42,409 bases of DNA, taken from the NCBI GenBank assembly GCA_902793375.1, contig CADBDE010000010.1, positions 1 to 42,409 of the forward strand, given 5' to 3'. Position 1 is the stretch's first letter; each line of letters begins with the position of its first letter. This document shows positions 1-42,409 of this stretch, in pieces. The notes beneath the pieces were generated by a model. That model did no database searches and was not told the origin of the DNA. It saw nothing but the letters and a program-made list of their open reading frames with translations. The translations under genes were made by a program, and so were the position numbers. This DNA comes from an uncultured Erysipelotrichaceae bacterium (GTDB taxonomy: Bacteria; Bacillota_I; Bacilli_A; RF39; UBA660).

Positions 1-1
1 T

Positions 2-370
2 AGAGTTGGAATAGATTACAATCAAAAAGAAGAATTGAATTTTATTTCAATCATTCGATTACCAGATTTTGTAACTAAAAAAGATTTTGATTGGGCAATT
101 GAAGAAGCTACAAAAAAGAAAAAACAAGATTTCTCTAGAGTAGAGTTTTTAACTTATGATGAAGGAATATGTGTTCAATGTATGCATGTAGGTTCATATG
201 ATAATGAACCTGCTACAGTTGAACTAATGCATAAATATATGGAAGAAAATGGTTATGTTTTAGATATAACAGATAAAAGATTTCATCATGAAATATATTT
301 AAGTGATCCTAGAAAATGTAATGAAAACAAATTAAAGACTGTAATAAGACATCCAATAAAGAAAAAATAG
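2..370 (+). CDS. GyrI-like small-molecule-binding domain protein, 5'-truncated by window edge
   Basis: The frame is open from base 2, so the true start lies outside the window. A TTG at 35 is the first possible internal start but is probably not used. The last ~120 residues are visible. The C-terminal pattern, an HHEIYLSDPRKC segment followed by KLKTVIRHP, is typical of the GyrI-like/effector-binding proteins of Clostridia and Bacilli. These bind small molecules or drugs; some inhibit gyrase. It is followed 11 bases later by a TfoX-like gene and then an isochorismatase-like gene, apparently one operon. Family assignment is from motif memory; the ligand is unknown. Confidence 0.75.
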   Translation, partial: RVGIDYNQKEELNFISIIRLPDFVTKKDFDWAIEEATKKKKQDFSRVEFLTYDEGICVQCMHVGSYDNEPATVELMHKYMEENGYVLDITDKRFHHEIYLSDPRKCNENKLKTVIRHPIKKK

Positions 371-381
371 GAGTTGATTAA

Positions 382-681
382 ATGGCTACAACAAAAGGAT
401 ATAAAGATTATATTTTAGAACAATTAGACTTATTAGATAATATTACTTGTAGACCTATGATGGGTGGATATTTAATTTATCATAATAATATATTATTCGG
501 TGGTCTTTATGGTGGAGACAATTTTCTTGTAAAGATAGTGGAAAGTAATAAAAAATATAACATGAAAGAAAAAACACCTTATGAAGGTTCAAAAAAAACT
601 ATGTATCTTGTAGAAGATATAGATGATAAAGAAAAATTAAAAGATATTGTAATAGATACTTGTAAAGGATTAAAGATATAG
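382..681 (+). CDS. TfoX N-terminal-domain family protein
   Basis: This 99-residue protein has the layout of the TfoX N-terminal domain: a leading helix, then RPMMGGYLIYHNNILFGGL, then an NFLVKIVES strand and an MYLVEDIDD strand. Full TfoX/Sxy proteins are competence regulators in Gammaproteobacteria. Short stand-alone N-domain proteins like this are common in Firmicutes and have no settled role. The start is the ATG at 382, preceded by AGGAG. The stop codon directly abuts the ATG of the next gene, which suggests translational coupling. Confidence 0.8.
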   Translation: MATTKGYKDYILEQLDLLDNITCRPMMGGYLIYHNNILFGGLYGGDNFLVKIVESNKKYNMKEKTPYEGSKKTMYLVEDIDDKEKLKDIVIDTCKGLKI

Positions 682-1173
682 ATGAAAGCATTATTTGTTA
701 TAGATGTTCAAAAAGCTACTATTGGAAAAACTCATGATAAGTTTTTTAAATATGATGAAGAATTAATTAATAGAATAAATAAATCAATCGAAGAAAACGA
801 AACAGTAATTTATATTAGAAATTTAATGAAAAATAATTTTATAAATAAACTAGCACCAGTTCATGTGTTTGACGGAACAGTTGAAGCTGAATTGTCTGAT
901 GAAGTAATAAAAAAAGGAAATGTAATTTTTGATAAATATAAGGGAGATGCATTTACTAATCCTAAATTGTTAGATTATTTAAAAGAAAATAATGTTGATA
1001 CAATTGAAATCGTTGGAGTTGATGGTGGAGGATGTATATCGTTAACTGCTTTAGGAGCAATAGATAATGGATTTAAAGTAATACTAAATACAAACGCTAT
1101 TGGAACAATGTTTAATAAAAAGAAAGAAAAATATTATAAATTGTTAAAAGAAAAGGGAGCAGAATTTAAGTAA
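682..1173 (+). CDS. Isochorismatase-family cysteine hydrolase
   Basis: The 163-residue product has the family signature: an N-terminal strand ending in Asp8 (FVIDVQ), a KYKGDAF segment carrying the likely catalytic lysine (Lys85), and a GGGCIS loop with the nucleophilic Cys118. Members hydrolyse amides or ethers such as nicotinamide, N-carbamoyl compounds or isochorismate; the substrate cannot be told here. The ATG follows directly on the TfoX-like stop codon, so it is the last gene of a three-gene unit. Its final codons (GGGAGCAG, 1155-1162) are the left arm of an inverted repeat whose right arm (CTGCTCCC, 1181-1188) begins spacer repeat A. Confidence 0.85.
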   Translation: MKALFVIDVQKATIGKTHDKFFKYDEELINRINKSIEENETVIYIRNLMKNNFINKLAPVHVFDGTVEAELSDEVIKKGNVIFDKYKGDAFTNPKLLDYLKENNVDTIEIVGVDGGGCISLTALGAIDNGFKVILNTNAIGTMFNKKKEKYYKLLKEKGAEFK

Positions 1174-1183
1174 AAATGACCTG

Positions 1184-1395
1184 CTCCCAATACGCAATCA
1201 ACCAAGACAGTTTTATGTATAGGAACATGTTTTTAAATATGAAACATGGTTGAATGACCTATTCCTGAATAGGTGACCACCCACGTTGAATGCGTCTGTT
1301 TATTAATGAAGAAATAACCTTTATTTTTCAAGGGTTTTGATTATTCGACTAGTTTTATAAAAATGTACTTATTTTTGATAAAAAAGTACATTTTT
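1184..1395 (+). repeat. Structured spacer repeat A (full-length copy)
   Basis: This ~210-base non-coding repeat fills most of the gap 1174-1521. It begins with CCCAATACGCAA. It contains TCAACCA/TGGTTGA (1198-1204/1247-1253) enclosing a CATGTTT/AAACATG hairpin, a CCTATTC/AATAGG hairpin, then CACCCACGTTGAATGCGTC and GTCTGTTTATTA. It ends in a perfect 12-bp hairpin (1359-1370/1384-1395) followed by T residues. The element ends can pair (ACGCA with TGCGT). It aligns along its whole length with repeat B and in its first ~120 bases with repeat C. The rest of the gap holds a probable -10 box, TATACT, at 1491. Confidence 0.75.
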
Positions 1396-1521
1396 AAATG
1401 TTTTTTGAAAAAGTATAGTCTTATGTAGACATGTTTCTAAATACAAGTATATTAAATTAATAAATAAATAGATAGTTTTAAAAAAATGTGTTATACTATT
1501 ATAGAGGAAGTGATAGTAAAA

Positions 1522-2478
1522 ATGGAAGAAGAAAATAAAAATGTTGAAGAAAATATAACACCAGTAGAACCAGTTCAAGCAGAACCAGCAACGCCTGCAC
1601 CAGAGCCAGCTAAGAAAAAAGGTAAAGGTGGATTAATCTGCATAGTATTATTACTTTTAATATGTGGAGGATTTGCCGCATGGTATTTTGCTTTAGGTGG
1701 AAAAGATGTATTAGCAGGTAAGAAAGAAGAACCAAAGCAAGAAGAGAAGAAAGAAGAAAACGAAAATAAGCAAGAGAAAAAGGAAGAATCAAAAATAGAA
1801 ATATTTGAAGATAATGACACTGAACATGAAATAATTACTTTTGATGACATATTTAATGTTATGAGTCAAGATGTAACAAAAAATAAAGCTTATAAAATTC
1901 AAAATATAGTTATTAATAATAAGAAAGCAAGTTTATACATAGACTATACTTTTGAATACCAAAAATATGATCTTATTCCAGATGATAAAACAAGGGGTAC
2001 AACAAATGTTACTATTAAACATGGCGATACAGTTTTATATACAAAAAAAACATATAATTATCAGCCAACTTATGTTATTACATATTTAGGTATTGTTGAT
2101 AATAATTATTTAATCGTTGGTGAAAAAACATGCTCATCAATTAATCTTAATAGTAATAATTTATGTAATATTAACAAAAGAGAATCATATAATGAAATAT
2201 CTTTAGTAAGTTATAATAAAACAGAGAAAATTGATAAATATTTCAATAATAATGAATTTTTTGTATATGATTTATCAAATGATGATAGTGGAATAACTGT
2301 TAAAACACTATTAAACAAATTCGGATCAGGTATGTGGAACTGTGAAGAAACTGGTGATGTACAAAGAGTTTATAAAATTGAATATAGTTCTAGTTCTAAA
2401 TTGTTTACTGAAGCTAAAATGAAAAGCAATATTACTTTCGAAGAATATTGTAAAAATAAAGATGATTCAATATTTTAA
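1522..2478 (+). CDS. Membrane-anchored hypothetical protein
   Basis: I do not recognise a family. The 318-residue product has an acidic, Pro-rich cytoplasmic N-terminus (~1-32), a KKKGKGG stop-transfer stretch, one transmembrane helix (~40-57), then a Lys/Glu-rich linker (~65-95) and a ~220-residue domain predicted to be outside, with several cysteines. The start is the ATG at 1522, set by GAGGAAGTGAT; an upstream in-frame ATG at 1486 lies on the -10 box and lacks a ribosome site. A strong terminator follows, so it is a monocistron between repeats A and B. Its design resembles the minus-strand protein at 19637-21340 (charged head, one helix, outer domain), without clear sequence identity. Confidence 0.65.
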   Translation: MEEENKNVEENITPVEPVQAEPATPAPEPAKKKGKGGLICIVLLLLICGGFAAWYFALGGKDVLAGKKEEPKQEEKKEENENKQEKKEESKIEIFEDNDTEHEIITFDDIFNVMSQDVTKNKAYKIQNIVINNKKASLYIDYTFEYQKYDLIPDDKTRGTTNVTIKHGDTVLYTKKTYNYQPTYVITYLGIVDNNYLIVGEKTCSSINLNSNNLCNINKRESYNEISLVSYNKTEKIDKYFNNNEFFVYDLSNDDSGITVKTLLNKFGSGMWNCEETGDVQRVYKIEYSSSSKLFTEAKMKSNITFEEYCKNKDDSIF

Positions 2479-2500
2479 AAATATTAGATGACATTATTAT

Positions 2501-2528
2501 AAAAAAACTAGCAACAGCTAGTTTTTTA
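2501..2528 (+). terminator. Rho-independent terminator
   Basis: Stem ACTAGC (2507-2512) with GCTAGT (2517-2522), loop AACA, flanked by an A-tract and a T-tract. It ends the membrane-anchored gene. Confidence 0.85.
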
Positions 2529-2560
2529 TGATACTTAATGTTGAAAAAATTAATGTTAAT

Positions 2561-2777
2561 TGACTTAGTACTAATACGCAAACTACCCTGATAGTTTCAT
2601 AGCTAGGAAATAATCCTAATACGCAAACAAGGATAGAGCACTTAGTACTGACACTGATACAACCCATGTGGAATGCGTTTGCTTGCTTATGAAGAAATAA
2701 CTTTATTTTATAAGGATTTCGATAATTTAAAAAGTAATAAAAATGTACTGATTTTTGATAAAACAGTACATTTTTTT
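2561..2777 (+). repeat. Structured spacer repeat B (full-length copy)
   Basis: Second full copy of repeat A. It starts TGACTTAGTACTAATACGCA, holds the AAACTA/TAGTTT hairpin, a second AATACGCAAAC, the AGCACTTAGTACTGACACTG segment, CAACCCATGTGGAATGCGTT and ATGAAGAAATAACTTTATTTT. It ends in the same 12-bp hairpin (2739-2750/2764-2775), with an identical 13-base loop and one compensatory base-pair change. Between its end and the next gene (2778-2934) there is only a promoter. Confidence 0.75.
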
Positions 2778-2876
2778 GTTTATATAAAAGTAGGTAGTTC
2801 GTGTTTGATATGTTCCCACATACCACCATTGTATTCTATGTGTTTAGTTAAAATGTAATAAAAATAATTCTCCATA

Positions 2877-2885
2877 TGATATAAT
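2877..2885 (+). promoter_or_regulatory. Extended -10 promoter of the first NUDIX gene
   Basis: TGATATAAT at 2877-2885 is a consensus extended -10 element about 50 bases before the NUDIX start. No clear -35 box is seen. Confidence 0.6.
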
Positions 2886-2934
2886 CAAATTATATTGAAA
2901 TGTATTATGAATTCTTTGAAAGGAGATAAGAATT

Positions 2935-3390
2935 ATGGGATACATTATGAATTTGAGAGAAAAAGTAGGGCATAGTCCACTTATTGGTGTTGGAGCAACA
3001 GCGCTAGTATTTAATAGCAAAAATGAATTACTCCTTAATCTTAGATGTGATACAAATAATTGGGGCATTCCAGGTGGTTCAAAAGAATTAAATGAATCAT
3101 TAGAAGAATGTGCAATAAGAGAATTAAAAGAAGAAACAAATATTAATGTAAATGATTTGGAATTAATTACTGTATTGTCAGGAAAAGAATATTATTTTAA
3201 ATATCCAAATGAAGATGAACTAGATTGCGTTATTGTGCTATACAAAGTTTTAAATTATGATGGAGAACTTAATATAAATGATGGAGAAAGTAGAGAATTA
3301 AAATTCTATTCATTAGATAGTTTGCCTGAATTAGAATCTAGGGCAAAAGCAATAATAGACAAGATTAAAAGTGGGATAATTGAACTATAA
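2935..3390 (+). CDS. NUDIX hydrolase (copy 1)
   Basis: A 151-residue single-domain NUDIX protein. The box is intact: GGSKELNESLEECAIRELKE followed by ET, giving G-x5-E-x7-REUxEE with Asn instead of Gly near the end. The family hydrolyses nucleoside diphosphates linked to another moiety, using Mg2+ held by the box glutamates; the substrate is not predictable. A second gene at 4027-4482 encodes a product differing at only 13 of 151 positions. AAAGGAGATAA precedes both. The ATG at 2935 is taken as start; ATG 2944 is an alternative. Repeat B lies upstream and repeat D directly downstream. Confidence 0.9.
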   Translation: MGYIMNLREKVGHSPLIGVGATALVFNSKNELLLNLRCDTNNWGIPGGSKELNESLEECAIRELKEETNINVNDLELITVLSGKEYYFKYPNEDELDCVIVLYKVLNYDGELNINDGESRELKFYSLDSLPELESRAKAIIDKIKSGIIEL

Positions 3391-3442
3391 TGACATGCCA
3401 AAAACCCACGGTCTAGCCATTGCGAAAGTGTCTGTTTATTAG
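3391..3442 (+). repeat. Short spacer repeat D
   Basis: Begins directly after the NUDIX stop: TGACATGCCAAAAACCCACG, then GTCTAGCCATTGCGAAAGTG and TCTGTTTATT. It is about 80% identical by eye to repeat E (5474-5527), and shares AACCCACG plus GTCTGTTTATTA with the 3' part of repeat A. Outer bases GACAT/GTGTC can pair. It ends just before the ribosome site of the next gene. Confidence 0.65.
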
Positions 3443-3456
3443 AGAGGAGATAAAAA

Positions 3457-3879
3457 ATGAAAATATTAATAATATGTAGTAAAAAGTTTTATTCAAAAAT
3501 AGAAGAAGTAAAAAAATATTTAGAAGAGAAAAACATAGAGGTATTCTTACCAAATTGTTATGATGATCCAACTGCCGAACAAAAGGCATGGGATTTAGGA
3601 GTAGAAGAACATCAAAAATTTAAAGCAGCAATGTATAAACAAAGTGAAGATACAATTTCAAATATGGATGCAGTTTTAGTATTAAATCTAGATAAAGAAA
3701 AAGATGGAAAAATACTAAAAAACTATATCGGAGGAGCTACATTCTTGGAAATGTATGATGCATTTAGATTAGGTAAAAAAATATATTTATATAATGATAT
3801 TCCCAATGGAATGCTCTATGATGAAATAGAAGGATTTGGACCAATAATCATAAGTGGAGATTTAAAATTAATTAAATAA
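3457..3879 (+). CDS. Nucleoside 2-deoxyribosyltransferase-like fold protein
   Basis: The 140-residue product starts with a Rossmann-like strand (MKILIICSKKFY) and a helix with KKYLEEKNIEVFLPN. It continues with NMDAVLVLNLDKE and NYIGGATFLEMYDAFRLGKK, then an IYLYNDIP strand. This layout, including Gly-Gly-x-Thr-x-x-Glu, matches the nucleoside 2-deoxyribosyltransferase/DUF4406-like group, where the Glu is the catalytic nucleophile. The enzyme would cleave or transfer the sugar of deoxynucleosides or nucleotides. It lies alone between repeats D and C and between the two NUDIX genes, so the trio may act on nucleotides; that link is inference. Start ATG has a GAGAGGAGA ribosome site. Confidence 0.65.
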   Translation: MKILIICSKKFYSKIEEVKKYLEEKNIEVFLPNCYDDPTAEQKAWDLGVEEHQKFKAAMYKQSEDTISNMDAVLVLNLDKEKDGKILKNYIGGATFLEMYDAFRLGKKIYLYNDIPNGMLYDEIEGFGPIIISGDLKLIK

Positions 3880-3880
3880 T

Positions 3881-4009
3881 TTGACTTATTCCCAATACGC
3901 AAACAACTGTGGTTGTTTCATAGCTAGAAAATATTCCTAATACTGAAACATGGTTAGAGCACTTAGCACTGACACTGAAACAACCCATTGTGAGAGTGTC
4001 ACGGTGCTT
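3881..4009 (+). repeat. Structured spacer repeat C (3'-shortened copy)
   Basis: Aligns with the first ~120 bases of A and B: CCCAATACGCAAACAACTGT, GTTTCATAGCTAG, CCTAATACTGAAACATGGTT, GAGCACTTAGCACTGACACT and CAACCCATTG. It contains an AAACAAC/GTTGTTT hairpin (3901-3918) and two nested stems, AGCAC/GTGCT (3958-3962/4004-4008) and GACACT/AGTGTC (3971-3976/3995-4000). It lacks the ~90-base tail of A and B. It runs straight into TTGAAAGGAGATAA of the second NUDIX gene, with no room for a separate promoter. Confidence 0.75.
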
Positions 4010-4026
4010 GAAAGGAGATAAATGTT

Positions 4027-4482
4027 ATGGGATATATAATGAATTTAAGAGAAAAAGTTGGACATAGTCCACTTATAGGTGTTGGTGCAACCACACTAGT
4101 ATTTAATAATAAAAATGAATTACTTCTTAATCTTAGAAGTGATACAAATACTTGGGGTATACCAGGTGGTAGTAAAGAACTTAATGAAACGTTAGAAGAA
4201 TGTGCAATAAGAGAATTAAAAGAGGAAACAAATATTAATGTAAATGATTTAGAATTAATAACAGTATTATCTGGTAAAGAGTATTATTTTAAATATCCAA
4301 ATGAAGATGAATTAGATTGCGTTATTGCATTATATAAAGTATCAAACTATGAAGGTGAATTAAATATAAATGATAAAGAGAGTAAAGAATTAAAATTCTT
4401 CTCATTAGATAATTTACCAGAACTAGAATCACGTGCAAAAGCAATAATAGATAAGATTAAAAGTGGTATTATAAAACTTTAA
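4027..4482 (+). CDS. NUDIX hydrolase (copy 2)
   Basis: Near twin of the protein at 2935-3390 (138 of 151 residues identical by my count), with the same complete NUDIX box. At the DNA level many third codon positions differ, so the copies seem to have diverged under selection to keep the protein or to have been acquired separately. The start is the ATG at 4027; GGAG lies 10 bases upstream, and an ATG at 4021 reaches a stop within a few codons. Repeat C directly precedes it. Downstream is the promoter of the BRO/DinD-like gene. Confidence 0.9.
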   Translation: MGYIMNLREKVGHSPLIGVGATTLVFNNKNELLLNLRSDTNTWGIPGGSKELNETLEECAIRELKEETNINVNDLELITVLSGKEYYFKYPNEDELDCVIALYKVSNYEGELNINDKESKELKFFSLDNLPELESRAKAIIDKIKSGIIKL

Positions 4483-4525
4483 AAACACAGTTTTATTAAA
4501 AATTTAAAAACTTCTTTATGTTCGA

Positions 4526-4554
4526 TTGACTATAGAACAATTGTATGATAATAT
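4526..4554 (+). promoter_or_regulatory. Promoter of BRO/DinD-like gene 1 with a LexA-like operator
   Basis: TTGACT (4526-4531), a 17-base spacer and TAATAT (4549-4554). Between them is GAACAATTGTAT (4535-4546), which resembles the Gram-positive LexA/DinR box GAAC-N4-GTTC with a perfect left half and two right-half mismatches. The placement would suit repression. Inference only. Confidence 0.45.
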
Positions 4555-4576
4555 GCGCATATAAGGAGGGTTTAAA

Positions 4577-5404
4577 ATGAAAAATCAATTAAAAATACTA
4601 GAAAAAGAATTCGACAATAGTAAAATTAGAACAATATGGGATAAGGATCAAGAAAAATATTACATAAGTGTAGTAGATATAATAGCTGTTTTAACAGAAA
4701 GTGAGAATCCTAGAAATTATTGGAAAGTTCTAAAACATAGACTTAAACAGGAAGGTAATGAGTCGGTTACAAATTGTAACCAACTGAAATTAAAAGCAGC
4801 AGATGGAAAGAATTACAATACAGATGTTGTTGATATTGAAGGTATGTTTAGACTAATTGAGTCCGTTCCTAGTCAAAAAGCAGAGCCAATTAAATTATGG
4901 CTTGCTCGTTTAGGAAAAGAAAGAATAGATGAAGAATATGATCCTGAAATAGCTATTAATAGAGCTTTGGAAACATATAGGAGAAAAGGTTATTCAGACG
5001 ATTGGATTAATCAAAGGTTAAAAGCAATAGATGCTAGAAAAGAATTTACTGATGAACTAAAACATAAAGGTATAGAAAAAAGTAATGATTTTGCTTCATT
5101 AACTAATTTATTAACTAAAGTATGGAGTGGTTTTTCAGTTAAAGAATATAAAGAATACAAAGGTCTAACTAAAGAAAACTTAAGAGATAATATGACAAAT
5201 ATGGAGCTTGTTTTAAATATGCTAGCAGAAGTATCATCAACAGAAATATCAAAATCAAAAAATGATACAGGATATACTAGTGCAGAATCATCTGTTATAA
5301 AGGGAAGCGGTATTGCCAAAAATGCTAAAGAGCAAATAGAGCAAGAAACAGGAAAAAAGGTAGTAACTAGTGAAAGACATATAAATACAAAGCAATTAAG
5401 ATAG
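4577..5404 (+). CDS. BRO N-domain / DinD-like (DNA-damage-inducible protein D family) protein 1
   Basis: The 275-residue product begins with a BRO-type DNA-binding domain (~10-120): IRTIWDKDQEKYYISVVDII, YWKVLKHRLKQEGNE and a second half ending KAEPIKLWLARLGKERIDE. The C-terminal part (~120-275) resembles DinD: an EFTDELKHKGI segment, NLLTKVWSGFSVKEYKEYKG, and a basic tail. BRO proteins bind DNA in phages, insect viruses and bacteria. E. coli DinD is SOS-induced and interferes with RecA strand exchange. A paralogue lies at 15329-16180 with the same domain order. Strong AAGGAGG ribosome site. Both copies have a LexA-like site upstream, consistent with DNA-damage control. Confidence 0.85.
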   Translation: MKNQLKILEKEFDNSKIRTIWDKDQEKYYISVVDIIAVLTESENPRNYWKVLKHRLKQEGNESVTNCNQLKLKAADGKNYNTDVVDIEGMFRLIESVPSQKAEPIKLWLARLGKERIDEEYDPEIAINRALETYRRKGYSDDWINQRLKAIDARKEFTDELKHKGIEKSNDFASLTNLLTKVWSGFSVKEYKEYKGLTKENLRDNMTNMELVLNMLAEVSSTEISKSKNDTGYTSAESSVIKGSGIAKNAKEQIEQETGKKVVTSERHINTKQLR

Positions 5405-5473
5405 CAAATATCCTACAGACAAGGTTGGCAGTTTGTTGGTAGTATCCATGCAAAGATCCACAGTTATATAAAA

Positions 5474-5527
5474 AATGACATAGCAAAAACCCACGATCTA
5501 GCCATTGCGAAAGTATCACGATATTTG
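5474..5527 (+). repeat. Short spacer repeat E
   Basis: Relative of repeat D: AATGACATAGCAAAAACCCA, then CGATCTAGCCATTGCGAAAG and TATCACGATATTTGAGAGG. It sits between the BRO/DinD-like gene and the nitroreductase-like gene and ends at the latter's ribosome site. The preceding 5405-5473 shows no feature I can name. Confidence 0.65.
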
Positions 5528-5541
5528 AGAGGAAATGAATT

Positions 5542-6291
5542 ATGAATAAAGATTTATACGAAATGATATTTAAAAGAAAATCTTTTCATTTATTTAGAAA
5601 TATAGGAAACGAACATCTTGAAGAAGATGAATTAAAAGATATTGAAATAGAGTTTTCTAAATTAAAACATTTAGTTGAAGATATTAAAGTAAAAATAAAA
5701 ATAGTAAAAAATGAATCAATTTTAAGAGGGCAAGAATATTGCATATTGTTTTATTCTGAAAAGAAAGATAATTACTTACAAAATATAGGTTATTTAGGAG
5801 AACAATTAGATCTTTATTTAGTATCAAAAAATATAGGCACATTATGGTTTGGAATAGGAAAAGTTGATGAAAAAGAATTAGACGGATTAAGTTTTGTTAT
5901 CATGATTGCCATAGCCAAAGTAGATTCAAGAGATAAATTTAGAAAAGATATGTATAAAAGTAAGAGAAAAGAAATATCTGAAATATGGATTGGAGAAAAT
6001 TTTCTAGATATTGCTAATATAGTTAGGTTTACTCCTAGTGCATGTAATACACAACCGTGGAGAGTTGAATCATCAAACAATGAATTAAAGATATATAGAT
6101 ATCGAAAAGAAGGAAAAAGAGGCATCATGCCAAAAGATAGGGTTATTTATTATAATCAAATAGATATAGGTATATTTTTATGTTTCTTAGAATTATGTTT
6201 AGAGCATAATAATATTAATTATAAAAAAAATTTATTTGTTGAAGAAGATCACGAACAAGAAAACAATTTAACTGCTATATATCATATTTGA
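5542..6291 (+). CDS. Putative nitroreductase (TM1586-like family)
   Basis: The 249-residue product has the tandem-domain look of the TM1586-type nitroreductases. The N-terminal half starts DLYEMIFKRKSFHLFRNIG, and the middle contains NIGYLGEQLDLYLVSKNIGT with the GTLWFG loop. The C-terminal half has FTPSACNTQPWRV, the usual NTQPW flavin-binding segment. Such proteins bind FMN and reduce nitro compounds or quinones; the true substrate is unknown. ATG at 5542 follows GAGAGGAAATG. The gene lies behind repeat E, and a MarR gene follows after a short gap, a common regulator/reductase pairing. Confidence 0.75.
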   Translation: MNKDLYEMIFKRKSFHLFRNIGNEHLEEDELKDIEIEFSKLKHLVEDIKVKIKIVKNESILRGQEYCILFYSEKKDNYLQNIGYLGEQLDLYLVSKNIGTLWFGIGKVDEKELDGLSFVIMIAIAKVDSRDKFRKDMYKSKRKEISEIWIGENFLDIANIVRFTPSACNTQPWRVESSNNELKIYRYRKEGKRGIMPKDRVIYYNQIDIGIFLCFLELCLEHNNINYKKNLFVEEDHEQENNLTAIYHI

Positions 6292-6316
6292 AAAAAGTGT
6301 GAAAAATATAAAAGTA

Positions 6317-6325
6317 TGATACAAT
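6317..6325 (+). promoter_or_regulatory. Extended -10 promoter of the marR-like gene
   Basis: TGATACAAT at 6317-6325 forms an extended -10 element about 38 bases before the MarR start, with AT-rich palindromic sequence (TATATATCAAATTATATA) just behind it that could serve as its operator. Confidence 0.45.
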
Positions 6326-6362
6326 TTATATATCAAATTATATAGATTTTGGGAGATAGAAT

Positions 6363-6770
6363 ATGATAACTGAAAAAATGAAGAATATTGTTTTTTATAT
6401 AAAAACAGATGTTGATAATAAAATGAGAAAGTATAATCTTACTACTGTACAAATACTTCTATTAGAGTTTTTAAATAATAATAGAGATAAAGAAATTATT
6501 CAGAAAGATATTTGTGAACACTTATCTTTAAAACATAGTACAATTATTAATATTCTAAAAAGACTTGAATCAAAGGAATTAATTACAAAAAAAACAAATT
6601 ATAAATCTGTTATAAGTATAACTGATAAAGGAAAAGAATTACTTAAAAAACTTGGAGTTAAAACAGGATTTATAGAAGATATTTTATTGAATGGATTTAC
6701 TAAAGAAGAAATTGAAGTTTTATCTTCACAATTGGATAGTATGTTTAAAAACGTAAGTAATACAAAATAA
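6363..6770 (+). CDS. MarR-family transcriptional regulator
   Basis: A 135-residue winged-helix protein. The N-terminal dimer helix is followed by NLTTVQILLLEFLNNNRD, the recognition helix region HLSLKHSTIINILKRLESKE and the wing ITKKTNYKSVISITDKGKEL. It ends with a helix carrying LLNGFTKEEIEVLSSQLDSM, the usual MarR C-terminal dimerisation helix. MarR proteins repress nearby genes and release on binding phenolic or oxidising compounds. The adjacent nitroreductase-like gene and the downstream P-type ATPase are the obvious candidate targets, but no operator is proven. GGGAGATAG precedes the ATG. Confidence 0.85.
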   Translation: MITEKMKNIVFYIKTDVDNKMRKYNLTTVQILLLEFLNNNRDKEIIQKDICEHLSLKHSTIINILKRLESKELITKKTNYKSVISITDKGKELLKKLGVKTGFIEDILLNGFTKEEIEVLSSQLDSMFKNVSNTK

Positions 6771-6779
6771 AGTAAAAAG

Positions 6780-6840
6780 ATACTTAAGGAAGCATCAAAT
6801 TAGTTGAAACATATATGATTTTTTAAGTATTATTTTTTTT
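6780..6840 (+). terminator. Terminator after marR-like gene
   Basis: ATACTTAA (6780-6787) pairs with TTAAGTAT (6823-6830), followed by TATTTTTTTT. The loop of about 35 bases is long, so efficiency is uncertain. Confidence 0.55.
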
Positions 6841-6857
6841 AATTCTAAACTTTTTTT

Positions 6858-6866
6858 TGCTATAAT
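6858..6866 (+). promoter_or_regulatory. Extended -10 promoter of mgtA
   Basis: TGCTATAAT at 6858-6866, only 24 bases before the ATG. The untranslated leader is therefore too short for an Mg2+ riboswitch or a leader peptide. Confidence 0.65.
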
Positions 6867-6890
6867 AGTGTAGGATGGATGTGATATATA

Positions 6891-9446
6891 ATGAATAATA
6901 ATCTAGGCTATAATGATATTTCTAATAAATCTAAAGAAGAAATCTTTCTTTTGTTTAAAACAAAAGAGCAAGGATTAAACAAAAATGAAGTATCTAAAAG
7001 ATTAGAAGAATATGGTGATAATATTGCTTCTAATAGAAAAAAGAAAACACCATTGTTTTTTATTTTTGAAGCTTTGAAAGATAAATTTGTTTTAATTTTA
7101 ATTCTTTTAGCAGTTATAGATTTTATTACAGATGATAAAATTGGCGCAATAATTATTCTTGGAATAACTTTAATTAGTGTAATAATAAGATTTACTCAAG
7201 ATTATTCAACTTATAAATTTAATGAAAAATTAAAAGAAAAAATTAGAATATTTACTGATGTTATAAGAGAAGATAAGCAAAAAGAAGTAAGGCAAGAAAA
7301 AGTTGTTTATGGGGATATTATTACATTAAGTGCAGGAAGTGTTATTCCAGCAGATTTATATTTATTTGAGACTAAAGACTTATTTGTTAATCAATCATCA
7401 TTTACTGGTGAAAGCATAGCTGTTGAAAAAAACATTCATATTAAAAACGATTCTATTGATCCAATTGAGATGAATAATATATGCTTGATGGGGTGTAATG
7501 TCATAAGTGGTCAAGGGAAAGGTGTAGTTATTAAAACTAGCCTTGAGACGTTTATAGGTAAAATAAATATGAAAAAAGAGACTGTTAAAGAAGATACAAC
7601 ATTTGATAATGGAATAAATCATATAACAGCCTTACTTATTAAATGTATGATTATTATATGTTTTCTAGTGTTTATAATATACGGAATGATAAGAAACAAT
7701 ATAAATGAAGCTCTTTTATTTGCTTTAGCAGTTGCAGTAGGAATTACTCCTAGTATGCTTCCAATGATTGTTAATGTTAATTTAACAAAAGGAAGTAAAG
7801 CGTTAGCTAAGAAGAATACTTTAGTAAAGAGTATTAAATCTATTCAAAACTTAGGTTCAATGGATGTTTTATGTACTGATAAAACAGGAACTCTTACAAA
7901 AAATAATATTGAACTTCAAAAATACATAAATGTTGATGGTGATGACGACGAATATGTTTTAAAATGTGCCTATGTTAATAGTTATTTAAGTACTGGTTAT
8001 AAGAATATTGTTGATAAGGCAATAATTCAGTATGCAAAAAGTCATAATGTAGATATTTCGCATTATAAGAAAATAGATGAAATACCATTTGATTATATGA
8101 GAAAAAGATCTTCCATTGTTGTAACTCATTATGATAGATATAGGGTAATTGTTAAAGGAGCTTTAGAAGAAATAGTTAAAGTATGTGATATGGCTCGAGT
8201 TAATGGAGAAGAAGTTAAAATAAATAAAGAAATAATTGAAAAAGTAAATAAGAAAGCTGAAGAACTTTCAAAAATTGGAATGCAAGTTATTGCTTTAGCA
8301 ATAAAACCTGAATATGAAGGTATAGATAAATATGATGCTGAAGATGAAAAAAACTTTACTCTAGTTGGTTTAATAGCATTCTTAGATCCTCCTAAACCAT
8401 CAGCTGAAATAACAATAAAAAAACTAAAAGAATATGGAGTAAGTATAAAAATTCTTACTGGTGATAATGCTTTTGCAACAAAAAATATTTGTAATGCAGT
8501 TGGAATTAAAAGTGGAATAATAACTGGTAAAGAAATTGAAGAATTAAATGATTATGAACTTGGAAAAATAGTTGAAGAAGTCGATATATTTGCTAGAATG
8601 AATCCATTGCAGAAAGAAAGAGTTGTATCTATATTAAGACAAAATGGACATGCTGTTGGTTATATGGGAGATGGTGTTAATGATGCTCCTGCTTTAAGAT
8701 CATCTGATGTAGGTATAAGTGTTGATGGAGGAACAGATATTGCAAAGGAATCAAGTGATATTATTCTTCTTGAACAAAATTTAGAAGTTATACATAATGG
8801 TGTTATTGAAGGAAGAAAAGTATATGGAAATATTTTAAAATATATGAAATTAGCATTAAGCCAAGATTTTGGAGATGTTTTTAGTATATTAATTGCAAGT
8901 ATTTTTTTACCATTTTTACCATTATTACCAATTCAAATGCTTATTCAAGACTTTATAGTTGAAATGTCTCAAATTGGTATTCCATACGATAATGTAGATG
9001 AGAGTTTTGTAAAAAAAGTAAGAAAATGGGATATAAAATCAATAAGTAGATTTATGATAATATTTGGTGTTATTTCATCCATTACAGATATAGTTGCATT
9101 TATTGTATTTTGGTTTGTATTAGGTTACAATTCAATTGATTTACAATCGTATTTTCAAACAGCATGGTTCGTTGAATGTATAATATCAGAAACATTAATG
9201 ATTTTCTATATTAGAACTAATCATATAACTAAATCAAAACCAAGTAATACATTATTAATACTTACTTTATTAACTGTTGTAGCAACAATAGTTGTACCAA
9301 TGATATTAAGCTTTGTTCCTGGATTTAATTTTGTATTATTACCAGCTATTTATTATTTATATTTAATTGGATTTGTTGCTTTATATGGAATAATTGCACA
9401 AATAGTAAAGAAAATATATATAAGAAAATATGAAGAATGGTTATAA
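6891..9446 (+). CDS. mgtA: Magnesium-importing P-type ATPase (MgtA/MgtB type)
   Basis: An 851-residue P3B-type ATPase. Visible parts in order: cation-ATPase N-domain (~5-70), the actuator loop with TGES (~172-175), the ion-binding helix AVAVGITPSMLPMIVNVNLT, the phosphorylation motif DKTGTLT (Asp ~330), the hinge GDGVNDAPALRSSDVGIS (~593-610), and C-terminal helices with IQMLIQDFIVEMSQIGIPYD and NVD. The TPSMLPMIV helix and the IPYDNVD segment are closer to MgtA/MgtB Mg2+ importers than to Ca2+ or Cu+ pumps. It would import Mg2+ across the plasma membrane. Monocistronic, with its own promoter and a terminator downstream. The GGATGTGAT ribosome site is the form most often used in this genome. 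Confidence 0.9.
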   Translation: MNNNLGYNDISNKSKEEIFLLFKTKEQGLNKNEVSKRLEEYGDNIASNRKKKTPLFFIFEALKDKFVLILILLAVIDFITDDKIGAIIILGITLISVIIRFTQDYSTYKFNEKLKEKIRIFTDVIREDKQKEVRQEKVVYGDIITLSAGSVIPADLYLFETKDLFVNQSSFTGESIAVEKNIHIKNDSIDPIEMNNICLMGCNVISGQGKGVVIKTSLETFIGKINMKKETVKEDTTFDNGINHITALLIKCMIIICFLVFIIYGMIRNNINEALLFALAVAVGITPSMLPMIVNVNLTKGSKALAKKNTLVKSIKSIQNLGSMDVLCTDKTGTLTKNNIELQKYINVDGDDDEYVLKCAYVNSYLSTGYKNIVDKAIIQYAKSHNVDISHYKKIDEIPFDYMRKRSSIVVTHYDRYRVIVKGALEEIVKVCDMARVNGEEVKINKEIIEKVNKKAEELSKIGMQVIALAIKPEYEGIDKYDAEDEKNFTLVGLIAFLDPPKPSAEITIKKLKEYGVSIKILTGDNAFATKNICNAVGIKSGIITGKEIEELNDYELGKIVEEVDIFARMNPLQKERVVSILRQNGHAVGYMGDGVNDAPALRSSDVGISVDGGTDIAKESSDIILLEQNLEVIHNGVIEGRKVYGNILKYMKLALSQDFGDVFSILIASIFLPFLPLLPIQMLIQDFIVEMSQIGIPYDNVDESFVKKVRKWDIKSISRFMIIFGVISSITDIVAFIVFWFVLGYNSIDLQSYFQTAWFVECIISETLMIFYIRTNHITKSKPSNTLLILTLLTVVATIVVPMILSFVPGFNFVLLPAIYYLYLIGFVALYGIIAQIVKKIYIRKYEEWL

Positions 9447-9469
9447 TAAATTGTAGGTATATCAAAAAT

Positions 9470-9489
9470 AAGCTCTTTTGGAGCTTTTT
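9470..9489 (+). terminator. Terminator after mgtA
   Basis: AAGCTC (9470-9475) with GAGCTT (9481-9486), loop TTTTG, followed by TTTT. Confidence 0.8.
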
Positions 9490-9541
9490 AAGTGCAAAAA
9501 AGTATAAAACATGATAATATTAATAACAGGAGGATATGAAA

Positions 9542-10279
9542 ATGGATAGATTAAAAAATAAAATATGTATAATTACGGGAGCAAATTCAGGATTTGGAGC
9601 TGAAATGACTAAATTATTCACAGAAGAAGGTGCAAAAGTAATTGCAGCTGATTTTAATCCTGCAATAATGGAAAAGTACACTGATAATGAAAATGTTACA
9701 CCAGTAATATGTGATGTTACAAAAGAAGATCAAGTAGTTGCAATGGTAAATGTTGCAAGAGAAAAATATGGAAGATTAGATGTACTATGTAATAATGCTG
9801 GAACTAATAACAAGACTCCATATAGAGTACATGAATACCCAGTAGAAGAGTGGGATATGTTGTATAACGTTCTTGTAAAAGGAGCATTTCTTGTTATGAA
9901 AGAAAGTTTAAAACTAATGCTTGAAAGTGGTGGAGGAAGTGTTGTAAATACTGGTTCAATAGGTGGATTTAGAGCAACTCCTGGAAGTACAGCTTATTGT
10001 TCTGCTAAAGGAGCTATTCGAATGATGACTACTAATGCAGCTTTAGAATATGTAAAAGATAATATTAGAATTAATTCTGTTTGCCCAGGAATATTTAATA
10101 CTGCAATTTTAGATGGATTAAAACCAGATGTTTTAGAATTTTTAGCTCAACAAGTACCAATGGGATATATTGGAGAACCAAGAGATATGGCAAATCTTGC
10201 ATTATTCTTAGCAAGTGACGAGTCAAAGTATATTACAGGACAAAGCATTCTAATAGATGGCGGAAGAAGCTGTCAATAA
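9542..10279 (+). CDS. Short-chain dehydrogenase/reductase (SDR)
   Basis: A classical SDR of 245 residues. It has the TGANSGFG NAD(P)-binding loop near residue 13, the NNAGTNN strand end, a Ser-containing VVNTGSIGG strand, catalytic Tyr152 and Lys156 (YCSAK), the VCPGIFNT segment and the C-terminal GQSILIDGG. Family members oxidise or reduce alcohols, ketones or sugars; the substrate is unknown. Acidic VIAADF after the second strand suggests NAD(H) preference. The start is ATG 9542, eight bases after AGGAGG; ATG 9536 would be only two bases away. No partner gene is adjacent. Confidence 0.9.
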   Translation: MDRLKNKICIITGANSGFGAEMTKLFTEEGAKVIAADFNPAIMEKYTDNENVTPVICDVTKEDQVVAMVNVAREKYGRLDVLCNNAGTNNKTPYRVHEYPVEEWDMLYNVLVKGAFLVMKESLKLMLESGGGSVVNTGSIGGFRATPGSTAYCSAKGAIRMMTTNAALEYVKDNIRINSVCPGIFNTAILDGLKPDVLEFLAQQVPMGYIGEPRDMANLALFLASDESKYITGQSILIDGGRSCQ

Positions 10280-10303
10280 AAAAAGATTAATTCTTTTTTT
10301 TTT
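10278..10303 (+). terminator. Weak AT-only terminator after the SDR gene
   Basis: AAAAGA/TCTTTT stem with a run of T residues directly behind the stop codon. There is almost no GC in the stem. Confidence 0.5.
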
Positions 10304-10390
10304 GGAAAATAATCACAAAAATTTCACATTTCTTTAATATTATTTTAATAAATGTAATGTAGTATTTAAGATGTTAAAGGAGTGAAAAAA

Positions 10391-11632
10391 ATGGAAAAAG
10401 ATAAAAAATCAAAAAATGAAATAAAAGAAGAAGACCATGAATATGTAAATTATTATAATAAAAAGAATAAAACTAATATTGGCTATATTATTACAATCGT
10501 AATTCTAACTATTGTATTGATTGTTGTTGCAGTTCTTTTAGGTTTCAAATTAACTGAGAAGAATTTAAATAATAATTCAATAAATGAAAATGTAGAATTA
10601 AAGAAAACTGAATCAGTTACTGTTAAATCAGAAGGAGTATATATAACAGATGTTTCAGAAGTTGTTGATAAAGTAATGCCATCAATTGTTGCAATAACAA
10701 GTAAAACAATAATTAATTCAGGAAACTATGGACCTATAATAAGAGGTGGATCATATACTGCTGTTGGAGCTGGTTCTGGTGTAATAATATCAGAAAATAA
10801 CGATGAAATATTTATTTTGACAAATAATCATGTTGTTGAAGGATCAAGTGAATTATCAGTTAAGTTTATTGATGATAAAAGTTATGATGCAAAAATAAAA
10901 GGAGTATCTGAAAGAAAAGATATTGCAGTTGTATCTGTATCTAAAAAAGATTTAGAAGGAAATACTTTAGAATCAATTAAGATAGCTACATTAGGAAATA
11001 GTAATGATTTAAAAGTTGGTAATGGAATTATTGCAATTGGAAATGCCTTAGGATATGGTCAATCAGTGACAACTGGAGTAGTCAGTGCATTAAATAGGGA
11101 AGTAGAAACTGAAGATTATAGCCAAGAAATGATTCAAATTGATGCTGCAATTAATGGTGGAAATAGTGGTGGAGCATTATTAAATAGTAAAGGTGAAGTA
11201 GTAGGAATAAATACGTTAAAATATTCATTAAAGGGATTAACAAATAGTGCAAGTATAGAAGGAATGGGATTTGCTATTCCAATATCAAATGTTGATGATA
11301 TAATCAATAATCTTATTAAAGGAGAAAATGATAATAGTAGTGTTACTATAGGAATAGAAGGGTATATGACAACTTCTGGAACAATATCTAATTATAGTTT
11401 GCCAAGTGGATTCTATGTTTCTAAAATTGATAAAGATGGGAATGCTATTAATTCAGAACTTGAAATAGGAAATATTATTACTGAAGTAGATGGAAATAAA
11501 GTAACATCTATTGATACATTTAAAAAAGTATTAAACAAAAAGACTAAAGGGGATAAGATTACTTTAAAAATAATGTATGTTAGTAAAAATGAATATAAAG
11601 AAAAAGAAATAGATATTACTTTAAATAAATAA
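10391..11632 (+). CDS. htrA: HtrA/DegP-like membrane-anchored serine protease with PDZ domain
   Basis: A 413-residue protein: charged cytoplasmic head, one transmembrane helix (~33-55), an Asn-rich linker, then the trypsin-like domain with His147 (TNNHVV), Asp177 (RKDIAVV) and Ser259 (NGGNSGGAL). A single PDZ domain follows (~315-413; GFYVSKIDKDGNA, LEIGNIITEVDGNKV). This is the architecture of Gram-positive HtrA, which degrades or refolds misfolded exported proteins at the outer face of the membrane. The ATG at 10391 is chosen because AAGGAGTG ends 7 bases upstream; the GTG at 10382 is part of that ribosome site. It is flanked by terminators, so it is monocistronic. No CssRS-type regulator is nearby. 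Confidence 0.92.
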   Translation: MEKDKKSKNEIKEEDHEYVNYYNKKNKTNIGYIITIVILTIVLIVVAVLLGFKLTEKNLNNNSINENVELKKTESVTVKSEGVYITDVSEVVDKVMPSIVAITSKTIINSGNYGPIIRGGSYTAVGAGSGVIISENNDEIFILTNNHVVEGSSELSVKFIDDKSYDAKIKGVSERKDIAVVSVSKKDLEGNTLESIKIATLGNSNDLKVGNGIIAIGNALGYGQSVTTGVVSALNREVETEDYSQEMIQIDAAINGGNSGGALLNSKGEVVGINTLKYSLKGLTNSASIEGMGFAIPISNVDDIINNLIKGENDNSSVTIGIEGYMTTSGTISNYSLPSGFYVSKIDKDGNAINSELEIGNIITEVDGNKVTSIDTFKKVLNKKTKGDKITLKIMYVSKNEYKEKEIDITLNK

Positions 11633-11639
11633 TAATTGA

Positions 11640-11665
11640 AGATAGGAAATACCTATCTTTTTATT
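11640..11665 (+). terminator. Terminator after htrA
   Basis: AGATAGG (11640-11646) with CCTATCT (11652-11658), loop AAATA, then a T-rich tail. Confidence 0.85.
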
Positions 11666-11772
11666 TTATTATTATTTATAAAAAACAATGTATACTAGTG
11701 TAAAAGAATAAAAAAAAGTAATATGTTTTTTATAATTATATGATATATTATTATTATAGTGGAGGTATTTAT

Positions 11773-12792
11773 ATGACAACAATTTATTTAGATAATGCAT
11801 ATATAGATATTCAAAAAGACTTTATAGACAAATATTTAACAAGTATTGATGAGAATTTTAAAAAGAATCCACAATTTATTTCAGAATTATTTACTGCTCT
11901 TCATTTTTTAACAAGGAAAAAAGATAATGAGGTTTTACCACCTTTTGAATTAAATGTTTATGATGATGGAAGAGGATTTGAAATAAGAAGTGGAATTAGA
12001 AAATGTCCAGATAATATTAATCCTGAATTACAAAATAATAAAAATTTTGATATGGTAAAATTTACATTAGATGATAAGAATAATATAGAGTTAACACAAT
12101 CAAATGGAGTTTTTTATAAATTTGAAGATTATGCAAAAATAGAAAAAGCTCCAGAATTAAAGTCAAAATATGAAATGCTTAATTCTAGAGATACACCAAC
12201 TGTTATTTCAACTTATCATACTCATACTACTATTTTGTCGAATGGAATTGAGGTTGAAAAGTCTTCTTATTCTGATCAATATCCTCTAGGTTTACCTTTT
12301 GAAAGTGATAGCGAATTAAAAAATCAAACAATGATTCATTCTCCAAGACAATGGTATTTTAATTCTATACCAGAACGTGCAAATTGGGAATTTAATCCGT
12401 TTAGTACAAATTCTTATAGATTTACTGAAACTCTTGGATTAGTTGTATCACAATTTAAATCTGGTAAATCTGGAATGGTTGAAGGAGCAGAATATCCAGC
12501 AAATACAGAATATCCAGATAAACTTGGTTGTTTTCCAACTCCAGTTAAAAAGTATGCTAATGGAAAAGAAGAAATTACCCCTGAATATCAGGAGTCATTT
12601 CCTGGAAAATCTGTATGGGATGTTGAAAAAGAGGTTAATATATCATTTAGAAAAGGTATAGATACTTCAAAAACAAAAGATATAAATCCTATTGTGTATG
12701 AGAATCTAAAAAATGTTACAGATGCAGCACTTGAAAGAAGATATGGATACACATTGGAAACTGAAGAAGAAACATATTCTCCAACTAGATAA
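11773..12792 (+). CDS. Hypothetical protein
   Basis: I recognise no family in this 339-residue soluble protein. It has no signal peptide or membrane helix. Notable segments are an HTHTTI run in the middle (STYHTHTTILSNGIEV) and aromatic- and Pro-rich stretches (HSPRQWYFNSIPERANWEFN). The start is the ATG at 11773 after GTGGAGGT; an upstream in-frame ATG at 11740 lacks a ribosome site. It stands alone between the htrA terminator and the first displaced rbgA-like start region. It could be part of the accessory block or mark its left border. Confidence 0.6.
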   Translation: MTTIYLDNAYIDIQKDFIDKYLTSIDENFKKNPQFISELFTALHFLTRKKDNEVLPPFELNVYDDGRGFEIRSGIRKCPDNINPELQNNKNFDMVKFTLDDKNNIELTQSNGVFYKFEDYAKIEKAPELKSKYEMLNSRDTPTVISTYHTHTTILSNGIEVEKSSYSDQYPLGLPFESDSELKNQTMIHSPRQWYFNSIPERANWEFNPFSTNSYRFTETLGLVVSQFKSGKSGMVEGAEYPANTEYPDKLGCFPTPVKKYANGKEEITPEYQESFPGKSVWDVEKEVNISFRKGIDTSKTKDINPIVYENLKNVTDAALERRYGYTLETEEETYSPTR

Positions 12793-12826
12793 AAAAAGAT
12801 AGTTAAAATGAAGTTGTAAGATAAAA

Positions 12827-12860
12827 GTAGACACAAAAAAGACGTGTTTACCTTTTCTTT
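12827..12860 (+). terminator. Terminator before rbgA-like start 1
   Basis: GTAGACAC (12827-12834) with GTGTTTAC (12844-12851, one G-T pair) followed by CCTTTTCTTTT. A -10-like GATAAAAT and an AGGAGTGATT ribosome site follow, the same order as in front of rbgA. Confidence 0.65.
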
Positions 12861-12891
12861 TGATAAAATGATTATACGAGGAGTGATTCTT

Positions 12892-13023
12892 ATGAGTAAT
12901 TCAAAAGAAAAAAGTGGGCTAGACAAAAACGTAATCAATTGGTTGATTACGGTTTATAGTAACTACTATAATAACCTAAAAATGGACGAAATAGTAATAA
13001 ATTTCGTTTTTTTTATGTTATAA
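12892..13023 (+). CDS. Small ORF with rbgA-like start region (remnant 1)
   Basis: A 43-codon ORF with a strong AGGAGTGATT ribosome site. Residues 1-17 end in VINW, matching the INW of RbgA residues 7-9; beyond that point the sequence departs (LITVYSNYY...). The second half runs through a terminator hairpin, so full translation is doubtful. The DNA from 12978 on (AAAAATGGACGAAAT, hairpin, TATAAT) is homologous to the DNA just in front of the intact rbgA start. Best read as a displaced old rbgA 5' end, not a functional gene. Confidence 0.5.
   Translation: MSNSKEKSGLDKNVINWLITVYSNYYNNLKMDEIVINFVFFML
12986..13014 (+). terminator. Terminator before rbgA-like start 2
   Basis: ACGAAAT (12986-12992) with ATTTCGT (13001-13007) then a T-run. 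Homologous to the hairpin in front of rbgA at 18728-18757. A TATAAT -10 box follows at 13019-13024. Confidence 0.8.
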
Positions 13024-13048
13024 TTAGTGCAGTTAGCAAGTGATTCTT

Positions 13049-13114
13049 ATGAGTAAAAAAGAAAAAGATAATTTGTCAGCAAAAATACAAATCAATTGGT
13101 TGATGACAATTTAG
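13049..13114 (+). CDS. Small ORF with rbgA-like start region (remnant 2)
   Basis: A 21-codon ORF behind TATAAT and AAGTGATTCTT, arranged as at rbgA. It encodes IQINW at residues 13-17, then LMTI and a stop. The bases around the Trp codon (ATCAATTGGTTGAT) equal those of remnant 1. It directly precedes the DUF488 gene. Probably a displaced start, or possibly a leader peptide. Confidence 0.5.
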   Translation: MSKKEKDNLSAKIQINWLMTI

Positions 13115-13142
13115 TCTAACTTTAAAAAAAAGAGGTGATAAA

Positions 13143-13658
13143 ATGAGTGATTTATCTAAAGTAATCTTAGGAACTGGTAATTATTATGATGTAAAAAGTG
13201 GTAATACTGTATCTGTTACAGGTGATGGTGGTAATGCTTGGGGATATTTTGGACCAGCATATAAAAAACTAGCTCCTAAACTAGTTACTTATACACCTTA
13301 TGCTGAAAAGTTAGAAGAATTAGAAAAATTGAAAGAGGATGTTTCTAAATTAAAAGAGTATGTTGAGTTTAGGAAACAAATAGAAGATGAATATATTAGG
13401 AGTTATTATGATATAAGATTAAAAGATTTAGATGTTAAAGATTTACTTTATATATTAAATGAGAAATTTGGTAATGATATAATATTGTTATGTCATGAAC
13501 CAATTGATGAATTTTGCCATAGAAGAATAATTGCGGATTATATAGAACTTGAAACAGGAATATATATTCCAGAAGTAAGTGTTGATGAGCAAGGTAATGT
13601 TAAAAAACTTGTTCCAATAAGATATAAAAATAGATTAAAAGAAGTAATGAATAAGTAG
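13143..13658 (+). CDS. DUF488 family protein
   Basis: A 171-residue product. It begins with a VILGTGNYYDVKSG strand-loop and GYFGPAYKKLAP, has a coiled central helix (~55-85), and carries the family signature ILLCHEPIDEFCHRRIIADY near residue 115, with Cys and Cys-His-Arg-Arg. DUF488 proteins are small cytosolic proteins of unknown biochemical function that often travel with defence or mobile regions. GAGGTGATAAA gives the start. It opens a unit with a tiny ORF, an unknown gene and a NUDIX gene, lying between rbgA-like remnants 2 and 3. Confidence 0.8.
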   Translation: MSDLSKVILGTGNYYDVKSGNTVSVTGDGGNAWGYFGPAYKKLAPKLVTYTPYAEKLEELEKLKEDVSKLKEYVEFRKQIEDEYIRSYYDIRLKDLDVKDLLYILNEKFGNDIILLCHEPIDEFCHRRIIADYIELETGIYIPEVSVDEQGNVKKLVPIRYKNRLKEVMNK

Positions 13659-13667
13659 GTGGTTTAC

Positions 13668-13745
13668 ATGAATAATAAAAATAAAAAGAATATAAATTGT
13701 TTAGCTTATAATATGCCGACGTATTTGTTAGTTTACAAAGGCTAA
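13668..13745 (+). CDS. Small ORF, degenerate rbgA-like start (candidate remnant 2b)
   Basis: A 25-codon ORF with GGTGG upstream. It encodes MNNKNKKNINC followed by LAYNMPTYLL. NIN aligns with NINW of RbgA and remnant 3, with Cys in place of Trp (TGT for TGG). The DNA ATGAATAATAAAAATAAAAA resembles the start of remnant 3. It has no terminator or promoter of its own. Assignment to the remnant family is tentative. Confidence 0.35.
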   Translation: MNNKNKKNINCLAYNMPTYLLVYKG

Positions 13746-13774
13746 GAGTATATAAAAACGAGGTGATTATTAAT

Positions 13775-14335
13775 ATGACAATTGATGAATTATTGACATA
13801 TTTAAAAAGCAGACAATTAAATAATAAAACAAATAATATGATTATTGTTGGAGATAAATTAAATGCATTAATAGATGATATTTCTGATGTAACAGATATT
13901 TCTTTTATAGATGATGATATTGATGTAGATGTAGCTTTAAATATCAAAATTGATTTATCAAAAGTTAGTGTTAAAGACATACTAACATATTCACTTAGTT
14001 ATCTAAAACAATTAAAACTTGTTGATGAATATTTTGATTATACATTACCATTTAATAATAAATTTGATATAGTAAAATATAGAAGCATATTACAAAAATA
14101 TAATAGAGTAGTTCAATTGGTTTGTTATAATATTGAGGAGTTATCTATAGAAGAACAAATGCTATTTAATGAATTGTATTATTATAATAGTTCATTTTTT
14201 ACTGTTATCTCATTAATTAAAGATAATTTTAAGACATATTTTTTAACTCAAGATAGAGTTTTAGATGATAGAGAAAATTATCAAAAATATGAAATAATTA
14301 AACCATATACACTAACAAAAGGAGAATGGAAATGA
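13775..14335 (+). CDS. Hypothetical protein
   Basis: A 186-residue acidic, Leu/Tyr-rich soluble protein of no family known to me. The N-terminus (MTIDELLTYLKSRQLNNKTN) and the repeated Asp-Ile pairs around residues 35-60 suggest a helical start followed by strands. ATG 13775 is preferred because CGAGGTGAT ends 8 bases upstream; the GTG at 13763 belongs to that site. The last codons overlap the start of the NUDIX gene by 4 bases (ATGA), so the two are translationally coupled. Confidence 0.6.
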   Translation: MTIDELLTYLKSRQLNNKTNNMIIVGDKLNALIDDISDVTDISFIDDDIDVDVALNIKIDLSKVSVKDILTYSLSYLKQLKLVDEYFDYTLPFNNKFDIVKYRSILQKYNRVVQLVCYNIEELSIEEQMLFNELYYYNSSFFTVISLIKDNFKTYFLTQDRVLDDRENYQKYEIIKPYTLTKGEWK

Positions 14336-15024
14336 ATAATGTAGTAAGAGTTGGAATTGGAGTAATGATTATAGACAATGATAAAATATTACTTGGTCAT
14401 AGATTAGCTAAAAGGAGTGATACAGGTGGGATACAAGAACCTGATTGTTGGTCATTACCTGGTGGAAAGCAAGAAATGTTTGAGACAATGTTTGAAGGTG
14501 CAAAAAGAGAAATAAAAGAAGAAACAAATTTAGATATAGATGAATTAGAATTGTTTGGAGCAGCAGATGATATTGCAAAAGATAGACATTTTGTAACACT
14601 TCATATTATTGCCAAATCTTTTAATGGGAAACTAATTGCTATGGAACCAGAAAAAGAAGATAAGTGGGAATGGTTTAGTTTAAATGAATTACCTGAAAAT
14701 ATATATTCTCCATCAAAAAAATTTATTGATAACTATTTAAAAAAGAGGAAATGTAATGAAAAAAGTAAGACAAAATTAACTCCTATATTTCAAACAAAAG
14801 AGCAAGAAGAGTTATTTGCAAGATGTAGCAAAGAATTAATGCATAAAACTATGACTGGTGAAATATCATATTTATCTATTGATGAATCTATGAATAATGT
14901 TAAATCTATTGTTTCATCAGTATTTCAAACAAAAGAGCAAGAAGAATTATTTGCAAGAATTGCTCAAGAAACTATGTTTAGGTATACAAATGAGGAAAAT
15001 GCCAAAAAGAAAATTTTAAAATAA
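14332..15024 (+). CDS. NUDIX hydrolase with C-terminal tandem repeat
   Basis: A 230-residue protein. The N-terminal ~140 residues form a NUDIX domain of the ADP-ribose/8-oxo-dGTP type: VGIGVMIIDNDKILLGHR, then a complete box GGKQEMFETMFEGAKREIKE followed by ETNL. A ~90-residue tail contains two copies of FQTKEQEELFAR (about 152-163 and 196-207) within longer similar helices. The tail is not part of the usual fold and may be a binding module. ATG 14332 is chosen, 7 bases after GGAG; ATG 14326 is too close. It overlaps the upstream unknown gene. Unrelated in detail to the NUDIX twins at 3 and 4 kb. Confidence 0.85.
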   Translation: MNNVVRVGIGVMIIDNDKILLGHRLAKRSDTGGIQEPDCWSLPGGKQEMFETMFEGAKREIKEETNLDIDELELFGAADDIAKDRHFVTLHIIAKSFNGKLIAMEPEKEDKWEWFSLNELPENIYSPSKKFIDNYLKKRKCNEKSKTKLTPIFQTKEQEELFARCSKELMHKTMTGEISYLSIDESMNNVKSIVSSVFQTKEQEELFARIAQETMFRYTNEENAKKKILK

Positions 15025-15041
15025 TAAAGGATGTGATCCAA

Positions 15042-15134
15042 ATGAATGAAAATAAAACTAATATCAACTGGTTGGTATCGATTTATCCAACACTTTCTAA
15101 AAAAACTTATAAAACAAGGATTTGCAAGATTTAA
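15042..15134 (+). CDS. Small ORF with rbgA-like start (remnant 3), stop codon in terminator loop
   Basis: A 30-codon ORF behind AAAGGATGTGAT. Its first ten residues, MNENKTNINW, closely match RbgA MDNKTNINW, and 18 bases (AAAACTAATATCAACTGG) are identical to rbgA at 18801-18818. After the Trp it continues LVSIYPTLSKKTYKTRICKI, shared with remnant 4. Its TAA lies in the loop of the following terminator. It lacks its own terminator/promoter upstream and is joined to the NUDIX gene. Either a displaced rbgA start capped by the inserted element, or an attenuator peptide. Confidence 0.55.
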   Translation: MNENKTNINWLVSIYPTLSKKTYKTRICKI

Positions 15135-15241
15135 AATCTTGCTTTTTTTTTATTAAAAGATAATAATATTATGTAAAAATAATAAAAAAGTTCAAAAAAA
15201 GCCATACCAAATAAGGGGTGGTATTTCCAGACAACACTTTC
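15072..15241 (+). repeat. Cassette left-end repeat, copy 1
   Basis: About 170 bases directly after the INW codons of remnant 3. They align throughout with 17463-17630: TTGGTATCGATTTATCCAAC, ACTTATAAAACAAGG, a terminator, ATTATGTAAAAAT, CAAATAAGGGGTGGTATTTC and AGACAACACTTT. ATACCA/TGGTAT can form a hairpin near the end. This looks like the conserved left end of an inserted element. Confidence 0.75.
15124..15150 (+). terminator. Terminator inside cassette left-end repeat 1
   Basis: GCAAGAT (15124-15130) with ATCTTGC (15136-15142), loop TTAAA containing the remnant 3 stop codon, then eight T. Confidence 0.9.
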
Positions 15242-15253
15242 CTAAGGCATATA

Positions 15254-15292
15254 GAAAATATGTTCGAATTAATAAATGAAATGTAGTATAAT
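15254..15292 (+). promoter_or_regulatory. Promoter of BRO/DinD-like gene 2 with LexA-like box
   Basis: GAAAATATGTTC (15254-15265) is one mismatch from GAAC-N4-GTTC and is followed by G. It overlaps the -35 position of a promoter whose -10 is TATAAT (15287-15292). A better match to the Gram-positive LexA consensus than the site at gene 1. Confidence 0.55.
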
Positions 15293-15328
15293 ATAAGTAG
15301 CTAATAAAAACATAAAGGGGGAATATAT

Positions 15329-16180
15329 ATGGACAATAAATTAGCAACAATTACAAATCTTTTTGAAGGAAAGGAAATTAGAAGTATCTGGGATGCTGAA
15401 AAAGAGGATTACTACTTTAGTGTTATTGATGTAATCAGTGTATTAACTGAAAGTAATGATCCATCTCATTATTGGAGAACATTAAAATCAAGAATGATTA
15501 AAGAAGGAAATGAAACCGTCACAAATTGTGACACTTTCAAATTTAAAGCAAAAGATGGAAAAATGAGGGAAACTGATACATTAGATACTAAAGGTATCTT
15601 TAGATTAATTGAATCAATTCCTTCACCTAAAGCTGAACCTTTTAAATTATGGTTAGCAAACTTAGGTAGTGAGAGAATAGATGAAGTATTTGATCCTGAA
15701 ATAGTTATAAAAAGAGCAATTGATTATTATAGGAAACGTGGTTATGATGATAGGTGGATTGAAACAAGGATTAAAGCAACATTAGATAGAAATAAATTAA
15801 CTGATGTTTGGAAGTCAGGAGGAATTACAGAAGACTTCGAATATGGTATTCTAACAAATGAAATATATAAAGAGTGGTCAGGAATGACTGCTTCAGAATA
15901 TAAATCTTATAAAAGAATTAGAAAAGAAAATCTAAGAGATAATATGTCAGATGTGGAAGTTGCTCTAACCAATCTTGGCGAAATAGCAACAAGAGAACTT
16001 ACAAAAGAATATAAACCATTTGGATTAGAACAAAATAAAAATATAGCTAAAATGGGTGGAAATACTGCTAAAGTTGCAAAAGATGATTTAGAAAGAAAAT
16101 TAGGAAAGAAGATAATATCATCAAATAACCAATTAAAATATAAATATAAAGATGATTATAAAATGATAGATAACAAATAA
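15329..16180 (+). CDS. BRO N-domain / DinD-like protein 2
   Basis: A 283-residue paralogue of the protein at 4577-5404. N-terminal BRO domain: IRSIWDAEKEDYYFSVIDVI, HYWRTLKSRMIKEGNETVTN and KAEPFKLWLANLGSERIDE. DinD-like C-terminal part: YGILTNEIYKEWSGMTASEY, KENLRDNMSDVEVALTNLGE and a basic tail. The start has AAAGGGGGAATATATATG. It is the first gene of the cassette following remnant 3. The predicted role is a DNA-binding protein in the damage response or in phage-type regulation. Two copies in two separate accessory blocks suggest repeated gain. Confidence 0.85.
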   Translation: MDNKLATITNLFEGKEIRSIWDAEKEDYYFSVIDVISVLTESNDPSHYWRTLKSRMIKEGNETVTNCDTFKFKAKDGKMRETDTLDTKGIFRLIESIPSPKAEPFKLWLANLGSERIDEVFDPEIVIKRAIDYYRKRGYDDRWIETRIKATLDRNKLTDVWKSGGITEDFEYGILTNEIYKEWSGMTASEYKSYKRIRKENLRDNMSDVEVALTNLGEIATRELTKEYKPFGLEQNKNIAKMGGNTAKVAKDDLERKLGKKIISSNNQLKYKYKDDYKMIDNK

Positions 16181-16207
16181 TTATGGTATAATTAGAATGG
16201 TGAGAAT

Positions 16208-17371
16208 ATGAACGAAAAACTAGAAAAAAGAAATCATTTTATTCATTTTATAGAAAAATGGTTTATTATAGGAATCATTTTATTTATAATTGTTCAATTA
16301 ACTGCCATTGGATTTATAAATATGGTTACTCCAAAGAGTCAAAGATTAAGTGATAAGCAATATGAAGAATATGATAAAGATTATATTGGACACTGGTACA
16401 ACGGAACTTTTTTTATTAATATGACAGTAAAAGAAAATTTTGAAAGCCAGAAAAAATATAGTGAAATGATTGAAGAAAGACGTAATGATATAGGAAATAA
16501 AATTTGTAGCATTGCTGGAGGAGTAGCTATGGCAGCAAGTCTTTCACTATTATGCATTGCTGGATATAAAGAAAGAAAAAAGAAATTATTAGAGGGAAAT
16601 GTACCAAATTATATTATTTTAGGTGGTCTATTCTTTCTATTATTTAAAATAATTGAAGAGATTCACTTGTTTATTGAAGTTTCATATTGGAGTAAATATA
16701 GTAAAGGATTTTTAAATACTGCAAGTTATTATCCTCAAATGCATTATATTTTTATTATTCCAGTTTTGCTTATTTTATTAGGATTGATATTAAGAAAAAA
16801 ACAAAGAAAAAAATTGAGATTATCAACAAATAATAATGATAAATTTATTAGAATAATTAGTATACTTACACTTACTATTGGAATTTCATTTATTATTTAT
16901 AGATTTGGAATAAGAATATATGAATTAGTAAATATGGATTCTAATAATATTAGATTACCATTCTATTATTATATTTTTGATCTTCCAAAAAATTATGCTG
17001 CTAGTGCATCTTCATATTCTAAATTAGTAATATTAAGATTTATAAAAGATTTACCAGTTTTCATTGCTTCATCAATTTCATTAATTATGTTTTATAAAAT
17101 AGCAATAACTTCTATTAAAGGTAAGATAATATCAAAAGATAATAATAAAAGATATAGAATTATATTTATTTCATTAATAGTTGCTTCATTAATCTTTAAT
17201 GTTTTAGGTATATTTGAAGTTAAATTACTGAATAATGAATTCTTATATCAATATAAAGAGGCAACTTATACAATTGCAATAAGAAGTTTAACTGAACCAT
17301 TATTTTATGGATTCTTTATATATTTATTCAAACATTATATAGAAATAAGTTACTCTTCAAATGATAAATAA
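16208..17371 (+). CDS. Multi-pass membrane protein of unknown function
   Basis: A 387-residue protein with about eight hydrophobic segments (roughly 18-40, 97-116, 132-152, 178-196, 210-230, 278-298, 315-335 and 365-382). A ~55-residue loop with Tyr, Trp and His lies between the first two. I recognise no family. It begins 27 bases after the BRO/DinD-like gene, behind GGTGAGAAT and a TATAAT-like box (16187-16192), and ends at a strong terminator. It is the second and last gene of the cassette between remnants 3 and 4. Its function may relate to its partner only by co-inheritance. Confidence 0.65.
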   Translation: MNEKLEKRNHFIHFIEKWFIIGIILFIIVQLTAIGFINMVTPKSQRLSDKQYEEYDKDYIGHWYNGTFFINMTVKENFESQKKYSEMIEERRNDIGNKICSIAGGVAMAASLSLLCIAGYKERKKKLLEGNVPNYIILGGLFFLLFKIIEEIHLFIEVSYWSKYSKGFLNTASYYPQMHYIFIIPVLLILLGLILRKKQRKKLRLSTNNNDKFIRIISILTLTIGISFIIYRFGIRIYELVNMDSNNIRLPFYYYIFDLPKNYAASASSYSKLVILRFIKDLPVFIASSISLIMFYKIAITSIKGKIISKDNNKRYRIIFISLIVASLIFNVLGIFEVKLLNNEFLYQYKEATYTIAIRSLTEPLFYGFFIYLFKHYIEISYSSNDK

Positions 17372-17376
17372 CTATT

Positions 17377-17403
17377 AGAGTAGATGAAAAATCTACTCTT
17401 TTA
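17377..17403 (+). terminator. Terminator before rbgA-like start 4
   Basis: AGAGTAGAT (17377-17385) with ATCTACTCT (17391-17399), loop GAAAA, then TTTTA. A -10 TATAAT follows at 17407-17412, so the order terminator - promoter - ribosome site - start is the same as at rbgA. Confidence 0.9.
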
Positions 17404-17435
17404 TGTTATAATTTTGTAGTTAGGAAGTGATTCTA

Positions 17436-17525
17436 ATGAGTGAAAGTAGACTTATTCAATGGTTGATATCGATTTATCCAACACTTTCTAAAAATGCTTA
17501 TAAAACAAGGCTTTGTGAGATTTGA
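17436..17525 (+). CDS. Small ORF with rbgA-like start (remnant 4), stop codon in terminator loop
   Basis: A 29-codon ORF: MSESRLIQW, then LISIYPTLSKNAYKTRLCEI. TATAAT is 23 bases before the ATG, the same spacing as at rbgA, and AGTGATTCTA corresponds to rbgA AGTGATTCCT. After the Trp codon the peptide equals remnant 3 at most positions. The TGA stop again lies in a terminator loop. Confidence 0.55.
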   Translation: MSESRLIQWLISIYPTLSKNAYKTRLCEI

Positions 17526-17630
17526 GATCTCACTTTTTTTATTAAAAAAACTAATATATTATGTAAAAATGAAAAAAATGGTCCAAAATGCCTCATCAAA
17601 TAAGGACTGGTATTTCCAGTCAACACTTTT
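17463..17630 (+). repeat. Cassette left-end repeat, copy 2
   Basis: Counterpart of 15072-15241, beginning at the same point after the Trp codon. The arms of the internal terminator differ but still pair, and GACTGG/CCAGTC replaces ATACCA/TGGTAT near the end. The remaining 17631-17767 is AT-rich and shows no feature beyond a possible weak promoter. Confidence 0.75.
17515..17540 (+). terminator. Terminator inside cassette left-end repeat 2
   Basis: GTGAGAT (17515-17521) with ATCTCAC (17527-17533), loop TTGAG containing the remnant 4 stop codon, then seven T. Confidence 0.9.
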
Positions 17631-17767
17631 GTTATTTATCATATAATAGTAATATTCTAATGATTAGTATAATCCTGTTTTTATTAACAATTATTAAACT
17701 AGAGAACACATACTATTTTCGTTGTTATATATTTTTTTCTATTATATAATATATTTAAGGTGATAAA

Positions 17768-18541
17768 ATGAAAAATAGTTATAACAAGCAACTAAACTCT
17801 TTTGCAAAAGAATATAGACGCTATATAAATGTTTATACAGAAAAACTCAATAGAGATATTAATAAATTAAAGAAAATCGAAAACAATGATGATAATGAAG
17901 AGGAAATCAAAAACATTAAACATGATATTAAAGTTGATCAAGATGAAATTACTTTTTCAATAAGAGTACTTAATTCAATAAGGATACCATTTTTAGAAGA
18001 TATTGAAGAAAGAAAAAATCTTGCTACATTTGTTGAAGAAATTAAGGAAGTTATTCCAAATGATGTTCCATTTGTATTTCATGGTTGTGGATTTATTGAT
18101 ACAGTAGAAGATATCATACAAAGTGGGGGCTTATATCCTCCAGCGGATAGAGGCTACGATGTTTCAGCTACTTCCCATTATATTTTTACTTGTACAAAAA
18201 GTGATATAAAGACTGCTTCAGAATATGCTAATAGAGAATATTGTATACCATATGGAGCTTTATTTGTACTTGCTCCAAAAGATGAGTTGGAAAAAGAAAA
18301 ATTTTTACATGTAGACGCACTTATTGCTAAAGGTAATAAAACTTTTGTTACTACAACGTCACTAAACTTTTATGAAGAACCAAATAGATTAGTAGCTATT
18401 ATAACAACAAGTGAAAATTTAGATAGATTAAAAGAATTAGCAAGAGAAAATGGATTAAATGATGATTTAATCGTAACTCATAATGAATTTATTCAAATAT
18501 GCAAACAAAAATATGGAAATAATAAACATGCTTCTATTTAA
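17768..18541 (+). CDS. Hypothetical protein with N-terminal coiled coil
   Basis: A 257-residue protein. Residues ~5-75 are charged and helical (coiled coil likely). The rest holds VPFVFHGCGFIDTVEDIIQS, GGLYPPADRG and IPYGALFVLAP. An HG motif followed by a Gly-Gly-Leu turn and a later Tyr-rich strand is faintly like ADP-ribosyltransferase folds, but I would not assign it. AAGGTGATAAA gives the start. It is the only gene of the cassette between remnant 4 and rbgA. After two in-frame stops (18539-18544) the frame stays open for 34 more codons with protein-like content, so the protein may have been longer once. Confidence 0.6.
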   Translation: MKNSYNKQLNSFAKEYRRYINVYTEKLNRDINKLKKIENNDDNEEEIKNIKHDIKVDQDEITFSIRVLNSIRIPFLEDIEERKNLATFVEEIKEVIPNDVPFVFHGCGFIDTVEDIIQSGGLYPPADRGYDVSATSHYIFTCTKSDIKTASEYANREYCIPYGALFVLAPKDELEKEKFLHVDALIAKGNKTFVTTTSLNFYEEPNRLVAIITTSENLDRLKELARENGLNDDLIVTHNEFIQICKQKYGNNKHASI

Positions 18542-18660
18542 TAATTATGTTGTAAACGAATAATTTTTATAAAGAATGAAGAAACTGAAAAAGTAATTAA
18601 AAAATTAAAATTATCAAGAGAAAGTGTGCTACATAAAGTACATTTATAATATTGCCATAT

Positions 18661-18711
18661 GCCCGGGCAACTATCATAGTTAACTTGGTATTGGATTAGT
18701 CTAACTATGAT
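18661..18711. repeat. GC palindrome and 10-bp inverted repeat upstream of rbgA
   Basis: GCCCGGGC (18661-18668) is a fully palindromic GC octamer in very AT-rich DNA. Next comes ATCATAGTTA (18673-18682) with TAACTATGAT (18702-18711), a perfect inverted repeat around a 19-base centre containing ACTTGGTATTGG. The part from GATTAGTCTAACTAT onward resembles sequence just after the INW codons of remnants 1 and 2. It could be a recombinase binding site or an RNA hairpin. Confidence 0.6.
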
Positions 18712-18727
18712 AAAAGACTTAAAAATG

Positions 18728-18757
18728 GACGAAACTATATAAAATTTCGTCTTTTTT
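18728..18757 (+). terminator. Terminator just upstream of rbgA promoter
   Basis: GACGAAA (18728-18734) with TTTCGTC (18745-18751), then six T. Homologous to 12986-13014. Confidence 0.85.
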
Positions 18758-18758
18758 A

Positions 18759-18767
18759 TGCTATAAT
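18759..18767 (+). promoter_or_regulatory. Extended -10 promoter of rbgA
   Basis: TGCTATAAT (18759-18767), 23 bases before the ATG. The same element and spacing recur before remnants 2 and 4. Confidence 0.7.
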
Positions 18768-18790
18768 TGAATAGAAATGGAGTGATTCCT

Positions 18791-19627
18791 ATGGATAATA
18801 AAACTAATATCAACTGGTATCCAGGACATATGGCTAAAGCTAAAAGAGAATTAAAAGAGAATATGCCATTAATCGATATTGTATATGAGGTAATTGATGC
18901 AAGAATGCCAATTAGTTCAAAAGTTGCAGATATAAACGATATTATTAAAGGCAAACCTAAAATCTTAGTTGTTTCTAAATATGATATATGTGATAAAACT
19001 ATTACTGATAAATTACTCGAAAAATATAGTGATTATACGATAGTTAAATGTGATTTATTGAATGGTAATACTAACGAATTGATTAATAAGACCAAAGAAT
19101 TATCAAAAGCAATAAATGATGAAAGACAAAAGAAAGGCTTAAAACCAAGAAAGACTAGGGTAGTAGTTGTTGGTTCTCCTAATGTTGGAAAAAGTACATT
19201 AATTAATAAACTTGCTGGGAAAAAAGTTGTTCAAACTGGAAACACTCCTGGTGTTACTAAATCACTTGGATGGGTTCGTATTAATAATGATATTGAATTA
19301 ATGGACTCTCCTGGAATACTTTGGCCTAAAATTGATGATCAAGATAGTGCTCATATACTTGCAGCTTTATCTTCAATTAAAGAAGAAATATTAGATGTTG
19401 AAGATTTAGCAAGATTTATAATTAATAAACTAATAGAGCTATATCCAAATAATTTAAAAGAAAGGTATAAATTATATGATATTAATCTAGATACAATTTA
19501 TGATGAAATTGCAAAAAAAAGAGGCCTTTTAATAAAAGGCGGTCTTATTGATTATGATAAAGTATATTTAACAATTGTAAGAGATTTAAAAGATTCTAAG
19601 TTTGGTAATATTACCCTTGATAGATAA
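18791..19627 (+). CDS. rbgA: Ribosome biogenesis GTPase RbgA (YlqF)
   Basis: A 278-residue circularly permuted GTPase. The N-terminal INWYPGHMAKAKRE is the family hallmark. The motifs come in permuted order: G4 as SKYD (~63-66), G1 GSPNVGKST (~130-138), G2 around TPGVTKS, and G3 DSPG (~175-178), followed by the C-terminal ribosome-binding domain. RbgA acts late in 50S subunit assembly, before uL16 and bL27 join. G4 is normally NKxD; here Asn is Ser. ATG 18791 is set by GGAGTGATT; an ATG at 18767 lies on the -10 box. In many Firmicutes rnhB follows directly; here it is 4.4 kb away. This is the intact end of the array of displaced starts. Confidence 0.93.
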   Translation: MDNKTNINWYPGHMAKAKRELKENMPLIDIVYEVIDARMPISSKVADINDIIKGKPKILVVSKYDICDKTITDKLLEKYSDYTIVKCDLLNGNTNELINKTKELSKAINDERQKKGLKPRKTRVVVVGSPNVGKSTLINKLAGKKVVQTGNTPGVTKSLGWVRINNDIELMDSPGILWPKIDDQDSAHILAALSSIKEEILDVEDLARFIINKLIELYPNNLKERYKLYDINLDTIYDEIAKKRGLLIKGGLIDYDKVYLTIVRDLKDSKFGNITLDR

Positions 19628-19648
19628 TCATATAGATTATCTTTTTTC
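19622..19648 (+). terminator. Terminator between convergent genes
   Basis: AGATAATC (19622-19629) with GATTATCT (19635-19642), loop ATATA, then a T-rich tail. It overlaps the stop codons of both rbgA and the minus-strand gene. A T-run exists only in the plus direction. Confidence 0.8.
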
Positions 19649-21340
19649 TTGTTCTAAAACATCTTTTTCATCTCTTTTAACAATAATAACTCCATCAGCA
19701 TTATATATTAAGTAATTTTTAGTTATAGTTATACCATTATTGTTAGCTTCTAAAAAATCATTTACTGAAACATTATCAATTTTTTTAACTATATTATTAT
19801 TCCTTGATACACTTACTGTTCCTGTTTCTCCTTTAAAATCAATTCTAACTTCAAATTCTTGAGATGTTCTTCTATACCAACTTGTTGTTCCTTTACTAAT
19901 ATTCTTACTTAAATCATATATTTTAGCTCTATTAATTACTAAAGTGTTATTTAAGTAAATATAAATATTATCTAATTTTATTGCTTTATTTCCAACATCT
20001 ATTGTATGGGTAACATTAAATGTTTCATCATACATTCTAATATTCGAATCATTTTCATTTGATACTACTAAGATACCATTCGCAAACCCAATATATCCTT
20101 TTCCTAAATCTATTTTTGTTCCATTTTTATTAATTGCTATATATTCAGAAGTTGCATTAGGTAAATAACCAATTCTTAAGATAACACTATTCTTATATGG
20201 TGTTAAATCAAATGGATTAATATTACCACAACAAATTGAATAGTTAAACTTGCTTAAATTTGGAACTTCTATTTCTAAATTAATACTTTTAAAATTGTTA
20301 TCTAATACTTGAAGTTTATTATTATTTCCAACAAAATAAAGTCCATTAGAATAACTAATTAATTCATTTTTTAATTCATATAACACTTTATTTTCTGCAC
20401 TGATTACTCCGGATTTATCATTTTTTACTGCAACAAATACATCATCATGTAAAAATTCAATTCTATCATAACTACCATTAGTTAATTGTTTTTTATTTTT
20501 TAAATCATATATTCCATATTTTTCGAATTCTTCTTGTCCCATCTTATCAAAAGTTATTATATATCTCCCACTGTATATATATTTATGATCTTTCGCAGAA
20601 TTATTATTAACATATGCAGCATAATTATCCAAAGCAATTGTATCGTATTTATCATTATTAAGAATATATAAAATATCATTTTTTGAGTCTTGTTTATAAG
20701 CTCCAATTAAAGTATTATTATCATTTTCAAGTAATAGCCCATTTCCTTTTTCATTTAAAATATCATTTGCTTTATTATCTTTAATCATTTTGATATTTAT
20801 GTTTCCAGTTTCTTTGTAATTTAAATCAACAACATATAGACATTTTTGTCCTTCAAATATTTTCCAAGAAGAAGTAGTTTTTAAAATTATATTTCCTTCT
20901 AAATCAGTTATTACTTTTTTATCTTTATTTTTTGAAGTAACTATAACATAGCTATTTAAATAAACTGTCCCAGTTGAAAAATCATAGTCATTTTCATCTA
21001 TTTTAGTTTCATCTTCGTCTTTTTTTTCATCTTTTTCTTCATTTTTCTCATCGTCTTGTTGGTTTTCATTAATTGTTTTTTCATCTTCATTATTGTTTTC
21101 AGTTTTTCCTGTAGTAACGAAAATAAATACGATTATAAGTAAAACAACAACTAATGCACTTAAAACATAAATAATAGTATTCTTTTGCTTATCTTTATTA
21201 TTATTTTTTTGAATATAATTATTTTCTTTATTTACATCTTTATTGTCTCTTTCATTTGTAATTCGCTCATCTTCTTCATAATTATTAAATTCAGCTTCTC
21301 TAATTCTTTTTTTTAAGTCTTCAAATTCTTTTTTATCCAT
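19637..21340 (-). CDS. Membrane-anchored protein with large extracytoplasmic domain
   Basis: A 567-residue protein of unknown family. It has a charged cytoplasmic head (~1-53), one transmembrane helix (~54-77), an Asp/Glu/Lys linker (~80-118), then ~440 residues rich in short beta-strands with recurring patterns such as GIYDLKNKKQLTNGSYDRIE, GVISAENKVLYELKNE and GLYFVGNNNKLQVLDNN. These look like WG-type or beta-propeller-like repeats outside the cell. GTGAGGTT precedes the ATG. It is divergent from the deacetylase gene and convergent with rbgA. A surface sensor or binding role is a guess. Confidence 0.65.
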   Translation of the reverse strand: MDKKEFEDLKKRIREAEFNNYEEDERITNERDNKDVNKENNYIQKNNNKDKQKNTIIYVLSALVVVLLIIVFIFVTTGKTENNNEDEKTINENQQDDEKNEEKDEKKDEDETKIDENDYDFSTGTVYLNSYVIVTSKNKDKKVITDLEGNIILKTTSSWKIFEGQKCLYVVDLNYKETGNINIKMIKDNKANDILNEKGNGLLLENDNNTLIGAYKQDSKNDILYILNNDKYDTIALDNYAAYVNNNSAKDHKYIYSGRYIITFDKMGQEEFEKYGIYDLKNKKQLTNGSYDRIEFLHDDVFVAVKNDKSGVISAENKVLYELKNELISYSNGLYFVGNNNKLQVLDNNFKSINLEIEVPNLSKFNYSICCGNINPFDLTPYKNSVILRIGYLPNATSEYIAINKNGTKIDLGKGYIGFANGILVVSNENDSNIRMYDETFNVTHTIDVGNKAIKLDNIYIYLNNTLVINRAKIYDLSKNISKGTTSWYRRTSQEFEVRIDFKGETGTVSVSRNNNIVKKIDNVSVNDFLEANNNGITITKNYLIYNADGVIIVKRDEKDVLEQEKR

Positions 21341-21486
21341 ATAACCTCACAACTCTTTCTAATTTTATGTTAGCATATATTGAATATAAAATCTATAAAA
21401 TGTAATTCTATAAATTGATTTATGTATATTTTTATCTTTTTTGTTTTAATTATTAAAATATATGATATATTATTATTGGTGATAAT

Positions 21487-22920
21487 ATGGATACAAATAA
21501 TAAAAAAAAATCTAATAAAAAAGTGGAAAAAAATGAAGATAAAAAATATGTTAGTGACAAAAAATATGATCTTGAAAATGAGAATAGTAAGGAAATAGAA
21601 ATAGAAGCAATCAAAGAACAAATAGAAGAAGAAAAGAATAAAAAGAATAAAAAGAATAAAAAAAATAAAAAGAAAAGAAAATTAAAAAAGAAACCTATAA
21701 TTATTATTCTAATTATTATTTGTATCTTAATATGTTTATTATTTGTTGCTAGAAAGATATATATAAATATTGTTGGGGAAAGCAAATTTTTAAAGATAAA
21801 TCTTAATGGTGAAGAAGTAATAAATTTAAAATATAATGAAGAATATAATGATTTAGGAGCAATTGCTTTTTATAACGATGAAGATTTAACTAGTGATATA
21901 GAAATATCAAACGATTTAGATAATAAAAAGGTTGGAGAGTATACATATAGATATAAAATTAAATACAAAAAACAGTCTAAAGAAATTAGTAGGAAGATTA
22001 ATGTAATTGATGATGAGAAACCTATACTTAAAATTAATGGAAGAGATGAGTTATCAATAGTAGTTGGAAATGAATATAAAGATGATGGAGCAAATGCAAA
22101 TGATTTGTATGATGGAGATTTAACTGATAAAATAATTGTAGATAATAGTGGATTAGATGTAAATAAACCAGGAAAGTATGAAATAAAATATTCAGTTAAA
22201 GATTCAAGTGGAAATGAAGCTACATTATCAAGAATTGTAAATGTAGTTGCAAAAAGTGCTAATAAAGTACCAGTTATTAATTATCATTTCTTTTATAATG
22301 ATAAGAGTGAAGGATGTAATGAAAGTCTTTGTTTAAGACAAGATAAGTTCAGAGAGCAACTTAGTTATTTAAGAGATAATGGATTTTATACATTAACAAT
22401 TAAAGAATTTGTTGATTGGATGTATGGAGAAAAAGAACTACCAGAAAAATCTATATTATTAACTGTTGATGATGGTGCTTTTGGTACAAGTAAAGTAAGG
22501 GGAAATTATTTAATTCCAGCACTTGAAGATTATAAGATGTATGCAACATTATTCTTAATAACTGGATGGTGGCCTATCGAAAATTATGAATCAAAATATT
22601 TGGAAGTCCAGTCACATACTCATGATTTACATTATGAAGCAAAATGTGGTCATAGATCAAAAGTTAATTGTGTTTCATATGAAGATTTAGTTAAAGACTT
22701 AAAAGAATCTATTAATGTAGTTAAAGATACAAGTTCATTCTGCTTTCCATTTTATGATTACACATCATCATCAATAAAGGCAGTACAAGAAGTTGGATTT
22801 AAAGTTGCATTTATTGGTGGAGAAAGAAAAGCAACAAGAAATGATAACAAGTATAAAATACCAAGATATCCAATACATGATTATGATACTTTATCAAGTT
22901 TTAAAAGTATGGTAAATTAA
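21487..22920 (+). CDS. Membrane-anchored polysaccharide deacetylase with two Ig-like domains
   Basis: A 477-residue protein. The head is highly charged with a Lys-Asn repeat (~51-69), followed by a transmembrane helix (~70-90). Two DUF5011-type Ig-like domains follow (~101-174 and ~178-256; GEYTYRYKIKYK, GKYEIKYSVKDSSGNEA). The NodB-type deacetylase domain (~262-470) has TVDDG (326-330) in place of the usual TFDDG and the metal site SHTHDLH (376-382). It would remove acetyl groups from a cell-wall polymer outside the membrane. DUF5011 domains usually bind or space cell-wall enzymes. The start has GGTGATAAT. A deacetylase of this kind implies a walled cell. Confidence 0.85.
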   Translation: MDTNNKKKSNKKVEKNEDKKYVSDKKYDLENENSKEIEIEAIKEQIEEEKNKKNKKNKKNKKKRKLKKKPIIIILIIICILICLLFVARKIYINIVGESKFLKINLNGEEVINLKYNEEYNDLGAIAFYNDEDLTSDIEISNDLDNKKVGEYTYRYKIKYKKQSKEISRKINVIDDEKPILKINGRDELSIVVGNEYKDDGANANDLYDGDLTDKIIVDNSGLDVNKPGKYEIKYSVKDSSGNEATLSRIVNVVAKSANKVPVINYHFFYNDKSEGCNESLCLRQDKFREQLSYLRDNGFYTLTIKEFVDWMYGEKELPEKSILLTVDDGAFGTSKVRGNYLIPALEDYKMYATLFLITGWWPIENYESKYLEVQSHTHDLHYEAKCGHRSKVNCVSYEDLVKDLKESINVVKDTSSFCFPFYDYTSSSIKAVQEVGFKVAFIGGERKATRNDNKYKIPRYPIHDYDTLSSFKSMVN

Positions 22921-22943
22921 GTCTTTAAAAAAATTATATGGTT

Positions 22944-22952
22944 TGGTATAAT
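22944..22952 (+). promoter_or_regulatory. Extended -10 promoter of the 22976 gene
   Basis: TGGTATAAT at 22944-22952, 23 bases before the ATG; probably also serves rnhB. Confidence 0.6.
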
Positions 22953-22975
22953 GTTTAATATAGGAGTGTACGTAT

Positions 22976-24061
22976 ATGAAAGATGATAAAATTACGATAA
23001 ATGATGTTTTAGAAGCATTGGCAATTAGAACTAATGACGTTTTAAGACCAGATAAAAAAAGTAAAAATAAAAAGAATAATGCTTATTTTTGGGTTTTTAA
23101 AGCTATATATCTTATACTATTATTAGTTCTTGTTAATATAGTATTTAATAGTTTTCAAGAAATTGGAGTTTCTTTAATATATGCAGTTGGTAAATCTTTG
23201 AGAAGTGTATTATCTTTTATTTGGGTTATTTCTTTGTCATATATAAAAGGAATAGTAATCCTATATTTACTATATGATAATTATAAGGTATTTGTAGAAA
23301 GCGATTATTATAGTAATTTATACTCAGATAATAGAAAAATGAAGAACAATAAAGAAGTCGTTTTTGGTGCAATAGAGTTGTTCTTAAAAGTATTTGCAGT
23401 CTTTGCAATGATAGCAATTGCTGCACTTGCAACAATATCAGTGTATGCTTTCTTTACAATTGTAATAATGTTATTTAAAAACATTTATATTATAAGTCCT
23501 CTTATAATATCAATAGCACTTTTCTTAATATCTTTCTTTACATTTATGCATATTAAAAATAAGTTCTTTGATAAAAAACAAACAATTGTTAAAAATCATT
23601 TTATATTTTCTTTTATGGTTTTATTAATAGGAGTATTATTCTTAGGATATGAAACAAGTTCTTTTGAATATATGAATAAATTACCAGATGAAATGAGAAT
23701 TATTTCTAAAGAACAAAGATTTACTATAAATGAAGGACAAAAAATAAATATAGCAAATGACTCTAGATTAAAAAATTTAGAAGTAATCTATGATGATACT
23801 TTGGAAGATGAAATGATAGTTAAATTAGATTATTTTGAAACTGCTAATGTAAGATATAGTTATTATTTTAATGAATATGATGATTTGAATCTAGAATTTT
23901 CTAGTAGATTAGATTTTCATCCAGAAAACATAAATGATGTATTTGAGTTATTCCATTCTACTTTTAATAGAAAAACAATATATAATTATAATCTATTTAA
24001 ATATCCTAATATATATGTCTATATAAATTCAAAATATAAAGATGATTTAAAAATTAAATAG
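22976..24061 (+). CDS. Multi-pass membrane protein of unknown function
   Basis: A 361-residue protein with about six membrane segments between residues ~37 and ~225, then a ~130-residue soluble C-terminal domain beginning [14 protein letters not shown] that is rich in acidic strand segments. The beginning ([16 protein letters not shown]) is cytoplasmic. I recognise no family; the C-terminal part vaguely recalls beta-strand adhesin-like domains. TAGGAGTGT gives the start. The stop codon is one base from the ATG of rnhB, so they form one transcript and are probably coupled. Confidence 0.65.
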
Positions 24062-24062
24062 T

Positions 24063-24698
24063 ATGATAAATGAAATAGACAATAGAGCTTATGAAAAAGA
24101 GCTTAACGTAAATGGAATTGAATTTATTGCAGGTGTTGATGAAGTAGGTAGAGGTCCATTGGTTGGACCTGTTGTTACGGCATGTGTTGTTTTACCAAAA
24201 AACTATTTATTAGAAGGTTTAACTGATTCTAAAAAACTATCAAAAAAGAAAAGAGAGTATTTTTTTGATATTATAAAAAGAGATGCATTAGGGATAGGAA
24301 TTGGGATTGAAAGTGAAAAAGTAATAGATGAAGTAAATATCTATGAAGCAACTAAACTTGCAATGAAAGAAGCAATAGATAATTGTAGAAAAAAATGTAA
24401 GATTGAACATGTTTTAATTGATGCAATGAAACTTGATTTAGATATTCCTAGTACATCTATTATAAAAGGTGATTATAAAAGTATTACTATTTCAGCTGCA
24501 TCAGTCATTGCTAAAGTAACTCGAGACAGAATGATGGATGAATTAGATGAAAAGTATCCAATGTATGGATTTAAAGATAATGCTGGTTATGGTACTAAAA
24601 AACATATTGAAGCTATAAAGAAATATGGTATTATTGATGAACATAGAAAGACATTTAAACCAGTTTGTTTTTATTTAGATAAAATTAATAGACTTTAA
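24063..24698 (+). CDS. rnhB: Ribonuclease HII
   Basis: A 211-residue RNase HII with [15 protein letters not shown] (Asp26, Glu27), the LIDAMKLD strand, [15 protein letters not shown] and the [14 protein letters not shown] segment with its conserved Tyr-Gly-x3-Lys. It cleaves 5' of ribonucleotides embedded in DNA and starts ribonucleotide excision repair in the cytosol. Length and motifs are normal. It is coupled to the upstream membrane gene. A terminator overlaps its last codons. Confidence 0.95.
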
Positions 24699-24711
24699 AG
24701 TCTATTTTTTT
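24687..24711 (+). terminator. Terminator at the end of rnhB
   Basis: AATAGACTTT/AAAGTCTATT palindrome (24687-24706) then TTTTT. The left arm lies in the rnhB coding end. Confidence 0.8.
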
Positions 24712-24757
24712 AGATTATTTATAATAAAAATGTTATTATATTAATAGAGGTATTATT

Positions 24758-26914
24758 ATGACTGTAAATGTGCTTGTAGAACTTTCAAATAGAAATATTG
24801 ATAAATATTTTACCTATAATGTTCCAAATATTTTAACAAATAGAATTAAAATTGGTATTAGAGTAAAAGTTCCATTTGGAAAACAAACTCTTGAAGGCTT
24901 TATTATGGAAATAAATAATGAAAGCAATATAGAATTAAAAGATATAATAGATATTGTTGATGAAGATATTATATTAAATGATGAGTTAATTAAACTAGGT
25001 AAATATATAAAAGAAAAAACGTTATGTACTTTAATAAGTGCTTATCAGTCGATGTTACCAAAAGCATTAAAAGCACAAAATAAAACAAATATTAATAAAT
25101 CTTTTACAAAGATTATTTTATTAAATATTGATAAAGAATCACTTAAAGATTTAAAACTAAATGATAAACAAAAAGAAATTATTAATAATGTAGTAAATGG
25201 TAATCATAAAAAAGAAGATTTAAATAAAATATCTAATTCTTCATTAAAAACTTTAATTAATAAAAAAGTTTTAAAAGAACTACTTATTGAAAATTATAGG
25301 CTAAAACATACAATTAATGTTGATTATCCAATATATGAACTTAATGAAGAACAAAAAAAAGCTGTTCTAAAAATTACAAATAGTAATGATTTAGTTTATC
25401 TCTTACATGGTGTAACTGGAAGTGGAAAGACTGAAGTATATATGGAATTAATCGAAAGAACAATAAAAAATAATAAATCTGCTATTGTATTAGTCCCAGA
25501 AATATCATTAACTCCTCAAATGACAGATAGATTTAGATCTCGTTTTAAAGATGATATAGCAATACTTCATAGTAGGCTTTCAGAAGGAGAAAAGTTTGAT
25601 GAATATAGAAAAATAGTTAAAGGACTTGTTAAAATTGTAATTGGAGCAAGAAGTGCTGTGTTTGCACCTCTTACAAATCTTGGAATTATTATTGTAGATG
25701 AAGAACACTCAACAACTTATAAACAGGAATCTAATCCAAAATATAATGCAATTGATGTAGCACTTGAAAGAGCAAAAAATAATAATGCAAAAGTAGTACT
25801 TGGAAGTGCAACTCCTTCACTTGAAAGTTATTCAAGAACGTTAGCTAAAAAATATAATTTAGTCGAATTAAAGAATAGAGCAAATAATAAACCTCTTCCA
25901 GAAGTAACTATAGTAGATATGAATAATGAAAAAAGAGGAAGTTTTTTCTCTAAGTTATTAATTCAAAAAATACAAGAAAAATTAGATAATGATGAACAAA
26001 TAATACTTTTATTAAATAGACGTGGATATGCTTCTTTTGTTACTTGTGCTTCTTGTGGTTATGTTAGTAAATGTCCTAATTGTGATGTAACCCTTACTTA
26101 TCATAAAAGCAGTGATATGGAAAGATGCCATTATTGTGGATATGCTACAAAAAGACATGATCAATGTCCAAAATGTCATGAAAAAGCTATTAAAAATTTG
26201 GGCATTGGAACTGAAAGAATTGAAGAAGAATTAAATAAGTTGTTTAGTGCAAGAATAATTAGAATGGATCTTGATACAACAAATACAAAAGGAGCTCATG
26301 AAAAAATAATTAATTCATTTAGAAATCATGAATATGATATATTACTTGGTACTCAAATGATAGCAAAAGGACTAGACTTTCCTAATGTTACTTTAGTAGG
26401 AGTAATTAATTCAGATACTTCTTTAATGATTCCTAGTTTTAGAAGTAGTGAATATACATTCCAATTATTATCACAAGTATCTGGAAGAAGTGGAAGAAGT
26501 GAGAAAATTGGTACTGTTATAATTCAAACATATAATCCTGATCACTATGCAATAAAACTTTCTAAAACACAAGATTATTTATTATTTTTTAAACAAGAAA
26601 TGTTAATAAGAAAAAAATTAAATTATCCACCATATTGTTATATAGTATCTATTAAAGTAGTAAGTAGTGATTATGATATAGTCAAACAAGAAAGTTCAAA
26701 TATTGCACATAAACTAGAACAAAATCTTCCTAATTCTCTTATTTTAGGTCCATCTATAGGTAGTATGTTTAAATACAAAAATACTTATAGATTTGGAATT
26801 ATGATTAAATATAAAAAGGAGGATAACTTATATCCTTATTTAAAACAATTAATAGAACATTATCAATCAAACTCTAAAATAAGGCTTGATATTGATTTTT
26901 CACCACTTTTATGA
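24758..26914 (+). CDS. priA: Primosomal replication helicase PriA (protein N')
   Basis: A 718-residue PriA. The N-terminal 3'-DNA-binding domain starts VNVLVELSNRNIDKYFTY and contains GIRVKVPFGKQTLEGFI. The helicase part has Walker A GVTGSGKT (~218-225) and DEEH (~313-316). A zinc-binding module with eight cysteines follows (~429-473; CASCGYVSKCPNC, CHYCGY, CPKCH), then helicase motifs IGTERIEEEL, GTQMIAKGLDFPNV and QVSGRSGRS. PriA restarts stalled or collapsed forks by recognising D-loops and loading the replicative helicase. It probably starts from a weak promoter in the short gap after rnhB. Confidence 0.95.
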   Translation: MTVNVLVELSNRNIDKYFTYNVPNILTNRIKIGIRVKVPFGKQTLEGFIMEINNESNIELKDIIDIVDEDIILNDELIKLGKYIKEKTLCTLISAYQSMLPKALKAQNKTNINKSFTKIILLNIDKESLKDLKLNDKQKEIINNVVNGNHKKEDLNKISNSSLKTLINKKVLKELLIENYRLKHTINVDYPIYELNEEQKKAVLKITNSNDLVYLLHGVTGSGKTEVYMELIERTIKNNKSAIVLVPEISLTPQMTDRFRSRFKDDIAILHSRLSEGEKFDEYRKIVKGLVKIVIGARSAVFAPLTNLGIIIVDEEHSTTYKQESNPKYNAIDVALERAKNNNAKVVLGSATPSLESYSRTLAKKYNLVELKNRANNKPLPEVTIVDMNNEKRGSFFSKLLIQKIQEKLDNDEQIILLLNRRGYASFVTCASCGYVSKCPNCDVTLTYHKSSDMERCHYCGYATKRHDQCPKCHEKAIKNLGIGTERIEEELNKLFSARIIRMDLDTTNTKGAHEKIINSFRNHEYDILLGTQMIAKGLDFPNVTLVGVINSDTSLMIPSFRSSEYTFQLLSQVSGRSGRSEKIGTVIIQTYNPDHYAIKLSKTQDYLLFFKQEMLIRKKLNYPPYCYIVSIKVVSSDYDIVKQESSNIAHKLEQNLPNSLILGPSIGSMFKYKNTYRFGIMIKYKKEDNLYPYLKQLIEHYQSNSKIRLDIDFSPLL

Positions 26915-26938
26915 TATAATACTACAATTAAAAAGTGG
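26892..26938 (+). promoter_or_regulatory. Promoter with flanking inverted repeat before the 26949 gene
   Basis: TTGATT (26892-26897), 17-base spacer, TATAAT (26915-26920), all within the end of priA. CCACTTTT (26903-26910) and AAAAGTGG (26931-26938) form a perfect 8-bp inverted repeat around the -10 box. Only the right arm would be in the transcript, so this looks like a DNA operator. Confidence 0.5.
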
Positions 26939-26948
26939 GGTTGATACT

Positions 26949-27719
26949 ATGAAATATGGAAAAACCGAAGAGAAAAAAAGAATTGCTAGGTATAGTTTAA
27001 TTTTAGAAACAGAAAATGGTAATTATTATTATGATTTTGATTTAAGTACGTTTGTTGAAATGGATGAGAAATCAATACCTTCTAAAGCAACAATAGATAA
27101 AATAGATTTTTTAACGGCTAATTATGATTCAAAGGAACAGTTTATTGATTGCTATGATATAAAAAATCCTAAAATACTTAAAATAACATATCAATTTAAT
27201 GGTGAAAAAAGATTAGCTCCAGTATTTAATAATCCTGAGTGGGCTGAACTTGCTAAAACATTTAATGGAGAAAAAGTAGATTTTAGGACTTATAATAATT
27301 TATATATTATTGAAACAGTATATAATCAAATAATGAAATTAGATTCCAATGATGATTCTTTATTTGCAAATTATCTAAGATTTAAATGTAGTCTTTCTCC
27401 TAAAACAGAAGATCTTATTAAAGCTATGGTGGCTCATGAAAGGGCAACTAGAAATAGATATAGATATTTAATGGGAGTAAAAGATTTTCAAACAGAGGCA
27501 GCTGTAAGCGAAATATATAATGTTGATAAAGATGCATACAAAAGTGATTTTAGAAAAAGAATGTCCAAATATAGAGAATTAAGAACTGTATATCTTAATT
27601 ATTGTAAATTATACAAAAATGGAAATGCTAAAACACAAGTTATAGGAAAGAAACAAGAAGAAAAACCTAAAAAATTAGTAAAAGAAGTTCAATACAAACA
27701 ATTATCAATGTTTGATTAG
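26949..27719 (+). CDS. Hypothetical protein ending in a beta-clamp-binding-like motif
   Basis: A 256-residue soluble protein of unknown family. It has N-terminal strands (RYSLILETENGNYYYDFDLS), KITYQFNGEKRLAP, then helices ending YRELRTVYLNYCKLYKNGN. A Lys-rich linker leads to the last residues YKQLSMFD. QLSMF fits the QL(S/D)LF consensus by which proteins dock on the DNA polymerase sliding clamp. ATG 26949 follows GTGGGGTTGAT. The next gene is a distant paralogue (shared KVDF and YLNY segments). Position directly after priA and before parE suggests, weakly, a link to DNA replication. Confidence 0.6.
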   Translation: MKYGKTEEKKRIARYSLILETENGNYYYDFDLSTFVEMDEKSIPSKATIDKIDFLTANYDSKEQFIDCYDIKNPKILKITYQFNGEKRLAPVFNNPEWAELAKTFNGEKVDFRTYNNLYIIETVYNQIMKLDSNDDSLFANYLRFKCSLSPKTEDLIKAMVAHERATRNRYRYLMGVKDFQTEAAVSEIYNVDKDAYKSDFRKRMSKYRELRTVYLNYCKLYKNGNAKTQVIGKKQEEKPKKLVKEVQYKQLSMFD

Positions 27720-27729
27720 TGAGGTAAAT

Positions 27730-28350
27730 ATGACAAAAACTGGAGGATACAATTTAATAAGAGAAGATATTGAAAATGAATACTTAGAGTATTTTGATTT
27801 TGAATCTATGTCTTTTGTAAATAAAGTTACGAAGGAAGTTGATTTATCCTCTATTGATGTTTTAACAACACTTTTTGAAAATCAAGAAGAATTAAGTAAT
27901 TATATTGATAAAGTTGAAGAATTTCATAGTGAATACAATTATTCTTATAAAATAATTTATACAACAAATAAAACTAAAGAAGAAAAAGTATTAAAAGTAG
28001 TTTGGAATGATTCAACATTAAGTTCTTTTTCAAAGCTTGCTGATGGAAAAGTAGACTTTACGAGTGAAAAAAACTATTATACTTTTTTTAATATAATTGA
28101 ATCTATAAAGGATACTAAAAATGGATTATCAAGGAAAATAGCAACCTCTAAAAAGGAATCATATAGATTAAGTGATCATAATAGAAAAATAGTAGAAGTT
28201 TTGTCAAGCTCAAAAAAAGAAATACCTTTTAAGGATTTAATGGAAGTATTTGCTGATTATAAAGAATGTCGTGCTTTATACTTGAATTATAAATATAATA
28301 ATTTAGAAATTGAAAATTCATTTAGGAATAAGTTACAAAAAATAAAATAG
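27730..28350 (+). CDS. Hypothetical protein, distant paralogue of its upstream neighbour
   Basis: A 206-residue soluble protein. Several segments align with the 26949 protein: YKIIYTTNKTKEEKVLKVVW with the KITYQFNGEKRL region, ADGKVDFTSEKNYYTFFNII with NGEKVDFRTYNNLYIIETVY, and YKECRALYLNYK with YRELRTVYLNYC. It lacks the Lys-rich tail and the QLSMF motif. ATG 27730 is set by GTGAGGTAAAT; an in-frame TTG at 27712 inside the upstream gene is unlikely. The two are co-transcribed. Function unknown. Confidence 0.6.
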   Translation: MTKTGGYNLIREDIENEYLEYFDFESMSFVNKVTKEVDLSSIDVLTTLFENQEELSNYIDKVEEFHSEYNYSYKIIYTTNKTKEEKVLKVVWNDSTLSSFSKLADGKVDFTSEKNYYTFFNIIESIKDTKNGLSRKIATSKKESYRLSDHNRKIVEVLSSSKKEIPFKDLMEVFADYKECRALYLNYKYNNLEIENSFRNKLQKIK

Positions 28351-28352
28351 TT

Positions 28353-28384
28353 AAAAAAGGAAGAATACTCTTTCTTTTTTTTCT
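28353..28384 (+). terminator. Terminator before parE
   Basis: AAAGGAAGA pairs with TCTTTCTTT (one G-T) around ATAC, followed by T residues. A second weak hairpin, CGATA/TATCG with six T, lies at 28438-28464. TATAAT at 28511-28516 is the likely -10 box of parE. Confidence 0.65.
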
Positions 28385-28534
28385 TGATTTTAAAAATATT
28401 TATATGGTATTATTAATGTGTAGAAAGAATAAGTTGGCGATACTTGTTTTTTTTATCGTTTTTTAGTGTCTTATTGTGTAAACAATCTTTAAAAAGTTTA
28501 TATATTTTATTATAATTATTAATGGAGTGATAAA

Positions 28535-30430
28535 ATGGCTTACGATGAGAATTCGATTAAAATACTAGAAGGCTTAGAAGCGGTTAGAAAAAGACCAGGA
28601 ATGTATATTGGATCTACTGATAAAAAAGGTCTTCATCATTTAGTATGGGAAATTGTAGATAATGCAATTGATGAAGTAATAAATGGATATGGAGATTATA
28701 TTGGAATAATTATTCATAAAGATGGATCAGTATCAGTAGAAGATCATGGTCGTGGTGTACCAACTGGTCGTCATGAATCTGGTAAAAGTACTCCTGAAGT
28801 TATATATACTGTACTTCATGCTGGTGGTAAATTTGAAACTGGTGGATATAAAGTGTCTGGAGGACTTCATGGTGTTGGAGCAAGTGTAGTAAACGCTTTA
28901 TCAAGTTGGATGGAAGTAACTATTAAAAGAGACAAAAAAGAGCATTTTATTAGATTTGAAAATGGTGGAAAAGTATCAGTTCCATTAAAAGAGATTGGAT
29001 CAACTAACAGGACTGGTACAACGGTTAGATTCTTACCGGATCCTAAAATATTTCCAATAACAACATTTTCTTTTACTACAATATGTGAAAGAATGCAAGA
29101 ATCTGCTTTTTTAATTAAGGGAGTTACAATAGAAGTTATTGATGAAGAAAGCGGAAGAACAAATAAATATCACTATGAAAATGGTTTAAAAGAGTTCGTT
29201 GAATACTTAAACGATGATAAAAATACTCTTCATAAAGTTATTTCTTTTGAAGGAAATAAAGAAGGGATAGAAGTAGATATCGCTATGCAATATACAGATA
29301 CTTATCAAGAAAATATTATTTCTTTTGTAAATAATGTAAAAACTCCTGATGGTGGAAGTCACGAAGTTGGATTTAAAACAGCTTTAACTCGTGTATTTAA
29401 TGATTACGCTAAGAATAATGGTTATATTAAAGGAAAAGATTCTACTTTAGAAGGAAGCGATGTAAGAGAAGGTCTTACTGCAATCATTAGTTTAAAAATA
29501 CCAGAATCTTTACTTCAATTTGAAGGACAAACAAAAGGAAAATTAGGAACACCTATTGCAAGAAATGTAGTTGACTCTATAGTAACTGAAAAGCTTCAGT
29601 ATTTTTTAGAAGAAAATAAAAAGGTTGCTACAGATATACTTGATAAATCAGTGAAGAGCAAGGTAGCAAGAGAAGCTGCTAGAAAAGCAAGAGAAGATGC
29701 AAGAAAAGGCAAAACTAATAATAAAAAAGAACATGCTTTATCTGGAAAACTTACTCCAGCTCAAACAAAGAATAAAAATAAAAATGAATTATTTTTGGTA
29801 GAGGGAGATTCAGCAGGAGGTTCTGCAAAACAAGGAAGAGATAGAAAATTTCAGGCTATACTTCCATTACGTGGTAAAGTTATTAATACAGAAAAAGCAA
29901 GTTTAGATGATATATTTAAAAATGAAGAAATTAATACAATGATTTATACAATTGGAGCAGGATATGGACCAAATTTTGAAATTGAAGATTGTGAATATGA
30001 TAAAGTTATCATAATGAGCGATGCTGATGAAGATGGTGGACATATTCAGTGCTTATTGATGACATTTTTTTATCGTTATATGAGACCACTTATTGAAGCA
30101 GGAAAGTTATATATTGCACTTCCACCATTATTTAAAATACAATGTGGAAAGAATATCGAATATGCTTATACAATTGAAGAAATGCAAGAAAAATCAAAAG
30201 GTAAAAAATGTGAAATTCAAAGATATAAAGGATTAGGAGAAATGAATGCTGATCAACTTGCAGATACTACAATGAATCCTAATACTAGAAAATTAATAAG
30301 AGTTAAAATCGATGATGCGTTGCTTGCTGAAAAACGTGTCAGTATTCTAATGGGGGATAATGTTGAACCAAGAAAAGCTTGGATTGAAGAGAATGTAGTA
30401 TTCTCTTTAGAAGATGACTATAAAATATAA
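28535..30430 (+). CDS. parE: DNA topoisomerase IV subunit B
   Basis: A 631-residue type IIA topoisomerase ATPase subunit. GHKL motifs: EIVDNAIDEV, EDHGRGVPTGRH and GGLHGVGASVVNALS. The transducer domain has KTPDGGSHEVGFK and QFEGQTKGKLG. The Toprim domain has EGDSAGGSAKQGRDRKFQA (~421 on) and SDADEDGGHI (~494 on). The last has Glu and Gly where most enzymes have Val and Ala, with the metal-binding Asp residues kept. With ParC it decatenates daughter chromosomes. I choose ParE over GyrB because parC follows and by overall resemblance. GGAGTGAT ribosome site. Confidence 0.9.
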   Translation: MAYDENSIKILEGLEAVRKRPGMYIGSTDKKGLHHLVWEIVDNAIDEVINGYGDYIGIIIHKDGSVSVEDHGRGVPTGRHESGKSTPEVIYTVLHAGGKFETGGYKVSGGLHGVGASVVNALSSWMEVTIKRDKKEHFIRFENGGKVSVPLKEIGSTNRTGTTVRFLPDPKIFPITTFSFTTICERMQESAFLIKGVTIEVIDEESGRTNKYHYENGLKEFVEYLNDDKNTLHKVISFEGNKEGIEVDIAMQYTDTYQENIISFVNNVKTPDGGSHEVGFKTALTRVFNDYAKNNGYIKGKDSTLEGSDVREGLTAIISLKIPESLLQFEGQTKGKLGTPIARNVVDSIVTEKLQYFLEENKKVATDILDKSVKSKVAREAARKAREDARKGKTNNKKEHALSGKLTPAQTKNKNKNELFLVEGDSAGGSAKQGRDRKFQAILPLRGKVINTEKASLDDIFKNEEINTMIYTIGAGYGPNFEIEDCEYDKVIIMSDADEDGGHIQCLLMTFFYRYMRPLIEAGKLYIALPPLFKIQCGKNIEYAYTIEEMQEKSKGKKCEIQRYKGLGEMNADQLADTTMNPNTRKLIRVKIDDALLAEKRVSILMGDNVEPRKAWIEENVVFSLEDDYKI

Positions 30431-30449
30431 AAAGAAAGTGTGTAGTAAA

Positions 30450-30824
30450 ATGGCATTATTAACAGATAAATATACAACTGAAACATTAGAAAATAGATTA
30501 AATGAATTTAGAGAATTTGGAATGACTTTATATTATTTATTAGAAGAAGGAAGAACAAATATAGACGATTTATCTAATTTATTCTTTTCAAAAGATAATG
30601 AAAAAACTCTTTTTACTTATGGAAAAATAATAAAAAAAATGAAACCTAATGATTTAGAAGCTTCATTTAATAGATATAAAGATAATTATCCAAATAATTC
30701 TAAAGAAGACTTAAATATAATATTTACTAAGAAGATAATTGATTTAGTATTTGAAAATCAAGAAGGTAAAGTAGATAAAACTTATATAAATACATATAAT
30801 TATTTATTAGCAAATACAAAGTAG
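30450..30824 (+). CDS. Small hypothetical protein between parE and parC
   Basis: A 124-residue, mostly helical, charged protein with no recognised domain: KYTTETLENRLNEFREFGMT, LYYLLEEGRTNIDDLSNLFF. It starts 19 bases after the parE stop and ends 8 bases before parC, so it must be co-transcribed with both topoisomerase IV genes. ATG 30450 is used; its ribosome site (AGAAAGTG) is weak, which suggests coupling. Most Bacilli have parE and parC adjacent, so this is an inserted gene. A role with topoisomerase IV is possible but unproven. Confidence 0.65.
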   Translation: MALLTDKYTTETLENRLNEFREFGMTLYYLLEEGRTNIDDLSNLFFSKDNEKTLFTYGKIIKKMKPNDLEASFNRYKDNYPNNSKEDLNIIFTKKIIDLVFENQEGKVDKTYINTYNYLLANTK

Positions 30825-30832
30825 GTGAAAAT

Positions 30833-33472
30833 ATGAAAGAAGCATTAGAGACTATATATGACTATGCTTTAGAAGAAATAATGGGTCAAAGATTTGGAAG
30901 TTATTCCAAATATATTATTCAAGATAGAGCTATTCCAGATGTAAGAGATGGATTGAAACCTGTTCAAAGAAGAATAATATATTCAATGCATAAAGAACAT
31001 AATACTTATGATAAACCATATAGAAAAAGTGCTAAAACTGTTGGAGATGTTATAGGTAATTACCATCCACATGGAGATACTTCAATATATGATGCAATGG
31101 TAAGAATGAGTCAAGATTGGAAACTTAGACTTCCATATATAGATATGCATGGTAATAATGGTTCAATTGATGGAGATAGTCCCGCTGCATATCGTTATAC
31201 TGAAGCTAGACTTTCAAAATTCAGTAATGAACTTGTTCGTGACTTAGAAAAAGATACAGTAGAGTTTGCTCCAAACTTTGATGATACTGTAATGGAACCA
31301 ACTGTACTTCCTGCAAGATACCCTAACTTACTTGTTAATGGAACAAATGGTATTTCAGCTGGTTTTGCTACAAATATTCCACCACATAATTTGGGGGAGA
31401 TAATTGATGCTACAATTAAAAGAATAGATTCTCCAAATTGTCAATTAGATACTTTAATGGAAATTGTTAAAGGACCTGATTTCCCAACTGGTGGTATTGT
31501 AGAAGCAGGAGACGGTATAAGAAAAGCTTATGAAACTGGTAAAGGAAAAATATTTATTAAAGCAAGAACTAGTTTTGAAGAAGAAAAAAATAAGACTGCT
31601 ATAATAATTTCAGAAATTCCTTATGAAGTTAATAAAGCTCAATTAGTTAAGAAAATAGATGAAATAAGACTTGATAAAAAGATTGATGGAATAATAGAAG
31701 TAAGAGATGAATCAGATAGAGATGGACTTAGAATTGCAATTGATTTAAAGAAAGATTCTAATAAAGAAATGATTCTTAATTATTTACTTAAAAACACAGA
31801 ACTTCAAGTTTCATTTAATTTTAATATGATTGCAATTGTTAATCGTGCTCCAAAGCAACTTGGACTTCGTGAAATACTTGATGCATATATTGTTCATCAA
31901 AAAGAGGTTATTTTAAGAAGAACAAAGTTTGATTTAGATCATGCAAAAGCAAGACTTCATATTGTAGAAGGATTAATTAGATGTTTATCAATTCTTGATG
32001 AAGTAATTAAGGTTATTCGTGGAAGTAAAAATAGACAGGATTCTAAAGATAACTTAGTAAAAGTATTTGATTTTACTCCAGAACAAGCAGAAGCTATTAT
32101 TACATTACAATTGTATAAATTATCTAATACTGATGTAACACTTTTAGAAGAAGAATTAAAAGAATTAAATAGATTAATTAATGAATATAATCTTATATTA
32201 AGTGATGAAAATGTACTTAAAAAGGTTATGAAAGATGAATTAAGAGATGTTAAGAAAGAGTTTGCTACACCAAGACTTACTGATATTAAAGAAGAAATTA
32301 CTGAAATTAAAATTGATTCAACAGAAATGATTGCAAAAGAAGACGTAATAGTAACTCTTACAAAAGATGGTTATATTAAACGTGCATCGAATAGAAGTTA
32401 TCAATCTTCAAATGGTGAAGCTCCATTATTAAAAGATGGAGATTATATGTTAGGAATATATGAATTAAATACTCTTGATACATTATTAGTGTTCACATCA
32501 TTAGGTAACTATTTATATATTCCAGTTCACACTATTCCAGTATCAGTATGGAAAGATGCTGGAAAGCATGTTAGTAATATTGTTAAACTAGAACAAGATG
32601 AACAGGTTGTTAGTGCTGTTCCAGTAATTGATTTTAATACTAATGATTGTATAGTAGTTGCTACACAAAATGGAATGATTAAGAAAACAAATATTTCTGA
32701 ATTTAAATCTCTTAGATATTCTAAGCCAATTTGTTGTATGAAATTAAAAGAAAAAGATAAAGTAGTTAGTGCATTTAAATTAGATAAAAAAGAAATATTT
32801 GTAGCTACTGAAGATGCTTATGGATTATGGTTTGATGAAAGTGATATTCCACTTGTGGGATTAAAAGCATCCGGAGTTAAATCAATTAATTTAAAAAATG
32901 ATAAAGTTGTATCAGTATCATGTTTTGATTTAATGGAGACTGAATATGTATCAGTTATTACTGGTAAAGGAACTGGAAAGAGAGTAAAAGTATCAGAGTT
33001 TGATAAAACTACTAGAGCAAAAAGAGGTTTGATGCTTTTAAGGGAAGTTAAAACAAATCCATATAAAGTATTAAAAGTATTTACAGTTCCTGCAAAACAT
33101 ACATTAGGTTTAAAAGGAAGTGAAATAGATTATATTAAACTAACTGAACTTCCTATAGCAGATAGATATTCAACTGGATCTACTATTTCTAAAACAAAGT
33201 TAACCGATTCCTTTGTAGTCGTTGAACTTATTACCAAAAAAGAATTAAATAATAATTCTAATTCAAATAATAGTAAAAGTAATGAAGTAAAAGAAGTAAT
33301 AGAAAAAAAGACAGAAGAACCAGTTAAAGAAATTGTTATAGAAAAACTTGTGGATGTTCCAGAAGTTAAGGTTGAGAAACCAAAAGAAGAAAAAAAAGCA
33401 AAAGAAAAAGTATCACTTAAAGAAATAGATGATAGACTATTAACAATAGAAGACTTTCTTAATTCAGATTAG
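30833..33472 (+). CDS. parC: DNA topoisomerase IV subunit A
   Basis: An 879-residue ParC. The breakage-reunion domain has RAIPDVRDGLKPVQRRIIYS, YHPHGDTSIYDAMVRMSQDW and AAYRYTEARLS with the catalytic Tyr near 121. The C-terminal beta-pinwheel repeats follow (VIVTLTKDGYIKRA, TLLVFTSLGNYLYI, DCIVVATQNGMIKKT, VSVITGKGTGKRVK). A ~75-residue low-complexity Asn/Ser then Lys/Glu tail ends in RLLTIEDFLNSD. At the quinolone-contact positions equal to GrlA Ser80 and Glu84, this protein has Thr and Asp. The tail is unusual. Starts behind GTAGGTGAAAAT. Confidence 0.93.
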   Translation: MKEALETIYDYALEEIMGQRFGSYSKYIIQDRAIPDVRDGLKPVQRRIIYSMHKEHNTYDKPYRKSAKTVGDVIGNYHPHGDTSIYDAMVRMSQDWKLRLPYIDMHGNNGSIDGDSPAAYRYTEARLSKFSNELVRDLEKDTVEFAPNFDDTVMEPTVLPARYPNLLVNGTNGISAGFATNIPPHNLGEIIDATIKRIDSPNCQLDTLMEIVKGPDFPTGGIVEAGDGIRKAYETGKGKIFIKARTSFEEEKNKTAIIISEIPYEVNKAQLVKKIDEIRLDKKIDGIIEVRDESDRDGLRIAIDLKKDSNKEMILNYLLKNTELQVSFNFNMIAIVNRAPKQLGLREILDAYIVHQKEVILRRTKFDLDHAKARLHIVEGLIRCLSILDEVIKVIRGSKNRQDSKDNLVKVFDFTPEQAEAIITLQLYKLSNTDVTLLEEELKELNRLINEYNLILSDENVLKKVMKDELRDVKKEFATPRLTDIKEEITEIKIDSTEMIAKEDVIVTLTKDGYIKRASNRSYQSSNGEAPLLKDGDYMLGIYELNTLDTLLVFTSLGNYLYIPVHTIPVSVWKDAGKHVSNIVKLEQDEQVVSAVPVIDFNTNDCIVVATQNGMIKKTNISEFKSLRYSKPICCMKLKEKDKVVSAFKLDKKEIFVATEDAYGLWFDESDIPLVGLKASGVKSINLKNDKVVSVSCFDLMETEYVSVITGKGTGKRVKVSEFDKTTRAKRGLMLLREVKTNPYKVLKVFTVPAKHTLGLKGSEIDYIKLTELPIADRYSTGSTISKTKLTDSFVVVELITKKELNNNSNSNNSKSNEVKEVIEKKTEEPVKEIVIEKLVDVPEVKVEKPKEEKKAKEKVSLKEIDDRLLTIEDFLNSD

Positions 33473-33485
33473 TCTTCTTTTTTTT
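33449..33485 (+). terminator. Terminator at the end of parC
   Basis: GAAGACT (33449-33455) with AGTCTTC (33471-33477), then eight T. The left arm is within parC. Confidence 0.85.
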
Positions 33486-33515
33486 ATTTTGCATATCTTT
33501 TATTAAGGTGATTAA

Positions 33516-33836
33516 ATGAAAGAAAAATTTAAAGAATTTGTTAAAAATAATCCCAATTTAGTAGATTATGTAAAAAATAATAATAAAAGTTGGCAAGATT
33601 TATTTGAAATATATGCACTATATGGGGAAGATAAAGATATATGGAAAAATTACTTAAATACTAATAAAACTGGTATTGATGATTTAGTTAAAATGATTCA
33701 AAATGTTAATTTGGATTCAGTTAAAAATACTGTAGATTCTTTACAAAAAGCAATAGGAATATTAAAGAGTATAAGTAATAAAGGTAATGAAGAAATATAT
33801 GAGAAAAAGGAAACCTATAAAGATTTAGATGATTAA
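33516..33836 (+). CDS. ylbD: YlbD-family protein
   Basis: A 106-residue protein beginning KFKEFVKNNPNLVDYVKNNN and then KSWQDLFEIYALYGEDKDIW, the conserved opening of YlbD, which is annotated as a putative spore coat protein in Bacillus. The remainder is helical and charged. It overlaps the ylbE-like gene by 8 bases. The order ylbD-ylbE-...-ylbF-rsmD is as in B. subtilis and supports the call. A coat role is doubtful outside spore formers; no other sporulation gene is seen here. Confidence 0.75.
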   Translation: MKEKFKEFVKNNPNLVDYVKNNNKSWQDLFEIYALYGEDKDIWKNYLNTNKTGIDDLVKMIQNVNLDSVKNTVDSLQKAIGILKSISNKGNEEIYEKKETYKDLDD

Positions 33837-34050
33837 TTATATTATTGTTGAAATAAAAAAAGATAATAAGCTTTATAATTATCTTAAATATCATTCATAT
33901 TGGTATTATATTTTAACTTATGAACCCCAAAGAATAAAAGATATGATAAAAGAAATGAAAGAAGAACTTAATGAAACAACTGAAAAGAAATTAGAAGATT
34001 TAAATAAAAAAATTAATTTTATTGGAAATCTTTTTGATATATTAAAATAG
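33829..34050 (+). CDS. ylbE: YlbE-like protein
   Basis: A 73-residue protein with NKLYNYLKYHSYWYYILTYE followed by PQRI, matching the short YlbE pattern (a WYxxLTxxP segment preceded by a basic/aromatic helix). It continues as a Lys/Glu coiled-coil-like helix. It starts inside the end of ylbD, so it is translationally coupled. Function unknown in the family. Confidence 0.65.
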   Translation: MINYIIVEIKKDNKLYNYLKYHSYWYYILTYEPQRIKDMIKEMKEELNETTEKKLEDLNKKINFIGNLFDILK

Positions 34051-34059
34051 AATATATTT

Positions 34060-34068
34060 TGTTATAAT
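34060..34068 (+). promoter_or_regulatory. Extended -10 promoter of the U32 gene
   Basis: TGTTATAAT (34060-34068), 18 bases before the ATG, followed by the ribosome site GGATGTGAT. Confidence 0.6.
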
Positions 34069-34086
34069 ATAGCTGGATGTGATTTT

Positions 34087-36336
34087 ATGAAAAAAGTTGA
34101 ATTGTTAAGCCCAGCTGGTAATTTTGAGTGCTTAATAAGTGCTGTTCAAAATGGTGCTGATGCAGTTTATATTGGTGGAAAAAAATTTGGTGCTCGTGCG
34201 TTTGCAAATAATTTTGAATATGATGAAATGATAGAAGCAATTAAGTATTGTCATTTATATGGCGTAAGATTATTTGTTACTGTTAATACTATATGCTATG
34301 AAAATGAAATAGAAGAGGCATTAAATTATATTGAATTTTTATATAAAAATCATGTTGATGCTTTAATTATGCAAGACTTAGGATTAATTTCGCTTGTTAG
34401 AGAAAAATATCCAAATATGGAGATTCATGCATCTACTCAAATGCATAATCATAATGATAGTGGTCTTTCTTATTTAAAAGAACTTGGTGTTAAAAGAGCA
34501 GTTCTTGATAGAGAAATGAGTATTGATGAAATAAATGCCTTATCAACTGATATTGAAAAGGAAGTATTTATTCATGGAGCACTTTGTGTATCATATTCTG
34601 GATGTTGTTTATTTAGTGCAATGCATGGTGGAAGAAGTGGAAATCGTGGAGAATGTGTGGGAGCTTGTCGTCTTCCTTATAAATTAATTGAAAATAATAA
34701 AGAAATTCAAACAAATGGAGACTATATATTAAGTACTAAATCTTTGTGTACTATTAATAATATTGGGAAACTAATAGATAGTGGTATTACATCATTTAAA
34801 ATAGAAGGTAGAATGAAATCAAAAGAGTATGTTGGATATATTACAAGACTCTATAGAGAAAAAATAGATAATTATTACTTGTATAAAAATTATTCTGTTA
34901 GTGAAGAAGAAATAAATAATATTAAAAAACTATATAATAGAGAATTAACAAGTGGATATTTATTTAATAATTATGGTTCTTCTATAATGAATATTAAAAC
35001 TTCTAATCATATTGGAGTTAATTTAGGCAAGATTATTAAAATTGATAATAAGAAAATATATATTAAACTTGAAGATGATTTATATCAAGAAGATGGTATA
35101 AGATTTGATAATGATAAAGGAATGATTGTTAATAAACTTTATAATGAAAAAGATTTATTAGTAAATCATTTAGAAAAAGGACAAGTTGCTGTAGTAGATA
35201 ATAAAATAGGACTTTTAAGTGCTAAAGAAGTAAGAAAAACAATTGATTCAAAATTAGTATTTGAAATTAATAGATTTAAAGAAAGAAAGGTTTTAGTATC
35301 TTTTAAATGTAGAGCTTTTGTTGGAAAAAACTTAGAACTTGAAGTATCTGATGGAATAAATGTAATTAATACTTTAGGAAGTATTGTAGAAAATGCAAAA
35401 AATAGTCCAACATCAAAAGAAAGAATAAAAGAACAAATTGAAAAACTTGGAGGTACTGTTTTTTATTCAAATAATACTGAAATAGAAATGGATGATAATA
35501 TATTTATTCCAATAAAAGAATTAAATGAATTAAGAAGAGAAATACTAGATAAATTAAAAGAAAAAAGAGAATATAGTAGTTCTCATGATGTAGTTATTAA
35601 AAATGTTAAAAGTTATAAACTTGATACTAATAATAAAGGTTTAATTATATCTGTTTTAGTAAGAAATGAAGATCAATTAAAGGAATGTATTGATAAAAAA
35701 ATCAATTATATTTATGTTACAGATTATGATTTATATAAAAAGTATAAAAAAAGTAATATTTATTATAGAACATCTAGAGTAACTAGAAATAATATTGATT
35801 ATAAAGATGAAAATTTACTTGTAACAGAATTAGGAGGTATTAATAAGTACTCAAAATCTAACAATGTTAATTCTGACTATTATTTAAATGTTGTAAATAC
35901 AAGAATGGTTAAAGAATTAATTGATTTAGGTGCTAAAAGAGTAACTTTATCTCCTGAAGTTAATGTTAATAATTTAAACAGTATTCCAAAATCAAATAAT
36001 ATAGATTTATTTGTTTATGGAAGAGTTGAATTAATGATTACCAAATATTGTCCAATGAATATGATAATAAATAAAAATGATAAAAAATGTAATTTATGTT
36101 ATAAGAATAATTATTATTTAAAAGATTCAAATAATAATATTTATCCAATTATAACTAATAATCATATTGTACATATTTTAGATAGTAATAATTATGATAT
36201 TTTAAATAATATAAAAGATTATATAAATAATGGAATTTGCTCTTTTAGAATTGATTTATATAACGAAACAAAAGAAGATATTAACAGAATTGTTAATAGT
36301 ATAAGGAATTCATATGAACAAAGAGATAATAGATAA
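34087..36336 (+). CDS. U32-family RNA hydroxylase / peptidase-like protein with DUF3656
   Basis: A 749-residue protein. The U32 core opens with ELLSPAGNFECLISAVQNGA and DAVYIGGKKFGARAFANNF. It has HASTQMHNHN and the Cys-rich SGCCLFSAMHGGRSGNRGEC followed by VGACRLPY, then SLCTINNIGKLIDSGI and KIEGRMKSKEYV. The middle and C-terminal regions correspond to DUF3656. Members named peptidases are now linked to tRNA (TrhP) or 23S rRNA (RlhA) hydroxylation with an iron-sulfur cluster; the DUF3656 part and length favour an RlhA-like type. It lies inside the ylb/rsmD cluster with other RNA genes. The gene overlaps ylbF by 23 bases. Confidence 0.85.
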   Translation: MKKVELLSPAGNFECLISAVQNGADAVYIGGKKFGARAFANNFEYDEMIEAIKYCHLYGVRLFVTVNTICYENEIEEALNYIEFLYKNHVDALIMQDLGLISLVREKYPNMEIHASTQMHNHNDSGLSYLKELGVKRAVLDREMSIDEINALSTDIEKEVFIHGALCVSYSGCCLFSAMHGGRSGNRGECVGACRLPYKLIENNKEIQTNGDYILSTKSLCTINNIGKLIDSGITSFKIEGRMKSKEYVGYITRLYREKIDNYYLYKNYSVSEEEINNIKKLYNRELTSGYLFNNYGSSIMNIKTSNHIGVNLGKIIKIDNKKIYIKLEDDLYQEDGIRFDNDKGMIVNKLYNEKDLLVNHLEKGQVAVVDNKIGLLSAKEVRKTIDSKLVFEINRFKERKVLVSFKCRAFVGKNLELEVSDGINVINTLGSIVENAKNSPTSKERIKEQIEKLGGTVFYSNNTEIEMDDNIFIPIKELNELRREILDKLKEKREYSSSHDVVIKNVKSYKLDTNNKGLIISVLVRNEDQLKECIDKKINYIYVTDYDLYKKYKKSNIYYRTSRVTRNNIDYKDENLLVTELGGINKYSKSNNVNSDYYLNVVNTRMVKELIDLGAKRVTLSPEVNVNNLNSIPKSNNIDLFVYGRVELMITKYCPMNMIINKNDKKCNLCYKNNYYLKDSNNNIYPIITNNHIVHILDSNNYDILNNIKDYINNGICSFRIDLYNETKEDINRIVNSIRNSYEQRDNR

Positions 36337-36613
36337 ATTAGATGAAATAACAAGCATAATAAAAAATGATAAAGAGTTAATTGAATATCATGATTTAGAA
36401 GAAGAATTGTTAAATGATAATGAATTAATAGAAAAAATAGATAATTTAAAGAGAATGGATAAATATAATGATGATTATTTGAGTTTAAAAAAAGAAATAT
36501 TATCAAATAAGAAATATAAAAGATATACTGAATTAGAGAAAAAAATATATTTTGATATTAAAGATATTAATAATAAGTTAAGTTGTTTAAAAGAGAAGAG
36601 TGGATGTAATTGA
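36314..36613 (+). CDS. ylbF: YlbF/RicF-like regulator of RNA processing and competence
   Basis: A 99-residue, almost entirely helical, acidic protein of the YlbF/YmcA type: a pair of long helices with ITSIIKNDKELIEYHDLEEE and RYTELEKKIYFDIKDINNKL, and a C-terminal KSGCN. In B. subtilis YlbF (RicF) with YmcA and YaaT forms a complex that directs RNase Y processing. It overlaps the U32 gene at its start and rsmD at its end (TTGA), as ylbF lies near ylbH/rsmD in Bacillus. The cysteine near the C-terminus may be a cluster ligand, as reported for the Ric complex. Confidence 0.75.
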   Translation: MNKEIIDKLDEITSIIKNDKELIEYHDLEEELLNDNELIEKIDNLKRMDKYNDDYLSLKKEILSNKKYKRYTELEKKIYFDIKDINNKLSCLKEKSGCN

Positions 36614-37155
36614 AAATAATTAGTGGAGATTTTAAAGGAAGAGTTATTAAAGGATTTGATATTGAAGGAACAAGACCTACGATGGATAGAGTTAAAGAAT
36701 CATTATTTGGAACAATACAGTTTTATGTTAATGACTCTATAGTTTTAGATCTATTTGCTGGAACTGGTAATCTTGGATTTGAAGCATTAAGCAATCATGC
36801 AAAGTTTTGCTATTTTAATGATATTAATATTAAATGTACAAAATATATAGAAAGCGTTATTAAAGAATTAAATATAAAAGATAAAACAAAAGTATTAAAT
36901 ATTAATTATAAAAAAGCATTAAATTATTTTAAAGACAATAATATAAAATTTGATCTTATATTTTTAGATCCACCATATAAAATGAATATATTAAATGAGA
37001 TAATAATATATATAAAAGAAAATGAAATAATTAATAAAAATGGTTTAATTATTTGTGAAGTAGATGATTTATATTTAAATATTGATTTTTATGAAAAGAT
37101 CAAAGAAAAAAAATATGGATCTAAGTACATTGTAATATATAAAAATAATCTTTGA
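36610..37155 (+). CDS. rsmD: 16S rRNA (guanine(966)-N2)-methyltransferase RsmD
   Basis: A 181-residue methyltransferase. It begins KIISGDFKGRVIKGFDIEGT and RPTMDRVKESLFGTI. The SAM site is VLDLFAGTGNLGFEALSNHA and the catalytic motif is IFLDPPYK (~118-125). It methylates G966 (E. coli numbering) in the 30S subunit. The start is a TTG at 36610 overlapping the ylbF stop by 4 bases; GGATG lies upstream. In Bacillus coaD usually follows; here an unrelated prepilin-like gene does. Confidence 0.92.
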   Translation: MKIISGDFKGRVIKGFDIEGTRPTMDRVKESLFGTIQFYVNDSIVLDLFAGTGNLGFEALSNHAKFCYFNDINIKCTKYIESVIKELNIKDKTKVLNINYKKALNYFKDNNIKFDLIFLDPPYKMNILNEIIIYIKENEIINKNGLIICEVDDLYLNIDFYEKIKEKKYGSKYIVIYKNNL

Positions 37156-37180
37156 TTAATTATTATATTCATTGTATAAT
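37152..37180 (+). promoter_or_regulatory. Promoter of the prepilin-like gene
   Basis: TTGATT (37152-37157), 17-base spacer, TATAAT (37175-37180). A second TATAAT lies at 37183-37188. The -35 box is in the last codon of rsmD. Confidence 0.65.
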
Positions 37181-37197
37181 ATATAATAGGTGATAGT

Positions 37198-38256
37198 ATG
37201 AAACTAAATAAAAAGGGATTTGCATTTTCAACTATGTTATATGGTTCTGTCGCTTTAATTGCAGCGGTTTTATATTTGATTTTAAATATTAATAGAGATA
37301 CTATTGATACAACTTACTATTTTGGTGAAGATGTACGAGCTCGATTAAATGAATGTGTTATAGAAGAAATTGCTTTAGAAAACTGTTACTCATCTGGAAG
37401 AACATGTGATGCAACAGCATATCATGGTTGTCTTGGTGTAAGTGATAATCAAGGACAAAATACTGGTGTTGTCATTGCGGAAACTTTAAAAGCAAGAGTA
37501 GGAAATGATGGTTTAATTGCTGATCCTTATATAAACAATAGATATATTTATACTTCATCAAATCCATATAATTACATTAAATTTTCAGGTAAAACTTGGA
37601 GAATAGTTAGTATAGAACCAAATGGTTTTATAAAATTGATAGATATCCAAAATTATGGTTCAAAAAAATGGGATAGTGGTTCAGGTGGTGTATGGGGATC
37701 TAATAGTACATTATATGAAGAATTAAATAATAACTATTTAGGAACACTTTATGATTCTGGAAAATTATTAGATGGTTTATGGAATAAACCACTTATCTAT
37801 CAAACTGCAGGAGGAGAACACTTTAATATAACTACACTTGTAGCACAAGAGAATGGTACTGCAGAAGGTTTACCAAGTGTATCTACTGTAACTGCTAAAG
37901 TAGGATTATTATATTTAAGTGATTATATAAAGGCAACAAGTAATACAAATTGTCAAAATAATATATTTGATAAAGGTGATGAAGATACAAATATTGATAA
38001 CTGTACTAGTTGGCTTTCTGAATATAAGGGATGGACATTAGATATAGATGGAGAAGAAGGTGGAGATGATAATGGATATGCTTATTATATTGGAGATAAG
38101 CAAACAGAAAAGACACCGTCAACTACACTTTATAATGTCCCAGTGTTAGAAAAAACAAATGTTAGTCACGATGTTTACCCAGTAGTATTTCTTAATAGAA
38201 ATAGTGTAATTTTAGTTGGAGATGGTACTTCAGGTAATCCTTACGTACTAAAATAG
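37198..38256 (+). CDS. Prepilin-like secreted or surface protein
   Basis: A 352-residue protein. The N-terminus, MKLNKKGFAFSTMLYGSVAL then a hydrophobic helix, looks like a class III signal: Lys-Lys-Gly followed by Phe, with a TM stretch to residue ~30. The usual Glu at mature position 5 is missing (Thr). The outer part has several cysteines (CVIEEIALENC, CDATAYHGC) and a C-terminal domain with YIKFSGKTWRIVSIEPNGFI and VYPVVFLNRNSVILVGDGTS, a pattern seen in many gut Firmicute surface proteins. GGTGATAGT ribosome site. It may be a minor pseudopilin or an unrelated surface protein that uses the same processing. Confidence 0.65.
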   Translation: MKLNKKGFAFSTMLYGSVALIAAVLYLILNINRDTIDTTYYFGEDVRARLNECVIEEIALENCYSSGRTCDATAYHGCLGVSDNQGQNTGVVIAETLKARVGNDGLIADPYINNRYIYTSSNPYNYIKFSGKTWRIVSIEPNGFIKLIDIQNYGSKKWDSGSGGVWGSNSTLYEELNNNYLGTLYDSGKLLDGLWNKPLIYQTAGGEHFNITTLVAQENGTAEGLPSVSTVTAKVGLLYLSDYIKATSNTNCQNNIFDKGDEDTNIDNCTSWLSEYKGWTLDIDGEEGGDDNGYAYYIGDKQTEKTPSTTLYNVPVLEKTNVSHDVYPVVFLNRNSVILVGDGTSGNPYVLK

Positions 38257-38260
38257 TAAT

Positions 38261-38410
38261 ATGGAATATATTTATGGATTTTTAGGAATAATATTTGGAA
38301 TAATAATATTACTAGTTGGAATATATATTTATGTAGTATTTAAACTAAAAAAAACAAATAAGAAATACTTGACTATCGAAAATAAAGATGAAAATGATGA
38401 AATCATTTAA
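38261..38410 (+). CDS. Small single-span membrane protein
   Basis: A 49-codon ORF: MEYIYGFLGIIFGIIILLVG continues the hydrophobic helix, then KLKKTNKK and an acidic tail. It starts 4 bases after the stop of the prepilin-like gene with no ribosome site of its own, so it would depend on coupling. A clean helix followed by a basic then acidic tail supports a real peptide. The following 38411-38550 holds the palindrome AAGTAGTTAAACTACTT and the AGGAGGA ribosome site of the next gene. Confidence 0.5.
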   Translation: MEYIYGFLGIIFGIIILLVGIYIYVVFKLKKTNKKYLTIENKDENDEII

Positions 38411-38550
38411 ATTTAATTGGAAGATTATATAATAAGTGATATACTAAAGTTGAAAGGATAGTTATCCTAAAAAAATGGTCTAAATATTAAAGTAGTTAAA
38501 CTACTTAAATGTTGGAATAAATAGAGTATTAAAGTAATAGGAGGAATATT

Positions 38551-39759
38551 ATGGGATTAATTAAAGCTGCAATAGGTGCAGTAGGAGGAACTCTAAAGGA
38601 TCAATGGAAAGATCTCATTAGCTGTGAGGATATGGGAAATGATATTCTTATGGTTAAAAAAACAACAAAGAACGGAGTAATTACAAAGGATAGTAGAATT
38701 ATTGTAGCACCAGGGCAAGTTGCTGTTATTTATGATTCAGGAACAATTCTTGATGCAACTGCTGAAGAAGGATCATATACTTTTGATCAATCTACATCAC
38801 CATCTTTCTTTGCTGGACAATTTGGTGCAGTATTTAAAGAAATGTGGACTCGTTTCACTTATGGTGGTACTCCAAATAAAGAACAAGCAGTTTTCTTCTT
38901 TAACATAAAGGAGATTAAAGATAATAAATTTGGAACAGGAACACCAATACCATTCCAAGATTGGTCACATCCAATTCCAAACCAAATGACTGGGACAATG
39001 ACTCCATTGAGAGTGCAAGTAAGATGTTATGGTAAATATACATTTAAAATTTCAGATCCAGCAGTATTTATGAGAAATCATGCTGGAACGGCTGATACTG
39101 TAAGAAAAGATGATTTAACTGAGCAAATGAGAAGTGAAGTTATCGCATCTTTCCAAAATGTTTTAAATGAACTTGGTACAAGTGAACACAAAGTACCAGT
39201 ACTTGAATTACCAAGTCAAACTGATGAAATAAAGAAAACACTTGATGAAAAGGTTTTTGATGAGCCAATTCGTGAAAGAGGAATTCAACTTGTAGGATTT
39301 GCAATTGAATCAGTAACACTTGATGACGAATCACTTAAGAAAATTGATAATTATGAACTTTCATCAAATACATTTATGCAACAAGGTACTCTTGTTGGAT
39401 CATATTCAAGCGCTGTTCAAGATGCAGCAAATAATGCAAATGGAGCTGCAACTGGTATGATTGGTGTTGGAATGATGAATATGGCAAGTGGTGGAATGAT
39501 GGGAGGTACAGCTGCTGGTGTTTTCTCTGGACAGGGAACTGTTGCAGAAACTCCAATTGATCCATTTGCTAAGACTGAAACTGCACCAACTGGAGTTGCA
39601 TGTCCAAAATGTGGAGCTACTATAACTGGTAAATTCTGCGCAGAATGTGGAGAACCAAAACCAGAAGAAAAAAAGGAACCTAAAGAAAAGAAATGCTCAA
39701 AATGTGGTACAGTAGTAACTGGAAAATTCTGTACTGAATGTGGAACAGAAGTAAAATAA
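38551..39759 (+). CDS. SPFH-domain (YdjI-like) protein with two C-terminal zinc ribbons
   Basis: A 402-residue protein. It opens like YdjI of B. subtilis (AAIGAVGGTLKDQWKDLISC) followed by an SPFH/band-7 domain (~35-285) with SRIIVAPGQVAVIYDSGTIL, MTPLRVQVRCYGKYTFKISD and ERGIQLVGFAIESVTLDDES. A Gly/Met/Ala-rich linker follows (~310-335). Two zinc ribbons end the protein: CPKCGATITGKFCAECG and CSKCGTVVTGKFCTECG. YdjI anchors at the membrane and takes part in the PspA-type envelope-stress response in Bacillus. No pspA-like gene is adjacent here. It has a bidirectional terminator downstream. Confidence 0.85.
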   Translation: MGLIKAAIGAVGGTLKDQWKDLISCEDMGNDILMVKKTTKNGVITKDSRIIVAPGQVAVIYDSGTILDATAEEGSYTFDQSTSPSFFAGQFGAVFKEMWTRFTYGGTPNKEQAVFFFNIKEIKDNKFGTGTPIPFQDWSHPIPNQMTGTMTPLRVQVRCYGKYTFKISDPAVFMRNHAGTADTVRKDDLTEQMRSEVIASFQNVLNELGTSEHKVPVLELPSQTDEIKKTLDEKVFDEPIRERGIQLVGFAIESVTLDDESLKKIDNYELSSNTFMQQGTLVGSYSSAVQDAANNANGAATGMIGVGMMNMASGGMMGGTAAGVFSGQGTVAETPIDPFAKTETAPTGVACPKCGATITGKFCAECGEPKPEEKKEPKEKKCSKCGTVVTGKFCTECGTEVK

Positions 39760-39760
39760 A

Positions 39761-39789
39761 AGAACTAATTGAAATTAGTTCTTTTTTTA
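39761..39789. terminator. Bidirectional terminator
   Basis: AGAACTAAT (39761-39769) with ATTAGTTCT (39774-39782), loop TGAA. A T-run follows in the plus direction and TTTTATTTTA in the minus direction, so it serves both convergent genes. Confidence 0.85.
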
Positions 39790-40302
39790 TCTTCTTCTTT
39801 TTCTTTTTATATAAAAATTATCATCCATTTCTTTTTGAACTCTTAAAAATCTTTCATATGTTTTTAATTCTTTTATATTATTAATTATTTTATCTTTTTC
39901 TTCAAATTCTTTTTTATTAAAAATATCATAATTATTTTTATCACTTTGTTCAATAAATAATCTTACTAATTCTTTTCTAAATAATATATTTGAAGAAATA
40001 AATGGAAATAAGCCTTCATAGTCACTTTCTTCTATCTTTTCTTCAATTAATCTTTTATAGTAATTATTATTTGATAATAAGGCAGCTTGTAATAATAAGA
40101 ATTGAATATGTGTTGAATTAATATTACTTATTTTAGATGTAAACTTATTAATAGATTTTACTATATCATAATCACAAGATAATATTAATACTGCATAATC
40201 ATCACCAAATATTTTTTTTATTTTATCCAAATATTTTTTTAGTTTTATATCCTCATTAGATTCTTTTAAAATTAACTTAATTTCTTCTTCACTATACATC
40301 AT
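39787..40302 (-). CDS. Hypothetical protein, paralogue of its upstream neighbour
   Basis: A 171-residue charged helical protein. It shares its plan with the protein at 40356-40853: KLKKYLDKIKKIFGDDYAVL with the LLKAFLLKINMFMGEEVAAS region, then SINKFTSKISNINSTHIQFL with SLNEYTSKFKNSSNNEIAFL, and a later FRKELVRLFIEQSDKN with FRKNLTKVLINQSNRT. No family is recognised. The start is the ATG ending at 40302, preceded by GGGAG; a TTG at 40314 is less likely. It ends in a short basic tail, KRKRRR. Confidence 0.65.
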   Translation of the reverse strand: MMYSEEEIKLILKESNEDIKLKKYLDKIKKIFGDDYAVLILSCDYDIVKSINKFTSKISNINSTHIQFLLLQAALLSNNNYYKRLIEEKIEESDYEGLFPFISSNILFRKELVRLFIEQSDKNNYDIFNKKEFEEKDKIINNIKELKTYERFLRVQKEMDDNFYIKRKRRR

Positions 40303-40355
40303 AAAAACTCCCAAGTAATGTATATTATATAATCAAATAAAAAAGAAATCAATTT

Positions 40356-40853
40356 TTATTTTGATTTCAATTTTTTATATTCTTCAATTCTCTCATTTTT
40401 TATTTGTTCATAGAATTTAATATTATCTAAATCTTCAATAACATGATTTTTATTTTTTAAGTTATTAAATAATTCTTTATCTGTTCTATTACTTTGATTT
40501 ATTAATACTTTAGTTAAATTCTTTCTAAATGCATAATTGAAATTAATTAAATCTAAAATATCTTGATATTCACCAAATGCAAGTTTTTGTTTAATAACTT
40601 CTATAAAATAGTTATTATGATTTGATAGTATAGCACTTCTAATAAGTAAGAATGCTATTTCATTGTTACTACTATTTTTAAATTTTGAAGTATACTCATT
40701 TAATGATTCAATCATATCACTTTGAGTAGTTAGAGTAGATGCTGCAACTTCTTCTCCCATAAACATATTAATTTTTAATAAAAATGCTTTTAGTAATACT
40801 TCGGTTTCAGATTCTTTTAATACATTTTCTTTAATATCATATTTTTTTCCCAT
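40356..40853 (-). CDS. Hypothetical protein, paralogue of its downstream neighbour
   Basis: A 165-residue helical protein without membrane or signal segments. It aligns over most of its length with the next minus-strand gene (see there), which lies 53 bases downstream; together they are a duplicated pair in one transcript. The AGAGGGGG ribosome site is strong. The gene is divergent from truB, with promoters of both in the 97-base gap. Function unknown. Confidence 0.65.
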   Translation of the reverse strand: MGKKYDIKENVLKESETEVLLKAFLLKINMFMGEEVAASTLTTQSDMIESLNEYTSKFKNSSNNEIAFLLIRSAILSNHNNYFIEVIKQKLAFGEYQDILDLINFNYAFRKNLTKVLINQSNRTDKELFNNLKNKNHVIEDLDNIKFYEQIKNERIEEYKKLKSK

Positions 40854-40902
40854 TTTATAACCCCCTCTTTAAATAAAATGCTTGATAATTATATCATTTT
40901 TT

Positions 40903-40931
40903 TTGAAAAAAGTCAAATGATTTGTTATTAT
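40903..40931 (+). promoter_or_regulatory. Promoter of truB
   Basis: TTGAAA (40903-40908), 17-base spacer, TATTAT (40926-40931), then the GGATGTGAG ribosome site. Confidence 0.65.
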
Positions 40932-40950
40932 ATTATTAGGATGTGAGAAT

Positions 40951-41817
40951 ATGAATGGGATAATAATAGTTGATAAGCCTAAAGGATATACTAGTCGTGA
41001 TGTTGTAAATAGTGTTGAAAGACTTGCAAATACTAAGAAAGTAGGACATGGTGGAACACTTGATCCAATTGCAACTGGTGTTTTAGTAATTGCACTTGGA
41101 AATGGATTAAAAGTATTAGAGTTTTTATCTCACCAAGATAAAGAATATATTGCTACAGTTAAAATGGGAATAGAAACTAATACCTTAGATATATCTGGAG
41201 TAGTAACAAATAGAAAAGAATTTTTCTTTTTAGATCAAGTTAAATTAGATGAAGTATTAAAATCTTTTATAGGAAAATATATGCAAGAAGTTCCTCTTTA
41301 TTCATCAGTTAAAGTCGGAGGGCAAAGACTTTATAAATATGCAAGAGAAGGAACTAAAGTAGAACTTCCAAAAAGAGAAGTAAAAATTCATGAATTAGAG
41401 TTAATAAGTACAAATAAGGATGAATTTGTTATACGTGCAAATGTTAGTAAAGGAACATATATTAGAAGTTTAATAAGAGATATTGGAAATAAACTAGATA
41501 TTCCATGTACAATGAAAGAATTAAGAAGAACAAAGCAAGGGGAGTTTACTCTTGATGATGCAGTGACAATGGAAGAACTTGAAAATGGTAAGATAAAACC
41601 GATTCCAATAGATAAAGCTTTAAAAGGAATTATATTTGTTCCAGTTGATGAAACTTTAGAGAAAAAAATATTAAATGGAGCAATACTTGATAATGTTTAT
41701 GCTGAACCTATGATTGGATTTAAAAATAAAAGTAATGAAGTAATTGCTATATATAAAGTATATGATAAAGATATAACAAAGATTAAACCATTAAAAGTGT
41801 TTAAAAACATTGAATAA
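40951..41817 (+). CDS. truB: tRNA pseudouridine(55) synthase TruB
   Basis: A 288-residue TruB: MNGIIIVDKPKGYTSRDVVN, KKVGHGGTLDPIATGVLVIA with the catalytic Asp38, the YIATVKMGIETNTLDISG strand, QEVPLYSSVKVGGQRLYKYA and SKGTYIRSLIRDIG. It converts U55 to pseudouridine in the T-loop of tRNAs. The C-terminal ~70 residues form the shorter PUA-like part seen in Gram-positive enzymes. In Bacillus truB lies with rbfA and ribF; here neither is adjacent. Its last codons overlap the -35 region of the small RNA at 41846. Confidence 0.95.
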   Translation: MNGIIIVDKPKGYTSRDVVNSVERLANTKKVGHGGTLDPIATGVLVIALGNGLKVLEFLSHQDKEYIATVKMGIETNTLDISGVVTNRKEFFFLDQVKLDEVLKSFIGKYMQEVPLYSSVKVGGQRLYKYAREGTKVELPKREVKIHELELISTNKDEFVIRANVSKGTYIRSLIRDIGNKLDIPCTMKELRRTKQGEFTLDDAVTMEELENGKIKPIPIDKALKGIIFVPVDETLEKKILNGAILDNVYAEPMIGFKNKSNEVIAIYKVYDKDITKIKPLKVFKNIE

Positions 41818-41845
41818 ACAAGTTAGCTTGTAGTATAATATAAAT

Positions 41846-41929
41846 GAAGGATGTGTTTGAAGTCATAGTCAAGCATTTGCCTTTTGGTTTATGCCTGATA
41901 TAGCTTAGGAGTTATATCAGGACTTTTTT
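41846..41929 (+). ncRNA. Candidate antitoxin small RNA of a type I toxin-antitoxin locus
   Basis: TTGAAT (41810-41815) and TATAAT (41834-41839), 18 bases apart, would start a transcript near 41846 that ends at the terminator at 41894-41931. It encodes no convincing protein. It carries AAGTCATA (41860-41867) and CCTGATA (41894-41900), which recur in the same order on this strand at 42000-42007 and 42057-42063. It can therefore pair with the convergent toxin mRNA at its start codon and in its 5' leader. This is the layout of RNA II in the Fst/par system. Confidence 0.6.
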
Positions 41930-41931
41930 TA
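41894..41931 (+). terminator. Terminator of the candidate antitoxin RNA
   Basis: CCTGATATA (41894-41902) with TATATCAGG (41913-41921), a perfect 9-bp stem with a 10-base loop, then A, C and seven T. Confidence 0.9.
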
Positions 41932-42006
41932 TTTTAAGAGAATAATAAATATTTCTAAAAACAATAATAAAATTATGAATAATAAAGATTTCTCTCTAAA
42001 AGTCAT
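41929..42006 (-). CDS. Candidate type I toxin: 25-residue hydrophobic peptide
   Basis: The minus strand holds ATG (42006-42004) 8 bases after AAGGAG, opening 25 codons. The peptide starts MTFREKSLL, continues as an unbroken run of Phe, Ile, Leu with one Glu, and ends in Lys. This is a charged head, one membrane helix and a basic end, the size and character of Fst, Ldr or TxpA-type toxins, though I do not recognise the exact family. The ribosome site is half buried in a leader hairpin (42017-42050). The gene is convergent with the small RNA at 41846. A likely -10 box is GATAAT (42091-42086). Confidence 0.6.
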   Translation of the reverse strand: MTFREKSLLFIILLLFLEIFIILLK

Positions 42007-42016
42007 AAAATCATCT

Positions 42017-42050
42017 CCTTTCATCCAAAACCCCTATTAAAGATGAAAGG
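42017..42050 (-). promoter_or_regulatory. Leader hairpin hiding the toxin ribosome-binding site
   Basis: In the minus-strand transcript CCTTTCATC (42050-42042) pairs with GATGAAAGG (42025-42017), a perfect 9-bp stem with a 16-base loop. The second arm contains most of the AAAGGAG site. Folding would block translation, as in Fst-type toxin mRNAs. Confidence 0.65.
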
Positions 42051-42124
42051 CAAGTACCTGATAAACAAACACATCCAATTATGTTATTATCTATAACTTA
42101 ATTATTATCTGAAAAAATGTAAAG

Positions 42125-42149
42125 TAGATATTTAAATATCTATTTTTTT
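42125..42149 (+). terminator. Terminator upstream of the prepilin gene
   Basis: TAGATATTT/AAATATCTA palindrome (42125-42142) followed by seven T. No plus-strand gene ends here except read-through from truB or the small RNA, so it may act as an insulator. Confidence 0.7.
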
Positions 42150-42194
42150 AATTAATAATTAAAATCTTATGTTATATTTATAATAGGTGATAAG

Positions 42195-42409
42195 ATGAAT
42201 AAAAAAGGATTTACTTTAATTGAATTATTAGCAGTTATCATAATACTTGGAATATTAATGATTATTGCAATACCAAGTGTAACAAGATATATTAGTGATT
42301 CAAGAAAGAATGCTTATGTAGATACAGCAAAAGAAATAATTGGAGGAGCAAGAAACATTGTAAATGGTGGTAAATTAGAAATGTATTCTACAAATACAAC
42401 ATATTATAT
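42195..42409 (+). CDS. Type IV prepilin / pseudopilin, truncated by window edge
   Basis: The visible 71 codons begin MNKKGFTLIELLAVIIILGI and continue as a hydrophobic helix to residue ~28, then SVTRYISDSRKNAY. The cleavage site is KKG/FTLIE, with the conserved Glu at mature position 5. After processing by a prepilin peptidase the helix packs into a pilus or pseudopilus core. It has GGTGATAAG as ribosome site. It is the first gene after the toxin-antitoxin locus. Whether it belongs to a full pilus operon cannot be seen. Confidence 0.9.
   Translation, partial: MNKKGFTLIELLAVIIILGILMIIAIPSVTRYISDSRKNAYVDTAKEIIGGARNIVNGGKLEMYSTNTTYY

Follow-up and report, generated by a model that had tools for sequence, protein, structure and literature searches.

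Arrays of gene cassettes are known mainly from integrons, in which a tyrosine recombinase acts on folded attC sites. SCC/SCCmec elements and the Enterococcus cassette chromosome (ECC) carry the large serine recombinases (LSRs) ccrAB and occupy the 3′ end of rlmH. The gene considered here is rbgA, an essential gene of ribosome assembly that encodes a GTPase. Tn5253 enters the start of this gene at a conserved 11-bp core, downstream of the core, and restores the gene (PMC8571831), and a tyrosine integrase is reported for the streptococcal ICEs found in rbgA (PMC4701971).

In this study, we analysed a window of 42,409 nucleotides (contig CADBDE010000010.1) from an uncultured Erysipelotrichaceae bacterium together with related loci, mostly from draft MAGs, the whole analysis being sequence-based. 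An earlier note on this DNA had singled out two small ORFs ending in terminator loops and had offered two readings, translation-controlled attenuation of cassette genes or a way of stopping transcription and translation that enter from a displaced rbgA start. In the window, a row of five cassettes stands between a gene at 11740-12792 and rbgA. No earlier description of such rbgA cassette arrays was found in the open-access literature searched.

Displaced rbgA starts and the cassette row

The insertion site lies inside rbgA codons, at the core ATHAAYTGG, and five junctions are directly seen 5′ of intact rbgA, at 12934, 13091, 13692, 15063 and 17454 (the degraded one at 13692 was recognised by eye in the sequence and not by the profile described below). 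Here the displaced starts run on in frame, at Ile-Asn/Gln-Trp codons, into the left end of the inserted cassette. Both small ORFs were confirmed, the first at 15042-15134 (peptide MNENKTNINWLVSIYPTLSKKTYKTRICKI, then a stop) and the second at 17436-17525 (peptide MSESRLIQWLISIYPTLSKNAYKTRLCEI, then a stop). They have the first codons of intact rbgA in common (MNENKTNINW/LVSIYP... and MSESRLIQW/LISIYP..., the slash marking the junction) and diverge right after Trp. Both are orphaned rbgA 5′ ends, not dedicated leader peptides, and the earlier note's suggestion of a displaced rbgA start bordering an inserted element is borne out by the junctions. The features of the row are as follows.

12892-13023, + strand: displaced rbgA start 1, MSNSKEKSGLDKNVINW/LITVYSNYY..., core at 12934 (ORF list, junction search, profile)
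12934-13090, + strand: cassette 1, 157 bp, apparently decayed, without a gene of its own (core-to-core interval)
13049-13114, + strand: displaced rbgA start 2, MSKKEKDNLSAKIQINW/LMTI and stop, core at 13091 (junction search)
13091-13691, + strand: cassette 2, DUF488-like gene 13143-13658 (domain match, related cassette)
13668-13745, + strand: displaced rbgA start 3, MNNKNKKNINC/LAYNMPTYLL..., core at 13692, degraded (ORF and sequence)
13692-15062, + strand: cassette 3, unknown gene 13775-14335 and NUDIX gene 14332-15024 (ORFs, domains)
15042-15134, + strand: displaced rbgA start 4, core ATCAACTGG at 15063, stop TAA 15132-15134 forming the loop (ORF, junction, hairpin)
15063-17453, + strand: cassette 4, left end 15063-15245, Bro-N gene 15329-16180, membrane protein 16208-17371 (repeat, domains, profile)
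15124-15151, + strand: predicted terminator hairpin and T-tract, left end of cassette 4 (hairpin scan and folding energy)
17384-17412, + strand: promoter-like site ATGAAA-17-TATAAT with TG before, for displaced start 5; overlaps the terminator of the preceding gene (promoter scan)
17436-17525, + strand: displaced rbgA start 5, core ATTCAATGG at 17454, stop TGA 17523-17525 forming the loop (ORF, profile, hairpin)
17454-18808, + strand: cassette 5, left end 17454-17629, unknown gene 17768-18541 (repeat, profile)
17515-17540, + strand: predicted terminator hairpin and T-tract, left end of cassette 5 (hairpin scan and folding energy)
18791-19627, + strand: intact rbgA, 278 aa, core at 18809, MDNKTNINW/YPGHMAK (homology)

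The right end of cassette 5 comprises promoter, ribosome-binding site and the new rbgA start, and a relative of cassette 2 in another locus (L135) matches it at 85% over 756 bp. As for the cargo, the 257-aa protein of cassette 5 (17768-18538) found no match in Pfam, NCBIfam or PADLOC. The Bro-N protein of cassette 4 (15329-16177) matches the PADLOC candidate defence model PDC-S13 (E 2e-112), and related Bro-N genes recur in other cassettes; a contig end of the same genome (L187, G000:C28, 5692-9700) holds a further Bro-N gene together with a short tyrosine recombinase that seems to have suffered an internal deletion. The NUDIX-gene ORF contains in its C-terminal part a 38-nt direct repeat (97%; 14786-14823 and 14921-14958) coding for a repeated FQTKEQEELFAR motif.

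Stop codons and hairpins at the left ends

The stop codons do lie in terminator loops, as the earlier note had claimed, and each is the exact 3-nt loop of a hairpin of eight pairs: TAA in the hairpin 15124-15142, with T9 directly 3′, and TGA in the hairpin 17515-17533, with T7 directly 3′. Their predicted folding energies are -8.2 and -8.9 kcal/mol, respectively (z ~ -2.6), and terminator-like sites in 12780-18850 number nine, against 0.9 expected from shuffles. A known leader or attenuator family was rejected, the window giving no Rfam match. Both sites are copies of one 104-nt repeat with 82% identity, so that they are homologous and do not count as two independent cases. The stems had been described as different in sequence but perfectly paired, and hence conserved in structure. 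This holds for the two window copies, which carry compensatory changes (GCAAGAT/ATCTTGC in the first, GTGAGAT/ATCTCAC in the second). Across homologous left ends the hairpin is not kept: covariation support was absent among 49 of them with fixed core-to-box spacing, where the helix was 63.6% paired against 62.1% after row shuffling (27 of 500 shuffles reached the value). RNAalifold gave no consensus structure for +0 to +110 of the 49 left ends, and hairpin energy showed no gain over re-paired arms once the sub-lineage of the window was left out.

The position of the stop, by contrast, is often kept across left ends. The box ATCTTGC lies exactly at +73 from the core in 45 of the 53 left ends having it, and a palindrome-like motif, CCTTATAAAATAAGG, keeps a fixed spacing of +43 to +57 (e.g., the L099 7739 locus). 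A stop is reached by +69 in 81 of 92 left ends, TAA, TGA and TAG all being used. Of 28 left ends with a frame still open at +69, 26 have a stop exactly there, versus 2 of 21 closed earlier (Fisher p 2e-9, which overstates the evidence because the left ends are related and represent few independent cases or clades); at 75% non-redundancy the counts are 8 of 9 open versus 1 of 14 closed frames.

One hypothesis is that the +69 stop and the +73 box are mainly DNA-level features of recombination or of the left-end module, and that the hairpin in the window is an incidental by-product. The exact spacing of box and palindrome-like motif speaks for it, as does the fact that conserved left-end motifs put stops in other frames too. 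On the other hand, short left ends without the box form valid cassettes (window 13091, L066, L072 and L135), so that the box is not essential for a boundary, and the perfect hairpin and T-tract with compensatory change in the window copies suggest selection for termination. We regard this hypothesis as unlikely, albeit worth serious consideration. The second option of the earlier note, that the left end stops transcription and translation coming from the displaced rbgA start, fits the sequences best, and we infer that the terminator is functional and serves as insulation.

A strong stem with T-tract, by cut-offs chosen by hand while viewing the data, was present in 4 of 53 scored left ends, and was found in the window copies, G001, G003 and L170. 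Most left ends of the family that retain the +69 stop do not have a strong hairpin with it, and stop and hairpin are therefore not a coupled device there; the stop-in-loop device is real in the sub-lineage of the window but is not a conserved switch family-wide. This weighs against translation-controlled attenuation, in which a ribosome at the loop stop codon would open the terminator and let RNA polymerase read into the cassette genes. Attenuation would agree with the exact coincidence of stop and loop in both copies, the compensatory changes, the +69 contrast and the presence of the hairpin in both G001 and G003. However, the helix is without family-wide support, the contrast itself rests on few independent clades, and many homologues stop at +6, +21 or +51, never reaching the loop. 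Moreover, the peptide shows neither a run of codons nor any sensor feature, and in copy 2 two further promoter-like sites lie between terminator and gene (17620-17647 and 17722-17750). Attenuation thus becomes very improbable.

Insulation, by contrast, would predict promoters placed as in copy 2, both before the stranded start and between terminator and gene, a weak agreement because the scan of the array region found fewer sites than in shuffles and the promoters are weakly supported accordingly. Copy 1 is without a clear promoter of its own and starts ~17 nt after the NUDIX gene, so that the terminator there may simply end that operon. A sequence combining a terminator tail with a -10 element occurs in three copies (13000-13025, 17388-17413 and 18743-18768), directly before displaced or intact rbgA starts; it reads AATTTCGTYTTTTTTATGYTATAATT in two of them, the copy at 17388 being a variant.

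Arrays in relatives, shared units and candidate recombinases

A repeat-based search retrieved copies in neighbours, and rbgA searches retrieved anchored loci. Because an early regular expression meant for displaced starts picked up unrelated short ORFs, on either strand, as well, a nucleotide profile of left ends, built from 48 junctions, was used instead; these junctions came from a similar expression, so the profile is not blind to the core. It yielded 94 displaced cores in 38 of 108 non-redundant rbgA-region loci, and among the 80 named rbgA-anchored loci all 38 profile matches share the strand of rbgA and precede the gene. The median distance from core to core is 1008 bp, with 118 of 121 intervals below 3 kb. 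In the largest array, with 18 left ends (L209), and in that of L099, with 11, left ends alternate with genes, mostly single ORFs. The site carries integron-like arrays in a family of uncultured, mostly gut-derived Bacilli, the integron-like feature being tandem, co-oriented cassettes of mostly one gene each. One array (G014:C5) is far from rbgA on its contig, and its link to the gene is by inference across contigs only. Contig ends within 1.5 kb of rbgA fall upstream in 38 of 80 loci versus downstream in 4 of 80, as expected for a repetitive and variable spot.

Among 193 genomes of the family, 32 contain the strict core pattern; a class-wide sample of 395 genomes gave 14, only one of which is outside the family. 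Read backwards, the pattern gave two matches in the family set, and it was absent from IMG/VR viral contigs. The cargo includes GNAT acetyltransferases, methyltransferases, queuosine salvage, peptidase S51 and NADAR, as well as dUTPase, RhuM, Bro-N and KilA-N proteins.

Cassette boundaries are directly seen where two genomes have the same unit in common. L080 and L082 share 2594 bp at 97.4%, starting at base 1 of one core and ending at base 8 of the following core, where (on the right) the alignment stops inside ATYAACTG; the adjoining rbgA genes are 67.6% identical. L168 and L172 share 334 bp at 94.9% (rbgA 70%) with ends that behave likewise, and L143 and L173 share 541 bp at 90.9%, ending at core +10. 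Overall, 16 of 164 shared upstream segments have ends no more than 45 nt from a core in either genome of the pair, versus 3.3 expected from random placement (maximum 6 in 500 trials), where the 45-nt limit was chosen by hand while viewing the data and some segments end simply at a contig end. As only about one in ten shared segments ends at a core, erosion and ordinary homologous exchange also occur. Neither an excised circle nor an empty site was seen in the sequences analysed.

The L080/L082 unit encodes an LSR of 406-412 aa and a second protein of 280 aa. In several loci, larger LSR pairs (~566 and ~522 aa), with Resolvase, Recombinase and Zn_ribbon domains, stand directly upstream of rbgA; their matches to the NCBIfam CcrB and CcrA models are weak (CcrB E 7e-27, 94 bits against a cut-off of 900). 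One contig of G211 bears, in order, the array with 18 left ends, an ICE of ~39 kb and rbgA. This ICE contains a MobL relaxase, VirB4-like and VirD4-like proteins, a type I restriction-modification (R-M) region and, as can be directly seen, an LSR pair abutting rbgA; the profile of cassette left ends also recognises the left end of the ICE (E 3e-16). The likely helper would be such an ICE with its CcrAB-like LSR pair, or a related single-LSR cassette, using the same site, and we infer that these LSRs move the cassettes in trans. The window contains no LSR of the type adjacent to rbgA. LSRs elsewhere in the same genome (C12, C2 and C4) were rejected as helpers, being distant relatives of the rbgA pair (~31-37% identity, and this along part of the protein only). 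The array-bearing genomes G023 and G044 contain no LSR at all; their tyrosine recombinase pairs (~430-450 aa) were rejected too, because they sit in mobilisable-type elements adjoining secA. An in-frame rbgA-LSR fusion, suggested by the N-terminal 'NWLVGVY', was ruled out by the LSR's own start MAGRGKKK and its homologues.

A tyrosine integrase of the Tn5253/streptococcal ICE type might move the cassettes instead, given that Tn5253 uses the same site (PMC8571831) and that streptococcal ICEs entering the 5′ end of rbgA are reported with such an enzyme (PMC4701971). Yet no PF00589 gene is present in the window, and the tyrosine recombinase of the G211 ICE belongs to the hsdS region of type I R-M whereas the LSR pair abuts rbgA, so that we give this alternative little credence. 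Another proposal, that arrays arose by homologous recombination between rbgA 5′ ends without a site-specific recombinase, draws on the rbgA start region that right ends have in common across genomes, but is very improbable given that shared units lose their identity inside the 8-9 bp core at either end, that the flanks are non-homologous, and that LSR pairs and an ICE occupy the same site.

Two side observations concern the G211 ICE. In its stretch L224 5147-8602, the tyrosine recombinase gene is flanked on either side by an hsdS-like gene, an arrangement known from hsdS inversion systems. A second conserved left-end stretch, AAGGRSTGGTATTTCCAGWCAACACTTT, at 15196-15240 and 17585-17629 of the window, resembles the left end of the ICE (L209 ~16060-16090); it also resembles the rbgA sequence CTGGTATCCAGG and may be an extra recombinase site.

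Proposed mechanism and comparison with known systems

We propose that a mobile cassette inserts site-specifically within the Ile-Asn/Gln-Trp codons near the start of rbgA, where its right end would supply rbgA with a new ribosome-binding site, a new start codon and the codons next to it, and sometimes a promoter, so that the essential gene stays intact. The old start would stay behind, fused in frame with the cassette left end, and further insertions would add up to a tandem array in front of the gene. The left end would close the stranded frame within ~70 nt; in the sub-lineage of the window, a dyad at the end of this frame may have evolved into an intrinsic terminator, whose most likely role is to shield the cassette from transcription off the displaced start. 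The ICE-borne CcrAB-like LSR pair, or a single-LSR cassette, at the same site would be the likely recombinase. Judged from sequence comparison, this model as a whole, from orphaned starts and array build-up to the insulating terminator and the likely LSR pair, is in our view well founded and probably correct. More tentatively, and with somewhat less than even confidence, we suggest a standing gene-capture system built on LSRs and an essential gene and functionally equivalent to an integron: the rbgA start would be the capture site, cassettes of ~1 kb would bring a replacement rbgA start and a left-end shut-off module, the recombinase would come in trans from ICEs or single-LSR cassettes, and the cassette pool would be common to a whole family of gut Bacilli. 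The arrays would then explain fast turnover of accessory genes in this family, and would illustrate how an element can enter an essential gene many times while expression is kept, the start being replaced and the old one silenced.

SCC and ECC resemble this locus in having a neighbouring LSR pair (here a distant CcrA/CcrB match), a fixed site within a conserved gene related to the ribosome, units that occur in tandem or lack a recombinase, and variable cargo. They differ in using the rlmH 3′ end with a TATCATAA core, whereas here the rbgA 5′ end with ATHAAYTGG is used, mostly single-gene units of ~1 kb are found, an ICE is the putative helper and LSR scores fall far below the Ccr equivalog cut-offs. 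With the Tn5253-type ICEs of streptococci and enterococci, the locus has in common the gene, the start region and an element end that restores the rbgA reading frame (PMC8571831). In contrast, those are single large ICEs with a reported tyrosine integrase (PMC4701971), while here an LSR pair abuts rbgA; an array of small cassettes, as found here, does not appear in the available portions of either report (PMC8571831; PMC4701971).

Leader-peptide attenuators likewise have a short ORF overlapping an intrinsic terminator, but the ORF here is a gene remnant, the overlap is not conserved and no regulatory codon pattern is present. In CIMEs and ICE accretion arrays, integrase-less att-flanked units are stacked beside an ICE of the same specificity, and the G211 contig has this arrangement, att-flanked units without recombinase or conjugation genes being followed by the ICE and then rbgA; the units here are many more and much smaller, with about one gene each.

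Integrons and CALINs are likened to these arrays by tandem, co-oriented, mostly single-gene cassettes with short conserved sites between them, often without an integrase. Unlike them, the arrays described here gave no IntI in the Pfam hits tabulated for 46 array ORFs and no folded attC in the RNAalifold analysis of 49 left ends, and their attachment site lies inside an essential gene, which each insertion has to rebuild. Numbering as many as 18 units, mostly of one gene and all in one orientation, and sited where an essential GTPase gene begins, beside a serine-recombinase ICE, they would represent a different route to the integron lifestyle.
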